From NCBI RefSeq assembly GCF_900112415.1, contig NZ_FOLV01000001.1:62001-126000 (forward strand): DNA of 64,000 nucleotides, read 5' to 3'. The DNA comes from Bacillus sp. 491mf. Its GTDB lineage: Bacteria > Bacillota > Bacilli > Bacillales > Bacillaceae_G. Positions within the stretch are counted from its first letter, which is position 1, and every line of letters starts with the position of its first letter. Shown piece after piece: positions 1-64,000 of the stretch. Made by a program: the position numbers and the translations under genes. The notes beneath the pieces were generated by a model. The model saw only the letters and a program-made list of their open reading frames with translations, was not told the origin of the DNA and ran no database searches.

Positions 1-2
1 TT

Positions 3-521
3 ACAGGAGCTGGTACAGCGTTAATTAGTCGTGAAAGAAGTTCAATTAAAGTCACATCAGCAACCATTGGAAAAGTTCAAGATTTAGGTATAACAGATCC
101 GTTTGATATGGGATCTGCAATGGCCCCTGCTGCAGCTCATACAATAGGGCAGCATTTTGAAGATTTAAATAGAAGTGCTGTTGATTACGATTTGATTGTG
201 ACTGGTGATTTATCGGGAGTTGGAACACCAATTGCGCGGCAACTTTTGTTAGATGAAGGCTATGATCTAGGGAATGTCTATAATGATTGCGGTTTAATGA
301 TTTATAGAGATGATCAGCAAGTATTTGCAGGAGGAAGTGGCTGTGCTTGTTCTGCGGTTGTAACATATGGACATTTAATGAAAGAAATGGAAAAGGGGAA
401 TTTGGGGCGGATTTTTGTCGTCGCAACAGGTGCTTTATTAAGTCCAATTATGATTCAACAAAAAGAATCGATTCCAACAATTGCACACGGTATCGTATTT
501 GAAAGAATAAAAGGGGTGTAA
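3..521 (+). CDS. spoVAD: Stage V sporulation protein AD (3' part, cut by window edge)
   Basis: The frame is open from the first bases of the window and encodes the last 172 residues of SpoVAD; the start lies upstream. The protein has a thiolase-like fold without ketothiolase activity and belongs to the SpoVA complex that loads Ca-dipicolinate into the forespore and releases it at germination; SpoVAD is the DPA-binding subunit (family knowledge). Recognisable stretches are the Gly/Ala-rich DMGSAMAPAAAHT segment and GGSGCACSAVV near the C-terminus. Three nucleotides separate it from spoVAE, so it lies inside the spoVA operon. It is probably sigma-G dependent, but the promoter is outside the window. 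Confidence 0.95.
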   Translation, partial: TGAGTALISRERSSIKVTSATIGKVQDLGITDPFDMGSAMAPAAAHTIGQHFEDLNRSAVDYDLIVTGDLSGVGTPIARQLLLDEGYDLGNVYNDCGLMIYRDDQQVFAGGSGCACSAVVTYGHLMKEMEKGNLGRIFVVATGALLSPIMIQQKESIPTIAHGIVFERIKGV

Positions 522-524
522 TAT

Positions 525-875
525 GTGGAATTTATATATGCGTTTTTAGTTGGAGGGGCGATTTGTGTTGTTGGACAACTCCTGTTAGATTTTGCAAAAT
601 TAACACCTGCACATGTGATGGCAACATTCGTAGTCGCTGGTGCTATTCTAGATGGTTTTGGCATTTATGATAAACTGATTCAGTTTGCAGGAGCAGGAGC
701 AACTGTGCCAATTACAAGTTTTGGTCATTCTTTATTGCATGGTGCGATGGAAGCGGCAGAAAAGTATGGTTATCTTGGGATTGGAATGGGAATGTTTAAG
801 TTAACATCTGTTGGAATTTCAGCAACAATTTTGTTTGCATTTTTAACAGCACTTATTTTTAAACCGAAAGGATAA
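525..875 (+). CDS. spoVAE: Stage V sporulation protein AE (SpoVAEb, membrane subunit)
   Basis: 116 residues with a GTG start at 525; GGGGTG just upstream in the end of spoVAD serves as ribosome binding site. It is a small integral membrane protein with about three to four hydrophobic segments (near residues 1-20, 25-50 and 85-110) and the conserved [15 protein letters not shown] stretch. With SpoVAC and SpoVAD it forms the inner-membrane DPA channel of the spore (family knowledge). Its neighbours are spoVAD upstream and spoVAEA 5 bp downstream. Confidence 0.95.
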
Positions 876-880
876 ATAAG

Positions 881-1444
881 ATGAGAAGACGGGTTATTTT
901 GGTGACAGACGGAGATGAATATGCGCAGCGAACAATCGAGTTACTGGCAAAGGAGTTTGGTGGACGATGCATTTCGGCATCGCAAAGTAATCCAACGAAA
1001 TTAACAGGGAGAAAGATTGTTGAGCTTATCATGCAAACACCACATGACCCTGTTTTTGTTATGTTTGATGATAGTGGATATATTGGGGAAGGATCAGGAG
1101 AAAAAGCGTTAAAATATGTGGCGACGAATAAACAAATTGATGTACTTGGCGTGTTAGCGGTTGCTTCGAATACGCATCATTGGGAATGGGCACGCGTGGA
1201 TGTGAGTGTTGATCGAGAAGGACGATTAACTGAGTATGGCGTTGATAAATTTGGATTGGCAGATATTGAAATTGGAAGAATTAACGGTGATACCGTTTAC
1301 TGTTTAGATGAACTACATGTTCCTATTATTGTTGGAATCGGTGATATTGGGAAAATGTACGGCAATGATGATTGGAAACGTGGGTCACCAATTACAAAAC
1401 AAGCAATTCAATTAATTTTAGAAAGGAGTGGGTTTTATGACTAA
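881..1444 (+). CDS. spoVAEA: Stage V sporulation protein AEA (soluble SpoVA component)
   Basis: 187 residues, soluble, no signal peptide. It begins [19 protein letters not shown] and keeps the family features (SASQSNPT near residue 38, [16 protein letters not shown] near 118). It matches SpoVAEa, a non-membrane partner encoded in Bacillus spoVA operons with an accessory role in germination. The gene ends 5 bp past the ATG of spoVAF, so the two are translationally coupled. Function is inferred from family and operon position. Confidence 0.93.
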
Positions 1445-2909
1445 CACAAAAAAGATTAATATACCAATTTCTTCATTTTTAAGTGACAATGAAAATTATT
1501 TGAAGCAAACAGTTGGACTTGGCGTTACCTTTGATGTGGGAATTCGTAAATTTCAAATTTTAGATAAAGAAATTGGTGTTTTGTTTGTAAATGGTTTATG
1601 TGATACAAACTATATCATACACATTCTCGAAGAGGCTGTTGATACGAATGAAATACAAAGGTACGGAGAAGGTACAGTAAAGTTATTAGAAAATCGTCTG
1701 ATTCATCAGCAAGTAAGTAAAGTAAAGACGATGGATGATGTCATATTGCAAGTTTTATCAGGATTAATCGTTATTTTTGTTGAGGGAGAAACAGAAGCGT
1801 TTGTAATCGATGTTCGTAGTTATCCAGGACGAACTCCGACAGAGCCGGATACGGAGAAAGTTGTTAGAGGTGCGCGCGATGGATTTGTTGAAAATATTAT
1901 TGTAAACACAGCTCTTATTCGGAGACGTATTCGTGATCCTCGTTTGCGACATGAAATTATCCGGGTAGGAGAGCGGTCACACACAGATCTTTGTATCGCA
2001 TATATACAAGATATTGCGAATCCTGATTTAGTGAAAATAATAAAGCAAGAGATAGAAAATATTCAAATCGACGGTGTCACAATGGCAGATAAAACAATTG
2101 AGGAGTTTCTTGTGAAACAAGGATATAATCCTTTTCCACTTATTCGCTATACAGAAAGACCAGACGTCGCAGCGAATCATTTGTTAGAAGGACATGTTTT
2201 ACTCCTGACAGATACTTCTCCTAGTGCAATAATTACACCGACAACATATTTTCATCATGTACAGCATGCAGAGGAATTTCGGCAAAATCCTGCGGTTGGA
2301 ACATTTTTACGATGGGTTCGTTTTGTAGGGGTTGTATTTTCACTGTTTTTATTGCCACTTTGGCTTGCGTTTGTACTGGATCCTGCTTTATTGCCAGAAA
2401 AGTTAGCATTTATTGGACCGAATAAAGTGACCAATTTACCGATTGCCTTGCAAATTATTTTAGCAGAAATAGGACTTGAATTTCTGAGGATGGCATCGAT
2501 TCATACACCAACACCGCTGTCATCAGCAGCTGGGTTAATTTCGGCTATATTAATTGGTCAAATTGCAATCAATGTCGGCCTATTTGTACCAGAAGTCATT
2601 TTATATACGGCCATTTCTATGATTGGATCTTATGCAACGCCAAGTTATGAATTAGGGTTAGGGAATAAAATTGGTAAGTTATTCTTAATCTTATGTACTG
2701 CTTTATTTCAAGAAATAGGATTTATTATCGGGATGACAGTGTTAATTTTATTTTTAGCATCGATTAGAAGTTTACAAACACCGTATCTTTGGCCATTCCT
2801 TCCATTTGATTGGGGAGCGTTGGTAAAGGTTTTAATTCGTCCATCTATTTCTAGCTTGAAGGTACGTCCGAGCATCGTCCATCCTCAAAATATAAAAAGG
2901 CAAAAATGA
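1437..2909 (+). CDS. spoVAF: Stage V sporulation protein AF (GerA-type protein)
   Basis: 490 residues from ATG 1437. A longer GTG start at 1428 is possible, but GAAAGGAG at 1421-1428 sits at ideal distance from 1437. It belongs to the GerA/SpoVAF family, like the A subunits of germinant receptors: a soluble domain to about residue 285, then about five membrane segments ([19 protein letters not shown] and four more), then a cytoplasmic tail. It is the last gene of the spoVA operon and is followed directly by a terminator. It is an accessory protein that tunes germination (family knowledge). Confidence 0.93.
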
Positions 2910-2937
2910 GCAGAAGAATAAATTCTGCTCATTTTTG
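2903..2937 (+). terminator. Rho-independent terminator of the spoVA operon
   Basis: GAGCAGAA pairs with TTCTGCTC around a short AT loop, followed by ATTTTT. The left arm overlaps the spoVAF stop codon. Confidence 0.85.
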
Positions 2938-3021
2938 TGATAAATTTATCTGTTGTTAACAAAAACATAACATTTCTTTTGTACACTAGGAGTAAATATG
3001 GTGTATGGAAGGGGAGATGAG

Positions 3022-3807
3022 ATGATTAAGTTGTTCGTTAGCGATTTAGATGACACACTCGTTTATGACGTGAATCGGATTCATCGTGACGATGAAAAAG
3101 CATTATGTTGGTTAGCAGAGAAAGGTACGAATATTTGTTTTGCTTCTGGTCGTTTTACTCACCGGATTCACGCTGTTGTGAAACATTTCGCTTTCCCTTA
3201 TTATACGACAGGATTAAATGGCGCCGTTTTATTTACGAAAGAAGGAGAAATACTAAACGAATCAACGTTTGATGGTGAGGTTGCCCGGGAAATATATAAA
3301 TATATACATGAAAAAAAGTTGGCGGATATTGTATGTGCAAAGGAGCATCGATATACAAAAAAGAAAAATGAACATCATCGTACGTTTGAAGAATATATTC
3401 AAGGGGAAATCACAGAAATAGAGACATTAGAGGAAGAGTTCGGACAAACTATTTATCCGGCAAAATTATTTGTTTATGGAGAAGAAGAGAAAATCACATC
3501 GCTAGATCAAGAGTTGCGAAACCAGTTCCAAGGCGAGGCGGAAGTCGTAATTTCAGGGAAAAGATACGTGGATATTATGCCAATTGGAATTAGTAAAGGA
3601 AGTGCACTGCGGCTTTTAATGGAACATTTACAAATTGAAGCACATGAAGTAGCGTGTATCGGAGATTCTTTTAATGATATTTCTATGTTTTCTGTGACAC
3701 CGCATTCCTTTACGCTGCATCATGCTCATCCATATGTGAAAGAAAAAGCGAGTCATGTAGTTCGTTCAGTAGAAGAAGCGATTATGAAACTACCATTGTT
3801 AGCATAA
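3022..3807 (+). CDS. HAD-superfamily Cof-type phosphatase
   Basis: 261 residues from ATG 3022, preceded by AGGGGAGATGAG; an in-frame ATG at 2998 lacks a good RBS. Motif I is LFVSDLDDTL (nucleophile DxD), motif II SGR near residue 40, the catalytic Lys lies in ISKGSALRLL and the acidic motif is GDSFNDISMF. This is the layout of the Cof/YidA sugar-phosphate phosphatases; the substrate cannot be told. It stands alone between two terminators. A paralogue of the same size lies at 13418-14233 on the other strand. Confidence 0.9.
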   Translation: MIKLFVSDLDDTLVYDVNRIHRDDEKALCWLAEKGTNICFASGRFTHRIHAVVKHFAFPYYTTGLNGAVLFTKEGEILNESTFDGEVAREIYKYIHEKKLADIVCAKEHRYTKKKNEHHRTFEEYIQGEITEIETLEEEFGQTIYPAKLFVYGEEEKITSLDQELRNQFQGEAEVVISGKRYVDIMPIGISKGSALRLLMEHLQIEAHEVACIGDSFNDISMFSVTPHSFTLHHAHPYVKEKASHVVRSVEEAIMKLPLLA

Positions 3808-3808
3808 G

Positions 3809-3838
3809 AAAAAAGCTCGTTACTAACGAGCTTTTTTA
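3809..3838 (+). terminator. Terminator after the HAD phosphatase
   Basis: AAAAAAGCTCGTTA pairs with TAACGAGCTTTTTT. It is nearly perfect and works in either direction. Confidence 0.9.
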
Positions 3839-3849
3839 AATTCATTTTG

Positions 3850-3996
3850 ATATAAGTCGCTATTATGCAGAACGAAATATGACCTGCATTTGCTTTTTCC
3901 CTTTGTTCGAAACTTGGCATGTGGTAGGGAAAAGGCCCTAACCGTTTCTATGCACGCCAGAAGCTCTTGCCCACCTAAAAAAGGGTCTTTATATCA
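3850..3996 (-). repeat. Interspersed repeat family A, copy 1
   Basis: About 147 bp. It shares ordered blocks with the copies at 6150, 22386, 33885, 35071, 52147 and 58284: ATAAGTCGC at one end, GGCATGTGGTAGG...GGCCCTAACCG in the centre, TTCTATGC...GCTCTTGCCC and a TTTATAT end. No ORF. It lies between two convergent genes. Confidence 0.8.
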
Positions 3997-4019
3997 TTTG
4001 TTCAATTTGTATTTATATA

Positions 4020-4886
4020 CTACTTGAATAGTGACTTAATAAAGTCTATAAAGCTAGCGAATACGCCTTTTAACTTTTCTAAAAAGCCTTGACCTTCTTC
4101 AGAACCTAAAAACGATGAAACATGTTCTTTTGCCTTATTTAATTGGTTACTAACTTGATCCCAATCAATATTCAAGTTTTTCATTTTGTCAAAGAGTGCT
4201 ACTAAATTATCAAGTTGTTCATCAGTTAATGTAATTCCGAGCTGATCAGCAATCCTTTTAATAAGTGAACGTAAATCTTCTTTTGTTTTTGGTTGTTCTT
4301 TTGCGATCTCTTCTTTAACTTTAGTAACAAGTTGTACAGCTTTATCGTTTCCGATTTGGTCACCAAGTTTTGCAGTTTGAACCATTTCTTCATTAGCTAC
4401 TTTTTTAACTTCTTCTGGAATTTCTTTTTTCGCTGTTGTCTCGTAAGCCTTCATTAAACCTGTTAAAGCGGCAGTTCCTGATACTTTAAACGGTGCTGTA
4501 ATGTAAATATTCGCATCTTTTACACCTGCTGTAATTAATGCGTTTGTATACATTGCATCTGTTACCCAATTGATATTATGCGCTTGAACAACAAGACCAG
4601 ATCCTTTTTTTGTATACGTAATCATAGAAGAAGAAATTGCTTTCGTGCCAATTTGAGCGTTTGGTACAACTCCATCTAAATATTTATGTTCTTCCGCATT
4701 TGATACCGTAATAATTTGCGCATCTTTTGGCGCTTTCATTTCTTGGAGAAGCTGTTGTTTTTGCTGTTCTGTTAAATTTTCTCCTAATGTAACAATAGAC
4801 TCTCCCTCAATCACGTCTGCGTATGAAGCTGTTGGAATTAAAAAGACCATAACAGCTAATAGCAGTGCTAACAATTTCGTTTTCAC
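4020..4886 (-). CDS. ypuA: Secreted YpuA-like protein (DUF1002)
   Basis: 288 residues with a signal peptide (Lys-rich N-terminus, hydrophobic core, likely cleavage after ASYA, about residue 23). The mature protein has the DUF1002 signature (VTLGENLTEQQK early, SSSMITYTKKGSGLVV in the middle), a Lys/Glu-rich helical second half and a hydrophobic tail FASFIDFIKSLFK. B. subtilis YpuA lies in the same chromosomal neighbourhood near ppiB. The gene has an RBS (AAAGGGAGCG upstream) and the A1 repeat just past its stop. The function of the family is not known. Confidence 0.85.
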   Translation of the reverse strand: MKTKLLALLLAVMVFLIPTASYADVIEGESIVTLGENLTEQQKQQLLQEMKAPKDAQIITVSNAEEHKYLDGVVPNAQIGTKAISSSMITYTKKGSGLVVQAHNINWVTDAMYTNALITAGVKDANIYITAPFKVSGTAALTGLMKAYETTAKKEIPEEVKKVANEEMVQTAKLGDQIGNDKAVQLVTKVKEEIAKEQPKTKEDLRSLIKRIADQLGITLTDEQLDNLVALFDKMKNLNIDWDQVSNQLNKAKEHVSSFLGSEEGQGFLEKLKGVFASFIDFIKSLFK

Positions 4887-5104
4887 GAAAAATCGCTCCC
4901 TTTCTCTTTCTGAAATTTTCGGGCAACAAAGTAATTATAGTATATTTTTTATGTTTGTCATCCGTCTTTAGGTTGATTTTAGAAAGAAATAGCAGGATTG
5001 TCGGATTTTTTCTTACTATTTGTGAGCAGTAAGGTCTTAATGATGAGGTTTGAAATAGAGAAGTATATGTTTGTCATCCAATTCATTTGAAAGGAAGAGA
5101 TAGA

Positions 5105-5545
5105 GTGCGACCGTTGTTGAGGGTGGAAGCGCTGATTTTTAATCATAATATGAAAAATATATTGGTTCAATGTGATACAAACGAAGGATTTTATCGCTTA
5201 CCTGGTGGATCGATTGAGTTTGGAGAAAGTGCTGCAGTGGCAATTGAAAGAGAGTTTGCGGAAGAATATGATTTACAAGTAACAGTAGAACGCTTTGCTG
5301 CTGTGAATGAACATATTTTTGAGGTAGATAATCAAAAATATCATCATTGTACGCTATTTTATTGGTGCGCTGTTGAAGAAGATGAGCAGGTAGTAAGGTC
5401 ACATAAAGAGCATCCTGATATTATATTGAAATGGAAAGAAATTAGCGAATTGAAAACAAAGCTACTATATCCAGAAGGGGTTATGAAAATTATTGAACAG
5501 AATCAAAAAGAACCTGTGCATTGGCTTACGAACGTAACATACTAA
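5105..5545 (+). CDS. NUDIX hydrolase
   Basis: 146 residues from GTG 5105, chosen because AAAGGAAG ends 7 bp upstream; an in-frame TTG at 5087 overlaps that RBS. The Nudix box reads GGSIEFGESAAVAIEREFAE plus EYDL, fitting Gx5Ex7REUxEExGU, except that the usual Gly after REUxEE is Tyr. Members hydrolyse nucleoside diphosphate derivatives with Mg2+; this substrate is unknown. Transcribed toward ppiB, with an 89-bp gap. Confidence 0.88.
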   Translation: MRPLLRVEALIFNHNMKNILVQCDTNEGFYRLPGGSIEFGESAAVAIEREFAEEYDLQVTVERFAAVNEHIFEVDNQKYHHCTLFYWCAVEEDEQVVRSHKEHPDIILKWKEISELKTKLLYPEGVMKIIEQNQKEPVHWLTNVTY

Positions 5546-5634
5546 ATTTATAGAGGATTTCATAATAATATTTTTGTTTATTACAGTGAGTGTGGTAATA
5601 TAAGGCTGAGATTGTTGAAAGGAGCTTATTATAC

Positions 5635-6072
5635 ATGAAAACTTTAGGATACATATTAATGGAAAATGGTGAAAAAATCGAATTAGAATTTTTCGCAGAG
5701 GAAGCACCAAAAACAGTAGAAAACTTTAGAAAATTAGCTAATGAAGGCTTTTACAATGGAGTTACTTTCCACAGAGTAATTCCTGGTTTTGTAAGCCAAG
5801 GTGGCGATCCAACAGGAACAGGAGCAGGTGGTCCTGGCTACTCTATTCCTTGTGAAACAGCTGGAAACCCTCACAAACATAAAGTAGGGGCACTTTCTAT
5901 GGCGCACGCTGGAAGAAATACAGGAGGAAGCCAATTCTTTCTTGTACATGAACCACAACCGCATTTAGACGGCGTTCATACTGTATTTGGTCAAGTAACA
6001 ACTGGCATTGAAACAGTATTAAATATGCGTCAAGGCGATGTTATGAAAGAAGTTAAGGTTTGGGAAGAGTAA
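5635..6072 (+). CDS. ppiB: Peptidyl-prolyl cis-trans isomerase B (cyclophilin)
   Basis: 145 residues, the usual size for Bacillus cytoplasmic cyclophilin. Conserved catalytic and ligand segments are visible: [37 protein letters not shown] and [11 protein letters not shown]. No signal peptide, so cytosolic. It catalyses proline isomerisation during folding. RBS GAAAGGAG lies upstream and a terminator follows. Its position near ypuA and ribT is as in B. subtilis. Confidence 0.96.
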
Positions 6073-6078
6073 AATGTT

Positions 6079-6109
6079 AAGAGGGGGCAAAGTGCTCTCT
6101 CTTTTTTTA
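6079..6109 (+). terminator. Terminator after ppiB
   Basis: GAGGGGGCA pairs imperfectly with TGCTCTCTC, followed by seven T. Confidence 0.7.
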
Positions 6110-6149
6110 TAGAATTTATGTATCTTATGTGCCATTTGAGTTTTTCGGC

Positions 6150-6456
6150 ACATAAGTCGCTGTAAAGCAGAAAACAAGAGGGTGTCCCGGAAGTTTTACT
6201 TTTCGGTATGATTCAGCTCAGCGAATCGACCACTTGTATGTCGAATATTGTCAGAGGATCTTTATCTCGTGTCGAATCGCCGATATATTGCAAAGAATGG
6301 TCGATAACGGAAAAAAGGAGTGACTTTAAAAAGTACTTATGTGCTTTTTGGGTCAGCGCCTTGTTTTAAACATTGCACGTGGCAGAAAAAGGCCCTGACC
6401 GCTTCTATGCATGACCAGACGCTCTCGCCCCCCTAAACAAAGAGTTTTTTATATGT
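6150..6456 (-). repeat. Repeat family A, copy 2, interrupted by about 170 bp
   Basis: The outer parts match the family: CATAAGTCGCTG...GCAGAAAACAAG at 6150-6180 and GCACGTGGCAG...GGCCCTGACCGC...CTCTCGCCC from about 6355 to 6456. The middle, about 6181-6354, has no counterpart in other copies. The whole 6073-6728 gap holds no convincing gene; besides this repeat it has the hairpins at 6122-6155 and 6473-6512. Confidence 0.75.
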
Positions 6457-6472
6457 TTTTTATCATATCTGG

Positions 6473-6512
6473 CGAGAAGACCCCCAACCTCAAGCGTGCA
6501 ATGGTAGGTGGG
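6473..6512. other. GC-rich inverted repeat in the ppiB-ribT gap
   Basis: ACCCCCAACCT at the left can pair with AGGTGGGGGT at the right around a loop of about 17 bases. No T-run follows, so it is not a typical terminator. It may be the remains of a short repeat; the right half resembles the GC-rich hairpin arm of repeat family B. Confidence 0.5.
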
Positions 6513-6713
6513 GGTAATTCAATTACATAGATCCGAACAATACAATCCTACTAGCATAATATAAACAAAATATCAACATTTGACTTCCATCCTCCCTCTT
6601 TGTATGATTATAAAGTTGTTTTTAGGCAAGCCTTCTCAGTAGGTTAGAAATGTTGTAAAATAGACATGATATAAACATGCTGAATAAGGGGATATGATTT
6701 GTAACTTTTGTAA

Positions 6714-7094
<381 letters not shown>

Positions 7095-7096
7095 TA

Positions 7097-7131
7097 AAAG
7101 CAGAGATAACTTTATCTCTGCTTTCTCTTTT
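7097..7131. terminator. Bidirectional terminator between ribT and ypuF
   Basis: AAAGCAGAGATAA pairs with TTATCTCTGCTTT, followed by TCTCTTTT. The hairpin includes the stop codon of the convergent ypuF. Confidence 0.85.
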
Positions 7132-7630
7132 GTAATTGTATATCTCGCTCGTTAATTACATCTTCACGATTACGGCGGGAGTGTTTATGAATAATATCCT
7201 CGCTTGGAGTAGAAGAAGTCTCTTTCCACGGTAATCCTTCCGTTTTGCATAATTGTATGCATTGGTGTTCTAAATTCAAATCAGCAAAAGGAAGAAATAA
7301 TGTTGTGTAAGAATCATGATTTTGAATGATGTACAGTCGTTCCTCAAGAAGTAATAGTAGTTTCGAATACTCTAAACCTAATGCTTCTATATGTTGTTTT
7401 TCATTCTGTAAGATGAATAGGGCACTCCTCATCATTCGCTCAGCACCGTTCCAATTAGATCGTCTATGGTGATATAAGGCAACAGCAATTTGAATGAGTC
7501 CAACCCAATGCTGTTCTCGTTCTCCGCGTGGCTTTATTTTCCAATGTTCTTCTAAAACTTCGTGACATTCAAAGTAGTCGTAATCACTATGAAAATGAAT
7601 TAAAAACTGTATGTATGCTTTATGATACAT
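7112..7630 (-). CDS. ypuF: DUF309 protein YpuF
   Basis: 172 residues from ATG 7630, preceded by GGGAGTG; an in-frame upstream ATG (7645) overlaps that RBS. The DUF309 core is visible near the N-terminus: YFECHEVLEEHWK, a Glu/His-rich helical motif, followed by IQIAVALYHHRRSNWNGAERM. It is a cytosolic helical protein of unknown role. ypuF also neighbours scpAB in B. subtilis, though here it is on the opposite strand. The C-terminus is Arg/Lys rich. Confidence 0.85.
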   Translation of the reverse strand: MYHKAYIQFLIHFHSDYDYFECHEVLEEHWKIKPRGEREQHWVGLIQIAVALYHHRRSNWNGAERMMRSALFILQNEKQHIEALGLEYSKLLLLLEERLYIIQNHDSYTTLFLPFADLNLEHQCIQLCKTEGLPWKETSSTPSEDIIHKHSRRNREDVINERDIQLQKRKQR

Positions 7631-7680
7631 GTTTTTCACTCCCATTCTAAGTAGCGTTGTATACAGTGTATCATAAATAT

Positions 7681-7711
7681 AAAGCGACTAGAGAGTGCTC
7701 TAGTCGCTTTA
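7681..7711 (-). terminator. Terminator after the YjcZ-like gene
   Basis: A perfect 12-bp stem, AAGCGACTAGAG with CTCTAGTCGCTT, around a 4-base loop; on the minus strand it runs into TTTATATTTA. Confidence 0.8.
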
Positions 7712-7717
7712 TGTCAG

Positions 7718-7813
7718 TTAGCAAAAACAAGCTGCGCCGACAATAATTAATAAAATAAACAACACAACTAGTAGAGCGAATCCGCCGTGGAAACCGCCAG
7801 AAACATGACCCAT
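7718..7813 (-). CDS. YjcZ-family small sporulation protein
   Basis: 31 residues. The N-terminus MGHVSGGFHGGFALL is followed by a hydrophobic helix (VVLFILLIIVGAACF) and a terminal Cys. This Gly/His head with one membrane helix is the YjcZ-type pattern, common and multi-copy in the B. cereus group and found in spores (family knowledge). GGAGG lies 8 bases before the ATG and a strong terminator follows, which supports a real gene despite its size. Likely expressed late in sporulation; no promoter was assigned. Confidence 0.88.
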   Translation of the reverse strand: MGHVSGGFHGGFALLVVLFILLIIVGAACFC

Positions 7814-7982
7814 AGTTTGTAACCTCCTACAATGTACTCATTACACTGTCATCATATGAAGGGGATGGGCATTGTGGCCTAGGTATGCGTCTATTTTTAA
7901 TTAATTTTTTGAAAAAGGTTGGATAGTACATAAGTATGCTCTATACTTAGAATGTTACAGAAAAAATGTGGTGGGATGATTT

Positions 7983-8714
7983 GTGCAATATAATTTTAAA
8001 GTTGAGGCATTTGAAGGCCCTTTAGATTTACTATTACATTTAATTAATCGTTATGAAATTGATATATATAATATTCCTGTAGCGGAAATTACAGAACAAT
8101 ATTTATCATATATACATGCGATGAAGGAATTACAGCTTGATGTTGCGAGTGAATATTTAGTTATGGCTGCGACGCTATTACAAATTAAAAGCAAAATGCT
8201 GCTTCCAAAGTATGAAGAAGATGTAGAAGATAGTAGTGAAGAGTTTATGGAAGATCCTCGCCAAGAGTTAATGGAGCGCCTAATTGAGTATAAGAAGTAT
8301 AAGCAAGTTGCAACTCAATTAAAAGAGAAAGAACAAGAACGAGCGCAGTTATATACACGGCCTCCTCTTGATTATATGATGTTTCAAAAAGAAGAAGCGG
8401 AAAAGCTGCCGATTGATGTTACGTTATATGATATGTTAGCTGCGTTCCAAAAGCTCATGCGTCGAAAAAAAATACAACGACCGGTAACAGCTACAGTTAC
8501 TAGGCAGGAAATCCCAATTGAACAGCGAATGGACGATGTTTTAAAACAATTGGAACTTGCAGGAGGTCGTCAAAGTTTTTACGATTTATTTGTAGATGAT
8601 GATCGAGATGTGATTGTTGTTACATTTTTAGCAATTTTAGAACTTATGAAACATCAAAAAATTGCTATTGAGCAAGAGCAAAATTTTGATGAAATCTTCT
8701 TAATGAAACAATAG
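7983..8714 (+). CDS. scpA: Segregation and condensation protein A (kleisin)
   Basis: 243 residues from a GTG start. The kleisin N-terminus is typical: [21 protein letters not shown]; the C-terminal winged helix ends in [17 protein letters not shown]. ScpA bridges the SMC ATPase heads and binds ScpB dimers to form the bacterial condensin that organises and segregates chromosomes. The RBS is weak (GTGGGATG). scpB follows after 85 bp, probably in the same transcript. Confidence 0.96.
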
Positions 8715-8799
8715 CTGTAATGTGTGACCGAACGCAAATTGTTGTTCGGTCTTTATAACGTATATGGAGACATAGAATGTGAGAAAGGAGCTTTTAAAG

Positions 8800-9372
8800 T
8801 TGGAAAGACAAGAACAAAAGGCAGTTATAGAAGGGCTGCTGTTTGTAGCAGGAGATGAAGGGATTTATCCAGAACAAATTGCAAAAGTATTAGAGGTAGA
8901 AGTGAAAGATGTAAAACAGCTTGTAGAAGAGCTGCAGGAAGAATATAATCAACTGAACCGCGGCTTACAGATTGTTCAATTTGCAAAAGTGTATCGTTTT
9001 ACAACGAAAAAAGAACACGCCGCGTATTATCAAAAATTAATGGATGCACCAACAGCTGCATCTTTATCGCAAGCAGCGCTAGAAACATTAGCGATTATCG
9101 CCTATCGACAGCCGATTACAAGAACCGAAATTGAAGAGGTTCGCGGTGTGAAAACAGATCGAGCTCTTCAAACGCTTGTATCTCATTTGTTAATTAAAGA
9201 GGTAGGACGTGCAGAAGGGCCGGGACGTCCTATTTTATACGGTACAACAAAAGAGTTTTTAGATACATTTGCATTACAAACATTAGATGAACTACCTTCT
9301 CTATCAGAAGAAGGGGAAGGAATGAATGAAGCGGATTTATTCTTTGGTTCTTTACAAGAAATTTCGAAGTGA
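8800..9372 (+). CDS. scpB: Segregation and condensation protein B
   Basis: 190 residues from TTG 8800, chosen because GAAAGGAG ends 9 bp upstream and the protein then begins [20 protein letters not shown], the normal ScpB start; a GTG at 8779 would add seven odd residues. It contains the paired winged-helix region [20 protein letters not shown] and the [13 protein letters not shown] motif. It acts with ScpA and SMC in condensin and ends at a strong terminator. Confidence 0.96.
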
Positions 9373-9402
9373 AAGCTTGGCATTTTGCCAAGCTTTTTTT
9401 GT
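9372..9402 (+). terminator. Terminator after scpAB
   Basis: AAGCTTGGCA pairs with TGCCAAGCTT, followed by TTTTTT. Confidence 0.92.
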
Positions 9403-9450
9403 ATATGAAATTAAAGCTGCGTCATACTAAATAGAAAAAGGAGAAGGTGT

Positions 9451-10353
9451 ATGAAAGATCTGCGTATCGCTCTTATTCTAATTTCGGCAATATTATGTAT
9501 AACTTTAAATAGTGTAAATCCTATACAGCAGTATGCTTCTATACATATGGTTTCCTCCTTTTCAAGTCAGCGTACACATTTAGGTAAGATGACTGTAAGT
9601 TTTTTAAAAGTTGGGCAAGGTGACGCAACAATTATTTCCTTACCAAACGGGAAGACAATTTTAATTGATGGTGGTCCGTATGAGGCTGGGGAGCTTATTA
9701 TGGAGAAATTAATTAAAAAGGGAATTAAACGCTTAGATGTTGTTATCGGTACACATCCTGATATGGATCATATCGGAGGACTAATTCCAATTATTGAACA
9801 AATGCCAGTTTCTCTTGTACTAGATAGTGGGAAATTATATAGTTCATTTACATATCATTCGTATATAAGAAGTATTAAAAAAAGAGGAGTCCCATTTTTA
9901 CGTGTAAAGGAGGGGCAATATATTCCATTAGATCCTCATATTTCTGTTCAAGTATTAAATGATGGAAAAACAAAACGAGAAAATAATGAGTCATCTATCG
10001 TATTGAAAATTCGTTACGGTAAGGCTGATTTGTTATTCATGGGGGATGCTGATACACATACAGAGGAAGAAATTATGAATAAGTACGATGTGCATGCAGA
10101 CGTGTTAAAAGTTGGCCATCACGGTTCATATACTTCAACGAGTGAAGAGTTTATAACGGCTGTTGCACCGCAGTTTGCTATTATTTCATACGATAAGAAG
10201 AATACGTATGGTCATCCGCATCGAAGTGTAATGAAACGATTGCATCGGCATGGCGTGACTGTACACACTACCGTGAAAAAAGATATTGAAATTGAAACAG
10301 ATGGTCAGTGTATCATATTCCAGCATCAGCTACCATTGCCATTGTTAAAATAG
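9451..10353 (+). CDS. Secreted ComEC-like metallo-beta-lactamase-fold hydrolase
   Basis: 300 residues. The N-terminal 20-25 residues form a signal peptide or membrane anchor (RIALILISAILCITL). The rest is an MBL domain as in the C-terminal part of ComEC/Rec2: VGQGDATIISLPNGKTILIDGG, the metal-binding HPDMDHIGG (about residues 110-118), GDADTHTEEE and VGHHGS. Such proteins are predicted extracytoplasmic nucleases or phosphodiesterases; the substrate is unknown. Single-gene unit with RBS AAAGGAGAAGG. Confidence 0.88.
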   Translation: MKDLRIALILISAILCITLNSVNPIQQYASIHMVSSFSSQRTHLGKMTVSFLKVGQGDATIISLPNGKTILIDGGPYEAGELIMEKLIKKGIKRLDVVIGTHPDMDHIGGLIPIIEQMPVSLVLDSGKLYSSFTYHSYIRSIKKRGVPFLRVKEGQYIPLDPHISVQVLNDGKTKRENNESSIVLKIRYGKADLLFMGDADTHTEEEIMNKYDVHADVLKVGHHGSYTSTSEEFITAVAPQFAIISYDKKNTYGHPHRSVMKRLHRHGVTVHTTVKKDIEIETDGQCIIFQHQLPLPLLK

Positions 10354-10367
10354 TGTTTGTATCATTC

Positions 10368-10410
10368 ATTTCAGCAGCATATGAAAGAAATCAAAGCTGC
10401 TGAAATTTAA
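10368..10410 (+). terminator. Possible terminator after the MBL hydrolase
   Basis: ATTTCAGCAGC pairs with GCTGCTGAAAT around a loop of about 20 bases. There is no long T-run, so the call is weak. Confidence 0.5.
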
Positions 10411-10575
10411 TTATAGTTAAATTTGTTCATGCATAATACGATGTATTTCTATAAGTGTAGTTGCTTTTTTTTGTTTCGTGTAGGAGGGAGTACTCTGAAA
10501 GTTCTTTTGAGTAAAATGACTGTTTTATATTATGATTATTAGAGAAAAAAACTACCTCTTTAAAAATTAGGGTTA

Positions 10576-10590
10576 ATTGTATAGACAACT
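10576..10590 (+). promoter_or_regulatory. NagR (GntR/HutC) operator before nagA
   Basis: ATTGTATAGACAACT resembles the ATTGGTATAGACxAxT operator bound by NagR/YvoA-type HutC regulators. It lies about 50 bp before nagA, and nagR is the third gene of the operon, which implies autoregulation released by glucosamine-6-phosphate or GlcNAc-6-phosphate. Confidence 0.75.
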
Positions 10591-10639
10591 ATTCGTGCGT
10601 GTATTAAAATAGAGATAGGGATTACACGGGAAAGGATCG

Positions 10640-11794
10640 ATGAAAATGAAAATGAAAATGCAAGTCGTTATCAATGCTAAAATTTATACAGGGTGTGAAG
10701 TGTTAGAAAGCGGCTTTATTCGTTACACGGATCAAATTCAAGAACTTGGATTGATGGCTCAGTATGTACCACAAGAAAATGAAACGGTTCATGATATGAA
10801 AGGGAATATAGTCATTCCAGGTATGATTGATGTTCATATTCACGGTGGATACGATGTTGATGCAATGGATGCAAATAGCGACGGATTAGTAACTCTCGGT
10901 AAACAGATGTTACAAGAAGGGGTTACAACTTTCTTTCCAACAACAATGACGCAATCTCCTGAAGCAATTGAAGCGGCGCTGAATGCTGCAAAAGAAGCAA
11001 AGGAAAAAGGTGCGCATTTCGAATATATTCATTTAGAAGGTCCATATGTTTCAAAAAAACGTGCAGGTGCACAGCCGCTAGAATATATTGTCTCTGCAAA
11101 TATTGAGCAATTTAAGCAATGGCAAACGACTAGCGGGAATTTAATTAAACTCGTAACATATGCTCCAGAAGAAGAAGGTGCGCGTGAGTTTGAAGAATAT
11201 CTCGCAGAAACGGATGTCATCGGTACAATTGGACATACAGATGCAACGAATGAACAATTAATTGGGAGAAACATTACACATGCAACGCACCTTTATAATC
11301 AAATGCGTGGTTTGCATCACCGTGAGCCAGGTGTAGTTGGCCATGTGTTATTAAATCCAGATGTAATGGTCGAAGTAATTACAGATGGTATTCATATTCA
11401 CCCGGATATGGTGAAATTAGCATATAAATTAAAAGGCGCTAGAAAAATGAGTGTCATTACGGATGCAATGCGTGCAAAAGGGTTAGCAGATGGATTATAT
11501 GAACTTGGTGGACAACCGGTTATCGTAAAAGATGGTAGCGCACGATTAGAAGATGGGACATTAGCGGGCAGTATTTTGAAAATGGACGAAGCGTTGCGTA
11601 ACGTGATAGCGTTTACTGGATGCTCCATTGAGGAGGCTGTTCTTATGACATCAATTAACCAAGCTGAGGAATTTGGATTAGTAAACAAGGGTGTTTTAGA
11701 AATAGGAAAACATGCGGATTTCGTTATTATGTCTGAAGATTTATATATACGAGATACAGTCCGATTAGGAATTCATATGAAAGAGGGGAAATAA
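10640..11794 (+). CDS. nagA: N-acetylglucosamine-6-phosphate deacetylase
   Basis: 384 residues. It hydrolyses GlcNAc-6-P to GlcN-6-P and acetate, the first step of amino-sugar catabolism. Amidohydrolase features: PGMIDVHIHGGYDVDAMD (metal-binding HxH), EGPYVSKKRAGAQ, GHTDATNEQ, THLYNQMRG and ITDAMRAKG with the catalytic Asp. The start is uncertain: ATGAAA is repeated three times (10640, 10646, 10652), GGAAAGG lies just before, and any of the three ATGs could be used. nagB begins directly after the stop codon. Confidence 0.95.
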   Translation: MKMKMKMQVVINAKIYTGCEVLESGFIRYTDQIQELGLMAQYVPQENETVHDMKGNIVIPGMIDVHIHGGYDVDAMDANSDGLVTLGKQMLQEGVTTFFPTTMTQSPEAIEAALNAAKEAKEKGAHFEYIHLEGPYVSKKRAGAQPLEYIVSANIEQFKQWQTTSGNLIKLVTYAPEEEGAREFEEYLAETDVIGTIGHTDATNEQLIGRNITHATHLYNQMRGLHHREPGVVGHVLLNPDVMVEVITDGIHIHPDMVKLAYKLKGARKMSVITDAMRAKGLADGLYELGGQPVIVKDGSARLEDGTLAGSILKMDEALRNVIAFTGCSIEEAVLMTSINQAEEFGLVNKGVLEIGKHADFVIMSEDLYIRDTVRLGIHMKEGK

Positions 11795-12583
11795 ATGAAT
11801 ATCGTCGTTGTAAAAACTCCAGAAGAATTAGCAGATGCGGGTTATAAATTAATTGAACACGTTATAAAGACAAAAGAAAATCCAGTATTAGGAATGGCTA
11901 CAGGTAGCTCCCCATTAGGGATTTATGCATTGATAAGAAAAAATAAACTTGATACAAGCCGTACAACCACTGTAAACTTAGATGAGTACGTAAATTTACC
12001 ACACGAAAACAAAAACAGCTATCATTATTTTATGCAAGAACAGTTGTTTAATCATCTTTCGTTTAAAGAAACATATGTACCAAATGGAATGGCAGACGAT
12101 TTACAAGAAGAATGTAAGCGTTATGAAAGTATTATTGATGCCAATCCAGTTGATTTACAAATTCTTGGAATCGGTGAAAACGGTCACATCGGATTTAATG
12201 AGCCGGGAACATCATTTGATTCTGTAACTAGCATTGTGGAGTTAACAGAATCTACCCGTCAAGCTAACCGGCGTTTCTTCGAAAAAGAAGAAGATGTGCC
12301 AACGCATGCTATTACAATGGGGATTGGTAGCATTATGAAAGCAAAGCAAATAGTACTTGTTGCTTCTGGATTGAATAAAGCAGGAGCGATTAAGGAAATG
12401 CTACAAGGGAAAGTAAGTGAAGGGTGTCCGGCTACAGTTTTGCAACATCATCCAAATGTAACCGTAATCGCAGATCAAGAAGCTCTATCTTTATGCAGTG
12501 AGGCGATTGCTGATGAATATCGACAAGTATTCACCATTTCCGATCTATTATCAGATTCAGGAGTGGGTGAAGCAACTAATTGA
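11795..12583 (+). CDS. nagB: Glucosamine-6-phosphate deaminase
   Basis: 262 residues. It converts GlcN-6-P to fructose-6-P and ammonia. Family motifs: [23 protein letters not shown] (catalytic Asp), [16 protein letters not shown] and [15 protein letters not shown]. The ATG abuts the nagA stop with no spacer; RBS GAGGGG lies within nagA. The 3' end overlaps the start of nagR by about 70 bp in a different frame, so the three genes are tightly coupled. Confidence 0.96.
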
Positions 12584-13244
12584 ATCCGGTGAATGGAAGC
12601 CGGGAGATAAAATTCCATCTGAAAATGAATTATGTGATAAGTTTGAAGTAAGTCGAATGACAATCAGACAGGCCATTAATAACTTAGTTGAACAAGGGTA
12701 TTTACATCGAAAACGTGGAATTGGAACTTTTGTACAACTTCCAAAGGTTGAACAAAAGTTGCAAGGTATGACAGGATTTACAGAGGATATGCTCTCTCGT
12801 GGAATGAAACCAAGTAGCGTATTATTAAGCTTTCACCTTGTTCCAGCTACTGCTGCAGTAGCAGAGAGGCTTAGAATTCAAGCGGGAGAATCGGTTTACG
12901 AGGTGAGACGAATTCGCCTAGCTGATGATGAACCAATTGCGTTTGAGACAACGTATTTGTCACCATCTCTTGTAAAAGATATTAATGAAGAAATTTTACA
13001 GCAATCATTGTATGAGCACTTAGAAGAAAAACTAGGCTTTAAGTTAATTAGTGCTACACAATCTATTGAAGCATCTATTGCAACGGATGAAGAAGCAGAG
13101 CATCTTCATATTCCGAATAAAGCACCAGTGCTTGTAATGAGACAATGGTCATATGCAGCAGGCGAGTTGCCGCTGGAGTATGTAAAATGTATTTACAGAG
13201 GAGATCGTTATAAGTTTATTACGAATATTTCACGCAATAAGTAA
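12513..13244 (+). CDS. nagR: GntR/HutC-family regulator of N-acetylglucosamine use
   Basis: 243 residues from ATG 12513 (GAGGCG 7 bp upstream). The start lies inside nagB; an in-frame GTG at 12498 is an alternative. It has the GntR winged helix near residues 10-75 ([20 protein letters not shown], then RKRGIGTFV) and a UTRA effector domain from about 90 to 240. It is a likely repressor of nagAB that responds to amino-sugar phosphates, as known for YvoA/NagR. The last gene of the operon; no clear terminator is seen, and repeat B1 follows. Confidence 0.92.
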
Positions 13245-13267
13245 AACGTGGAGCTATATGCTGTGAG

Positions 13268-13402
13268 ATAAAGTGGTACTTCCGTTAGCGGGCGAATCTT
13301 CGCTGATCGCTATTTGAACGAATCGGGCTTTTCGGACAGTCTACCTTCTTCAGGTTTTTTACAATCTTGAGGCGGCTGCTTTATTGTCCGTTAATGCAGG
13401 AA
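13268..13402 (+). repeat. Repeat family B, copy 1 (diverged)
   Basis: It follows the family order: ATAAAG end, TCAG/TTAG-GGGG hairpin, GAATCGGGCTTTTCGGACAGT, TCTTGAGGC, then TTATTGTCCGTTAATGCAGGA. About 135 bp, with several changes from copies 2 and 4. Confidence 0.75.
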
Positions 13403-13444
13403 AAATATGACTCATCCTTATAAGGGGTGAGTCGTATTTTTTTG
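13401..13444 (-). terminator. Terminator of the minus-strand HAD gene
   Basis: GACTCACCCCTTATAAGGATGAGTC on the minus strand, followed by ATATTTTT; flanked by T-runs on both sides, so possibly bidirectional. The stem contains the stop codon of the HAD gene. Confidence 0.75.
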
Positions 13445-14233
13445 TTTTTGATTATAACGAAGAACATATTCGATTGCATCTTTAACAGAGGAAACAATAT
13501 GTGATGCATGCTGCTTTACTGCATCATCTGCACCTGCCATTGCAAAGCTATGAGGTGTTAAAGCGAACATAGGAATATCGTTATATGAATCACCAATGCA
13601 AGCTACTTCATTAGGTTTAATATTAAATTCATTTAATAAAACAGAAATAGCGGAACCTTTGCTAATGTTAGGAGGCATAACATCTAAACATTGTTCAGCA
13701 GAAATAAAAGTACTTACTTTTCCTTTGAAATTTTCCTCAATTTGTTTTTGAAGAATAACTAAATCTTCTTTTGTACCACCGACTGAAATTTTATTTGGGA
13801 AAATTGTTGTATCAATTTTTGCGAGCAAGTTTGGTTCTTCAACGGAAGTCATTTTTACCTGCTTTTCAAGTTCATGAATAAATGGTGTTTTTTCCTCAAT
13901 GTAATAATTATATTCATCACTTACATAACGAAAGAATGGTTCATTATTTGTTATAGACAGCAGTTCGGGTAAAATAGTAGAATCAAATGTTGCAGATAAG
14001 AGTTGTTTATTTTCGTGTGTATATACAAATACACCGTTCACGCTAATACGATGAAAATTCATATCAACTTTGTTCATTAAATCAGCAATTTCATTATCAA
14101 GTCTGCCGGATGCGAAACAAAGAGTTATATTTTGATTAGCAAGGCTACGCAATGCATCTACATCTTGGTTATCGATTACACCTCCGTGTTGCATCATTGT
14201 GCCATCGATATCGCTTATAAACATTTTAATCAT
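13418..14233 (-). CDS. HAD-superfamily Cof-type phosphatase (paralogue)
   Basis: 271 residues. Motif I is MFISDIDGTMM, motif II SGR near residue 43, the Lys motif ISKGSAISVLL and the metal motif GDSYNDIPMF. GAAAGGAG lies 8 bp before the ATG. Same family and size as the gene at 3022-3807; both end in a HSF-A region. The substrate is unknown, probably a phosphorylated sugar or cofactor. It is a single-gene unit, divergent from glcT; the 160-bp gap between them carries both promoters. Confidence 0.9.
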   Translation of the reverse strand: MIKMFISDIDGTMMQHGGVIDNQDVDALRSLANQNITLCFASGRLDNEIADLMNKVDMNFHRISVNGVFVYTHENKQLLSATFDSTILPELLSITNNEPFFRYVSDEYNYYIEEKTPFIHELEKQVKMTSVEEPNLLAKIDTTIFPNKISVGGTKEDLVILQKQIEENFKGKVSTFISAEQCLDVMPPNISKGSAISVLLNEFNIKPNEVACIGDSYNDIPMFALTPHSFAMAGADDAVKQHASHIVSSVKDAIEYVLRYNQKQKNTTHPL

Positions 14234-14397
14234 GATAGGGCTCCTTTCAACTAGACGTATGCTTTTATATTATACGTATCTCGTACATTCATGTCTAAAA
14301 ATTGACTTTTTTAAAATGGTAGATGTTTAACATTGACGGAAAATAAGGTTGTTCTGTAACATGAAAGTAGACGTTTTATGTGCAGGGGTGGTGTTGT

Positions 14398-15246
14398 ATG
14401 GATAATTGTCTCGAAATTAAAAAGGTTTTAAATAATAATGTCATTATTGCTGCTCATCCAGAACACGAAGAAGTGGTCGTTATTGGAAAAGGGATTGGGT
14501 TTGGGAAAAAATCAAAAGAAATGTTAGAAGTAGAACAGATTGAAAAAATGTTTGTATTAACAAATGAACGTGAACGTGAACAATACAAACTGCTGGTTCC
14601 GCATGTGAGCGAGAATTTGATTGAACTAATGAATGATCTCATGTTTTATATTCAAGATCGAGTAGAAACACCATTAAATGAGCATATTCATATTTCTTTA
14701 ACTGATCATATCGCTTTTGCTATAAAGCGATTAAAGCAAGGGTTTACAGTAGATAACCCATTTTTAGTGGAGACAAAAGTGTTGTATCCAAATGAATATA
14801 AAATTGCCGAAGAAGTTGTAGAATTAATTAATTCCCGCTTAAATATTCATCTTCCAGAAGGAGAGATTGGATTTATTGCACTTCATATTTATAGCTCAGT
14901 TACAAACTCTGAAGTATCTGCTGTTAATCAAAATTCTAGACTAATCGCTCATCTTGTCTCTTTAATTGAAACAAATTTACAACTAGAATTAGACAAAGAG
15001 AGCATTCATTATCTACGTCTTGTTCGTCATCTACAATTTGCAATCGAACGTATAAAGAATGGTGAGAAAGTGGAAGAATCACAAAATTTTGCAGATTTAT
15101 TAAAAGCTGAATTTCCAGAGTGCTATAATTTAGCTTGGAAACTTGTGAAAGTTATGCAAAAGCAATTGCAACTTCCTGTGTATGAAGCAGAAACGGTTTA
15201 TTTAACGATGCATTTGCAGCGCTTAAAAAAGGTTGAACAAATTTAA
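14398..15246 (+). CDS. glcT: PTS antiterminator GlcT (BglG/SacY family)
   Basis: 282 residues from ATG 14398 (AGGGGTGG upstream); a GTG at 14380 is in frame. Layout: N-terminal RNA-binding CAT domain (EIKKVLNNNVIIA start, VVIGKGIGFGKK), then two PRD domains with conserved His residues (HIHISLTDHIAFA, GEIGFIALHIYSS, YLRLVRHLQFAIER, ETVYLTMHLQRL). It binds the RAT hairpin in the ptsG leader when glucose is being transported and blocks the terminator. It lies directly upstream of its target. Confidence 0.95.
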   Translation: MDNCLEIKKVLNNNVIIAAHPEHEEVVVIGKGIGFGKKSKEMLEVEQIEKMFVLTNEREREQYKLLVPHVSENLIELMNDLMFYIQDRVETPLNEHIHISLTDHIAFAIKRLKQGFTVDNPFLVETKVLYPNEYKIAEEVVELINSRLNIHLPEGEIGFIALHIYSSVTNSEVSAVNQNSRLIAHLVSLIETNLQLELDKESIHYLRLVRHLQFAIERIKNGEKVEESQNFADLLKAEFPECYNLAWKLVKVMQKQLQLPVYEAETVYLTMHLQRLKKVEQI

Positions 15247-15259
15247 ACTTTGTCGGAAA

Positions 15260-15272
15260 TGTAAACGTTAAA
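15260..15272 (+). promoter_or_regulatory. Possible CcpA cre-like site before ptsG
   Basis: TGTAAACGTTA is a half-conserved match to the catabolite-response element, just upstream of the ptsG promoter. Confidence 0.4.
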
Positions 15273-15280
15273 AAAATCTA

Positions 15281-15309
15281 TTGAATCGCTTACAATTGTT
15301 ATGTATAAT
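15281..15309 (+). promoter_or_regulatory. Sigma-A promoter of ptsG
   Basis: TTGAAT (15281-15286), a 17-bp spacer and TATAAT (15304-15309). It leads into a leader of about 255 nt with the RAT and terminator. Confidence 0.8.
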
Positions 15310-15359
15310 TCAGTTATACAAAGTTCTACTAAATTCGACAAATGAATAACAGTGCACAA

Positions 15360-15374
15360 AGAAAACGTTTACTT
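15360..15374 (+). promoter_or_regulatory. cre-like site in the ptsG leader
   Basis: AGAAAACGTTTACTT fits the cre pattern TGNAANCGNTNNCA well and lies about 45 bp after the predicted transcript start. Confidence 0.5.
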
Positions 15375-15410
15375 TAATTTGTGAACTTATTACGTATACC
15401 TATTTTTGAC

Positions 15411-15525
15411 ACGTGTTACTGATTCGATCAGGCATGAGTGAAGAAAAGTTAGGCATGTAAGCTAAAGAAAGGGACATACTACCCTTTGTATAGCTATCGT
15501 CCTACCTTTTTTCCTCATGCCTTTT
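15411..15525 (+). promoter_or_regulatory. GlcT antitermination leader: RAT and overlapping terminator
   Basis: The RAT is at 15411-15440: GTTACTG, a short loop, then CAGGCATGAG, the known GlcT/LicT target layout. Its 3' half is also the left arm of a terminator: GGCATGAGTGAAG...AGG at 15431-15453 pairs with CCTACCTTTTTTCCTCATGCC, followed by TTTT at 15521. The loop carries an inner hairpin, GCTAAAGAAAGGG with CCCTTTGTATAGC. GlcT binding to RAT would stop the terminator from forming. Confidence 0.85.
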
Positions 15526-15571
15526 GGCGTTTGTCGAAAGTACCAATTATAATAAGAGAGGAAGGATCATT

Positions 15572-17629
15572 ATGTTTAAGAAGATCTTTGGTGTTCTTCA
15601 AAAAGTCGGTAAAGCACTTATGCTACCAGTTGCAATCTTACCGGCTGCAGGGATTTTACTTGGATTTGGTAATGCGTTCCAAAATCCACAGTTAACAAAT
15701 CATATCCCTGCGTTAAAAGCAGATTGGTTTGTTCTAGTTGCGAAAATTATGGAGCAATCTGGTGATATTATTTTCGGAAACCTGGCACTATTATTCGCAG
15801 TAGGGGTTGCCATCGGGTTAGCAGGTGGAGACGGAGTAGCTGGGTTAGCAGCGTTCGTAGGATACTTAATTATGAACAAAACGATGAGCGTATTCTTAGG
15901 AGTAGAGAAATTTGTTACGATTGTAAGTGACAAAGTTCCAGTTAAAACTGGCTTTACAGATCAAGCGTATGCAAACGTATTAGGTATTCCGACACTTCAA
16001 ACGGGAGTGTTTGGTGGTATCCTTGTAGGGATATTGGCAGCGTATTGTTATAATAAATACTTTAATATTGAATTACCATCATATTTAGGATTCTTTGCTG
16101 GTAAACGTTTCGTGCCAATTGCAACAGCAACATTCTCTTTACTTTTAGGGATTTTAATGTGCTTTATTTGGCCAACAATTCAAGGCGGTTTGAATTCATT
16201 CTCGCATCAAATGATTGATACAAATAGAACGTTAGCAGCATTTATATTCGGTTTAATTGAACGTTCTTTAATTCCATTTGGATTACATCATATTTTCTAT
16301 GCACCATTCTGGTTTGAGTTTGGTCAATATACAAATGCAGCGGGTGACGTTATTCACGGTGACCAAAAGATTTTCATGGCACAATTAAAAGATGGTGTTG
16401 AGTTAACAGCTGGTACATTTACAACAGGTAAATTCCCGTTCATGATGTTTGGTCTTCCAGCAGCAGCGTTAGCGATGTACCATGAAGCACGTCCAGAAAA
16501 TAAAAAAGTAGCAGCTGGTATTTTAGCTTCTGCAGCGTTAACAGCTTTCTTAACTGGTATTACAGAACCGATTGAGTTCTCATTCTTATTTGTAGCACCT
16601 GTATTATTTGGAATCCACGCAGTATTTGCTGGTTTATCATTTATGACTATGCAAATTTTAAACGTTAAAATCGGAATGACATTCTCTGGTGGTTTGATTG
16701 ACTTTATGTTATTCGGTGTATTACCAAACCGTACAGCATGGTGGTGGGTAATTATTGTTGGTCTTGTACTTGCAGTGATTTACTACTTCGGATTCCGCTT
16801 TGCAATTCGTAGATGGGATTTAAAAACACCAGGTCGTGAAGTTGTTGAAGAAAATGACGGAGCAGGAAAAGTAGAAGCAGGCGAGCTTCCAGGTGAGATT
16901 TTAGTAGCACTTGGTGGAAAAGAAAACATCGCTTCTTTAGATGCTTGTATTACACGTTTACGTGTACAAGTAAAGGAACAAAAGGATGTAAACAAAGCTC
17001 GTTTAAAAGAGCTTGGAGCAGCAGGTGTTCTTGAAATTGGTAACAATATTCAAGCTATCTTTGGTCCAAAATCAGATACATTAAAATCACAAATTCAAGA
17101 TATTATGGCAGGCCGTGCAGTGCATGTTGCAAAAGAAGCACCTGCAAAAGTAGAAGCACCTGTTCAAAAAGATACAAATGAAGTAATTGCGACTCCGATT
17201 GAAGGTAAAGTTTTACCGATTACTGAAGTACCAGACCAAGTGTTTTCTGGAAAAATGATGGGAGATGGCTTTGCGATCGAACCAACAGAAGGGACAGTAG
17301 TATCTCCTGTAAATGGTGAAATTGTGAACGTATTCCCAACAAAACATGCAATCGGTATTCAATCAGAAGGCGGAAGAGAAATTTTAATTCACTTCGGTAT
17401 TGATACAGTAAAATTAAATGGAGAAGGCTTTGAAGCGTTAGTTTCTCAAGGAGATAAAGTAACACAAGGCCAACCGTTATTAAAAGTAGATTTAGCGTTT
17501 GTAAAAGAAAATGCACCTTCTATTATTACGCCAATTGTTTTCACAAACTTACAAGAAGGACAGAAAGTTGAAATCAAAAAGCAAGGTAATGTCAAGAAAG
17601 GTGAAACAAACGTTATTGATATTCAGTAA
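15572..17629 (+). CDS. ptsG: PTS glucose permease EIICBA
   Basis: 685 residues from ATG 15572 with AGAGGAAGG before it; the frame is open upstream to 15524. Domains: EIIC membrane domain to about residue 420 (10 or so hydrophobic segments; [12 protein letters not shown] motif), EIIB near 440-520 with the phospho-Cys in [10 protein letters not shown] (about residue 458), a linker rich in Ala/Pro/Lys, then EIIA near 550-685 with the phospho-His in [10 protein letters not shown] (about 605). It imports and phosphorylates glucose. The leader is controlled by GlcT; ptsHI follow after 138 bp. Confidence 0.97.
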
Positions 17630-17677
17630 AATTTAGACGCAAAATGTTTATAATTATAATAGGCGATGCGGTTGACC

Positions 17678-17700
17678 GAACATCGCCTATTATATACAAT
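17678..17700 (+). terminator. Possible weak hairpin between ptsG and ptsH
   Basis: The 138-bp gap has the near-palindrome GGCGATG...CATCGCC (about 17663-17691) followed by TATTATATAC rather than a T-run. It could be a leaky terminator that lets ptsHI be partly co-transcribed. Confidence 0.4.
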
Positions 17701-17767
17701 ATAGATGGTGTTATACTCACATCTATACAACCTCAAATATATTGTATTTTAAAGGAGATAGATCATT

Positions 17768-18031
17768 ATGGAAAAAATCTTTAAAGTAACTAGCGACTCA
17801 GGAATTCATGCTCGTCCAGCAACTTTACTTGTAAACACTGCAAGCAAATTCGGTGCAGATATCAACTTAGAATATAATGGTAAAACTGTAAACTTAAAAT
17901 CAATCATGGGTGTTATGTCTTTAGGTATTCAACAAGGCGCAGAAATCAAGATTACTGCAAATGGTGATGATGCAGCTCAAGCAGTAGCAGCTATTGAAGA
18001 AACTATGAAAAACGAAGGGTTAGGAGAATAA
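17768..18031 (+). CDS. ptsH: Phosphocarrier protein HPr
   Basis: 87 residues. The active His15 is in [11 protein letters not shown] and the regulatory Ser46 is in [12 protein letters not shown], so both the PEP-dependent and the HPr-kinase-dependent sites are present. It passes phosphate from EI to all EIIs and, as HPr-Ser-P, is the CcpA co-repressor. RBS AAAGGAGA. The stop overlaps the ptsI start by one base (TAATG). Confidence 0.98.
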
Positions 18032-19743
18032 TGACTCTTAACATTAAAGGGATTGCTGCATCAAGTGGTATTGCCATTGCAAAGGCATTCCGTTTAGAAA
18101 ATCCTGAATTTAACATTGAAAAGAAAACGATTTCGGATGAAGCTGCGGAAATCGTACGTTTAGAAGCTGCGCTTGAAAAATCAAAATCTGAATTAGAAGC
18201 AATTAAAAATCATGCTTTTACTGAGCTTGGTGCTGATAAAGCTGCGATCTTTGAAGCACATTTACTAGTATTAAATGATCCAGAACTAGTAAACCCAGTA
18301 AAAGATAAAGTGACAAGCGAAAAAATAAACGCTGAATTCGCGATGGATGAAGTTGCATCAATGTTCATTACTATGTTTGAGAGCATGGATAACGAATATA
18401 TGAAAGAACGTGCAGCCGATATTCGTGATGTGACAAAGCGTGTTATTGCACATTTACTTGGAATTAACTTCTCAAACCCTAGCACAATTTCTGAAGAAGT
18501 AATCATTATTGCAGAAGATTTAACACCATCTGATACAGCTCAGTTAAATCGTAAATATGCAAAAGGTTTTACAACTGATATTGGTGGACGTACATCTCAC
18601 TCTGCAATTATGGCTCGCTCTATGGAAATACCAGCTGTTGTTGGTACAAAAGTTGTTATGGAACAAATCCAAAACGGCGATATCGTAATTATCGACGGTT
18701 TAGACGGAGAAGTAATTGTAAACCCATCTGAAGAAACTCTTCGTGTTTATGAAGAAAAGAAAGCACAATTTGAAGAACAAAAAACAGAGTGGGCAAAATT
18801 AAAAAATGAAGCGACAGTTACAGCAGATAATCAACATGTTGAGCTTGTAGCAAATATCGGTACACCGAAAGATGTAAAAGGTATTATTGATAACGGTGGA
18901 GAAGGCGTTGGCTTATATCGTACAGAATTCTTATACATGGGCCGTGACAATCTTCCAACAGAAGAAGAACAATTTGAAGCATACAAAGCTGTTCTTGAAG
19001 GTGTAGGAGAAGGTCAGCCAGTTGTCGTTCGTACACTTGACATTGGTGGCGATAAGGAGCTTCCATACTTACATTTACCAAAAGAAATGAACCCGTTCTT
19101 AGGCTACCGTGCAATTCGTTTATGCTTAGAAGAACAGGATATCTTCCGTACACAACTTCGTGCTTTACTTCGTGCAAGTGTATACGGTAACTTAAAAATT
19201 ATGTTCCCGATGATTGCAACTCTTGATGAATTCCGTCAAGCAAAAGCAGTTTTATTAGAAGAGAAAGAGAAACTTGTACAAGCTGGTACAGTTGTTTCAG
19301 ACGCTATTGAAGTAGGTATGATGGTTGAAATTCCTGCTTCTGCGGTTTTAGCTGACCAATTTGCAAAAGAAGTAGATTTCTTCTCTATCGGAACGAACGA
19401 CTTAATTCAATACACAATGGCAGCGGATCGTATGAATGAACGCGTATCTTACTTATATCAACCATATAATCCAGCGATTTTACGCCTTGTAAAAATGGTT
19501 ATTGATGCAGCTCATAAAGAAGGAAAATGGGCTGGTATGTGCGGTGAGATGGCAGGAGATGCCCTAGCAATTCCATTGTTAGTTGGATTAGGATTAGATG
19601 AGTTTAGTATGAGTGCGACATCTATTCTTCCAGCGAGAACACAAATTCGCAAGCTTTCAAAAGCACAAATGGAAGAATTAGCACAAAAGGCTTTAAACAT
19701 GTCAACTGCTGAAGAAGTAGTAGAACTTGTAAAAAGTATTTAA
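18031..19743 (+). CDS. ptsI: PTS enzyme I (phosphoenolpyruvate-protein phosphotransferase)
   Basis: 570 residues, normal length. N-terminal HPr-binding/phospho-His domain with the active His in [13 protein letters not shown] (about residue 190); C-terminal PEP-binding barrel with [27 protein letters not shown] and the catalytic Cys in GMCGEMAGD (about 503). It starts the PTS phosphate relay from PEP. Translationally coupled to ptsH; a strong terminator follows. Confidence 0.98.
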
Positions 19744-19745
19744 TG

Positions 19746-19788
19746 AAAAAAACCTGGGACTGATTTGAAATCGGTCCCAGGTTTTTTC
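19746..19788 (+). terminator. Terminator after ptsHI
   Basis: AACCTGGGACTGATTT pairs with AAATCGGTCCCAGGTT, followed by TTTTTC. Confidence 0.93.
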
Positions 19789-19883
19789 ATATAATTTATT
19801 TATAACTTTGAAATTAAGTTTAATTGAAAATAGCCCACAAACTCTTATTCTACGGTACATAAAACGAATCCGTTTTGAAAAAA

Positions 19884-19930
19884 GATCTCATAAAAATAAG
19901 CTCTAAACATATTTTATGAGATTATTTTTT
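19884..19930. other. Second hairpin in the ptsI-coat gene gap
   Basis: ATCTCATAAAA pairs with TTTTATGAGAT around a 22-base loop, followed by TATTTTTT. It may be a back-up terminator or the end of a short transcript. The gap 19744-20197 has no ORF; it holds this hairpin and the 20-bp array. Confidence 0.5.
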
Positions 19931-19990
19931 ATAAAAAAGTTTGTTTAAAACCCACTTAGAATTCTTTAATCGAAAAGGAATAAAACGATG

Positions 19991-20089
19991 CAACTTTTTT
20001 TGTAAACTGTATAACTTTCTTTAAAACGGTACATCTTTTTTATAAACAGTACGACTTTATTTCAAAGCTACATCGTTTTTTAAACGGTT
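19991..20089. repeat. Array of five imperfect 20-bp tandem repeats
   Basis: Units start at 19991, 20011, 20031, 20051 (19 bp) and 20070. The rough unit is ACAACTTTTTTTAAAACGGT: an A-C-N-A/T-C head, a T-run, then AAAC(G/T)GT. No spacers, so not a CRISPR. It lies in AT-rich non-coding DNA past the terminator of ptsI. Confidence 0.75.
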
Positions 20090-20197
20090 TTGTATGCTAG
20101 CTAATTGTTTTCGAATTAATCAACTTTTGATGCTTGTGAGTAGTTAAATAAATAAAACCAGGAAAGCAATTGCTTTCCTGGGAATTATTCACTCATT

Positions 20198-20521
20198 TTA
20201 GAAAACGATAGCTACAACGTCATCTGGGCAAACACGTAATAAACCTCCACCTGGTATACTGCCTCCTGAGAAAAGTGCTACGCCATTTGAGAAGCCTTCA
20301 AATACAACGTTAGTAAAAGTACCGTTATCTCTAATTGTTAATAGAGTGACTCGAGTACCGACTGAAAGATTTCTAAGAACGTTACAAAAACGATTTCTAT
20401 TACCAGTACGGCGATCGTCGTGTTTAAAGCTACGGCGGCCGCTGCGTCTATCGCTACGGCAGACGTTGTGTCTATTGCTACGGCGACCACAGTCATCAAA
20501 TCCAAAACATCCTCCGAACAT
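20198..20521 (-). CDS. Probable spore coat or exosporium protein (Cys/Arg/Asp-rich head)
   Basis: 107 residues from ATG 20521, preceded by AAGGGGGTGAG; the longer open frame to 20776 has no RBS near its starts. Residues 1-50 are rich in Arg, Asp, Asn, Gly and Cys with repeated R/S/D pairs (NVCRSDRRSGRRSFKHDDRR); residues 55-107 look like a small beta-domain (VGTRVTLLTIRDNGTFTNVV). This composition recalls spore outer-layer proteins of the B. cereus group, but no named family is recognised; the coat role is inferred. No clear terminator after the stop. Confidence 0.7.
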   Translation of the reverse strand: MFGGCFGFDDCGRRSNRHNVCRSDRRSGRRSFKHDDRRTGNRNRFCNVLRNLSVGTRVTLLTIRDNGTFTNVVFEGFSNGVALFSGGSIPGGGLLRVCPDDVVAIVF

Positions 20522-20819
20522 AATTCTCACCCCCTTCACATTAATAAGATATGCTCTAGGTACATGCTTTGTTTGGACATAGTGTAATTTTTTTAAAAGA
20601 TTTTTTCCTATTTTGTAGGAAAAGAATAAATATCTTAGGTAGACTGTTGCGATTCTTCTTATAACATATGAGAAGGGGGAAATGAGAGTTTGGACAAAAG
20701 CTGATATGGAAATAAAAAAGACTGCCCCTTTTTTGTAATGACCCAGTAAAATGAGACAAGGATAAAGCACCCCCACTGTCGTATGTAAATGTAAACGACA
20801 AATTGGAGGTGTTTTTTCT

Positions 20820-21145
20820 ATGGGTAAAAAGAAAAATTATTATTCAGAAACTGTGAAGAGACAAGTGATTGAATTGAAGTTAGAGGGGAAATTAACCAAT
20901 CGTGAAATTATGGAAAAATTGGGAATATGTAATGTGGGACAGATCAAAACATGGATGAAATGGTTTCGAAATGGAGAAGAACATCGATTAGCACAACCAA
21001 TCGGCAAACAGTATAGTTATGGAAAAGGTCCTGCAGACTTAACTGAAATAGAAGAATTAAAACGAACAAATTGAAAGTAGAACTATTAAAAAAGTATCAG
21101 GAAATCGAAAGGAGATGGTCCCAGAAGTCATCGTCACGCTCGTAG
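20820..21145 (+). pseudogene. IS3 orfA, frameshifted
   Basis: The first 84 codons encode a normal IS3 OrfA helix-turn-helix (SETVKRQVIELKLEGKLTNR, then GICNVGQIKTWMKWF) and end in EIEELKRTN-stop at 21074. The leucine-zipper continuation is in another frame: KLKVELLKKYQEIERRW from about 21072, ending at 21143-21145. A one-base (or four-base) deletion near 21070 explains this. Without OrfA and the OrfAB fusion the copy is probably not self-mobile. RBS GGAGGTG is intact. Confidence 0.8.
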
Positions 21146-21960
21146 AAGAAATGAAAAATCGATATTCCATCAGTCTCATCTGTGAATGCATGGGCATCTC
21201 CCGTGCTACTTATTATCGCTGGAGGAGAAAACCATGGGGCTTGTCTCCTCTAGAAAAGCAAATTAAAAGGCTTTGTACAACTTACAAATTTCGAATTGGA
21301 CATCGCACCGTCACGGGGTTATTACGAACAAAATTAGCAATACAAGTTAACCGAAAGACCGTACAAAGAATTATGCAAAAATATGACCTTCAATGTAGAG
21401 TAAAACCAAAACGAAAAATGAAGGTAGTAGGAGAAAGTCAGAAGGTAGTACCAAATCGTTTCGAACAAAATTTTCAAGCAGACCGACCAAATCAAAAGTG
21501 GGTAACGGATATTACGTACTTACCTTTTGGAGAATCTATGATGTATTTATCAACAATTATGGACCTGTATAATAACGAAATCATCGCTTATCGTGTGAAA
21601 GAAACTCAAGATGTAACTCTTGTATTAGAGGCTGCCAGTAAGAACAGAGAAGTAAAAGGTGTTACCCTTCATAGTGATCAGGGATCCGTCTATACTTCTT
21701 ATGCTTTTCAGGATTTATCCGAAGAAAAAGGCATTATCACAAGCATGTCCCGGAAAGGAAACTGCTTCGATAATGCCGTCATCGAATCCTTCCACTCCAC
21801 CATAAAGTCGGAAGAATTCTATACCCTAAAAAGGGTACGCCTTACAAATTCTATTGTACTAGAAAACGTGAATGATTTCATGCATTATTATAATCACATG
21901 CGACCGTTTAAAAAATTAAACTACCTGTCCCCGGTTGAATATAGGGAACAGGTAGCATAG
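21115..21960 (+). CDS. IS3-family transposase OrfB (DDE integrase core)
   Basis: 281 residues counted from ATG 21115; in the intact element it would be made as OrfAB by a -1 shift at AAAAAAG (21088-21094), since orfB is in the -1 frame of the restored orfA. The rve core is complete: HTH_21-like start, WVTDITYL (first Asp), HSDQGSVYTS (second Asp), GNCFDNAVIESFHSTIKSE (Glu) and MRPFKKLNYLSPVEY. Integrity suggests recent arrival. Confidence 0.92.
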   Translation: MVPEVIVTLVEEMKNRYSISLICECMGISRATYYRWRRKPWGLSPLEKQIKRLCTTYKFRIGHRTVTGLLRTKLAIQVNRKTVQRIMQKYDLQCRVKPKRKMKVVGESQKVVPNRFEQNFQADRPNQKWVTDITYLPFGESMMYLSTIMDLYNNEIIAYRVKETQDVTLVLEAASKNREVKGVTLHSDQGSVYTSYAFQDLSEEKGIITSMSRKGNCFDNAVIESFHSTIKSEEFYTLKRVRLTNSIVLENVNDFMHYYNHMRPFKKLNYLSPVEYREQVA

Positions 21961-22012
21961 GTGTTTTATTCCTGTCTCACATCAGTGGTCCAGTTCATTT
22001 TTAGGGCAGTCT

Positions 22013-22231
22013 TTATATTTTTTTGCTTTTATATAAAACAATGATATATACAGGAAGTGCTAATAGTAACGGTGCAAAGGAGCGAGAGGTATACTGACTA
22101 ACTTCTGATTGAAGCGTTGTTTCTTTTGAAAACTGTAGCATCGCAATATTTGTCATATCCCCAACGAAGTACAGAAGCAGTACTGTGACTATGTAGCATA
22201 ATATGGCGATAAAGCTTCCATATAAATTCAA
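22013..22231 (-). CDS. Small two-helix membrane protein, unknown
   Basis: 72 residues from TTG 22231 (GTGAGGG upstream); a TTG at 22255 is in frame. Two hydrophobic segments (GSFIAILCYIVTVLLLYFVG and FAPLLLALPVYIIVLY) flank a polar loop, and the tail is KSKKI. The stop lies within two bases of the IS end, so the C-terminus may have been changed by the insertion. No family recognised. Confidence 0.5.
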   Translation of the reverse strand: MNLYGSFIAILCYIVTVLLLYFVGDMTNIAMLQFSKETTLQSEVSQYTSRSFAPLLLALPVYIIVLYKSKKI

Positions 22232-22385
22232 CGAAAATCCCTCACTTGTTATCAATTTGTTACTATTGTATCACAATTGTAACAAAAAAGCACCTTTAGA
22301 CTACATTCTGTTATTATTAGGTAGTAATCCGCTCTTAATATTTAGAGAAAAGTGAAGAAGATAGATATGTACAAATAAAATAACG

Positions 22386-22477
22386 ATATAAAAAACCTTT
22401 TCTTTTTAAGGGAGGACGAGAGCATCTGGCCATACATAGAAGCGGTCATGTTGTATTCTCCACAGCAGTGACTTAAA
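22386..22477 (+). repeat. Repeat family A, copy 3 (internally deleted)
   Basis: ATATAAAAAACCTTT, GGGAGGACGAGAGCATCTGGCC and AGAAGCGGTCA match the left two thirds, then CAGCAGTGACTTA matches the far end; about 60 bp of centre is missing. The rest of the 22232-22562 gap has fragments like repeat B (TTTAGAGAAAAGTGAAGA near 22340) and no ORF. Confidence 0.7.
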
Positions 22478-22537
22478 TGCTGAATAACCGCTGTCAGATT
22501 CATAGTTGGTGAGAATTTCATTAGTGAGGAATAGAAA

Positions 22538-22562
22538 AAACCCCCATAGATGGAGGTTCACA
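22538..22562 (-). terminator. Terminator after the nitroreductase gene
   Basis: On the minus strand ACCTCCAT pairs with ATGGGGGT, followed by TTTTTTC. Confidence 0.75.
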
Positions 22563-23180
22563 TTAATTTGCCCATTCTGTTACTTGTTCTACGCTCATAC
22601 GTGGTGCTGGGTGTCCTGCTAATGTAGATTCACCAATTGTAATTAACATAATTGGAATGTAACGAGAAGAAACGTTAAACTCTTCCATTAATGCTTGTGG
22701 ATTGAATCCTCCAATTGCACATGTATCCCAACCAGTTGCTTTTGCTGCAAGCATAAGCTGCATTGCTGCTAAAGAGGCGTTTGAGAATGCTGCATCACGC
22801 GAGTATTGTTCACGTTGATATGCACCTTCAATATTTTGCGCTAAACGATTTTTTGCTTCTTCCTGCATAAGTCCTTGTTCTACAAGTGGGCCGTATACAG
22901 AATCAACACTTTTATATGCTTCTAGGTCGCCTAAAATAGCAACAACTGCAGAGGCATCGAGAATTTGTTGCTGATTATATGCAATTGGATGTAAACGACG
23001 TTGTGCATCTTCTCCTTGGAATACAAGGAATTTCCAATGCTGTAGATTCCATGCTGATGGTGCTTGGCCAGCTGCTTTTAAAATATCATATAGTTCCTCT
23101 TTTGAAATTTCTTTTTCAGGGTTGAAAGCACGATTAGATGTACGTTCGTATAAAACAGTAAAGAAATCTTGCTTTGTCAT
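22563..23180 (-). CDS. NAD(P)H nitroreductase family protein
   Basis: 205 residues. FMN-binding nitroreductase fold: RTSNRAFNPEKEIS near the start, AAGQAPSAWNLQHWKFLV (FMN contact) and GWDTCAIGGFNPQALM. It resembles the MhqN/YodC group that acts on quinones or nitroaromatics; the substrate here is not known. RBS TTGGAGGAAC lies before the ATG. Single-gene unit. The 280-bp gap upstream, shared with the divergent GGDEF gene, is AT-rich and shows no further feature. Confidence 0.9.
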   Translation of the reverse strand: MTKQDFFTVLYERTSNRAFNPEKEISKEELYDILKAAGQAPSAWNLQHWKFLVFQGEDAQRRLHPIAYNQQQILDASAVVAILGDLEAYKSVDSVYGPLVEQGLMQEEAKNRLAQNIEGAYQREQYSRDAAFSNASLAAMQLMLAAKATGWDTCAIGGFNPQALMEEFNVSSRYIPIMLITIGESTLAGHPAPRMSVEQVTEWAN

Positions 23181-23460
23181 TATAGTTCCTCCAAGTATCG
23201 TTTTTAATTGTAAATATTTTCGAATGAAAAAAATGTTCTTTACTTACATTTTGTTAGTTGATACTGTAAAAGGATATAATATATACATTTCTATTGTCAA
23301 GTATTTTGAAAAAGATGTGGGGAATAGAAGGTATTCGCACAGGAGTCTGATTTATTGTTTACATACAATAAAAGATGATACAGAGATTCAATTCGTTACC
23401 ATGTGATAGTTTGTTGAATAGATTTAGTTCTTTTAAGTTTGTTAGAATGGGATAAATAAA

Positions 23461-24771
23461 GTGAGTGAAAGCCTAATGGTGAACATTCTACATTTTTTAT
23501 TGGAACATACAGTTTTTCAAAATGTATTAAAGGATCTCGATATGAATGTCTTGTATATCGAAGATGGTCATAACGAGAGACACACAATTGCAATGATAAA
23601 GCCAAAGTGCTTGTTTTTGGCACATAGTTTTGAAGAAGGAAAAATATTGTTTGAAAAAGTTCAGCCGCAAATCGTGATTATATACATTACGAAAGCTTCT
23701 CAGGTTGATTTTGTGAAGGAACTATTTAATTCAGATATTTCATTTATCGTTGTATGGAGTGAAGAAGTGACATATCAATTTGTTGACTTAATTAAACTTG
23801 GTGTACGAAACATCGTCTTACCACCAATTACGCCGCAATCTGTACTTGCTGAAGTACAAAAAAGTGTGTATGAGTTGTCATTAGTTAAACAAGTCATATT
23901 ACAGCAAGAGTTACTTCAAATGATATTTGATTTTCAAAATGATTTATTGTTTATTCTAGAAGATGATGAAATTATAGATTGCAATACAAATTTTTTACGG
24001 TTTTTCGGATACGAAGATCTTATGTCATATCATGAGCACCATATGACATTTGCAGAACATTTTGCCCAAGAGAATGAATATTATATTGCGGAAAATAATA
24101 CAATGTGGATTGATGATTGCTTAACGCACTCAAGAAAAATTAAAATGTATAATGAAATTGGAGAAGCAAGAATATTTTTGTTACGTATTGCTCCGTTACC
24201 TAATGATGTATCGAGATTCATCGCGACATGTACAGATATTACAGCGTTAGAAGAAGAATATAAAGAGCAAGAGCGCTTAGTAACAACTGATTCTCTGACG
24301 AATATTTATAATAGAATGAAGTTTCAAATACTATTCTCAGAAGGCTTGGAAACTGCTGTACGAATGAATCAATCATTTGCTCTTGTTATATTTAATCTGG
24401 ATAATTTTCAAAAAGTAAATGACACGTATGGGTATGATTTTGGAGACTTAGCGCTAGTACAATTGGCGGAACTTGTAACAACAAAATTACAGACGCATCA
24501 TGTTTTTGCACGGTGGAGTGGAGAAGAATTTATTATTTTTTTATCTCAAACAACAGAAAAAGAAGCATTTCAAATTGCGGAAGCACTCCGGTTTTTTATT
24601 GAAACAAAAAATTTTTCTGGAATATCAAAGATAACAGCGAGCTTCGGTGTTGCGGCATTTGAAAATGGAATTACAAAAGAAATGTTAATGCATCGAGCAA
24701 ATATTGCACTATATGAAGCAAAGAAAAAGGGGAAAAATCAAGTGTGTTTATATCGGAAAGAAAAAATGTAA
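23461..24771 (+). CDS. PAS-GGDEF protein, putative diguanylate cyclase
   Basis: 436 residues from GTG 23461 (ATG 23476 is an alternative; the RBS is weak for both). An N-terminal region, about 30-135, has receiver-like alternation (PQIVIIYITKASQ, IVLPPITPQSVLAEV) but no clear phospho-Asp pocket. A PAS-like domain spans about 150-265. The GGDEF domain is about 275-435, starting TDSLTNIYNRMKFQ. The active-site loop reads SGEEF (about 354-358), a tolerated variant of GGEEF. No membrane segment, so cytosolic. It likely makes c-di-GMP; no EAL domain is nearby. Confidence 0.85.
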   Translation: MSESLMVNILHFLLEHTVFQNVLKDLDMNVLYIEDGHNERHTIAMIKPKCLFLAHSFEEGKILFEKVQPQIVIIYITKASQVDFVKELFNSDISFIVVWSEEVTYQFVDLIKLGVRNIVLPPITPQSVLAEVQKSVYELSLVKQVILQQELLQMIFDFQNDLLFILEDDEIIDCNTNFLRFFGYEDLMSYHEHHMTFAEHFAQENEYYIAENNTMWIDDCLTHSRKIKMYNEIGEARIFLLRIAPLPNDVSRFIATCTDITALEEEYKEQERLVTTDSLTNIYNRMKFQILFSEGLETAVRMNQSFALVIFNLDNFQKVNDTYGYDFGDLALVQLAELVTTKLQTHHVFARWSGEEFIIFLSQTTEKEAFQIAEALRFFIETKNFSGISKITASFGVAAFENGITKEMLMHRANIALYEAKKKGKNQVCLYRKEKM

Positions 24772-24804
24772 TTTTTTCGCAACAAATTGTTGCGATTTTT
24801 TTTT
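24772..24804 (+). terminator. Terminator after the GGDEF gene
   Basis: TCGCAACAA pairs with TTGTTGCGA, followed by nine T. Confidence 0.93.
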
Positions 24805-24869
24805 ATTAACGGATAATGGGAAGGAGGGGAGGAGTAAATACTTAAGATGCGATGGAGGATTATTAAGAA

Positions 24870-26003
24870 ATGAAGACGTTATGGAGTACAATTATTTTTT
24901 TACTTTCTATTTTATTAGTAGGAAGCTATTTCTTTTTTAAAGTACCTGCTAAAAAAGAAGCTCAATCAATAAAAACAACTGCCCCTGCTAATACAACGAA
25001 AGAAAAACAAAAAGAAAAACCAAAAGAAATTGATTATACCGCTGTTACTCAAAAACTAGATCAGTATTTAAAAGACAAACAATTTAATGGATCAGTCCTT
25101 GTTACCTATAAAGGGCGTACAATATTAAATAACGGGTATGGCTATGCGGATATACAAAAGCAAATTGAAAATACACCGCAAACAAAATATCGAATTGGTT
25201 CTATTACAAAAACGGCCACTGCTGTATCGATTTTACAGTTACAAGAACAAGGGAAGTTAAATATACAGGAAAATGTACATACATATATTCCATCTTTTCC
25301 TGCGAATAAAAATATTACATTATATCATTTATTAACGCATACATCAGGACTACCTGGGCATGGGAAAGGTAAAGTTAATGCGGCATCACGGCTTAATTTA
25401 GTAACGTGGCTTGGACAACAACCAACTGCTTTTCAACCGGGGCAAGGCTGGTTATATACAGATTATAATTATATGTTACTAGCTTATATTGTGGAAAAAA
25501 GATCGGGACAATCTTTAGCACAATACGTTACAGAACACATCTTTATTCCAGCGGGAATGACAGAATCAGGAATGGGAGAGACACCAGAAGGAGATGTGAA
25601 TTTTACAAAAGGATATAAAAAGCAAGAGAATGAGCTTGTATTAGCTCCAAAATTAAATATGAATTGGTTATATGGATGCGGTGAGATGTATACAACGGCA
25701 CATGATATGCAAAAATTAGACGAAGCAATTATGACAACTAAGCTTATTTCGCCTGAAAGTTTAAAATTAATGGTAACACCATCTGCGGAAAAAAAATACG
25801 CATTTAGCTTTTACATATATCCAGATTATTATCACAACCATGGTGTACTTTCGGGATGGAATACATTTAATAACTTTAATTGGGATAAAAAATTATTTGT
25901 TACTGTATTTTCAAATGTGCAAAATGGAATTAATGATGAGTTTAATTCAGAATTTCGTAAACTTGTGAGTGATTTGTTAGAAAAAGAGGAGATGAGAAAA
26001 TGA
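24870..26003 (+). CDS. Membrane-anchored beta-lactamase/D-Ala-D-Ala carboxypeptidase-like serine hydrolase
   Basis: 377 residues. A single N-terminal helix (TIIFLLSILLVGSYFFF) anchors it outside the membrane, followed by a Lys/Thr linker to about residue 55. The class C-type catalytic domain has the SxxK motif SITK (Ser about 111), and YTDYNY where YSN would be usual; HTSGLPGHG is also typical. Substrate unknown: peptidoglycan peptide, ester or D-amino acid peptide. The gene overlaps the next one by 4 bp (ATGA). Confidence 0.87.
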   Translation: MKTLWSTIIFLLSILLVGSYFFFKVPAKKEAQSIKTTAPANTTKEKQKEKPKEIDYTAVTQKLDQYLKDKQFNGSVLVTYKGRTILNNGYGYADIQKQIENTPQTKYRIGSITKTATAVSILQLQEQGKLNIQENVHTYIPSFPANKNITLYHLLTHTSGLPGHGKGKVNAASRLNLVTWLGQQPTAFQPGQGWLYTDYNYMLLAYIVEKRSGQSLAQYVTEHIFIPAGMTESGMGETPEGDVNFTKGYKKQENELVLAPKLNMNWLYGCGEMYTTAHDMQKLDEAIMTTKLISPESLKLMVTPSAEKKYAFSFYIYPDYYHNHGVLSGWNTFNNFNWDKKLFVTVFSNVQNGINDEFNSEFRKLVSDLLEKEEMRK

Positions 26004-26884
26004 AGCAGTTATTACCACCAGCTTCTATTGGTTTTGTTGGTACCGGTGTTATGGGAAAAAGTATGGTACGTCATTTACTAAAGGCAGGCTATACTGTGTA
26101 CGTATATAATCGTACAAAAGAAAAAACTGCGGATTTAATTGAAGAAGGCGCACAGTGGTGTGATTCTCCAAAGGAAATTGCAGGAACAGTAGATGTAGTA
26201 ATGACTATGGTTGGATATCCGCATGATGTAGAGGAAGTATATTTTGGTGAAAATGGAATTCTTACTCAAGCAAAACAAGGAACAATTACGATCGACTTTA
26301 CAACATCAACACCAACTTTGGCGAAACGGATTTACGAAGAAGGAAAGAGTAAGGGGATTTATGTATTAGATGCCCCTGTATCGGGCGGAGATGTTGGAGC
26401 AAAAGAAGGGCGTCTTGCAATCATGATTGGTGGAGACGAAGAAGTATATACAGCCTGCTTGCCATTATTTGAACTATTAGGTAAAAATATAATATTGCAA
26501 GGAAAAGCAGGTAGTGGTCAACATACAAAAATGTGCAATCAAATTGCAATTGCATCCAATATGCTTGGTGTATGTGAAGCACTTGCTTATGCAAAAAAGG
26601 CAGGGTTACAACCAGAAAAAGTGTTACAAAGTATTTCTACTGGTGCAGCAGGCAGCTGGTCATTAAGTAATTTAGCACCTCGTATGTTACAAGATGATTT
26701 TGAACCAGGATTTTATGTGAAGCATTTTATAAAAGATATGAACATTGCCTTAGCAGAAGCAGAAGAGCTTGGATTATCTGCACCTGGCTTAACTCTTGCT
26801 AGAGAATTATATGAGCAATTGATGCAAGATGGTGAAGAAAATAGTGGAACACAAGCATTATATAAACAATATATAAAGGAATGA
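26000..26884 (+). CDS. NAD(P)-dependent beta-hydroxyacid dehydrogenase
   Basis: 294 residues, of the 3-hydroxyisobutyrate dehydrogenase/GlyR family. Rossmann motif GFVGTGVMGKSMVRHLLKAG, substrate-site signature DAPVSGGDVGAKEG and the catalytic Lys in GSGQHTKMCNQI (about residue 172). B. subtilis YkwC is a similar protein. The substrate (3-hydroxyisobutyrate, tartronate semialdehyde or other) cannot be told. Translationally coupled to the serine hydrolase upstream; a small unknown gene follows after 4 bp. Confidence 0.9.
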   Translation: MKQLLPPASIGFVGTGVMGKSMVRHLLKAGYTVYVYNRTKEKTADLIEEGAQWCDSPKEIAGTVDVVMTMVGYPHDVEEVYFGENGILTQAKQGTITIDFTTSTPTLAKRIYEEGKSKGIYVLDAPVSGGDVGAKEGRLAIMIGGDEEVYTACLPLFELLGKNIILQGKAGSGQHTKMCNQIAIASNMLGVCEALAYAKKAGLQPEKVLQSISTGAAGSWSLSNLAPRMLQDDFEPGFYVKHFIKDMNIALAEAEELGLSAPGLTLARELYEQLMQDGEENSGTQALYKQYIKE

Positions 26885-26888
26885 TTGT

Positions 26889-27221
26889 ATGAGTTTAGAA
26901 AAGTTCGATAATATTATTCGCACAGTACAGTGTACAGAAACGACTCTTATTAATGATAAACAACAGGCGGCGTTTAAAAAGAAGTATAACTTTGAACCGT
27001 TATTTGAATATGGTAGAGATGCAACAGGGCGTTATGTTATTCGAACAACGAAAGAAATGCTAGAAGAGATGAAATTTTATTTAGCATTAAAATATGAGCG
27101 TGATCTCATTGATTTATATATGAATGCAGAAGTAGACGGGAAATTTTATGTTTCGGTTAGTTACGGAGACGATGCGCTTCATTTACAAGAGCTGTTTCAA
27201 TTTTTAGAAGAAAATAAGTAA
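26889..27221 (+). CDS. Conserved small protein of unknown function
   Basis: 110 residues, soluble, acidic. It shows mixed alpha/beta content (KYNFEPLFEYGRDATGRYVI, then LALKYERDLIDLYMNAEVDG). No signal peptide, membrane helix or named domain is recognised. It is the third gene of the operon that begins at 24870, 4 bp after the dehydrogenase, and ends at a shared terminator. Confidence 0.7.
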   Translation: MSLEKFDNIIRTVQCTETTLINDKQQAAFKKKYNFEPLFEYGRDATGRYVIRTTKEMLEEMKFYLALKYERDLIDLYMNAEVDGKFYVSVSYGDDALHLQELFQFLEENK

Positions 27222-27249
27222 AAAAGTCCTCGTTATGAGGACTTTTTTA
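27220..27249. terminator. Bidirectional terminator
   Basis: AAAAAGTCCTC pairs with GAGGACTTTTT between two convergent genes. Confidence 0.92.
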
Positions 27250-27250
27250 G

Positions 27251-27529
27251 TTAGGAAAGGCTTGTTGCCCGGCGTGCTTTTTCAATTGGAAAGGGAATCA
27301 CTTCAGCTATTCTGTTTTGAGTAAATCGTTTTGTGCGAGCGTGACGTAATATATAGAAGGCAAACAGGATACCGACAGGAACTGCACCATATAAACCGAA
27401 AAATAAAGCGCTTACAGTAGATGCGACGAAACCAATCATACCAATTTCTAACTCATCCATAATAGCTCCCAAAACAGCAGGTATAGCCCCGCAAACGACA
27501 CCAAAAAGAATTGCTAAAATTAACTCCAT
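27251..27529 (-). CDS. Small integral membrane protein
   Basis: 92 residues. Two or three hydrophobic segments: the N-terminal LILAILFGVVCGAIPAVLGAI, IGMIGFVASTVSALFFGLYG and VPVGILFAFYIL, then a basic tail ARTKRFTQN. AAGGAGG lies about 10 bp before the ATG. No family assigned. Single gene. Confidence 0.75.
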   Translation of the reverse strand: MELILAILFGVVCGAIPAVLGAIMDELEIGMIGFVASTVSALFFGLYGAVPVGILFAFYILRHARTKRFTQNRIAEVIPFPIEKARRATSLS

Positions 27530-27651
27530 ATATTCCCTTCCTCCTTTTACAATATCGTTCTTTTTTTCTATTATTTGTATTATAACATAGTTTAAACAGA
27601 ATTTTCAGAAAAAATTCATAAAATGTTCATAAAATTGTAAAAAATTTCAAC

Positions 27652-27688
27652 AAAAAAGAAGGATTATCTCATTAAGGAGATAATCCTG
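27652..27688 (-). terminator. Terminator of the mtnWXBD operon
   Basis: On the minus strand AGGATTATCTC pairs with GAGATAATCCT, followed by TCTTTTTTG. It lies about 170 bp past the mtnD stop because repeat B2 separates them. A smaller hairpin, AAAGGGGA...TCCCCTTT (27731-27752), lies between. Confidence 0.85.
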
Positions 27689-27768
27689 TCCATAGGAGGA
27701 AATATATGTAGAGTGAATAAAGGGAAGGAAAAGGGGAACCAATCCCCTTTATTCAACATGCTACCTTA

Positions 27769-27924
27769 ATAAAGTGAAACTTCCATCAGTGGGGGGGGTC
27801 ATTCCCCACTGGTGGTTAGTTGAACCAATCGGGCTTTTACGGACAGTTAGACTCCCACCTATCTTCTTTGCTTCTCTCCCAATCTTGAGGTGGGAGTCTT
27901 ACTGTCCGTTAATGCGGGATAAAT
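27769..27924 (+). repeat. Repeat family B, copy 2 (156 bp) inserted in the 3' end of mtnD
   Basis: Bounded by ATAAAG (27769) and ATAAAT (27919), i.e. TTTAT on the minus strand at both ends. It contains the CATCAGTGGGG hairpin, CCAATCGGGCTTTTACGGACAG and a stem GACTCCCACCT...AGGTGGGAGTC. Length and TTTAT duplication match the published description of the B. cereus group element bcr1. It supplies the last 19 codons and the stop of mtnD. Confidence 0.9.
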
Positions 27925-28428
27925 AGGAACCCAACCTTCAGTTGTTACAAAAATACGAATTGCGACAACTTGACGATCATTTTGAAGAGAAAAATAATGT
28001 CTCGTGTTTTCAGGAACCGAAATTAAATCTCCAGGTTCAAGTTCAACGTCGAAGAATGGACCATTTTTTCCTTGGATGGTAAAAATGCCATGCCCGCTGA
28101 CGATAAAGCGAACTTCATCATCAGTATGATGGTGTTCTTGTCTAAAGTTTACTAATAATTCTTCTAGATTAGGTGAGGCACTAGAAAGTGAAATAATATC
28201 GCTCGCTTGATAGCCGCGGCGCTTAGAAATATCCGTAACTTCTGGTGCAAACACTTCTAAAATTTCATTCTTATTTTCAACAGTTAATGCATAGTTTTCA
28301 TATAAATGACCAGGAAGTTTTGTAATATCCCATTTTTCATACAAAACACCTTCATTTTTTAAGAACTGCTGTACTTCTATTTCATTTTCAATACGTGTGT
28401 TAATTTCATGAATACGTATTTGCGCCAT
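27859..28428 (-). CDS. mtnD: Acireductone dioxygenase with repeat-derived C-terminus
   Basis: 189 residues from ATG 28428; AAAGGAGATGTTC lies upstream, and an ATG at 28437 is in frame. A cupin enzyme of methionine salvage that oxidises acireductone to the ketoacid KMTB plus formate. Metal ligands are in [11 protein letters not shown] and the His of RHYF. The body ends GWVPIY as in homologues; the last 19 residues ([19 protein letters not shown]) are encoded by repeat B2. The start overlaps mtnB by 23 bp. Confidence 0.95.
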
Positions 28429-29044
28429 GTTGAACATCTCCTTTAATTGATAAAAGTTTAATATGGAACTGAAATAGAAATTCGTATGCTTCTAATCTTT
28501 TTTTTGTATCAAACCCATCTTTTCCCCATACGGTAATGCCGTGATTGCGAATTAAAACAGCACCTGCATCTTCATGAATATGCTTGCGGAATTCTTCACC
28601 TAAAGTTGGAATATGTGCATAATTTTCGATAATTGGAATTCGAATAGAGGCTCCTTCTTCCCAAATATTGAGCGCTTTAATAATTTCTTGATTACGGAGT
28701 ACAACTTCTTGATCGTATACGTTCGTAATGACATTATTATCAGTCGTATGAATGTGTAAGACACACGCAGCATTTGTAAGGTTATAAATGTAGGTGTGCA
28801 GCAGTGTTTCGGCAGAAGGGCGTAAATCAGTTTCTAAAACAGGCTTGCTGTTTTGATCAACTAACAAAAAGTCGTCCGGCGTTGTTTTTGTTTTATCTCT
28901 TCCGCTTGCTGTAACGAGAAAGGTAAGAGGATTATCACTCACTTTTATTGAAATATTACCGCTTGTTGCTGGGAACCAATTCCGATCAGTTAATTCTTTT
29001 TTTAGTTCACTCAGTTCTTGCCACTGACGAAAGAGCTGCCTCAC
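28406..29044 (-). CDS. mtnB: Methylthioribulose-1-phosphate dehydratase
   Basis: 212 residues. A zinc enzyme of the class II aldolase fold that dehydrates MTRu-1-P to the diketo form. Visible: [14 protein letters not shown] near residue 25, the metal-binding HIHTTDNNV (about 98-106) and [13 protein letters not shown]. It overlaps mtnX by 4 bp and mtnD by 23 bp, so the operon mtnW-X-B-D is fully overlapped. Controlled by the SAM riboswitch upstream of mtnW. Confidence 0.95.
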
Positions 29045-29700
29045 TTTATCACTCCTAACAATTTTTCCACTTCGTTTTGTATATCATGAAATGTTTCAAA
29101 TGGTACATAAGGAATATGATGTTCTATACATTTAGTAATCAAAAAGTCACGAGCAAATACTTTGTCAGCAAGTTTTGCTGCTTGCAAATCTGTAATAGAA
29201 TCACCGATTACAATATTAAAACCGCTTTGTGAACTTAAATTGCGAATAAGCGTTGATTTACAGAGACCACATTTATTTTCACAATGCTCATCGCACGAAT
29301 GCGGCCAATTTACTTGAATTGTGTCGTTGGAAAAATCAGTTGTATTACAGTAAATTTGTTCAAAATCAACTAGTCCTTCGAGAAGAGGATAAACAAAAAA
29401 GTCCATTCCTCCTGATATGATATAAAGTGAGATATTATTTTGTCGTAAAAAATGTACAAATTCTGTAAAGCCAGTACGAATGACGGCGGTTTCTTTTATA
29501 TAGGCTGTAATTTTATTTTGTAAACTTGAAGGCAATAGAGAAAAAAGCATTCCTACGCCTTCTTGAATAGATAGCTCTTGTGATAAAATTTGCTGTTTAA
29601 TAGCTTCTGCCTCTGGTGGTGCAAATTTTTGTATAATGGCAACAATGTTATCATTATTTGTAATTGTGCCATCGAAGTCACAAAAAATTTGAATGCTCAT
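29041..29700 (-). CDS. mtnX: HK-MTPenyl-1-P phosphatase
   Basis: 219 residues, HAD superfamily: [14 protein letters not shown] (nucleophile DxD), [29 protein letters not shown] Cys-rich patch ([13 protein letters not shown], about residues 137-149) is characteristic of MtnX. It dephosphorylates the product of MtnW in methionine salvage. Overlaps both neighbours by 4 bp. Confidence 0.95.
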
Positions 29701-30941
29701 GCTTTCACCTCTTTAGTAGGATTGCCCCAGAGACGCAAAGCAGCTTGTAAATAAGAATCATCAACCTCATGAAGCGGCGTGTTGGTTAAAGCTGCATCGA
29801 TAGCAGCTCGAAATGCTTTTCCACCCCCCTGTGCACCGGATGGATGGCCGTGAATACCGCCGCCAGCATTAATGACACATTGCTCACCGAAGTCACGAAT
29901 CAGTAGTGGGACAAGTCCTGGATGAATACCAGCAGATGGAACCGGAAAGCTACGCTTAAATGGTTCATTTTCATCTGTAAGCGCTTTGGCTAAATGAAGT
30001 GCTTCTTCTTGTTGTAAAGCGACATTTCCATAAGGTGATGGAAATAGTGAGAAATCTGCACCAGCATAGCGAAGGAGCTTGCCGAGTAATAAAGAAGAAG
30101 ATACCCCATATAATTTAGATGTTATGTAAGTTCCACTTACTGCTGGATGTGCCATAATTGGGATAGAAATATTATTATCTTCCGCTAGGGCTTGCAACAC
30201 ATCAAGTCCATATGCGAATACGTTGAAAAGTAAAAGGTCAGCCCCGGCATCAACGGCTTGTTTTGCTTTTTCTTTTAAATCATAAGTCCGTCCTGAAAGA
30301 TTAACAGCATATAACATTTTATGACCGTATGTTTCATAAACAGATTGCAATACTTCTTTCCCAGCGTGAATGCGTTCTGATAACGGTGTTAACGGATTAT
30401 CAAATAAAATCTCATCATCTTTTACAATGTCAACGCCGCCGTTCGCTTGATCGCGGAGCTGTGTTTTTAAATAACCGATATTCCGGCCGATCATTCCTTT
30501 GAAAATACTCATGAGCAGGGGGCGATTGTGAACATTCAAATTGTTTCGTATTTTATCAATACCAAATTTAGGACCAGGGAAGCTCTTTTTAATCTCATCA
30601 GAAAATGTTAAATCAATTAATTTTATTTCTCCGTCCAAAGATAATTTTCCGAAAACAGTTGTAAAAATTGCTGGTAAGTCGGTTGTGAAGTTAGCGGATG
30701 GATAATGAATTTTAATAAATCCGCGTGTTACTTTTTTATTAAGGTATATGTTTGTATTTTCATCAGTTTCTAATTTTTCTACGCTAACGACTGAGCCTTT
30801 ATGTCGTCTTAATTGTTCTTGTAATAAGTGTGGTAAATGTGTCCACGAACCAACTGTTAAACCGAGAGCAATTTGCTCTGCTTTTTTGATTAAATTATGA
30901 GAATCATCGTGAATGAAGTAAGTTGCTGTTATTCCGCTCAT
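29697..30941 (-). CDS. mtnW: Diketo-methylthiopentyl-1-phosphate enolase (RuBisCO-like)
   Basis: 414 residues from ATG 30941, which has AGGAGG at the right distance; an ATG at 30947 is too close. RuBisCO-like protein: the metal/carbamate loop reads [15 protein letters not shown], with MAHPAVSGT and [16 protein letters not shown] (phosphate loop). It enolises the diketo intermediate. First gene of mtnW-X-B-D, behind a SAM-I riboswitch. Confidence 0.96.
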
Positions 30942-30962
30942 TTTCATAACCTCCTAGTTGAA

Positions 30963-31112
30963 TAAAAAAACCTCTCAGCTAAGGAGAGGTTTTTTACAAC
31001 CAGCTCCTTATCTGTCAGCATAACGCTGCGAGAATTAGCACCGTGCCTACATAAAGTAGATCGGTTGCCGGGTTTCATCGGGCTCGTCCCTCCACCAGCT
31101 CTTGATAAGAAG
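30963..31112 (-). promoter_or_regulatory. SAM-I riboswitch (S-box) of mtnWXBD
   Basis: On the minus strand: CTTATCAAGAGCTGGTGGAG (P1/P2), then GAGCCCGATGAAACCCGGCA, CGGTGCTAATTC and GACAGATAAGGAG closing P1, followed by a terminator (CCTCTCCTTAGCTGAGAGG, then TTTTTTT) at 30965-30996. High SAM favours the terminator. Confidence 0.97.
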
Positions 31113-31162
31113 TATTTGGAAATGTTTAAAATTTTTGATAACTGAATTTTGACAGAGAATTT

Positions 31163-32353
31163 TTACGTTGTCAATTGTTTTTTGAAAATTTTTAATTTAG
31201 CGATTCTATGAATTGCTTCTTGAAGGCGTTCCTCTGAATGTAATAAACCGACGCGAATATAACCTTCCCCGTGTTTGCCGAAGCCGATGCCTGGAGCGAC
31301 AGCAACGTGCGCTTGTTTTAATAGTACATCAGCAAATTCCTCTGACGTATACCCATTTGGAACAGGGAGCCAGGCAAAGAAAGAACCTTTTGGTGAAGTG
31401 ACATTCCAGCCGATAGAACGACAAGCAGTAATGAAAGCATTTCTTCGAGATTCATAGCGTTCTACGAGTTCATCGACACAAGTTTGCGGGCTTAATAATG
31501 CTTCGCGAGCAGCTTCTTGTACAGCACCAAAAATACTAACATACATATGATCTTGTAATAAGTTAATCGTTTCAATAACACTTTCATTTCCGGCGGCAAA
31601 TGCAATGCGCCAACCTGCCATATTATACGTTTTGGACAACGTATATATTTCAATGCCAACATTTTTTGCTCCATCAGTTTGTAAGAAACTAGTTGGTTTT
31701 TTAGCGTCAAAACCAATCGCTCCATACGCAAAATCATGACAGACTAAAATGTCATGTTTATTTGCAAACGATACAGTATCCTCAAAGAACTTTGGTGTTG
31801 CAACAGCTCCGGTTGGATTGTTCGGATAGTTTAAAAACATTAATTTTGCCTTTTCAACCGCTTGTGCATCAATCTTTGTGTAATCAGGTAAAAATTGATT
31901 TTCTGATAATAGTGGCATTGTAGCAATCTTTGTTTTTGCTAAGGCTATCCCTGATAAATAATCTGGATAACCTGGATCAGGAACGAGGATTGTATCACCT
32001 GGATTCGTAAAACAAAGTGGTAACTCAACTAAGCCAGCTTTTCCACCAAATAGAATAGCTACTTCTGTTTTGGGATTTAATTGTACACCGTACTCACGCT
32101 CATAAAAGGTAGCGACAGCCTCTTTTAAACTATCATGTCCTCGAAATGGCGGGTATTTATGATGAATAGGGTGCTTTGCTGCATGTTGTAATGCTATTAC
32201 GATGTGATCTGGTGTTGGTTGATCAGGATTTCCTTGTCCTAAGTTAATAACATCATGACCAGCTTGCATTACTCCATTTACTTTGGCGACAAGGGAGGCA
32301 AAAAATTGTGTTGGTAATGATGTTAATATCTCGGAAGGTTGAAAATGTTTCAT
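31163..32353 (-). CDS. mtnE: KMTB aminotransferase (methionine salvage)
   Basis: 396 residues from ATG 32353 (AAAGAGGTGG upstream; the GTG at 32362 lies within that RBS). Class I PLP aminotransferase: INLGQGNPDQPTPDHI, LNYPNNPTG, CHDFAYGAIGFD and the PLP Lys in LSKTYNMAGWRIAF. It transaminates KMTB to methionine, the last salvage step (B. subtilis YkrV). It lies upstream of the S-box operon and points the same way; the S-box lies 50 bp past its stop. It starts divergently from mtnU. Confidence 0.9.
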   Translation of the reverse strand: MKHFQPSEILTSLPTQFFASLVAKVNGVMQAGHDVINLGQGNPDQPTPDHIVIALQHAAKHPIHHKYPPFRGHDSLKEAVATFYEREYGVQLNPKTEVAILFGGKAGLVELPLCFTNPGDTILVPDPGYPDYLSGIALAKTKIATMPLLSENQFLPDYTKIDAQAVEKAKLMFLNYPNNPTGAVATPKFFEDTVSFANKHDILVCHDFAYGAIGFDAKKPTSFLQTDGAKNVGIEIYTLSKTYNMAGWRIAFAAGNESVIETINLLQDHMYVSIFGAVQEAAREALLSPQTCVDELVERYESRRNAFITACRSIGWNVTSPKGSFFAWLPVPNGYTSEEFADVLLKQAHVAVAPGIGFGKHGEGYIRVGLLHSEERLQEAIHRIAKLKIFKKQLTT

Positions 32354-32456
32354 ACTTTCCACCTCTTTTGAAAGTTGTTACAATTATAGTGACAAATGAT
32401 ATAGTCTTTCCAACTTTTTGTAAAGAAAAAAATAAAAAGGAAGAAGGAAGAGAGTA

Positions 32457-33248
32457 ATGAAAATTGCTTGTGTACAAATGAATATCACTTTTGGCGATGT
32501 TGAAAAAAATATAGAACATGCTGAAAAAAAAATAAGCGAAGCGATAAAGGAAAATCCAGATGTTATTGTATTACCAGAGTTATGGACAACAGGTTATGAT
32601 TTAGAGCGCCTTCCTGAAATTGCGGATTTAGATGGGAATTATACGAAATGTTTATTATCAAAGTGGAGTAAGCAAAACGACGTAAATATTGTCGGTGGTT
32701 CAATCGCTAAACAAACGGAGAATGGTGTTACAAATACGATGTATGTTAGTGATCGAAATGGAAACATTGTAGCTGAATATAGTAAAGTGCATTTGTTTCA
32801 ACTGATGGATGAGCATAAATACTTAATTGCTGGAAATGAAACGGGGCATTTTCTACTGGAGGATATACCATGCGCAGGAACAATTTGCTATGATATTCGT
32901 TTTCCAGAATGGATGCGCGTTCATACCGCGCACGGGGCAACTGTATTATTTGTTGTAGCAGAGTGGCCGCTTGTTCGTTTAGCACATTGGCGGTTATTGC
33001 TTCAGGCAAGAGCGATTGAAAATCAATGTTTTGTTGTGGCATGCAATCGTGCTGGGAGTGACCCTAATAATGTATTTGCAGGACATTCTCTTATTATTGA
33101 TCCTTGGGGAGAAATTGTTACTGAAGCTGATGAAACAGAAACAATTTTGTTTGCAACATTAGATACAAACAAAATCTCAGAAGTGCGAAAGGGGATTCCT
33201 GTTTTTTTTGATCGACGTCCAGAATTGTACGCGCAAAAAAAAAGTTGA
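32457..33248 (+). CDS. mtnU: Carbon-nitrogen hydrolase MtnU
   Basis: 263 residues. Nitrilase-superfamily triad: Glu in VLPELWTTGYD, Lys in EYSKVHLFQ, Cys in AGTICYDIRFPEWMR. In Bacillus it neighbours mtnE; it probably acts as omega-amidase on the 2-oxo acid amide formed by glutamine-dependent transamination (family inference). RBS GGAAGAGAG. Divergent from mtnE, with about 100 bp shared promoter region. Confidence 0.9.
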   Translation: MKIACVQMNITFGDVEKNIEHAEKKISEAIKENPDVIVLPELWTTGYDLERLPEIADLDGNYTKCLLSKWSKQNDVNIVGGSIAKQTENGVTNTMYVSDRNGNIVAEYSKVHLFQLMDEHKYLIAGNETGHFLLEDIPCAGTICYDIRFPEWMRVHTAHGATVLFVVAEWPLVRLAHWRLLLQARAIENQCFVVACNRAGSDPNNVFAGHSLIIDPWGEIVTEADETETILFATLDTNKISEVRKGIPVFFDRRPELYAQKKS

Positions 33249-33309
33249 CAAGCCAATTTTATTCTTGATATAGTCAGAACTGAAAATGGAAAATTCGGAC
33301 AACTATATA

Positions 33310-33505
33310 CTCTTATCAAGAGCAGGTGGAGGGATTTGGCCCGATGAAACCCAGCAACCGACCGTAATACCATTGTGAAATGGGGCGCATAATTGGCGCC
33401 TAGTAAGGAACGGTGCTAATTCCAACAGAAAGAGAGACTTTCTGATAGATAAGAGGGGAGAAGTGAATCTTCAAACCTCTTTCGTTGTAGAAAGGGGTTT
33501 TCTTA
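33310..33505 (+). promoter_or_regulatory. SAM-I riboswitch without a salvage gene downstream
   Basis: CTTATCAAGAGCAGGTGGAG, GGCCCGATGAAACCCAGCAACC, GGTGCTAATTCC and GATAGATAAGAGGGGAG give a full S-box, followed by an anti-terminator/terminator (AAACCTCTTTC...GAAAGGGGTTTTCTT, 33472-33505). In B. subtilis the equivalent element precedes mtnK-mtnA. Here only a broken mtnK-like start and a YvrJ-like peptide follow. Confidence 0.95.
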
Positions 33506-33541
33506 TGATGAAAAGCCCTAATATATTAGGGGGGAAACAAA

Positions 33542-33586
33542 GTGGGATACAAGTAGTTAACAGAAAAAACAGCTGAAATGATTTAG
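33542..33586 (+). pseudogene. mtnK: Remnant of the 5' end of mtnK (methylthioribose kinase)
   Basis: Preceded by AGGGGGG. GTG then reads MGYK-stop-LTEKTAEMI-stop. As I recall MtnK of the B. cereus group begins about MGYYALTETTAIQYA; M, G, Y, L, T, E, T and A fall in register. Only about 15 codons remain, with two stops; no other kinase or mtnA sequence follows. The match is short but its place, straight after an S-box and RBS, supports it. Confidence 0.65.
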
Positions 33587-33650
33587 TTTGTTTTTAGTTA
33601 CCACTTTTTTGTCTCTTCACTTATTTATAATAAGAAGGGAGGAGACAACG

Positions 33651-33812
33651 ATGGAGGAATGGATATCAGTTATTGGCAATGTCGGCTTTCCGATTGTTGT
33701 TACACTATACTTACTTCATAGAATTGAAAGTAAGTTAGATAGCGTTATTGTTGCGATTGAGAAGTTACCAAAGCAAATGCAAGGATATGAATCTCCAAAG
33801 GAAAATATGTAA
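33651..33812 (+). CDS. YvrJ-like small membrane peptide
   Basis: 53 residues from ATG 33651, preceded by GGGAGGAG. An N-terminal hydrophobic helix (ISVIGNVGFPIVVTLYLLHRI) is followed by a polar helix (ESKLDSVIVAIEKL) and a short tail. This is the YvrJ-family pattern: small phage- or holin-like membrane proteins of unknown role. Downstream of the orphan S-box, so it may now be under SAM control if the region is one transcript. A strong terminator follows. Confidence 0.8.
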   Translation: MEEWISVIGNVGFPIVVTLYLLHRIESKLDSVIVAIEKLPKQMQGYESPKENM

Positions 33813-33814
33813 CG

Positions 33815-33852
33815 GAAACGGATTGTGCGGAAGAGGCACAATCCGTTTTTGG
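33815..33852 (+). terminator. Terminator after the YvrJ-like gene
   Basis: AAACGGATTGTG pairs with CACAATCCGTTTTT. Confidence 0.9.
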
Positions 33853-33884
33853 GTTGGTGAATATATCCAAATTTAAAGAACAAC

Positions 33885-34034
33885 ATAAAAACCTCTTTCT
33901 TTTTGGGGAGGACAAGAGCATCTGGCCGTGTGTAGAAGCGGTCAGGGCCTATTTTTGCCACATGTGAGATTTCAAACAAAGGGAGGAAGCGAATACAGGT
34001 ACATATTTTGGTCTGCATAGCGGCGACTTATATA
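33885..34034 (+). repeat. Repeat family A, copy 4 (full length, about 150 bp)
   Basis: Reference copy: ATAAAAACCTCTTTC, GGGGAGGACAAGAGCATCTGG, TAGAAGCGGTCAGGGCC, GCCACATGTGAG, then TTTGGTCTGCATAGCGGCGA and CTTATAT. The GACCGCTTCTA/TAGAAGCGGTC blocks recur in the same order in all longer copies. No ORF. Confidence 0.85.
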
Positions 34035-34083
34035 TCGGAAAATTAAAGTTGATTTATAGAGAAAGAAAATAGTTTGTTGAATT

Positions 34084-34860
34084 TTACTGCGCTGTATAAC
34101 CACCATCAATGACAACAGCTTGTCCTGTAATTCCTTTTGCTTTTTCGCTTGCCAAAAATAAGGCGTAGTTTGAAATTTCTTCTGTATGTAATAATCGTTG
34201 TTGTGGTACAAGTGGGTAAATGACTTCTTCTAGTACATGTTCAAGCGGTACGTTTCTTGTTGTAGCTAAATCTTGAAGTTGATTACGAACAAGCGGGGTA
34301 TCAACATAGCCTGGACAAAGTGCATTTACGGTAATACCGTACTCAGCGCCCTCTAATGCAGCGACTTTTGTAAGCCCAATTACTCCATGCTTGGCGCTAT
34401 TATATGCAGATTTGCCTGCAAAGCCAACGAGACCATTAATAGAAGCAATGTTCATGATGCGACCGTATCGTTGTTTTTTCATAATAGGAAATGTATGTTT
34501 TATTGCAATAAACGGTGCAATTTGCATGATTTTAATCAACATTTCAAACTTTTCGGTTGGGAAATCTTCAATTGGAGAAACGTATTGCATACCTGCATTA
34601 TTAACTAATACATCAAGTGAACCAAATCGTGTAACAGTTTCAGCGATAGCTCGTTCAATCTCACGTTCTACTGTTACATCACATTGCATTCCAAATACTT
34701 TATATCCTTCGTTTTGTAATTGTTGCACTGCCTCTTGTACTCGGTTCTCTAACCGATCCGTAATCATTACAGTTGCACCTTCTTTCGCAAAGGCTTTTCC
34801 TATTTCATATCCAATTCCGCTTGCTGCACCTGTTAAAAATACAACGCGATTTTTAAACAT
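34084..34860 (-). CDS. bdhA: 3-hydroxybutyrate dehydrogenase (SDR family)
   Basis: 258 residues. Short-chain dehydrogenase: TGAASGIGYEIGKAFA (NAD site), NNAGMQYVSPIEDFP, catalytic Ser in IASINGLVG and YNSAKHG (Tyr-Lys). The overall sequence and QLQ...VYPLVPQ segment fit D-3-hydroxybutyrate dehydrogenase, which interconverts 3-hydroxybutyrate and acetoacetate, relevant to PHB use. RBS AGGAGATGG. Single gene. The gap 34861-35258 holds repeat A5 and nothing else clear. Confidence 0.9.
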   Translation of the reverse strand: MFKNRVVFLTGAASGIGYEIGKAFAKEGATVMITDRLENRVQEAVQQLQNEGYKVFGMQCDVTVEREIERAIAETVTRFGSLDVLVNNAGMQYVSPIEDFPTEKFEMLIKIMQIAPFIAIKHTFPIMKKQRYGRIMNIASINGLVGFAGKSAYNSAKHGVIGLTKVAALEGAEYGITVNALCPGYVDTPLVRNQLQDLATTRNVPLEHVLEEVIYPLVPQQRLLHTEEISNYALFLASEKAKGITGQAVVIDGGYTAQ

Positions 34861-35070
34861 GTTTTATTCCATCTCCTCTATGAATATAGTTAGCTCTATT
34901 GCTCTATTTATAGAAGCGAAGTAGGAAATCCTGCAAGTTTCTAGAGAAGGGGGAAAAGTTTTTAGTTAATACGAAGGTGTATTTATTAACAAAAGGAATA
35001 AAAGAAGTTATAAAACCTTTTAGAGTAGAAGAAAGAAATGATTTATATAAATTCATGGTGATTTTTCAAC

Positions 35071-35219
35071 ATATAAGTCGCTGCTTTGCAGAATACAACA
35101 TGGCCGCTACTTGTTTTCTTGTTTTGTTTTCATCCTTGCATGTGGTAGGAAAAGGCCCTGACCGTTTCTATGCGTGGCCAGATGCTCTCGTCCTTCTAAA
35201 AAGAAAAGAGTTTTTATAT
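35071..35219 (-). repeat. Repeat family A, copy 5
   Basis: ATATAAGTCGCTG, GCATGTGGTAGG, GGCCCTGACCG, TTCTATGCGTGGCC and GATGCTCTCGTCC match copy 4 in reverse. A short plus-strand ORF across it is not a gene. Confidence 0.85.
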
Positions 35220-35258
35220 CGGCTCTTTGACTTGTATATATAGAAGTAATTATAATAG

Positions 35259-35876
35259 TTACTCTTTTTCTATACGCAATAAAGGACTTTGTAAAGATAA
35301 TTCTCTTTGTGTATTCGTTAATAAGGAATCTATTTTTGATTTATGAGGGGGAGGAATGATGTAATGCATAAGGTTTGTAGGAGAAGGATGGTGCTCGGAA
35401 CCATTTGGACACTCGGGATCTGCAATTGTAAGCTTGTCCTGTACACGTCGCGTGAATAAAATGTGGCCAAGTTCGTGTGCAAGTGTGTACATGTTCTGCG
35501 AAGCTGATGCGGCATTTGTTAATACAATATAACCTTTAATTTGTGTGTGAACGGCTAAAGAATAGGCGCAAGCGATAATGGAGTTTTCTTGAAAATAATT
35601 ACTGCCGATATAACAAATATAAATATCACATTGCGGTGCATGATCCCTGCATTCAGCAAATAAAGAAGTCAACTTCGGTTGTGATTTTAACGAAGATACG
35701 TAACTAATTTCACCATCATAAAAACGATATGGCTCATCTAGTACATTGACATTCTCAATTTTAAATAGGATAGGATGCCAAATATATTCAGCAATTGCAA
35801 TGTCTTTAGCAATACGTTCATCATCAATATGAGATCCGGGAGTAATGCAAATACATATGTTAACGTAAGGACACAT
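35259..35876 (-). CDS. Zinc-metalloprotease-like protein (HExxH), unknown family
   Basis: 205 residues from ATG 35876, with GAGGTG 6 bp upstream. The active-site motif is LAHELGHILFTRR (about residues 136-148), and a further HH/H set follows (SEHHPSPTNLMH), giving the HExxH...H layout of metzincin-like enzymes with a Met downstream. The N-terminus MCPYVNICICITPGS looks neither like a signal peptide nor a membrane helix. It contains five Cys in the first 115 residues. Likely a cytosolic or mother-cell protein. It is the third gene of a three-gene minus-strand cluster with two Asn-rich small proteins. Confidence 0.75.
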   Translation of the reverse strand: MCPYVNICICITPGSHIDDERIAKDIAIAEYIWHPILFKIENVNVLDEPYRFYDGEISYVSSLKSQPKLTSLFAECRDHAPQCDIYICYIGSNYFQENSIIACAYSLAVHTQIKGYIVLTNAASASQNMYTLAHELGHILFTRRVQDKLTIADPECPNGSEHHPSPTNLMHYIIPPPHKSKIDSLLTNTQRELSLQSPLLRIEKE

Positions 35877-35930
35877 AGGAAACACCTCAAATATAATGAA
35901 CTTTTTTATCTGGATAAAGAGGAAATGTAC

Positions 35931-36224
35931 TTAACGATTGAAAAAAGGGGGGATATATGTTTTTAATGTATTTAAATTGTTTTTTTGTCGAACAAAGTAA
36001 GGAGAACATTCTTTATTTGATAAGAACTGCGGAAGTATATGATCCTCTTTATTTAATAAGCTATTAAAATTTGTTATCATATGTGTGAACTGTTCATCAG
36101 TAATCATACCGCTCGTATGCCAATAACACATCATTGCACAAGCAATGGAACTTGTATCGACGGTGACGTTCACATTAACATTAGAATTTCCGCTATTTGA
36201 AATATTAGAGCTATTTCGCCGCAT
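35931..36224 (-). CDS. Small Asn/Ser-rich protein, paralogue of the next gene
   Basis: 97 residues from ATG 36224, AGGAGG 7 bp upstream. The N-terminus has the repeated pattern NISNSGNSNVNVNVTVD, which is shared with the neighbouring gene (ISDSGNSHVNLNVDSD). The middle (SIACAMMCYWHTSGMITDEQ) has two Cys; the rest is polar and ends IPPFFNR. No signal peptide or known domain. Its short gap to the metalloprotease-like gene (54 bp) suggests a common transcript. Confidence 0.65.
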   Translation of the reverse strand: MRRNSSNISNSGNSNVNVNVTVDTSSIACAMMCYWHTSGMITDEQFTHMITNFNSLLNKEDHILPQFLSNKECSPYFVRQKNNLNTLKTYIPPFFNR

Positions 36225-36243
36225 GGTCAATCCTCCTTACAAA

Positions 36244-36270
36244 AATAGGCTACTTTTAGTAGCCTATTCA
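36244..36270 (-). terminator. Hairpin between the two Asn-rich genes
   Basis: AATAGGCTAC and GTAGCCTATT pair around TTTTA; on the minus strand it is followed by TTTTTGTAAG, so it may be a partial terminator. Confidence 0.6.
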
Positions 36271-36650
36271 TCTAAATTGTTTTTGTTTTGGCTTTGGTTA
36301 CTCTGCTGGGGTTGGGTAGCATTATTTAATGCATTTGTTAAGAATGGAAGCAGGGCTGCTAATAGTTGGTTTGTAACATCTGTGTTCGATTGCCCTTGTG
36401 TAGGCCTCTGTGTCTGAGTCTGTTCTTGTTCTACATCATTAGACTGACTATTAGAAGAAGCTGTTTCAGAATCTATATCAGAGTCTACGTTTAAATTTAC
36501 GTGAGAATTTCCACTATCTGAAATTTGAGCAACGTTGTGATTGTGTGTATGTTCTTTTGGTATTGGGTCTTGGGAATCGGGCTGTTTATAATTATTATTA
36601 TTATCATTACATTGGAGTTTCTTTCGGCTGCAACCGTGAAAATAATACAA
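36264..36650 (-). CDS. Low-complexity Asn/Gln/Ser-rich protein
   Basis: 128 residues from TTG 36650 (AAAGGAGAGG upstream). The start MYYFHGCSRKKLQC has two Cys, then an Asn run, then ISDSGNSHVNLNVDSDIDSE, shared with the paralogue, then a Gln/Thr/Asn-rich region and a hydrophobic helix TNQLLAALLPFLTNAL near the C-terminus. The composition suggests a spore surface or structural protein, but this is a guess. A hairpin (AGGCTACTTTTAGTAGCCT, 36247-36265) lies right after the stop. Confidence 0.6.
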   Translation of the reverse strand: MYYFHGCSRKKLQCNDNNNNYKQPDSQDPIPKEHTHNHNVAQISDSGNSHVNLNVDSDIDSETASSNSQSNDVEQEQTQTQRPTQGQSNTDVTNQLLAALLPFLTNALNNATQPQQSNQSQNKNNLDE

Positions 36651-36750
36651 GAGAATCCTCTCCTTTAATAGCTACATAAAATGTCTATAGGATACTTTAT
36701 GTAAAAAGAGAAAAAGTGTATGGACAAATGAACTATCATTTTGTGTTGTT

Positions 36751-37029
36751 TTTATCCCGCTATTCGCGGGCGGTAATACTCCCGCCTCAAAATTCAGCGG
36801 AAGCATTGTCCAGCTTTAGCGGCTAGAATCTTCGGTCGTTTCGCCCCCTCGGACGAGGCAAAAAGCTCCTCTCCGCCCTGTGCGTGGGCGTCCTGCGATT
36901 CTGAGCGAGCCGCTTCCGCTTTTCTTAAGAAGTTAGGCGGGAGATAAACTGCCCGTAAAAGCCCGATTGGTGAGGGCTGATAATCAGTGGGGGGTGAAGA
37001 AAACCCCATTGATTAAAGTTTCGCTTTAT
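36751..37029 (-). repeat. Repeat family B, copy 3, with a GC-rich insert
   Basis: TTTATCCCGCTATTCGCGGG at the left and AGTTTCGCTTTAT at the right match copy 4; both ends are TTTAT. Relative to copy 4, about 102 bp (36830-36931) interrupt it after GGCTAGAAT. The insert is much more GC-rich and with its borders forms an inverted repeat (AGCGGCTAGAATC / GATTCTGAGCGAGCCGCT). The 36651-37290 gap has no gene. Confidence 0.85.
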
Positions 37030-37290
37030 CCTGTTATAACGTGAGTTAATAATAATTTATTATATTTACATGAATGTGTGAAAAGTTTTAATACAAAAAT
37101 AGGTGTATTTGTATTAGCGGTTGTATTTCAGATAAAAGATTTGTTCATTTTATCTGAAACTTGAGGATGCGGCTTTACTATTCGTAAATTGCAGAATAAG
37201 AAATGATGAAAAGAAGTCAGAAAATAGTCAAACTTCGACATATTTATATACCTATTTTTTGTTATAGTAAAAAGAAAAGGGGGAAAAAAC

Positions 37291-37584
37291 ATGTATACAC
37301 TTAAAATTGTTTCAGATCGTGAAGCTATTTATCAATTTGCGAGTTATGCTCAAGTGGTACAAGGGGTAGAAAATGTATGTGTGGAAGTGCAGGAATCGTT
37401 GTATGAGAACCCGCTTATGAAGTTTTATGTTCATATCACTATCAAAGAAGGGTATGAACAAGGAAAAGTATTGCGGGAAATTGCACGTTTAGTAGGGTTA
37501 GGACGTTTTACATATGTTCATTACCAGGATGAAGAAATTGAAAAAGCATTTGAGGACGTAAAATACGAAAGTCATATAGGCTAG
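37291..37584 (+). CDS. Conserved small protein of unknown function
   Basis: 97 residues, soluble. Beta-rich first half (YTLKIVSDREAIYQFASYA), then FYVHITIKEGYEQGKVLREI and a C-terminal acidic helix. No named family recognised. RBS AAGGGGG lies 8 bp before the ATG, and a terminator follows, so it is a single-gene unit. Confidence 0.7.
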   Translation: MYTLKIVSDREAIYQFASYAQVVQGVENVCVEVQESLYENPLMKFYVHITIKEGYEQGKVLREIARLVGLGRFTYVHYQDEEIEKAFEDVKYESHIG

Positions 37585-37598
37585 ATAATAAGCAGGGA

Positions 37599-37627
37599 AG
37601 AGGCTAATGTGAGTTAGCCTCTTTTTA
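37599..37627 (+). terminator. Terminator after the 37291 gene
   Basis: AGAGGCTAA pairs with TTAGCCTCT, followed by TTTTA. Confidence 0.88.
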
Positions 37628-37707
37628 TGCATCTAAATATTTTATATGTATCAAACAAATAAAGAATTTTGCTATTATAGGAGAGAAAAAGAAAGGAGAG
37701 TTACATA

Positions 37708-38157
37708 ATGGGGTATATACAGGAACTAAGGAAATTAATTGGAACAAAACCACTAATAATAGTAGGATCGGCAATTATTGTTTTAAATGAAAAGAATGAA
37801 GTGTTATTACAACTTCGATCTGATACATATGATTGGGGATTACCAGGGGGAGCGATGGAATTAGGTGAAACAATTGAAGAGACCGCAGAAAGAGAATTAA
37901 GAGAAGAAACAGGGTTACAAACAGATTCCTTACAGTTTCTCGGCGTGCTCTCTGGTCAAGATTTATATTATCGTTTTCCGCATGGAGACGAAATTTATAA
38001 TGTAATCAATGTATTTCAGGCGCATCGTGTAAGCGGTGAAATACATTGTGATGAAGAAGGATTGGATATACGATATTTTCCAATTGATAAATTGCCAAAA
38101 TTGAATACAACGACAGAAAAAATCTTTCAAAAATTTTTATTAGCGCTGACAGAATAG
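37708..38157 (+). CDS. NUDIX hydrolase
   Basis: 149 residues. Complete Nudix box: GGAMELGETIEETAERELRE followed by ETGL, matching Gx5Ex7REUxEExGU exactly. The N-terminal KPLIIVGSAIIVLNEKNEVL is typical of MutT-like enzymes. RBS GAAAGGAG. Substrate unknown (nucleotide derivative). Single gene; unrelated in detail to the NUDIX gene at 5105. Confidence 0.9.
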   Translation: MGYIQELRKLIGTKPLIIVGSAIIVLNEKNEVLLQLRSDTYDWGLPGGAMELGETIEETAERELREETGLQTDSLQFLGVLSGQDLYYRFPHGDEIYNVINVFQAHRVSGEIHCDEEGLDIRYFPIDKLPKLNTTTEKIFQKFLLALTE

Positions 38158-38289
38158 GGGCGATTATCTTTTTATTTTATTGAGTATTTTGATTTTTTGA
38201 TTTATTCGTAATATAATAGACATAGATATTCATCTTATGGTATTCCATCCGAAGTTTACTAGGATACATAAGAGAGGAGAAAGTACACG

Positions 38290-39465
38290 ATGCGTAATGT
38301 AGTCGTAACAGCGGCAGTTCGTTCGCCAATTGGAACGTTTGGAGGAGCCTTCAAAAGTGTAAAACCAACTGAACTTATAGTTCCTGTATTGCAGGAAGTT
38401 GTAAAAAGAGGCGGTGTGTCGCCCCATGAAGTAGATGAAGTGATTTTAGGTCACTGTATTCAGCGAACAGATGAGGCAAATACAGCAAGAACAGCAGCTC
38501 TTATGGCGGGATTTCCCGATACGGTTACTGGCTATACAATTCAGCGTCAATGTGCTTCAGGTATGCAGGCGCTAATTTCAGCAGCAATGCAAATTCAATT
38601 AGGTGTAAGTGATGTTGTTGTTGCAGGAGGAGTAGAAGCGATGAGCTCTAGTCCGTATGTATTAAAAGAAAACCGCTGGGGACAACGACTACAACATGGA
38701 GAAATTCGTGATATGGTATGGGAAGTGTTAGAAGATCCAATCCATCATTTTATGATGGGAGAAACTGCAGAAAATCTTGCCGAGCAATATGAAATTTCTC
38801 GCGAAGAACAAGATGAAGTAGCGTTGTTAAGCCATCAACGTGCTCTTCATGCAATCGAAGCGGGCTATTTTGATGAGCAAATTGTTCCGATTACGAAAAA
38901 GGAACGGAGAAAAGAGATTGTCATTTCTAAAGATGAACATCCTCGTGCAGATATTACGGCAGAAAAACTTTCGGGTTTAAAAGCAGCTTTTCGCAAAGGT
39001 GGAACAGTAACTGCAGGAAACGCATCGGGTATTAATGACGGAAGTGCAGCGTTAGTCTTAATGAGTGAAGAAAAAGCAAAAGAAAAAGGGCTTCAAGCAT
39101 TAGCAAGAATTGTTGGATACTCTGTAGCGGGTGTTGATCCGAAATTTATGGGGATAGGGCCAGTGCCAGCAATTCAAAAAGGACTGCAAAATGTAAATTG
39201 GTCAGTAAATGATGCAGATTTATTTGAAATTAATGAAGCATTTGCTGCACAATATTTAGCGGTAGAGAAAGAATTAGGTTTAAATCGTGAAAAAGTAAAT
39301 GTAAACGGCAGTGGAATTGGTCTTGGTCATCCAATTGGGTGTACAGGAGCACGGATTACAGTAAGCTTAATTCATGAATTAAGAAGACGGGGATTAGAAA
39401 AAGGAATTGCTTCTCTTTGCGTCGGCGGCGGTATGGGAGTAGCGTTATTTATAGAAGCATTATAA
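38290..39465 (+). CDS. Acetyl-CoA acetyltransferase (thiolase)
   Basis: 391 residues. Thiolase catalytic residues: acyl-binding Cys in [14 protein letters not shown] (about residue 88), His in [28 protein letters not shown] and a second Cys in [11 protein letters not shown]. It condenses two acetyl-CoA or cleaves acetoacetyl-CoA, and could link with the 3-hydroxybutyrate dehydrogenase 4 kb upstream. RBS AGAGGAG. Ends in a strong terminator. Confidence 0.93.
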
Positions 39466-39466
39466 T

Positions 39467-39507
39467 AAACAAAACCAGCTAGTAGATACACTAGCTGGTT
39501 TTGTTTA
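39467..39507 (+). terminator. Terminator after the thiolase gene
   Basis: AACAAAACCAGCTAGT pairs with ACTAGCTGGTTTTGTTT. Confidence 0.92.
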
Positions 39508-39624
39508 TGAACGGAATAGATGATGGAGCAGTCTTTCGTAAACTTCAAAAAAAGAGCTTCTAAATATATATAGTATAATAGTACATGAAATGATAGTTTC
39601 ATAGTATATAGTGACAGGAGAAAG

Positions 39625-40371
39625 ATGATGAAAATCAGGAATGTATTTTATATTTTATGCAGCATTCTTATAATTTTAAGTGGGTGTGCAAAGCAAGAAA
39701 AAGTGAAGCAACCGAAGAAACAGGCTATTCCTGAGACAAATGAATATGGCGGTTTACAACTAACAAAAGTAGGGCAAGAGATTAAGCAAAAAAACTGGGG
39801 AACTTTAAAATTAGAACAAATAAAACATGTAAATGAAACATTTAAAGTTGGAACGATGAAAATCTATGTAGAAAATATCAGAGTGATTACATTATCAAAT
39901 ATGAAAACCGACACAAAAGAGACGCTAAAAATGTATACAAAATTAACTCCAGAAGAAGTACAACGTCGCTTAAATGAGACATTGGAGCAAACGGAAGCAG
40001 AATTGTATGCATCATTAAGTGGACAGGATATCGATGCTGCTGCTAAATATATTGAAATTACATATAAGGTTGAAAATGCAAGTGACAAAGAGATGCAGTT
40101 TTTTTCTATGAATAATGTAACTGTAAATGAAACGCAATCATTTCATGTACCAACGAAAAACTTTTTATATGCAGAAGATACGCTTATTGGTACAAGAAGT
40201 GTATCGAGAGAGGATTATAGTTCTGGTGAAAAAAGGGATGGCTTAATTGGGCTTGTACTAAGTGATCCTAATGAAAAAGTAAAAAAAGTTTCTTTTACAA
40301 CAGATGTATTGGCGGCAGGAGACACACATGAAAAAATAGCAGAACCACAAACATTTACCATTTCATTATAA
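39625..40371 (+). CDS. Lipoprotein of unknown function
   Basis: 248 residues. Signal peptide with lipobox ILSGC (Cys about 21), then a Lys-rich linker. The mature part has beta-rich domains (GTMKIYVENIRVITL, YIEITYKVENASDKEMQF) reminiscent of DUF5068/DUF4352-type extracytoplasmic lipoproteins, but the family is not certain. GACAGGAG lies before a double ATG (39625/39628). Confidence 0.75.
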   Translation: MMKIRNVFYILCSILIILSGCAKQEKVKQPKKQAIPETNEYGGLQLTKVGQEIKQKNWGTLKLEQIKHVNETFKVGTMKIYVENIRVITLSNMKTDTKETLKMYTKLTPEEVQRRLNETLEQTEAELYASLSGQDIDAAAKYIEITYKVENASDKEMQFFSMNNVTVNETQSFHVPTKNFLYAEDTLIGTRSVSREDYSSGEKRDGLIGLVLSDPNEKVKKVSFTTDVLAAGDTHEKIAEPQTFTISL

Positions 40372-40387
40372 TAGTGAAATGGTTTTT
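40357..40387 (+). terminator. Terminator overlapping the lipoprotein 3' end
   Basis: ACCATTTCA pairs with TGAAATGGT, then TTTTTC. The left arm is in the last codons. Confidence 0.8.
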
Positions 40388-40550
40388 CGTTGTTATATAA
40401 GTTAAAAAGGGTGTAAAGACCATTTTTTGGGGGAGAACGATTATAGGTTATGTTGTATCGCTACAAAGTATCGACCTAAATGTCGTAGAGGAGATATGTC
40501 GTTTTATAGAGAATTTATATTTATATAGTAATTTGCAGGGAGATGAAAAA

Positions 40551-41060
40551 ATGTATATTGTCAAAGCGAATGTAAATGATGCAACAGAACTCGCGCGTGT
40601 TCATGTTGATAGTTGGAGAGAGACATATGAAGGGATTATGCCAAAAGAAGTGCTAGATAAAAAATCATATAAGAAGCGAGAAGGATTATGGAGAAAAATA
40701 TTACAGGAACAGCATTCACATGTTTATGTTGCTAAAACAGTTGACGGAAAAATAATCGGTTTTGCAGATGGAGGGAAAGAAAGAACAGGTAGTTATGGAT
40801 ATGACGGAGAGTTATATGCGATATATATTTTAAAAGAATACCAGCGAAATCAGCTCGGGAAAAGATTGCTAAAAGCGGTAGCAGTGGATTTATATGAAAA
40901 TGGCTGCTATTCTATGCTTGTTTGGGTAGTGGCAAGTAATCCTTCTAAATATTTTTATGAAGCATTACAAGGCTCTTTTGTAGACAAGAAACAAATTGAA
41001 GAATTACACGTAGAAGAAACTGCATACGGCTGGAAAGATATAAAAACTCTTCTTAAGTAG
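40551..41060 (+). CDS. GNAT-family N-acetyltransferase
   Basis: 169 residues from ATG 40551 (GGGAGATG upstream; the ATG-less extension to 40533 overlaps the RBS). N-terminal VHVDSWRETYEGIMPKEVL and motif A LYAIYILKEYQRNQLGKRLL, then a conserved WVVASNPSKYFYEAL. Typical of RimI-like acetyltransferases of unknown substrate. Single gene. Confidence 0.88.
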   Translation: MYIVKANVNDATELARVHVDSWRETYEGIMPKEVLDKKSYKKREGLWRKILQEQHSHVYVAKTVDGKIIGFADGGKERTGSYGYDGELYAIYILKEYQRNQLGKRLLKAVAVDLYENGCYSMLVWVVASNPSKYFYEALQGSFVDKKQIEELHVEETAYGWKDIKTLLK

Positions 41061-41130
41061 TACAACCCCCCGCTCGTTTTATCGCTTCTTGAATATAATG
41101 AAGTGAATAGAGTGAAAGGGGAGACAATCC

Positions 41131-41487
41131 GTGAGGGGATTCACGGTGTTAATCGGAGTTATGTTAGCGGTTTGTTTTCAAATAGGCTTATTATATATGT
41201 TACAACGAATCGTGCAATTATCACTTATTCATCTTTTATATGAAATTGTATGTATAGGAGTACTATTTGGGATAGGGATGAGTATTGCACATTATTTTTA
41301 TAAATACAAAATTTATATATTTATATTGATGTTTGTTTTTTTCTATGGCTATGGATATTATAACGGTGAGAGTGTTCAAGTCACTTTGCAATTGCATATT
41401 GGATTGATTCAACGGGCATTCATATTATTATTTTGTATTATGTTTGGAACTATTGTGTATGGAATGTTGTTTTACAAAGAAAATTAA
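41131..41487 (+). CDS. Four-helix membrane protein, unknown
   Basis: 118 residues from GTG 41131 (GAAAGGGGAG upstream). Four hydrophobic segments: FTVLIGVMLAVCFQIGLLYM, LLYEIVCIGVLFGIGMSI, YIFILMFVFFYGYGYY and RAFILLFCIMFGTIVYGMLF. No domain recognised. It ends at a bidirectional terminator. Confidence 0.7.
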   Translation: MRGFTVLIGVMLAVCFQIGLLYMLQRIVQLSLIHLLYEIVCIGVLFGIGMSIAHYFYKYKIYIFILMFVFFYGYGYYNGESVQVTLQLHIGLIQRAFILLFCIMFGTIVYGMLFYKEN

Positions 41488-41489
41488 TG

Positions 41490-41525
41490 AGAAAAAGGTC
41501 AAATGACACATTTGGCCTTTTTTAA
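41490..41525. terminator. Bidirectional terminator
   Basis: AAAAAGGTCAAATG pairs with CATTTGGCCTTTTT between convergent genes. Confidence 0.85.
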
Positions 41526-41944
41526 GATTTTTGTTTTTTATAGTAAGTTTTCACGTTCTGTAATTGTTCTGAGATACGAAATTCGTGTTTTTGTTCTTCA
41601 AATTGTTTTTTTGTATAGGGACCAAATCGGCGGTTGTTTTTTAAATCAATAATCCAATAATTTTCTATCGCTTGATTGGTAATTGAGGCGTCAGGGTTGT
41701 TAGGGTCATCTGTTTGGTCTATTTGTTTAGCTAAAATATAAGCGTCGTTCCAAGCAATTTCTACAATTTTTGCTGGAATATATTGAGAAGCATACAAGGC
41801 GTCTGATTTTGGAAAAAGCTCTAGAGCGTCACTAGTAACAGCAATAAGCTCATATTCATCACCAATACTGTAATGAGAGTGCTTAGAATCTGTTGAACAA
41901 CTAGCTAAAAGTATGAAAGAGCAGAAGATGATGAATCGTTTCAA
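41522..41944 (-). CDS. Small lipoprotein of unknown function
   Basis: 140 residues with signal peptide and lipobox LLASC (Cys about 16). The mature part includes SIGDEYELIAVTSDALELF and NYWIIDLKNNRRFGPYTKKQF; the latter resembles a DUF3997-type region, which is not certain. RBS GGAGGAG. Single gene. Confidence 0.75.
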   Translation of the reverse strand: MKRFIIFCSFILLASCSTDSKHSHYSIGDEYELIAVTSDALELFPKSDALYASQYIPAKIVEIAWNDAYILAKQIDQTDDPNNPDASITNQAIENYWIIDLKNNRRFGPYTKKQFEEQKHEFRISEQLQNVKTYYKKQKS

Positions 41945-42084
41945 TATGAGCTCCTCCTTCCGAAATATGATTGATACATATTGTACAGGAAAAGATAGTA
42001 AAACACCAATTTATGCGTTGTTTACAACTGTTTTTAGACATGATAGGATGAAACATAAAGGATAGAAAAAGGAGTCGACACAAC

Positions 42085-42540
42085 ATGAAGCTGAAAATAC
42101 ATCGTCCGACGATCGTTATGAATCGCATAGGGGCTGCAATTATCGATATGTTTTTCATTTCTGTTCTGTACGGTGCTATAGTCGCGATCACAACAGGAAA
42201 CTATAAGGCGATTTTGAATCGTTTTAATGTAAGTTTAGGAGATATTCGTTATGATCTTGGACTAGTATGTTTATTAATGGCACTTTATTTTATTGTTCTA
42301 CCATTTATTTGGAATGGATATACACCAGGGAAAAAATTTACACGTACAAAACTTGTAGCACTTACAAATGAAAAGTTAACGCTTGGAATATTAACAATGA
42401 GGTTTATTGTATTATTAATACCAAATATTTTATTTCTTGGAATTCCAATAATATGTAATATATACATGATGCTGTTTAGAAGTGATAATAGCGGGTATCA
42501 TGATCTTATAGTAAAAACTAGAGTTATAAGCATTGTATAA
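42085..42540 (+). CDS. RDD-family membrane protein
   Basis: 151 residues. The N-terminal signature RPTIVMNRIGAAIIDMFFIS holds the Arg-Asp pair of RDD proteins; three to four membrane segments follow, with the second signature YTPGKKFTRTKLVAL. Some members are linked to ion transport; function is otherwise unknown. RBS AAAAGGAG. The stop codon TAA lies within the ATAAAG border of repeat B4. Confidence 0.85.
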   Translation: MKLKIHRPTIVMNRIGAAIIDMFFISVLYGAIVAITTGNYKAILNRFNVSLGDIRYDLGLVCLLMALYFIVLPFIWNGYTPGKKFTRTKLVALTNEKLTLGILTMRFIVLLIPNILFLGIPIICNIYMMLFRSDNSGYHDLIVKTRVISIV

Positions 42541-42715
42541 AGTGAAACTTTAATCAGTGGGGGTTTTCTTCATTCCCCACTGATTATCAACCCTTACCAA
42601 TCGGGCTTTTACGAACAGTTTATCTCCCACCTAACATTCTAGCCACTGGAACTGAACACTGCTTTCACTGAATTTTGAGGTGGGAGTATTACTGCCCACG
42701 AATAGCGGGATAAAG
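42537..42715 (+). repeat. Repeat family B, copy 4 (179 bp), flanked by ATAAAG
   Basis: Starts at the RDD stop codon with ATAAAGTGAAACTT, contains TCAGTGGGGGTTTTC, CCAATCGGGCTTTTACGAACAG, TCTCCCACCTAAC, TTTTGAGGTGGGAGTATTAC and ends GAATAGCGGGATAAAG. ATAAAG at both borders suggests a target duplication. Confidence 0.9.
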
Positions 42716-42796
42716 AAAGAGGGATCGTTTTAATAAAAAATTTCATCGAGTATAAATTTTTACAAAATTCGATAAATTTAATTGATATAATAGAAT

Positions 42797-42871
42797 TTAT
42801 ATAGGACAGGCATCTCCTATATAGTACCCTCCATATTAATGGCGCGTCACGGAAAGGCGCGCTTTTTTTAA
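42797..42871 (+). ncRNA. Candidate small RNA with two hairpins
   Basis: A possible -10 TATAAT lies at 42786-42791. Then TATATAGGA/TCCTATATA forms a first hairpin and GGCGCG...CGCGCC (42840-42862) with TTTTTTT a terminator. No ORF lies before the terminator. The rest of the 42541-43080 gap holds repeat B4 and a 26-codon ORF at 42962. Confidence 0.45.
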
Positions 42872-42961
42872 TTGGAATGAAAATTTTTAAAATGATATAT
42901 TTATAAATGAAGGGTACTAATTTTACATTTGGGGAAATTCTTATATTTGTCGGTCTAAGAA

Positions 42962-43042
42962 ATGATGTTAACAGATTTACCGACTTCTGGTGTTATAGGA
43001 ACAAAGCAACAACCATTTCATACAGCAGAGGTAATATTATAA
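42962..43042 (+). pseudogene. Short ORF, possible gene remnant
   Basis: 26 codons, ATG ATG TTA..., reading LTDLPTSGVIGTKQQPFHTA then EVIL. There is no RBS and a stop (TAA) lies two codons before the ATG. The peptide looks like the tail of a larger protein rather than random sequence. It is followed by a strong terminator. No family can be named. Confidence 0.3.
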
Positions 43043-43044
43043 TG

Positions 43045-43077
43045 GAAAACCGTCCATGAATATGGACGGTTTCTTTG
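43045..43077. terminator. Terminator of msmX (bidirectional)
   Basis: AAACCGTCCAT pairs with ATGGACGGTTT, with T-rich flank on the plus side and ATTATAATATTA on the minus side. Confidence 0.8.
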
Positions 43078-43080
43078 TAT

Positions 43081-44181
43081 TTAGCGAATGCGATTTTCGG
43101 TTTTTACATCAAAGAAGTGCGCTTTGTTCATATCAAATGCAAGCTGGATTTGATCACCGTTTGTAAACGTATGTCTCGCATCGACACGTGCTACAAAATC
43201 TTGATTTCCAAGTTTCATATATAAAATGGATTCCGCACCTAATAGTTCAGCAACTTCAATTTTTGTTGTAAATGTTGTATCTTGTGAAGCTTCTAAAAAT
43301 AAGAGTTCATCATGAATATCTTCTGGACGTATTCCTAAAATAATTTCTTGGTTAATGTAGCCTTGTTCGCTCAGTAGTTTCATTTTTCCTTCAGATACTT
43401 TAATTTTAACTTTATTGTCTACTACAAAGTGACTTTCTGTTAACTGACCACGTAAGAAGTTCATCGCAGGAGAACCAATAAATCCGCCAACGAAAATATT
43501 TTCAGGTGTTTCGTATACTTCTTTTGGTGTTCCAATCTGCTGTATTTTCCCATCTTTCATAACAACAAGGCGCGATGCCATTGTCATAGCCTCTGTTTGG
43601 TCATGTGTTACATAAATAGTTGTTGTTCCAAGTCTTTGGTGCAGCTTAGAAATTTCTGAACGCATTGTTACTCGTAATTTTGCATCAAGGTTTGATAATG
43701 GCTCGTCCATTAAGAAGACTTTTGCATCACGAACAATGGCACGTCCTAATGCAACACGTTGCCGCTGTCCTCCTGATAATGCTTTTGGTTTTCGGTTTAA
43801 ATAATCTTCAAGCCCTAAAATACGGGCTGCATCTTTCACGCGGCGATCAATTTCGTCTTTTGATATTTTACGAAGCTTTAAGCCAAATGCCATGTTATCA
43901 TAAACACTCATATGCGGATAGAGTGCATAGTTTTGAAAGACCATTGCAATGTCGCGATCTTTCGGAGGAACGTCATTCATTAACTTGCCATCAATTGAAA
44001 ATTCACCTTTTGAAATATCTTCTAAACCAGCAACCATCCGTAATGTTGTGGATTTCCCGCATCCAGATGGACCAACGAATACGATAAACTCTTTATCTTG
44101 TATGTGTAAATTGAAGTCTGTTACTGCTGTTACATCATTATCATATATTTTGTAAATGTTTTCTAATTTTAGTTCTGCCAT
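43081..44181 (-). CDS. msmX: Sugar ABC transporter ATPase MsmX
   Basis: 366 residues from ATG 44181 (GGGGGG 8 bp upstream); the frame runs on upstream without a good start. Walker A GPSGCGKST, signature LSGGQRQRVALGRAI, Walker B VFLMDEPLSNLDAKL, then a MalK-type OB-fold regulatory domain from about residue 240. MsmX energises several oligosaccharide permeases in Bacillus; MdxFG have no ATPase of their own, so it is the likely partner. Two MalR/cre-like operators lie upstream. Confidence 0.95.
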   Translation of the reverse strand: MAELKLENIYKIYDNDVTAVTDFNLHIQDKEFIVFVGPSGCGKSTTLRMVAGLEDISKGEFSIDGKLMNDVPPKDRDIAMVFQNYALYPHMSVYDNMAFGLKLRKISKDEIDRRVKDAARILGLEDYLNRKPKALSGGQRQRVALGRAIVRDAKVFLMDEPLSNLDAKLRVTMRSEISKLHQRLGTTTIYVTHDQTEAMTMASRLVVMKDGKIQQIGTPKEVYETPENIFVGGFIGSPAMNFLRGQLTESHFVVDNKVKIKVSEGKMKLLSEQGYINQEIILGIRPEDIHDELLFLEASQDTTFTTKIEVAELLGAESILYMKLGNQDFVARVDARHTFTNGDQIQLAFDMNKAHFFDVKTENRIR

Positions 44182-44204
44182 TGATTTTTCCCCCCAGCAA
44201 AAAT

Positions 44205-44220
44205 GTGAAAACGTTTTCTT
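44205..44220 (-). promoter_or_regulatory. cre/MalR-type operator before msmX
   Basis: GTGAAAACGTTTTCTT, a close palindrome about 25 bp before msmX; LacI-family type (cre or MalR). Confidence 0.6.
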
Positions 44221-44264
44221 TCGTTTTATTATAAATGAGTGCATAAAAAAAATAAATAAAAAAA

Positions 44265-44280
44265 TTAAAACGTTTGCATA
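44265..44280 (-). promoter_or_regulatory. MalR-type operator before msmX
   Basis: TATGCAAACGTTTTAA on the minus strand; shares GCAAACGTTTT with the operators at 44431, 48191 and 48247. Confidence 0.6.
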
Positions 44281-44430
44281 TTTTTTAAAAGTACGGTTTA
44301 AATATTGTGTTCTTATTAATTAAATACTGCGTTCTTATTATTGGTAGAACGCTGGTTTTACAACTGTTTGATCATAGTAAAGAGTGTAAGTTTGTTTTCA
44401 TTTTGTCTATAATCTGTTATTATTCACTCA

Positions 44431-44446
44431 TGAAAACGTTTGCGCT
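44431..44446 (+). promoter_or_regulatory. MalR-type operator before malL
   Basis: ATGAAAACGTTTGCGC is the exact reverse complement of the 16-bp site at 48191 before mdxE, so the two are probably bound by the same LacI-family protein. Confidence 0.75.
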
Positions 44447-44480
44447 ATTTTGTGAATAAATAATGAGATGGGGGATTATG

Positions 44481-46157
44481 ATGGAGAAACAATGGTGGAG
44501 AGAAAGTGTTGTATATCAAATTTATCCGCGTAGCTTTATGGATAGTAATGGTGATGGAATTGGTGATCTTCGCGGAATTATTTCAAAGCTTGATTATTTA
44601 CAAGAACTAGGTATAGATGTAATTTGGTTGTCGCCAGTTTACGAATCTCCAAACGATGATAATGGTTATGATATTAGCGATTATCGTAAGATTATGGATG
44701 AATTTGGGACGATGAATGATTGGGATAAATTGTTAAGTGAAATGCATAAACGTAATATGAAATTAATGATGGATTTAGTAGTTAATCATACTTCAGATGA
44801 ACATCATTGGTTTGTTGAATCTCGGAAGTCAAAAGATAATCCTTTTAGAGATTACTATATTTGGCGTAAAGGAAAAGATGGAAAAGAGCCCAATAACTGG
44901 GGAGCTGCTTTTAGTGGGTCGGCTTGGCAATATGATGAAACGACAGATGAATATTATTTACATTTATTTTCAAAAAAGCAACCGGATCTAAACTGGGATA
45001 ATGAGAATGTACGTAAAGAGATTTATGAGATGATGAAATTTTGGCTTGATAAGGGAATTGATGGTTTCCGTATGGATGTTATTAATTTTATTTCAAAAAC
45101 AGAGGGGCTCCCAGCTGTTGATGTTGAAACGGAAGGGTATGTATCTGGACATCAATACTTTATGAATGGACCTAATATTCATCCATATTTACATGAAATG
45201 AATCAAGAAGTGCTATCTAAATATGACATTATGACAGTTGGTGAGATGCCAGGTGCAACAACGGAAGAAGCTAAACTTTATACAGCTGAAGAGCGTCAGG
45301 AATTGCAGATGGTATTTCAATTTGAACATATGGATTTAGATTCTGGAGAAAATGGTAAATGGGATGTGATACCATGTTCGCTCCTTACGTTAAAGCAGAA
45401 TTTAACAAAGTGGCAAAAAGCATTGGAGCATACAGGATGGAATAGTTTGTATTGGAATAATCATGATCAGCCGCGTGTTGTATCTCGTTTTGGTAACGAT
45501 AAATTGTATCGTATTCCATCAGCGAAAATGTTAGCGACGGTACTTCATATGATGAAAGGAACTCCTTATATTTATCAAGGTGAAGAGATTGGGATGACAA
45601 ATGTCCAATTTGATTCAATTGAGGATTACCGTGATATTGAAACCTTGAATATGTACCGTGAAAAAGTAATGGAACGTGGTGAAAATCATGAAATAGTAAT
45701 GCAATCTATTTATACAAAAGGACGCGATAATGCTCGGACGCCGATGCAATGGGAAGACAGTGAACATGCTGGATTTACAACCGGAAAGCCGTGGCTAAAA
45801 GTAAATCCTAATTATAAAGATATCAATGCATGGCAGGCATTACATGACCCAAATTCTATTTTCTATTACTACAAGAAATTGATTGAACTTCGTAAAAATC
45901 ATGAGATTATTGTATATGGTACATATGACTTAATTCTAGAAGATCATCCATCGATTTTTGCTTATTTGAGAACATGGAAAAATGAGAAATTACTTGTTAT
46001 TGCAAACTTTAATGAGGAATCATGTGTTTTTGCGTTGCCAACAGAGATCACATATAGTAGTTCAGAGTTATTAATACACAATTATGATGTTCAGAGTGAA
46101 TTGATTAGAAATATTGCTTTACAGCCTTATGAAACGAGGGTGTATAAACTGAAATGA
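44481..46157 (+). CDS. malL: Alpha-glucosidase / oligo-1,6-glucosidase (GH13)
   Basis: 558 residues from ATG 44481 (ATGs at 44463 and 44478 are in frame; GGGGGATT fits 44481 best). GH13 motifs: LMMDLVVNHTSDEH, catalytic Asp in GFRMDVINF (about 199), Glu in VGEMPGAT (about 255), Asp in WNNHDQPR. No signal peptide, so intracellular: it splits imported maltodextrins or isomaltose to glucose. Own operator upstream. Divergent from msmX, convergent with the amylase. Confidence 0.95.
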   Translation: MEKQWWRESVVYQIYPRSFMDSNGDGIGDLRGIISKLDYLQELGIDVIWLSPVYESPNDDNGYDISDYRKIMDEFGTMNDWDKLLSEMHKRNMKLMMDLVVNHTSDEHHWFVESRKSKDNPFRDYYIWRKGKDGKEPNNWGAAFSGSAWQYDETTDEYYLHLFSKKQPDLNWDNENVRKEIYEMMKFWLDKGIDGFRMDVINFISKTEGLPAVDVETEGYVSGHQYFMNGPNIHPYLHEMNQEVLSKYDIMTVGEMPGATTEEAKLYTAEERQELQMVFQFEHMDLDSGENGKWDVIPCSLLTLKQNLTKWQKALEHTGWNSLYWNNHDQPRVVSRFGNDKLYRIPSAKMLATVLHMMKGTPYIYQGEEIGMTNVQFDSIEDYRDIETLNMYREKVMERGENHEIVMQSIYTKGRDNARTPMQWEDSEHAGFTTGKPWLKVNPNYKDINAWQALHDPNSIFYYYKKLIELRKNHEIIVYGTYDLILEDHPSIFAYLRTWKNEKLLVIANFNEESCVFALPTEITYSSSELLIHNYDVQSELIRNIALQPYETRVYKLK

Positions 46158-46201
46158 GAAGATAGAAGTTATAGAATATAACACATCTCAAACAAATAGC
46201 G

Positions 46202-46234
46202 AAAAAGCCTTGTTTTTTATACAAGGCTTTTCTT
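46202..46234. terminator. Bidirectional terminator between malL and the amylase gene
   Basis: AAAAAGCCTTGT pairs with ACAAGGCTTTTC around TTTTTAT. Confidence 0.9.
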
Positions 46235-46236
46235 AT

Positions 46237-48015
<1,779 letters not shown>

Positions 48016-48151
48016 CTATTAAAGAAAATAACTATATACTGCACACGATTGCTTTTTATATAACTTTAATATTGTTTATAAGAGTAGTACTCATTTTATA
48101 TAAAGTCAATGACAATAGAGAATGATTACGTAAATTTTTTGAAAAATAATA

Positions 48152-48206
48152 TTGCAAAATCTATAAAAGAATGTATAATGAAAAACAAATAGCGCAAACG
48201 TTTTCA
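48152..48206 (+). promoter_or_regulatory. mdxE promoter with MalR operator
   Basis: TTGCAA (48152-48157), 16-bp spacer, TATAAT (48174-48179), then the 16-bp site GCGCAAACGTTTTCAT at 48191-48206 across the expected start of transcription, a typical place for repression. Confidence 0.75.
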
Positions 48207-48245
48207 TAGATTGAAAGATTGTTTGTGCTTCTATTAAATTCCTAT

Positions 48246-48261
48246 ATGCAAACGTTTTCAT
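48246..48261 (+). promoter_or_regulatory. Second MalR operator before mdxE
   Basis: ATGCAAACGTTTTCAT, 55 bp from the first, so one tetramer or two dimers could bind on the same face of the DNA. The 47998-48304 gap is otherwise promoter DNA. Confidence 0.7.
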
Positions 48262-48304
48262 TTTAATTGAAGTATGATGTACATAATTTGGGAGGTAGTT
48301 AGGG

Positions 48305-49567
48305 ATGAAGAAGAAAGCGTTATCATTATTAACAGTTTCAGCTTTGACAATCGGAATGTTATCCGCGTGTGGTCCGAAAGATTCAGGGAAAAAAGAAGCG
48401 AGCAAGGAGAAGAAAGATTATGATCTTCTTGTTTGGGAAGATCAGAAAAAAGGTGTTGGTTTAGATCCAGCCGTAAAAAGTTTTGAAAAGAAATATAATG
48501 TAAAAGTAAAAGTTGTAGAAGTTCAGATGACAGAGCAGGTGAAAAAACTTCGTCTTGACGGTCCAGCTGGTACAGGACCAGATGTTGTAACATTGCCGCA
48601 TGATCAAATTGGAAATGCAGCAACAGAGGGGCTACTTTCTGAATTAAAAGTAGATGATTCTGTAAAGAGTAAGTTTACTGATTTATCACTAAAAGCACAA
48701 ACATATGATGGAAAATTATATGGTTTACCAAAGGCTATTGAAACACCTGTATTCATTTACAATAAAAAATTAATGCCAAAAGCACCAGAAACGATGGATG
48801 AACTATTTAATTTTTCAAAAGGGTTTACGAAGGACGGAAAATATGGATTTTTAGCATTAGGAGATAACTTCTATTTTGCAAATGCATTTATGGCTGGTAT
48901 GGGCGGTTATGTATTTGGTGAGAAAGACGGTCAACCAAATCCAGCTGATATTGGATTAAACAATAGCGGTGCAGTACAAGGGGCAGAATTTATTCAAAAA
49001 TGGTATAAAGAAAAACTATTCCCAGAAGGAATTATCGGTGAGTCTGGCGGATCAGCTGCAGATGGATTATTTAATGAAGGAAAAGCAGCTTCTATTATGA
49101 ACGGTCCGTGGGCATTTCAAGCGATTGAAAAAGCAAAGATTGATTATGGCGTAGCTCCAATGCCAAAATTACCGAATGGTCAACCGATGAAAACATTTGT
49201 TGGTGTAAAAGGATGGCATGTAACTAGCTTCTCAAAAAATAAAGATTTAGCAGCAAAATTCACTGATTGGGTAACAAATGAAGAAAATGCAAAAATTCGT
49301 TTTGAAAAAACAAAAGAAATTCCTCCAGTGAAATCAGTGATGGAAGATTCAGTTATTAAAGATAACGAAGCTGCAAAAGCAGTAGTAGCACAAGCTGAAA
49401 ATAGTGTTCCAATGCCTAACATTCCAGAAATGCAAGAAGTTTGGAAGCCAGCTGCTGATGCGTTGCAATTAGTTGTAACAAACAAACAAAATCCAAAAGC
49501 GGCACTTGATGGAGCTGTGAAACAAATTAAAGGAAACATTGAAGCAAATCATAGTAAGAAAAAATAA
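48305..49567 (+). CDS. mdxE: Maltodextrin-binding lipoprotein of the ABC transporter
   Basis: 420 residues. Signal peptide with lipobox LSACG (Cys about 22), Lys-rich linker, then a MalE-type solute-binding domain: YDLLVWEDQKKGVG, GPAGTGPDVVTLPHDQIGNA, NEGKAASIMNGPWAF and PNIPEMQEVWKPA. Anchored to the outside of the membrane, it delivers maltodextrins to MdxFG. RBS GGGAGG. Followed by a stable hairpin before mdxF. Confidence 0.95.
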   Translation: MKKKALSLLTVSALTIGMLSACGPKDSGKKEASKEKKDYDLLVWEDQKKGVGLDPAVKSFEKKYNVKVKVVEVQMTEQVKKLRLDGPAGTGPDVVTLPHDQIGNAATEGLLSELKVDDSVKSKFTDLSLKAQTYDGKLYGLPKAIETPVFIYNKKLMPKAPETMDELFNFSKGFTKDGKYGFLALGDNFYFANAFMAGMGGYVFGEKDGQPNPADIGLNNSGAVQGAEFIQKWYKEKLFPEGIIGESGGSAADGLFNEGKAASIMNGPWAFQAIEKAKIDYGVAPMPKLPNGQPMKTFVGVKGWHVTSFSKNKDLAAKFTDWVTNEENAKIRFEKTKEIPPVKSVMEDSVIKDNEAAKAVVAQAENSVPMPNIPEMQEVWKPAADALQLVVTNKQNPKAALDGAVKQIKGNIEANHSKKK

Positions 49568-49570
49568 TAT

Positions 49571-49608
49571 AGAAATTGTGTCTCTTATTTTCAAGAGACA
49601 CAATTTCT
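49571..49608 (+). terminator. Intercistronic hairpin between mdxE and mdxF
   Basis: AAATTGTGTCTCTT pairs with AAGAGACACAATTT (14 bp). The T-run is short (TTTC), so it is probably a leaky terminator or 3' stabiliser that gives more binding protein than permease. Confidence 0.75.
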
Positions 49609-49645
49609 CCTCCTTCCAAGGGGAAGAAAAAAAGGGGGAAGAAAC

Positions 49646-50947
49646 ATGCAGACATCCTTTGAACCAGCTCATGTAGGAAACAGTTCAAAGCACCGAAAGA
49701 CAGCGGCAACATTGTCTATTATTCCTGGTATTGGTCAACTGTACAATAAACAATATGTAAAAGGTATTATTTTTCTAGTATTAACTTGTTCATTTTTTGT
49801 AGCTTTTGCTGATTTATTAAATATTGGGTTGTGGGGGATTGTAACGCTCGGTACAGAGGTTCCTCGTGATCACTCTATCTTTCTATTAGTAAAAGGGATA
49901 TTAGCGCTTATTGTTACTGTATTTGGATTAGGTATATATGCTTTTAATATATATGATGCGTATCAAAATGGAAAAAAGCGTGATGAAGGAATACCGTTAC
50001 ACTCTGTAAAAGAGCAGTACCATCATTTATTAGATCAAGGTTTTCCGTATATGATGGTTTCGCCAGGATTTCTGTTATTAATCTTTGTTGTTGTACTTCC
50101 AATTATTTTCGTCATATTAATTGCATTTACAAACTATGATTTATATCATTCTCCTCCTGCAAAACTTGTAGATTGGGTCGGTTTTAAAAACTTTGTTGAT
50201 ATTTTCACATTACCAATGTGGCGAAACACATTTATAAGTGTATTTTCTTGGACTATCATTTGGACGTTTTTGGCAACGACATTGCAAGTATCGCTTGGAA
50301 TTTTCTTGGCAATCTTAGTGAATCAACCAGGAATTAAAGGAAAAGCGATCATTCGTACAATCTTTATTTTACCTTGGGCTGTTCCAGCATTCGTATCTAT
50401 TCTCGTATTTGCTGGTATGTTTAACGAATCATTTGGAGCAATTAACAATCAAGTTTTAGCTCTATTTGGAATTAAAGGAATTGCTTGGATGACAGATCCG
50501 TTTTGGACGAAAGTCGCTTTAATCTTCATTCAAACATGGCTCGGTTTTCCTTTTATCTTTGCAATGACGACGGGTATACTGCAATCGATTCCAAGTGAAT
50601 TGTATGAGGCAGCGACGGTAGATGGTGCGACAGCTTGGCAACAATTTCGTAAAATTACATTACCGCTCGTTTTATATGCGACTGCTCCTATTTTAATTAC
50701 GCAATATACGTTCAACTTTAACAATTTCAGTATTATTTATCTGTTTAATGGCGGTGGTCCGGCTGTAGCGGGACAAGATGCAGGCGGGACAGATATTTTA
50801 ATTTCTTGGATTTATAAGTTGACGATGACATCGGCTCAATATGGGAAAGCAGCAGCACTTACGATGATTTTATCGTTAATTGTTATTTCAGTTGCTTTAT
50901 GGCAATTTAAAAGAACAAAATCATTCCAAGAAGAGGATATGATGTAA
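49646..50947 (+). CDS. mdxF: Maltodextrin ABC permease MdxF (MalF type)
   Basis: 433 residues. An N-terminal extra region (IIPGIGQLYNKQYVKGIIFL) is followed by about six to seven membrane helices of the MalF type and the EAA loop ELYEAATVDGATAWQQFRKI (about residues 316-335), which contacts the ATPase. It pairs with MdxG, MdxE and, by inference, MsmX. RBS AAAGGGGGAAG. One base short of abutting mdxG. Confidence 0.95.
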   Translation: MQTSFEPAHVGNSSKHRKTAATLSIIPGIGQLYNKQYVKGIIFLVLTCSFFVAFADLLNIGLWGIVTLGTEVPRDHSIFLLVKGILALIVTVFGLGIYAFNIYDAYQNGKKRDEGIPLHSVKEQYHHLLDQGFPYMMVSPGFLLLIFVVVLPIIFVILIAFTNYDLYHSPPAKLVDWVGFKNFVDIFTLPMWRNTFISVFSWTIIWTFLATTLQVSLGIFLAILVNQPGIKGKAIIRTIFILPWAVPAFVSILVFAGMFNESFGAINNQVLALFGIKGIAWMTDPFWTKVALIFIQTWLGFPFIFAMTTGILQSIPSELYEAATVDGATAWQQFRKITLPLVLYATAPILITQYTFNFNNFSIIYLFNGGGPAVAGQDAGGTDILISWIYKLTMTSAQYGKAAALTMILSLIVISVALWQFKRTKSFQEEDMM

Positions 50948-51790
50948 ATGAACATAAAACGACAGAAGATATTACGTCTTTCATTAAGTTATTTTGTAAT
51001 TTTCATGATGTGTGTGATTATTTTCTATCCATTATTATGGATTATAGGATCATCGTTTAATCCAGGAGATAGTCTCTCTGGCTCAAGTATAATTCCTAAA
51101 AATGCAACGCTGGACCATTACAAAAAACTACTTGATCTCTCGCAAAGTAACTATTTACTTTGGTATAAAAATACGTTGAAAGTTAGTGTTTTGACAATGA
51201 TTTTCTCTGTATTGTCAATTAGTTTTACAGCATATGCATTTTCGAGATATCGTTTTGTCGGAAGAAAGAATGGGCTACTAACATTTTTAATTCTCCAAAT
51301 GATCCCAAACTTTTCAGCGTTAATTGCATTGTATATTTTAGCGCAGCTAACAGGATTAATGGATACACATATAGCGCTGATTTTAATTTATGTTGGCGGT
51401 GCAATTCCGATGAATACATGGCTCATGAAAGGATACTTTGATACGATTCCAAAAGAATTAGACGAATCAGCCCGTATGGACGGAGCAGGGCATTTTCGGA
51501 TTTTTTGGCAAATTGTTATGCCTTTGGCAAAACCAATTGTTGCGGTTGTAGCGTTATTTACTTTTATTGGTCCATTTACTGATTTTATTTTGGCGAGTAT
51601 CATTTTACGTACGCCAGAAAATTATACATTAGCTGTTGGGTTGTATGAAATGGTAGCGAAAAAATTCGGTAATGAATTTACGACATTTGCAGCGGGATCG
51701 GTATTAATTGCGATACCAATTTCAATTTTATTCTTATCTTTGCAAAAATATTTTATTTCTGGTTTAACAGCTGGAGGAACGAAGGGATAA
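50948..51790 (+). CDS. mdxG: Maltodextrin ABC permease MdxG (MalG type)
   Basis: 280 residues, six membrane helices. The EAA loop reads ELDESARMDGAGHFRIFWQI (about residues 171-190). C-terminal end FISGLTAGGTKG is typical of MalG. It follows mdxF directly, with AGAGGATATG as RBS. Terminator right after. Confidence 0.95.
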   Translation: MNIKRQKILRLSLSYFVIFMMCVIIFYPLLWIIGSSFNPGDSLSGSSIIPKNATLDHYKKLLDLSQSNYLLWYKNTLKVSVLTMIFSVLSISFTAYAFSRYRFVGRKNGLLTFLILQMIPNFSALIALYILAQLTGLMDTHIALILIYVGGAIPMNTWLMKGYFDTIPKELDESARMDGAGHFRIFWQIVMPLAKPIVAVVALFTFIGPFTDFILASIILRTPENYTLAVGLYEMVAKKFGNEFTTFAAGSVLIAIPISILFLSLQKYFISGLTAGGTKG

Positions 51791-51820
51791 ATGGGACGTT
51801 ATGTCCTATTTATCTTTTTT
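51786..51820 (+). terminator. Terminator of mdxEFG
   Basis: GATAAATGGGAC pairs with GTCCTATTTATC, then TTTTTTT. The T-run also forms the border of repeat B5. Confidence 0.88.
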
Positions 51821-51973
51821 TATCCAGCTATTGGCGGATCGTTAGAATCCTACCTTAAGATTCAGAGAAAAGTGAAGAGGAAAGGCGGGGAATAACTGTT
51901 CGTAAAAAAACGATTGGGAGGCTTTCCGTCAGCGGGGGCTGAAGAACCTCCTGCTGATGGAAGTTTCGTTTTG
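51818..51973 (-). repeat. Repeat family B, copy 5 (diverged)
   Basis: TTTATCCAGCTATTGGCGG, AAGGCGGGGAATAACTGTTCG, AAAACGATTGGGAGG, GTCAGCGGGGGCTGAAGAA and GATGGAAGTTTCG follow copy 4 in reverse. The rest of 51791-52353 holds repeat A6 and an AT-rich promoter region for malR. Confidence 0.8.
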
Positions 51974-52146
51974 TTGAAGAATCGATTTAGAAAGTATAGG
52001 AACAAAGAAAAATTCAAAAAAATAGTATATAGTATAGGAAAATAACCATCTATCCTTTACAATACATGAAGAGGGAGAATATAGATCGACATTAATATAG
52101 GTTTTTGCGAATGGAATAATGTATATATATCCAAGTTAAAAAAGCG

Positions 52147-52202
52147 ACATAAAAACCACTTTCTTCTTAGGAAGGGACAAGAGCATCGAAGCGACTTATA
52201 TG
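52147..52202 (+). repeat. Repeat family A, copy 6 (deleted to about 56 bp)
   Basis: CATAAAAACCACTTTCTTC, AGGAAGGGACAAGAGCATC joined directly to GAAGCGACTTATAT; about 95 bp of centre is absent. Confidence 0.75.
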
Positions 52203-52353
52203 CGGGAAATTTAAATGGATTTATATAGAATATCTATTTTCTTCGTTTTCTCTAAATATTAAGGTGGAAATCTTATTGACTGTAAATGCACGATGAATAT
52301 AGAAGTAATTTGTACAAATCATGTAAATAAAAGAAGAGAGGAGGAACAAATTT

Positions 52354-53382
52354 ATGACAGTTACAATTAAAGATGTAGCAAAAAAAGCAAATGTTGCTCC
52401 TTCTACGGTTTCACGTGTAATTGCTGATAATCCGAGCATTAGTGAGAAAACAAAACGACGTGTTCGTAAAGTAATGACTGAATTAGGCTATCATCCGAAT
52501 TTAAATGCGCGAAGTCTTGCAAATCAAACAACAAAAACAATTGGACTCGTTATGCCGAGTTCTGCGAGTAAAGCCTTTCAAAACCCATTTTTTCCAGAAG
52601 TGATTCGAGGAATAAGTTCATTTGCACATGGAGAAGAATATTCATTGTATATGTCAACTGGAGAAACGGAAGAAGAGATTTTTAACGGTGTTGTGAAAAT
52701 GGTACAAGGAAGACAAATAGGTGGTATTATTCTTTTATATTCTCGTATGAATGACCGTATTTTAGAATATTTACATGAACAAAATTTCCCATTTGTTCTT
52801 ATAGGTAAGCCATACGAGCGAAAAGATGAGATTACATACATTGATAATGATAACTATACGGCGGCTCGAGAAGTAACGGAATATTTAATTTCACTTGGGC
52901 ATGAACGAATTGCTTTTATTGGTGGGGATTCAGATTTACTCGTTACGAAAGATCGCCTTGCTGGAATGACAGATGCATTAAAATTGGCTGATATTTCTTT
53001 GCCACCTGAGTATATTTTAAATCTTGAGTTTTTACGAGAAAGTGGTCAAAAAGCAGTAGAAAAACTTATGACACTTAGCGAACAGCCAACAGCTATTATC
53101 GCGACCGATGATTTAATTGCATTAGGTGTATTAAGTGCTTTATCAGAAAAAGGAATCTCCGTACCGAAAGATATTTCGATTGTTAGCTTTAATAATGTAT
53201 TATTATCTGAAATGGCAAATCCACCATTAACAACGATAGATGTAAATATTTATCAATTAGGCTACGAAGCGGCTAGATATTTAGTTGATAAAGTTGAACA
53301 TTGTGAAGTTGCACCAAAGTGTATTATTATTCCTCATAAATTGGTGAAGCGTCAAACTTGTAGTGGAAATGAAAAAAACTAA
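52354..53382 (+). CDS. malR: LacI-family regulator of maltodextrin genes
   Basis: 342 residues. N-terminal HTH VTIKDVAKKANVAPSTVSRV plus hinge helix NARSLANQTT, then a periplasmic-binding-type effector domain (TIGLVMPSSASKAFQNPFFP, FIGGDSDLLVTKDRLAGM, TAIIATDDLIALGVLSAL). It lies 560 bp after mdxG. The 16-bp GCAAACGTTTTC operators before msmX, malL and mdxE are its likely targets. RBS AGAGGAGG. Convergent with patA. Confidence 0.92.
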   Translation: MTVTIKDVAKKANVAPSTVSRVIADNPSISEKTKRRVRKVMTELGYHPNLNARSLANQTTKTIGLVMPSSASKAFQNPFFPEVIRGISSFAHGEEYSLYMSTGETEEEIFNGVVKMVQGRQIGGIILLYSRMNDRILEYLHEQNFPFVLIGKPYERKDEITYIDNDNYTAAREVTEYLISLGHERIAFIGGDSDLLVTKDRLAGMTDALKLADISLPPEYILNLEFLRESGQKAVEKLMTLSEQPTAIIATDDLIALGVLSALSEKGISVPKDISIVSFNNVLLSEMANPPLTTIDVNIYQLGYEAARYLVDKVEHCEVAPKCIIIPHKLVKRQTCSGNEKN

Positions 53383-53410
53383 GAGAAGAATTTTCTCTTA
53401 GTTTTTTTGT
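53373..53410. terminator. Bidirectional terminator between malR and patA
   Basis: AAAAAAACTAAGAGAA pairs with TTCTCTTAGTTTTTTT. Confidence 0.93.
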
Positions 53411-54555
53411 TGTATAAATGTTTCTAAACGGTCACAGCCTGCTTTCAGCATTTCCATGCTATAAGCATATGAAATACGAATGTACCCTTCACCATATTCA
53501 GAAAATGCGGAGCCTGGAACAACAGCGAGTTTAGCTTCTTTCACAAGTTCCATTGCAAAATCAAAAGAAGAAGAAGAGAAATCACCGATATAAGGGAAGA
53601 GATAAAATGCTCCTGTTGGTTTTTCTACAGTTAATCCCATTTGTACAAGACGGTTGTATACATAATCAAGGCGCTTTTGGTATTGATGACGCATCATACG
53701 GGGAGCGTCTTTAGCTGCTGTTAATGCTTCAATTGCCGCATATTGTGCAATTGAAGTTGCACATGTAACATTATATTGATGAACTTTTAAGATTTGACTT
53801 GCCAAAAAGCTTGGTGCAAATAAAAAACCGATACGCCATCCTGTCATAGAATGAGATTTTGATAAACCGTTAATGACAATTGTTTTATTGCGCATCTCTG
53901 GGAAATTTGCAATAGAAATATGTTCATGCTCATATACAAGTTCACTGTAAATTTCATCGGAAAGAACAAATATATCTTTATTCTTTAATACTGCTACAAT
54001 TTCTTCGAGTTCTTCTTTGGATAATGTTACGCCAGTTGGATTTGATGGATATGGTAATACGATGCAACGTGTTTTGTCTGTAATTGCTTCTTCAATTGCT
54101 TTTGCAGTTAAACGAAAGCCAGTATTACGAACATCTACAAAAACAGGCTTTGCACCGCACAGGCGAATGATAGGTTCATATCCAGGATAGACAGGAGCTG
54201 GTAAAATTACTTCTGTTCCTTCTTCCAAAATTGTCCGAAAGGCAATATCGATTGCCTCACTTGCTCCAATAGTGACAATTGCTTCATTCTCAGGAGAATA
54301 TATTAAATCATAGCGTTCTTTTAAAAAATCACATGCGGCTTGACGAAGTGGTAATAAGCCTGCATTATGTGTATAACTTGTAAAATTTTCTACAATGGCC
54401 CGTTTAGCGGCCTCCTTCACTAAAGAAGGCGTTGGAAAGTCAGGTTGTCCGATTGTGAGTGAAATAAGATCGTCATAATTTTGAATCATGTTAGAAAATT
54501 GACGAATTCCAGATATTTGAATGTCCTTTACACGAGGGTTAATAAATTGTTCCAT
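53398..54555 (-). CDS. patA: PLP-dependent aminotransferase PatA
   Basis: 385 residues. Class I/II aminotransferase: SLTIGQPDFPTPSLVK, SYTHNAGLLPLR, YPSNPTGVTLSKEE, SDEIYSELVYE and the PLP Lys in NGLSKSHSMTGWRIGF. It resembles B. subtilis PatA, the probable N-acetyl-LL-diaminopimelate aminotransferase of lysine synthesis. RBS AAAGGGAG. A small Cys-containing gene lies upstream on the same strand, behind a terminator. Confidence 0.88.
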   Translation of the reverse strand: MEQFINPRVKDIQISGIRQFSNMIQNYDDLISLTIGQPDFPTPSLVKEAAKRAIVENFTSYTHNAGLLPLRQAACDFLKERYDLIYSPENEAIVTIGASEAIDIAFRTILEEGTEVILPAPVYPGYEPIIRLCGAKPVFVDVRNTGFRLTAKAIEEAITDKTRCIVLPYPSNPTGVTLSKEELEEIVAVLKNKDIFVLSDEIYSELVYEHEHISIANFPEMRNKTIVINGLSKSHSMTGWRIGFLFAPSFLASQILKVHQYNVTCATSIAQYAAIEALTAAKDAPRMMRHQYQKRLDYVYNRLVQMGLTVEKPTGAFYLFPYIGDFSSSSFDFAMELVKEAKLAVVPGSAFSEYGEGYIRISYAYSMEMLKAGCDRLETFIQQKN

Positions 54556-54633
54556 TTTGTCTCCCTTTCTTCCGTTGTAAAATATATTTTATTTTATCAT
54601 ATTTATCATACAATCGCTTTGAAAAGCTACAAA

Positions 54634-54663
54634 CAAAAAAGGCCGCTAAAGCGACCTTTTGTT
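54634..54663 (-). terminator. Terminator after the 54663 gene
   Basis: On the minus strand AAAGGTCGCTTTAGCGGCCTTTTTT. Confidence 0.85.
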
Positions 54664-54863
54664 TAATAACCGTATTCCCAATCGATTTCGTCTTCACTCC
54701 AAAGAACAGAAGAAACTTTCCCCAAATGCACTACCGAGTTGTTTACACAGCAGGTACAATCTTTTGTACCTGTTCGTCCTTGTAATTCTTCGTACACTGA
54801 CTTTTCAATATTTTCTAATACAACAAGGTTTTCTTCGTTTAAAACGAGTGCAGTTCCAGTCAT
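54663..54863 (-). CDS. Small conserved protein with a CxC-C cluster
   Basis: 66 residues from ATG 54863, with TTGGAGGAAG upstream; the longer frame to 54980 has no RBS. It begins TGTALVLNEENLVVLENIEK and carries KDCTCCVNNS (three Cys close together, about residues 35-44), then an acidic end WSEDEIDWEYGY. The Cys trio could bind a metal. No named family recognised; similar short genes occur next to patA-like genes in Bacillus, as far as I recall. Confidence 0.7.
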   Translation of the reverse strand: MTGTALVLNEENLVVLENIEKSVYEELQGRTGTKDCTCCVNNSVVHLGKVSSVLWSEDEIDWEYGY

Positions 54864-55078
54864 TTTATCTTCCTCCAATCGATTTCTTATCCTGTACTTA
54901 TTGTATATGGCATTAGGATAATTTGATACATGGTTTACAATCATTTCGAAAAGTTGTAACAGTTGTGAAGTAATCTTCACAATTTATTTACGTAAATGTT
55001 TAGAATAATCGAAAAAATAAAACAAAATTGTCAATAAAATGATATAATCATATCAAAATGAATATAGGGGATGAGGAG

Positions 55079-56365
55079 ATGGGACTTATCCGTGATTTAA
55101 TGATTCAAGTAGCTATCATCATTTTGCCGCTATTTTTGTATGAAGCAATTCGTTTAAATCGCTATCAAAGTATGCATCAAAAGCCTAATCGCTATTTTAT
55201 TGTATTATTATCAACAATTACGCTTATCCTATCGATGACATATCCGATTTGTGTTTGGGAAACTTGTAATTATGATTTTCATCAAATTTCTATTATTAGC
55301 GCATTTTTGTATGGTGGCATAGTTGGTATTATTCCAGCTCTAATCGCTATTTTATACGATGGATTTCTCAATGGTTTAAGTTGGCTCCGTGCACTAGAAG
55401 TTATTTTTATCTCTGTTATTCCTTTTTTATTGTCTAAAAAGTGGAGTACATTTTCGAGACAGAAAAAAATCGTTTTATCTTTTATGTTGGCATCTTTTTA
55501 TACTCTTATTTCTTTAGGATTTGAAGTGTTTGGATTGCTGTTTGGGAAGGGACTTACACCAATGATATCTTATTTATATAGTGAATACATATTTGCTTCA
55601 TTCATTATGATTATGACAATGACCTTCCAAGTTTACTTAACAGAATATTTATATGAAAATGCAATGTTACGAACAGAAATGCAAAAGTCTGAGAAATTAA
55701 ATATTGTTAGTGAGTTAGCAGCGAGCGTAGCTCATGAAGTTCGTAATCCACTTACAGTTGTACGCGGGTTTATTCAATTACTAGAAAGCACAGAAGATGT
55801 GAGAAATAAAGAATACATGCATCTTGTTTTAGCTGAATTAGACCGGGCAGAACAAATTATTTCAGACTATCTAAATTTAGCGAGGCCACAAATTGATAAG
55901 AAAGAACATATTTGTTTATCAGCGCAACTTATTGAAATGGCTACGTTAATGTCTTCATTTGCTGCGATGAGAGGCGTATATTTACAAGTCGAAATTGCAG
56001 AAAATTTATATACGATAGGTGATAAAACAAAATTAAAACAAGCGATTATGAATGTCGTGAAGAATGGAATTGAAGCAATTCAAGAAAATAAAGGATACTT
56101 AAAGGTAACTGCATGGCAAAAAGATGAATCTATCGTTATTCGTGTTAAAGATAGCGGTGTTGGTATGACGAAAGAGCAACTTGCAAGACTTGGACAACCA
56201 TATTATTCATTGAAAGAGAAAGGAACAGGGCTTGGGTTAATGGTTACATTTAGTATTTTGCAAGCTCATAGTGGTACACTTGAATATAAAAGTGAAATAG
56301 GAAAAGGTACGGAAGCGATCATTACATTACCAGATGCAATGCAAAACATAATACATAAAAAATGA
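55079..56365 (+). CDS. Membrane sensor histidine kinase
   Basis: 428 residues from ATG 55079 (AGGGG 8 bp upstream; an ATG at 55058 is in frame). Five or six membrane helices occupy residues 1-195 (5TM-LYT-like sensor), followed by HisKA with the phospho-His in AASVAHEVRNPLTVVRGF (about residue 225) and a HATPase domain (N box VVKNGIEAIQEN, G1 VKDSGVGMT, G2 GTGLGLMV). No partner regulator nearby, as for orphan sporulation kinases (KinB-like); this role is inferred. Confidence 0.88.
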   Translation: MGLIRDLMIQVAIIILPLFLYEAIRLNRYQSMHQKPNRYFIVLLSTITLILSMTYPICVWETCNYDFHQISIISAFLYGGIVGIIPALIAILYDGFLNGLSWLRALEVIFISVIPFLLSKKWSTFSRQKKIVLSFMLASFYTLISLGFEVFGLLFGKGLTPMISYLYSEYIFASFIMIMTMTFQVYLTEYLYENAMLRTEMQKSEKLNIVSELAASVAHEVRNPLTVVRGFIQLLESTEDVRNKEYMHLVLAELDRAEQIISDYLNLARPQIDKKEHICLSAQLIEMATLMSSFAAMRGVYLQVEIAENLYTIGDKTKLKQAIMNVVKNGIEAIQENKGYLKVTAWQKDESIVIRVKDSGVGMTKEQLARLGQPYYSLKEKGTGLGLMVTFSILQAHSGTLEYKSEIGKGTEAIITLPDAMQNIIHKK

Positions 56366-56395
56366 AAGTTACCAAAAAATGGTAACTTTTATTTA
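56358..56395. terminator. Bidirectional terminator
   Basis: GAAAGTTACC pairs with GGTAACTTTT around AAAAAAT between convergent genes. Confidence 0.85.
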
Positions 56396-57147
56396 TTGAT
56401 TTCTCCTGTTTTTTCAGATTTAAAACGAACAAATAAACTTTTAAACGATTTTAAGAAACTTTGTTCTTGCGAAGCGGCAATTAACCGTTTTGTTTCTTGT
56501 ATTTCTCGAATTACTTGCATGAGTTGGGCATCACGATTACTTTCTTTATTATAAACTTGATTCATAAGTTTGTTCATTTTTTCTTCTTGTTTGGATTCTC
56601 GTTTATACATATGATTCATGAGTAGATCCATTTTTTCTTTTTGCAGCGCATCATTGTCTGCGGCATGATCCACAAGATTTTGTAGCATTTCTTCCTGTTT
56701 TACCTCTTTTACATATACTTGTTGCATTAATTCATTTAGCTTTTCATCTTTTAACCGATTTTGTGTAATAAGGGTGGAATTTTGATGAATAATGGCTTCA
56801 TTTAATTGTGCGAGCATATCTAATTTGTGCATGAATTCTTCAAATTTTTTGCTTTGTTCATTCAGTTGCAGGTTTTTATTTTCCTCTACAATAGTAGGAG
56901 ATGCTGCTGGAGCCTCTTCTTCTTTTAGTATGAATGCAATTGTTTCCATAATATCTTCTTTCAATGAAGCAGCTCGTTCGTGAATTAATTTTAATATCCG
57001 TACATCATCCAGTTTATACGTGCGAGATTGTGCTGTTTTATCAATAAAATAGCCATGTTCTTCTAAAAGTTGGCTATATTTACGAACTACATTTTTGGGG
57101 ATTCCCGTTTTATTTGTGACATCTTTCGTTTTATAAGTTCCATTCAT
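56389..57147 (-). CDS. MerR-like HTH protein with long coiled coil (DUF3967 type)
   Basis: 252 residues. MerR-type winged helix at 1-70 (YKTKDVTNKTGIPKNVVRKY, then YFIDKTAQSRTYKLDD), then a long Glu/Lys/Gln/Met-rich helical region with a repeated 20-24-residue unit (LMQQVYVKEVKQEEM, LMNHMYKRESKQEEK, LMNQVYNKESNRDAQ) and a C-terminal basic tail SFKSLFVRFKSEK. The layout recalls RacA and the plasmid DUF3967 proteins of the B. cereus group, so DNA anchoring is as likely as transcription control. RBS AGGGAGG. Confidence 0.8.
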   Translation of the reverse strand: MNGTYKTKDVTNKTGIPKNVVRKYSQLLEEHGYFIDKTAQSRTYKLDDVRILKLIHERAASLKEDIMETIAFILKEEEAPAASPTIVEENKNLQLNEQSKKFEEFMHKLDMLAQLNEAIIHQNSTLITQNRLKDEKLNELMQQVYVKEVKQEEMLQNLVDHAADNDALQKEKMDLLMNHMYKRESKQEEKMNKLMNQVYNKESNRDAQLMQVIREIQETKRLIAASQEQSFLKSFKSLFVRFKSEKTGEINK

Positions 57148-57407
57148 GACATTTCCTCCCTAAAAAGTATCATGTATATCAATTCCATTTCTTGTTTTGT
57201 ACTTCCTTTGAAAAAAAATGTCGGAAGGTTTAAAGTTTTCTACATGATTAGTGAAATGCTGCACGAAACAGCATGATTTTGATGAAAAAGAAGATGGGAA
57301 TATAGAATAATGTCTGAAAACATAAGAATATGAAATTTGTTATAATGACAGAAAGAGGAGGAGAATCGTTCCATATTAGCGGCAAGAAAATGGAGGATTT
57401 AGTTTAG

Positions 57408-57842
57408 ATGAAACAAGTTAAAAGTATTTTAATTACAATTGCTGCAGTCCTTTTGTTATTAATTGGTGTATACGAATTTTTGATGGCACCAGAACAAGGG
57501 GATAAGAAAGACATAGCATACGACCAAGTTCTTGAGTTCCCGAAAAAACAGTATCCTGAAACAGGAAAACATATCGCAAATGCAATGCAAGAAGGTCATT
57601 CTCAAATTTGTACGATTGATCGAAAGGGTGCTGCGGATAGAAGAAAGCAATCACTAGCTCCATATCCATCAAAGAAGGGCTATGATCGTGATGAATGGCC
57701 AATGGCGATGTGTAAAGAAGGTGGAAAAGGAGCACACATTGAATATATTAGCCCTTCAGATAACCGAGGTGCAGGTTCTTGGGTCGGAAATCAATTAGAT
57801 CAATATCCAGATGGAACACGTGTGAAATTTATTGTGAAATAA
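57408..57842 (+). CDS. nucA: DNA-entry nuclease NucA/NucB family
   Basis: 144 residues. N-terminal membrane anchor ([19 protein letters not shown]), then the NucA/NucB domain: [18 protein letters not shown] and [18 protein letters not shown], with the catalytic Asp/Glu/Asn set. In B. subtilis NucA is a membrane-bound DNase that cuts DNA for uptake, while NucB is secreted in sporulation. The anchor plus the nin-like gene next door favour NucA. RBS TGGAGG. Confidence 0.92.
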
Positions 57843-57873
57843 TATCGTATCTTGTATTAAAGGAGTGAAAAGG

Positions 57874-58260
57874 GTGGAGTTAACAATTTCCTATTCGCAA
57901 TTAATGGTGATGAATCAAGATGTGACACCTCCGCATGTAGACTGGACGGATAAAGATTTTGAAAGAGGTTATGCTGAGAGCGGAGACGCGATTATATTTG
58001 AAGCAATATCTGATTATACGTGTGAAATCATGGTGTATACTCAAAAGTTTGTAGAAAACAAAGAAGCAGTGCGAATCGTGTCAGCTCCGTTTACAGTGTT
58101 ACAAGAACGGGTGTATATAAGTAGTGTATTAACAAGTAAACTTCCTTTCTTAGTTCCTTCAGGGAATTACATAGTAACTATGCAAGCAGTTCCGCTCGAA
58201 GAACTTTCAGCAGATAACTTGTACAAAGTAAAGTATGAATTGTTCTTTGAAGAGAACTAA
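57874..58260 (+). CDS. nin: DNA-entry nuclease inhibitor (Nin/ComJ)
   Basis: 128 residues from GTG 57874, since AAAGGAG (57859-57865) fits this start; the GTG at 57865 overlaps the RBS. It begins ELTISYSQLMVMNQDVTPPH then VDWTDKDFERGYAESGDAI, the ComJ signature (STPPVMDWTD in B. subtilis as I recall). It inhibits NucA by direct binding. The gene is 31 bp after nucA, the same order as B. subtilis. Cytosolic, beta-rich. Confidence 0.88.
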   Translation: MELTISYSQLMVMNQDVTPPHVDWTDKDFERGYAESGDAIIFEAISDYTCEIMVYTQKFVENKEAVRIVSAPFTVLQERVYISSVLTSKLPFLVPSGNYIVTMQAVPLEELSADNLYKVKYELFFEEN

Positions 58261-58283
58261 TATAAATATAAATTGAAGAACTG

Positions 58284-58416
58284 ACATCAAAATCCCTTTC
58301 TTTTTAGGAGAGGACGAGAGCGTCTGACCGTGCATTTTCCGATCACATTCGAGGTTCAAAACAAAGGCAGAATGCAAGTATAGGACATATTTTGTTCTGC
58401 GTTCAGCAACTTATAT
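58284..58416 (+). repeat. Repeat family A, copy 7
   Basis: ACATCAAAATCCCTTTC, GGAGAGGACGAGAGCGTCTGACC, GAGGTTCAAAACAAAGGCAG, TTTTGTTCTGCGTTCAGC and AACTTATAT match copy 4 in order. Confidence 0.8.
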
Positions 58417-58417
58417 G

Positions 58418-58468
58418 GATAAAATAGAAAACTACTGCCCTTTGGACAGTAGTTTTCTATTTTATCCA
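58418..58468 (-). terminator. Long perfect inverted repeat, terminator of metE
   Basis: GGATAAAATAGAAAACTACTG at the left is mirrored by CAGTAGTTTTCTATTTTATCC at the right: arms of about 23 bp around CCCTTTGGA. T-rich on both sides, so bidirectional. The right arm runs into a piece of repeat B. Confidence 0.85.
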
Positions 58469-58490
58469 GTTATTCACAGGTGGTAAGCTT
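58461..58490 (-). repeat. Fragment of repeat family B
   Basis: TTTATCCAGTTATTCACAGG followed by TGGTAAGC resembles the TTTAT end of copies 3 and 5. Only about 30 bp are recognisable. Confidence 0.5.
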
Positions 58491-58514
58491 CCGAATGAGA
58501 GAAGGATATCCTCA

Positions 58515-60806
58515 TTATCGCGCGCTTGTTTGTAAAAGTTGCCGTGCTTTTATAGCTGCTTTTACCATATGTTCTAGTGCAGGAATAACTTCTTCTGTTT
58601 TTCTTGTTTTTAAGCCACAATCTGGATTAATCCAGAAGTATTTTGGATTACACACCTGTAATGATTGCTCTACAATTACATACATTTCATCGATACTTGG
58701 TACACGTGGACTATGAATGTCATATACACCAAGGCCAATTCCCTTTTCATATGGATGTTCTTTTAATGTATCAATAAACTCCCCGTGGCTTCTTGATGTT
58801 TCAATGGAAATAACATCTGCATCAAGTTGACGGATTGATTCAACGATATCTTCAAAATTACTGTAGCACATATGCGTGTGGATTTGTGTTTCATTTTCCA
58901 CTGAAGAAGTAGAAAGGCGGAATGCTTTTACAGCCCACGTTAAATATGTTTCCCAATCTTTTTCTTTTAACGGCATTCCTTCACGTAGTGCAGGCTCATC
59001 AACTTGAATGATATGAATACCGGATGATTCAAGTAATTTAATTTCATTACGAAGTGCTAGAGCAATTTGATATGCCACTTCTTTTCTAGAAATATCATTT
59101 CGAACGAAAGACCAATTTAAAATTGTGACAGGGCCAGTTAACATGCCTTTCACAACTTTATTCGTACAACTTTGCGCAAATGCTGTTTCTTTTACTGTCA
59201 TACCATTGATAAACGCAACGTCACCATAAATAACAGGAGGTTTCACGCAGCGAGAACCGTACGATTGGACCCAACCGTTTTTCGTAAAGGAGAAACCAGC
59301 AAGTTTTTCACCGAAATATTCCACCATATCTGTTCGTTCAAATTCACCGTGAACGAGGACATCAAGCCCGATTTCTTCTTGATATTGAATCCATTTTTTT
59401 GTTTCTGCTTCAATAAATCTTTCGTATTGCTCATTTGAAATATCACCGCTGCGCCATTGTTTTCTAGTTTGACGAACTTCATGTGTTTGCGGGAAGCTAC
59501 CGATTGTTGTTGTTGGAAGTAATGGTAGATTCAGAGCTTTTTGCTGTAAGGTAAAGCGTTTTTCAAATGAAAGAGGACGAGAAAAGTCTTCTTCTTGTAA
59601 TGTTGAAAGTATAGATTGTACATCCTTACGATTACGAGCTGCTGAAGTGCGAATTGCGTCATGCGCACGTCCAGATGCTTGTAATTCATGAGAAATACTT
59701 TCTGTCCCATGTACGAGAGCTTTTTGTAAAATAGTAACTTCTTCTAATTTTTGATTTGCAAAAGCAAGCACATCGTATAATTCGTCTACAAGGTGCGCTT
59801 CATTTGTCTTGTCAATAGGAGTATGAAGTAAACTACAGGACGGTTGTAAAATCCAACCTTTCGGTTGTACGGCTTCTTGCAATGTATGGAAAAGAGAGAG
59901 AGTTTTGTCAAGGTTCGCTCTCCATATATTACGGCCATCGATACAACCAAACCCTAATACTTTATCGGATGGGAATCCATGTTGTAGTAAGGCACGCAAA
60001 TTGCCTTCTTTACCGTGTACAAAATCAAGTCCGATCCCAGTAACTGGGAATGAAATGACTTCTTCATAGTTTTCTTCTATGCTATCAAAGTACGTTTGAA
60101 GCATAATAGATAGATTTGGAACAGCTTTACAGATTGTTTCATATAATTTTTTTGCGATACTAATTTCGTGTTTTGATAGAGAAGTAAGGATTGGTTCATC
60201 AATTTGAACCCAGCGTACACCAGCATCTTGCAATTCTTGTAACAATTGAATGTACGGTTCTGTTAATTTTTGTAAAATGATTGCGAATTGTTCCTTTTTA
60301 TAACCTTTGGCTAAGCTTAAAAATGTATAAGGTCCTAAAATGACAGGCTTACCGTCAATGCCTAGTTCTTGTTTTGCTTCTTCATATAAACGAAGTGGAC
60401 GATTTTCTTTAAGAGAAATATGTAAATCTTCCTCATATTCTGGAACGATATAATGATAATTTGTATTAAACCATTTCGTCATTTCAGAAGCAACGTGATC
60501 TTTTGAACCGCGTGCGATGCCAAAGTATACGTCAAGTTCTGATGTATACTTTGAAAACCGAGAAGGGATAAACCCGAGCATATATGCTGTATCAAGGACG
60601 TGGTCATAGTATGAAAAATCACCGATTGGAATGAGATCGATTCCTTTTTCTTGTTGTACTTTTAGATGTTGAAGGCGAATCTCTTTCATTTGTTTTACAA
60701 ATTGCCCTTCATCCACTTTGTTTGCCCAAAAAGATTCTAACGTTTTTTTCCATTCGCGCTGTAATCCAATTCTTGGATATCCTAAGTTACTTGTTAAAAG
60801 TGTCAT
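58515..60806 (-). CDS. metE: Cobalamin-independent methionine synthase
   Basis: 763 residues, normal for MetE. N-terminal domain from [17 protein letters not shown]-terminal catalytic domain starting [16 protein letters not shown]; zinc ligands in [13 protein letters not shown] (His, Cys), ETSRSHGE region and [11 protein letters not shown] (Cys). It methylates homocysteine with 5-methyl-tetrahydropteroyl-triglutamate. The leader carries a cobalamin riboswitch, so it is made when B12 is scarce. RBS AGGGAGG. Confidence 0.97.
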
Positions 60807-60831
60807 TGAAAATTCCTCCCTAAATAAAAGT

Positions 60832-60862
60832 AAGCATTTCCGTTTACTCGGAAATGCCTTTA
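60832..60862 (-). terminator. Attenuator terminator in the metE leader
   Basis: On the minus strand AAGGCATTTCCGAG...CGGAAATGCTT, then ACTTTTATTT, between the riboswitch and metE. Confidence 0.75.
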
Positions 60863-60914
60863 ACGAAAAGTAGTCATAGAAGCAGAAAATACTTCTCTTT
60901 CGTTAAAAACACCT

Positions 60915-61110
60915 CCTCATCATCCGTGAGTCTATCAGTGCCGTTAAAATAGGCAGGTCTCCTGGCTCATGCATCAGCGATTTCAATCACCTTCCCGTTT
61001 TCACAGTGGTATATAGAAAGAAATCTTTGCACTTACAGTGGCGGGACCGCGTTGGTTTTTCACCAAACTTCCCTATTAAACACGAAAATATTTTTTCGTG
61101 TACCTATCTC
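60915..61110 (-). promoter_or_regulatory. Cobalamin riboswitch upstream of metE
   Basis: On the minus strand: AATAGGGAAGTTTGGTGAAA, then CCAACGCGGTCCCGCCACTG (core), GGGAAGG, and GAGCCAGGAGACCTGCCT (B12 box). The order and spacing are those of the AdoCbl aptamer. Binding of B12 should favour the downstream terminator and turn metE off. Confidence 0.95.
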
Positions 61111-61212
61111 CTTTTGGAAAGGAATGTAACTAGCGTATATGATATTGAAACAGATTTTATCTTATATTTTTGAAAATGTCTACTATTTTAAAAAATAAGA
61201 TAATTCATTTTA

Positions 61213-61488
61213 TTAAAACAAAAAATTTTCTAAATGCCACCACCAATGTGAGGGGGGATATGTATGTGAAAAAACAGAGTAGGAATATTGTATTCGTTTA
61301 TATATATCGCGAGCGTGATGAAAGAGTAAACGGTCATAGGAGAGTAGTTCCAGTTGTTCTTTTGGGTGTAATGAATGGGACTGAAAAGCGATTTCACTGC
61401 GAAGCATTAGTATGTATAAGATTTGTTTTTGTAAATTAGAATGGTAGTATACGGAGAATCCGTATTGCTTAATTAAATGACCTTTCAT
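61213..61488 (-). CDS. Small protein of unknown function
   Basis: 91 residues from ATG 61488, with a near-perfect RBS AAAGGAGG about 9 bp upstream. Rich in His, Tyr, Leu and Ser; VYYHSNLQKQILYILMLRSE and ELLSYDRLLFHHARDIYKRI look helical, and the C-terminus ends PSHWWWHLENFLF. No signal or domain recognised. The plus-strand frame over the same bases is less likely, as it has no RBS. Confidence 0.6.
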   Translation of the reverse strand: MKGHLIKQYGFSVYYHSNLQKQILYILMLRSEIAFQSHSLHPKEQLELLSYDRLLFHHARDIYKRIQYSYSVFSHTYPPSHWWWHLENFLF

Positions 61489-61594
61489 AAGATTTCGCCT
61501 CCTTTATATATTTGTATTGTAATGAAAAAGGAGAGGGGTTACAAAAAAGAAAAATGGAAAAAAGCGCTTTAGAAAATCCATTTTTATGAATAGA

Positions 61595-61623
61595 AAAAAC
61601 AGTCACTTTCGGTGACTGTTTAT
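61595..61623. terminator. Terminator between the MFS region and the 61213 gene
   Basis: AAAACAGTCAC pairs with GTGACTGTTT around TTTCG. Confidence 0.8.
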
Positions 61624-61626
61624 ATA

Positions 61627-61757
61627 TTAGTTTAATTCTGTATTGAATTTTGAAAGTTTTTCTATTCTTGCCTCTTTATATAGTTGTTTTAACGATCGAA
61701 GTCGAGCAGAAGCATGATTAATAATATTTTCCAAAATATAAAGCTGTGTCCGGAGAA
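61627..61757 (-). other. Short open frame after the MFS gene, possible remnant
   Basis: Directly after the exporter stop a different frame reads NILRTQLYILENIINHASAR then LRSLKQLYKEARIEKLSKFN and stops at 61627. There is no ATG/GTG start; a TTG gives about 35 residues without a clear RBS. It looks like a coding-like helical tail, perhaps left from a deleted or fused gene. Confidence 0.35.
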
Positions 61758-61759
61758 TG

Positions 61760-63295
61760 TTAACTCACTTGTTTTTGTTTCTTGTTTGCTGGTACAACTA
61801 ATCGGTCTTTTCCCATTAATAAGATGCATATAATGCTAAGCGATGCAGGAATAAGTGTCCATAAAAATGTGTCAGCGATAGAGTTTGCTAGCACCTCTTT
61901 AATGCCATGTAAAATTTCTGGTGGTATTTTTTCAGTAGCATTTGGAGATAATAAGAAACTTGTATCGCCACCTTTTGGAGCCATTTTTGCTAGTTCCGGC
62001 GGGAAAATAGATTTTAGTTTATCTGTAAATGCATGATTTTGGATGGTACCAAAAATCGTTACACCAAGTGTCATGCCAAGTGAACGGAAGAAAGAGTTTG
62101 TTGATGTTGCAGAGCCGCGCTCTCTCATACTTAAATTATGAATAGAAGCCATACTTAAGACAGAGAAGGAAAACCCAACGCCAAGTCCAGCTAAAATCAT
62201 AAAGACTGTTACCATCGCGCGTGAGGTATCTATAGTTAATGTACTTAACAAATACATACCAAGAATAAAGAAAATACCAGAGATAGTCATAATGTTACGA
62301 TAACTTGTACGCGTTGATAATTGTCCGCCTATTTGACTTCCAATAACAGATCCTACCATCATTGGTGTTAAAATTAATCCAGCATTTGCTGCAGATCCAC
62401 CAAGAACACCTTGTACGTAAATCGGAATATAAACTGTGCAAATAATAAACGTTGCACCATAGAAGAAGGCAACGCCTTGACTCGCTGCAAATAATCGTTT
62501 TCGGAATAAATGGAAAGAAATAATCGGTTCTTCCACTTTTCGTTCAATAAAGAAAAAGATAATAAGCATAACAGTAAATGTAGCAAATAAGCTAATAATT
62601 ACACTTGAATCCCAATCGTACTTTTTACCACCAAGTTCCAAAGCAAACATGAGAGAAACGATCCCGATAATTAAAGTAATGGCACCTGCCCAATCAATTT
62701 TTTGTTTACTATATTGTAAAGATTCTTTATAGTACTTTGTAATGAAAAACAGCGAGATAATTCCGAGTGGGATATTAATATAAAATACCCAGTGCCAACT
62801 AATATAGTCGGTAATATACGCACCTAGAAGTGGGCCAAATACGCTTGACGTTCCAAAAACAGCTCCAAATAGTCCTGTCATTTTACCGCGTTTTTCTGCT
62901 GGGAAAATGTCATACATAATTGTAAAAGCGATTGGCATTAGAGCGCCTCCGCCAATACCTTGAATTGCGCGATATATACTTAATTGTTCAATGCTGTTGG
63001 CAGTGCCGCAAAGCATTGAACCAGCTAAAAATAGAAGCAATCCTCCTATGTAAAAGCGTTTACGTCCATACATATCTGATAGCTTTCCGAAGATAGGCAT
63101 CCCAGCCATAGTAGCTACCATATAGGCAGAAGTAACCCATACAAACTTATCAAATCCGCCTAAATCACCTACAATGGTAGCCATTGCAGTAGCAACAATT
63201 GTATTATCCATTGATGCTAATAGTATTCCAAGTAACAATCCAGTTACAACAAACTTTGTATTGCTCGCTTGCTTTTGAGTTAATTGTTCCTCCAA
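61760..63295 (-). CDS. Multidrug exporter, MFS DHA2 family (14 TM)
   Basis: 511 residues from TTG 63295, with AAAGGAGG 7 bp upstream; a TTG at 63319 is in frame but has no RBS. Motifs: LLASMDNTIVATAMATIVGD (motif D1), GKLSDMYGRKRFYIGG (motif A), YRAIQGIGGGALMPIAF (motif C region) and GPLLGAYITDYISWHWVFYI. 14 predicted helices place it with EmrB/QacA-type drug/H+ antiporters. Substrate unknown; no regulator next to it. Confidence 0.93.
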   Translation of the reverse strand: MEEQLTQKQASNTKFVVTGLLLGILLASMDNTIVATAMATIVGDLGGFDKFVWVTSAYMVATMAGMPIFGKLSDMYGRKRFYIGGLLLFLAGSMLCGTANSIEQLSIYRAIQGIGGGALMPIAFTIMYDIFPAEKRGKMTGLFGAVFGTSSVFGPLLGAYITDYISWHWVFYINIPLGIISLFFITKYYKESLQYSKQKIDWAGAITLIIGIVSLMFALELGGKKYDWDSSVIISLFATFTVMLIIFFFIERKVEEPIISFHLFRKRLFAASQGVAFFYGATFIICTVYIPIYVQGVLGGSAANAGLILTPMMVGSVIGSQIGGQLSTRTSYRNIMTISGIFFILGMYLLSTLTIDTSRAMVTVFMILAGLGVGFSFSVLSMASIHNLSMRERGSATSTNSFFRSLGMTLGVTIFGTIQNHAFTDKLKSIFPPELAKMAPKGGDTSFLLSPNATEKIPPEILHGIKEVLANSIADTFLWTLIPASLSIICILLMGKDRLVVPANKKQKQVS

Positions 63296-63318
63296 GTATA
63301 ATCCTCCTTTATATACCA

Positions 63319-63379
63319 ATAAGAAAGTGAAACTTTCATTAGTGTTTTCTCATCCCTTCTGTTGGTTAGAACGGGATAA
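63319..63379 (+). repeat. Repeat family B, copy 6 (deleted to about 60 bp)
   Basis: AAGAAAGTGAAACTTTCATTAGTG at the left and GTTAGAACGGGATAAAT at the right match the two ends of copies 2 and 4; the centre is missing. The rest of 63296-63684 is AT-rich with the terminator-like hairpin at 63531 and no ORF. Confidence 0.7.
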
Positions 63380-63530
63380 ATTATATTATAGTTAAATTTG
63401 ACTAAATCACAAATGATTTCATTCAGTAAAATTATTTTGCCGTCTGTATGAATCATTTAGTTGAAAATTACATATTTTCATCAATAGGAGAGTTTTTATT
63501 TTCAGTTGGTAGAGAATAAAGAAATACAAG

Positions 63531-63561
63531 AAAAAGCTGTACATGATGTGCAGCTTTTTTA
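63531..63561. terminator. Terminator-like hairpin without an obvious gene
   Basis: AAAAAGCTGTACAT pairs with ATGTGCAGCTTTTTT. No CDS ends next to it on either strand, so a short RNA may end here. Confidence 0.7.
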
Positions 63562-63684
63562 GAATGATTTTTTCTTTTGTTTATTGAATATTATATAAGG
63601 TAAAAAGGATAAATTTTTGTTGAGAGCGATTTATGAAAGATGTGAGACTGTTATACATTCAATATGAGAATGGGGTGAATTTGT

Positions 63685-64000
63685 ATGGTGAGATATTGCG
63701 AGGAGTTAGAAAACCGAAATAAGTTTACGTTGAGTATACAACCTGCTTTATGGTCAGGGAGTATTGACAAAGATTTAGCTTATAAGCAATACATTCCTCG
63801 TATAGAAGTAGCGCTTACAGTGTGCAATGTGAAACAGCAATCTTCGTTTTCACGCAGTATTTATTATGGAATCCAAGATATAATTGCACTTCAAATTGAA
63901 GTGGATAATCAAGGAGAAGAGTCTGTTTCTCACATATGTGTTAGTCATATGATTAGAGATCAGTTATCGTATGTCCCCAATACTTTAACATCCGATAATG
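63685..64000 (+). CDS. DUF11-like repeat protein (5' part, cut by window edge)
   Basis: 105 codons from ATG 63685 (GGGGTGA upstream) to the window end. After KFTLSIQPALWSGSIDKD the sequence goes into a beta-domain: IIALQIEVDNQGEESVSHIC then VSHMIRDQLSYVPNTLTSDN. The pattern of V/I-x-N-x-G ... L-x-Y/F-V-P-x-T/S matches the DUF11 conserved repeat of surface proteins in the B. cereus group. No signal peptide is visible. Confidence 0.65.
   Translation, partial: MVRYCEELENRNKFTLSIQPALWSGSIDKDLAYKQYIPRIEVALTVCNVKQQSSFSRSIYYGIQDIIALQIEVDNQGEESVSHICVSHMIRDQLSYVPNTLTSDN

What the first reader, a model, noticed from the sequence alone, without database searches (positions are those of the whole stretch)
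33310..33590. Orphan SAM riboswitch followed by a decayed mtnK start: mtnK-mtnA apparently deleted
A complete S-box with its terminator (33310-33505) leads to an RBS (AGGGGGG) and GTG reading MGYK-stop-LTEKTAEMI-stop, which lines up with the expected start of MtnK, and then to an unrelated YvrJ-like peptide. mtnU, mtnE and mtnWXBD are all present and apart from MtnD's tail look intact. If mtnK and mtnA are not elsewhere, methylthioribose cannot enter the pathway, and the remaining enzymes would lack their normal substrate unless another route feeds MTRu-1-P.
Basis: partly seen in the sequence, partly recalled or inferred. Interest (0 to 1): 0.78.

Follow-up and report, generated by a model that had tools for sequence, protein, structure and literature searches.

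The report
Riboswitch stranded by deleted salvage genes
A bacterium that looks related to Bacillus cereus has lost two methionine-recycling genes from their usual place, leaving behind their RNA switch and the first few codons of one gene, while the genes for the later steps look intact.

Summary
Observation confirmed. Window 33310-33455 is a SAM (S-box) aptamer (79.2 bits), followed by a terminator, an RBS and GTG GGA TAC AAG TAG TTA ACA GAA AAA ACA GCT. This aligns with codons 1-11 of Ectobacillus panaciterrae mtnK (25 of 33 nt; 0 of 1000 shuffles). Four relatives have mtnU, S-box, mtnK, mtnA and, 70-2583 bases on, yvrJ. Here yvrJ follows the stub, so mtnKA was deleted at this place.

Genome-wide loss is NOT shown: no genome is held. 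Base rates argue against it. Of 203 sampled genomes with strong mtnW, 202 have strong mtnK; the exception has a stop in mtnW. Of six genomes with mtnWXBD but incomplete mtnKA beside it, five have both genes in the genome; a metagenome bin lacks mtnA. MtnW, X, B and D are full length; MtnD's odd tail comes from a dispersed repeat. A relocated copy or DrdK/DrdI moonlighting seems likelier than a dead pathway.

By-product: this S-box has a conserved, covarying multi-hairpin module in P3 (found in 136 of 397 genomes).

The parts
33245..33274 (+). sigma-70-type promoter-like site of the former mtnKA operon (TTGACA-18-TATAGT)
   Evidence: TTGACA invariant in the window and 5 relatives aligned
33310..33455 (+). 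SAM (S-box) riboswitch aptamer, mtnK type
   Evidence: Rfam RF00162, 79.2 bits
33360..33410 (+). conserved two-hairpin module inside P3 of the S-box; the window copy has an inserted A and C->A (GCACGG read as GAACGG)
   Evidence: model R1 60.1 bits, the window copy being one of its 32 sequences; covariation; departures
33473..33505 (+). intrinsic terminator of the expression platform; T-tract TTTTCTT
   Evidence: fold; compared with 11 relatives
33528..33534 (+). Shine-Dalgarno sequence of former mtnK; a hairpin CCCTAATATATTAGGG (33516-33531) overlaps it
33542..33575 (+). remnant of mtnK codons 1-11 (M G Y K * L T E K T A)
   Evidence: BLAST to G001 continues to window 33575
33571..33600 (+). 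probable junction; the right side aligns with the mtnA 3' end and mtnA-yvrJ spacer of G002/G004
   Evidence: scores 53 and 52, 0 of 300 shuffles; much of the score comes from the yvrJ leader; against G018 153 of 300
33651..33812 (+). yvrJ-family small protein, downstream of mtnA in four relatives, now first gene after the S-box
   Evidence: Pfam PF12841; synteny
32457..33248 (+). mtnU (carbon-nitrogen hydrolase)
31163..32362 (-). mtnE aminotransferase
31005..31111 (-). second S-box, upstream of mtnW, short P3, reads GCACGG
29697..30947 (-). mtnW enolase
   Evidence: NCBIfam TIGR03332 702 bits, cut-off 513.6
29041..29700 (-). mtnX phosphatase
   Evidence: TIGR03333 352 bits, cut-off 303
28406..29044 (-). 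mtnB dehydratase
   Evidence: TIGR03328 204 bits, cut-off 137
27859..28437 (-). mtnD dioxygenase with about 20-aa C-terminal extension from a dispersed repeat
   Evidence: Pfam ARD; repeat D4; no NCBIfam hit

Best explanation
An ancestral operon, promoter - S-box - mtnK - mtnA - (yvrJ), lost about 2.2 kb from codon 11 or 12 of mtnK to about the end of mtnA (inferred from comparison with four relatives). The promoter, SAM riboswitch, terminator, RBS and an 11-codon mtnK stub with a nonsense codon stayed behind (shown). Transcription is presumably still attenuated by SAM. When SAM is low, read-through would now yield a 4-codon peptide and then yvrJ (inferred). The riboswitch module carries two changes not seen in the comparable S-boxes, so the leader is probably under relaxed constraint (inferred). 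Because MtnW, X, B and D are full length and mtnW was not found intact without mtnK in the sample, MTRu-1-P is probably still made in this cell, either by an mtnK/mtnA copy elsewhere or by a DrdK/DrdI-type kinase and isomerase (inferred, not testable here). The less likely alternative is that the lower pathway is a relic not yet decayed.
For: Synteny: mtnU-S-box-mtnK-mtnA-yvrJ in G001, G002, G004 and G018, mtnA-yvrJ gaps 2583, 70, 70 and 615. Continuous BLAST of the window to G001 up to base 33575, the yvrJ match 4.8 kb further on. mtnK stub 25 of 33 nt, 0 of 1000 shuffles. CA before CGGTGC in 38 of 38 other distinct extended-P3 S-boxes and in 32 of 32 mtnW S-box rows (one genome twice, the window's own included), against AA in the stranded one. 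202 of 203 mtnW genomes keep mtnK; the exception G286 has a stop in mtnW. 5 of 6 genomes with mtnWXBD and incomplete mtnKA beside it have both genes. DrdK uses MTR as well as 5-deoxyribose (PMC6079011, passages).
Against: The window's genome is not held, so no copy elsewhere has been seen. No genome close to the window was found: best MtnU match 70% in a capped list; the best-scoring DNA match among 19 family genomes is 72% identical. The age and spread of the deletion are therefore unknown, and the intact state is inferred from other genera. In G002 and G004 the mtnK start gives no significant match to the stub. The lower enzymes look fast in this lineage: where all outgroups agree, 28 window-only against 6 E. 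panaciterrae-only changes in 450 columns (p 0.0002), and 9 of 303 near-invariant columns changed against 0 of 138 in MtnE and MtnU (p 0.06). That favours a dying pathway. The CA-CGG motif is not universal: 13 of 16 S-boxes without an assigned mtn gene read otherwise or lack CGGTGC. L017's genome has mtnWXBD and mtnK but no mtnA found, so a gap in the upper pathway is not unknown.
Confidence: 0.62

Rival explanations
1. True loss of function: mtnK and mtnA are gone from the whole genome, MTR is exported as waste, and mtnWXBD is a relic.
For: Nonsense-bearing stub, stranded S-box with two changes; nine departures from near-invariant columns in MtnW/X/B/D, none in MtnE/U; where all outgroups agree, 28 window-only against 6 E. 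panaciterrae-only changes in the four lower enzymes; pairwise MtnW 51:27, X 31:11, B 28:12 against G018, D 17:6 against L006. Complete loss of mtnK, mtnA and mtnW with mtnU next to yvrJ exists in G003.
Against: All four enzymes are full length and W, X, B score above curated cut-offs. Other sequences show as many or more departures in W (up to 16), B (up to 3) and X (up to 2); only MtnD is highest (2, others at most 1). MtnE also runs fast (36:22 against G018), MtnU does not consistently (27:19 against G018, 17:26 against L006), and the pooled control had only 100 columns, 2:1. mtnW over the cut-off without strong mtnK was not seen among 201 genomes.
Confidence: 0.3
2. The gap is an assembly artefact: a collapsed or misjoined region that really holds mtnKA.
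For: The window's origin cannot be checked; no genome is held.
Against: The stub has its own nonsense codon and substitutions, and the leader changes are not what a misjoin gives; the junction is smooth into the conserved yvrJ leader.
Confidence: 0.04
3. Chance resemblance: 33542-33586 is ordinary spacer, and the S-box has long regulated yvrJ in this lineage.
For: The remnant is only 34 nt and is not significant against 24 of 32 genomes' mtnK starts. An S-box after mtnU need not precede mtnK: in seven more distant loci (L026, L039, L044, L073, L075, L078, L079) an ABC-transporter-like gene follows it.
Against: Match to the nearest available genus with RBS, start and reading frame in register, 0 of 1000 shuffles; in all five family relatives aligned mtnK follows this S-box; the window S-box has the extended P3, those seven a short one.
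Confidence: 0.04

Closest known systems
S-box - mtnK-mtnA operon of Bacillaceae (Ectobacillus panaciterrae, B. subtilis group)
   Same: Promoter, S-box with extended P3, terminator, RBS, position after mtnU; before yvrJ in four family relatives
   Different: Coding sequence reduced to 11 codons with a stop; yvrJ is now the first gene
Relocated mtnKA (G023, G024, G025, G028; mtnA alone in G027)
   Same: mtnWXBD-mtnE-mtnU cluster lacking part or all of mtnKA beside it
   Different: mtnK and mtnA are elsewhere in those genomes; the four without mtnK beside mtnU (L012, L014, L015, L027) show no S-box after mtnU by pattern
Complete methionine-salvage loss with mtnU beside yvrJ (G003)
   Same: mtnU followed by yvrJ, no mtnK or mtnA
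   Different: No S-box (by pattern) and no mtnW either
DrdK-DrdI-DrdA 5-deoxyribose salvage (B. thuringiensis; PMC6079011, passages)
   Same: Kinase able to act on MTR and an isomerase proposed to; possible substitute
   Different: No MtnK- or MtnA-like protein in the window; presence in this genome not testable

Membership tests
SAM-I (S-box) riboswitch | Aptamer matches RF00162 above gathering score | tested here: met
   79.2 against 44.4 bits
SAM-I (S-box) riboswitch | Terminator downstream of the aptamer | tested here: met
   Fold 33473-33500 plus T-tract; the simple terminator scan did not list it
SAM-I (S-box) riboswitch | Binds SAM and controls termination | not testable with these tools
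   Needs in vitro work
mtnK-type S-box (extended P3 module) | Module found by covariance model R1 | tested here: met
   60.1 bits, E 4e-13; the window copy was one of the 32 sequences in the model
Pseudogene remnant of mtnK | Homology of the stub to mtnK start, in register after S-box and RBS | tested here: met
Pseudogene remnant of mtnK | Intact mtnK at this place in near relatives | tested here: inconclusive
   Present in G001, G002, G004, G018 and G019 (same family); no closer genome found
Broken methionine salvage pathway | No MTR kinase or MTR-1-P isomerase in the genome | not testable with these tools
   No genome held; none in the 64 kb

The most novel reading that the evidence does not exclude
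The S-box stranded here belongs to a subtype whose P3 arm is a conserved multi-branch RNA module (GUAAUA joint, first hairpin often with a GNRA-type loop, GC hairpin, optional third hairpin, UAAGG). I saw it on S-boxes of mtnKA, mtnWXBD, a ribose-type ABC transporter and metE. It could be a second sensor, for instance of MTR or MTA, or a tertiary-contact element built into the SAM aptamer, making these leaders nested two-input switches.
Probability: 0.1. Interest if true: 0.75.

Novelty: new member of a known kind. Interest (0 to 1): 0.36.

Why it matters
It is a clear fossil of operon loss: the regulator and the first codons survive the enzymes. If the genome truly lacks MTR kinase and isomerase, it would have no parallel among the 201 sampled genomes with mtnW over the cut-off, and would ask what feeds an intact set of later enzymes. 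If it has DrdK/DrdI instead, it would be a natural test of the proposed moonlighting between 5-deoxyribose and methionine salvage. The stranded leader also drew attention to a conserved module in P3 of certain S-boxes; my searches showed no paper describing it, but most S-box literature is not held.

Tried and rejected
Plasmid search of 33250-33860: 11 records, none covering 80%; the matched parts lie in the S-box. Viral-contig scan with MtnU: nothing. Rfam at E<=10 on 33345-33425: no family. First S-box regex found nothing, corrected. Idea that the P3 module is specific to mtnK: suggested (and by my note), then rejected, since one search finds it on metE, mtnW and ABC-transporter S-boxes too. 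Idea that the module explains the weak methionine response of the B. subtilis mtnKA leader (highest induction ratio 2.5, against 17, 26 and 45 for samT, metIC and metE; PMC8882085, passages): weakened, because five metE S-boxes opened carry the module; that L158-L159 are B. subtilis-like is my recall of the MetE sequence. Relaxed-selection test: suggestive only; it lacks neutral control genes, and the pooled MtnE count failed because L009's MtnE shares almost no usable columns.

Literature. Listings only: 3 papers; 2 papers. Passages read: PMC6302742, PMC6079011, PMC8725734, PMC8882085, PMC5911993 (69, irrelevant), PMC9481103 (SAM-I tandems, word 'nested' absent), PMC13273304. None of these passages reports this deletion or this P3 module. 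I recall but did not see Tomsic et al. 2008, which may show the extended helix 3 of B. subtilis mtnK (ykrT). That B. cereus-group MtnK begins MGYYSLTE is likewise recall.

Full report
What is there. Rfam places a SAM riboswitch at 33310-33455 (79.2 bits) and a second at 31005-31111 on the other strand, in front of mtnW. Behind the first come a terminator hairpin, AGGGGGG and a GTG at 33542. The frame reads MGYK*LTEKTAEMI*. The next gene, 33651-33812, is a YvrJ-family protein. tblastn with E. panaciterrae MtnK and MtnA finds neither in the window.

Deletion at the locus. The best MtnU relative in a capped list is 70% identical. The window's genome is not held, and the best-scoring DNA match among the 19 genomes searched in the family of G001 (E. 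panaciterrae) is 72% identical. I fetched the locus from nine of the 19. Four of the nine carry mtnU, S-box, mtnK, mtnA and then yvrJ on one strand: G001, G002, G004 and G018. In G019, G012, G008 and G017 mtnK and mtnA follow mtnU but no yvrJ was found in the stretch; G003 lacks both. mtnA-yvrJ gaps are 2583, 70, 70 and 615 bases. The window aligns to G001 without a break from mtnU through the S-box to 33575, and the yvrJ match then lies 4.8 kb further on. The first 33 nt of the stub agree at 25 positions with E. panaciterrae mtnK (MTYKPLTEETA), 0 of 1000 dinucleotide shuffles doing as well. Of the 32 genomes compared, 8 give 9 or fewer of 1000 and 24 do not. Bases 33571-33600 can be aligned with the 3' end of mtnA and the mtnA-yvrJ spacer of G002/G004, though much of the score comes from the yvrJ leader, and G018 gives nothing (153 of 300 shuffles as good). 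The simplest history is a deletion of about 2.2 kb from codon 11 or 12 of mtnK to about the end of mtnA.

State of the leader. In 38 of 38 other distinct extended-P3 S-boxes, and in 32 of 32 mtnW S-box rows (one genome twice, the window's own included), the bases before CGGTGC are CA; the stranded S-box alone reads AA. It also has an A inserted that the nine other rows of alignment A1 lack. Against this, the motif is not universal: of 16 S-boxes with no assigned mtn gene, 3 read CA, 2 read TA and 11 lack CGGTGC, for example GGGAAGGTGC. The T-tract TTTTCTT is not unusual: G018, L002, L009 and L020 have comparable interruptions. The aptamer is still recognisable, with changes that suggest, but do not prove, relaxed constraint.

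State of the lower pathway. MtnW scores 702 bits (cut-off 513.6), MtnX 352 (303), MtnB 204 (137). MtnD is a Pfam ARD protein but hits no NCBIfam model. Against relatives (26 to 89 per protein) the window departs at 4 of 137 near-invariant columns in MtnW, 1 of 43 in MtnX, 2 of 63 in MtnB and 2 of 60 in MtnD, against 0 of 81 in MtnE and 0 of 57 in MtnU; E. panaciterrae departs nowhere. Other sequences reach 16, 2, 3 and 1 in W, X, B and D, so only MtnD stands out. Fisher for 9 of 303 against 0 of 138 is p 0.06. Relative-rate counts against G018 (window-only: E. panaciterrae-only) are MtnW 51:27, MtnX 31:11, MtnB 28:12, MtnE 36:22, MtnU 27:19; MtnU reverses with some outgroups (17:26 against L006). 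Where all outgroups agree, the four lower enzymes show 28 window-only and 6 E. panaciterrae-only changes in 450 columns (p 0.0002); the control had 2:1 in 100 columns, too few to compare (Fisher 0.48). This is a hint of relaxed constraint, or of a generally faster lineage. MtnD's conserved core ends at GWVPIY and then runs about 20 residues into a dispersed repeat shared with 13341-13410.

Is the pathway really cut? In a sample of 397 genomes of the order, 203 had an mtnW match below 1e-100 (my threshold; 201 genomes exceed the curated cut-off) and 202 of these had an mtnK match below 1e-90. Of seven genomes with weaker mtnW matches, two have strong mtnK and five do not; 19 genomes had mtnK without any mtnW. 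The exception, G286, has a stop codon inside its better mtnW match. Completeness of these assemblies is not given. From I chose 13 genomes with mtnK or mtnA missing beside mtnU; 12 were held. Six of them have mtnWXBD. Five (L012, L014, L015, L018, L027) have strong mtnK and mtnA in the genome; the sixth, L017, a metagenome bin, has mtnK but no mtnA. G003 has mtnU next to yvrJ with no S-box by pattern and no mtnK, mtnA or mtnW, so total loss also happens. DrdK of B. thuringiensis phosphorylates MTR about as well as 5-deoxyribose, and its authors propose moonlighting of DrdK and DrdI in methionine salvage (PMC6079011, passages). I therefore weigh a substitute or relocated kinase-isomerase above a dead pathway, without being able to test it.

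By-product: the P3 module. S-boxes in front of mtnK have a long P3, in most a multi-branch junction (L018's differs), while the mtnW S-boxes seen have a short one. On 28 sequences, mostly of the three-hairpin form and many closely related, the shared helices are 99.6% paired and 7 of 17 pairs show changes on both sides; no shuffle of 500 reaches either value or the covariation score, but 306 of 500 reach the number of pair types; slid controls give 25-48% paired. A covariance model of the module (R1, 32 sequences) matches 136 of 397 genomes. I opened 20 stretches holding 22 matches, chosen to include those away from mtnK. By eye all 22 lie inside S-boxes: five before metE, seven before a ribose-type ABC transporter, two before short mtnA-like ORFs, six before mtnK, two before mtnW (one of each of the first three kinds was checked by profile, the rest by resemblance). 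No stand-alone copy was seen among these 22; most of the others were not opened. Rfam gives no family for the stretch on its own. Its function is unknown; a structural role is the conservative guess.

Noticed in passing
33360-33410; loci L001-L174: Conserved covarying multi-hairpin module in P3 of S-boxes before mtnKA, some mtnWXBD, metE and a ribose-type ABC transporter; 136 of 397 genomes.
   Followed up: partly
27859-27928 and 13341-13410: Dispersed repeat that supplies MtnD's last about 20 residues and its stop codon.
   Followed up: partly
33888-33995 and 35108-35215: Inverted 108-nt repeats, 73% complementary, flanking a short-chain dehydrogenase gene; related copies at 3903, 6361 and 22365; perhaps bcr-type repeats (label recalled, not matched).
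   Followed up: no
36751-37007 and 42560-42714: Second family of long inverted dispersed repeats, 85-91% complementary.
   Followed up: no
33516-33531: Hairpin CCCTAATATATTAGGG overlapping the former mtnK Shine-Dalgarno sequence (listed on the other strand); some relatives also have C-runs facing the G-rich RBS, so mtnK may have had a translational control too.
   Followed up: no
60935-61122 (-): Cobalamin riboswitch, 113.6 bits; downstream gene not examined.
   Followed up: no
53425-54507 (-): Second aminotransferase-like stretch, 26% identical to MtnE.
   Followed up: no
L164 and L169: S-box with P3 module followed by an mtnA-like ORF of 161-170 aa only: possible truncated mtnA in two other genomes (L164 checked).
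   Followed up: no
L017 (G026): Metagenome bin with mtnWXBD and mtnK but no mtnA match.
   Followed up: no
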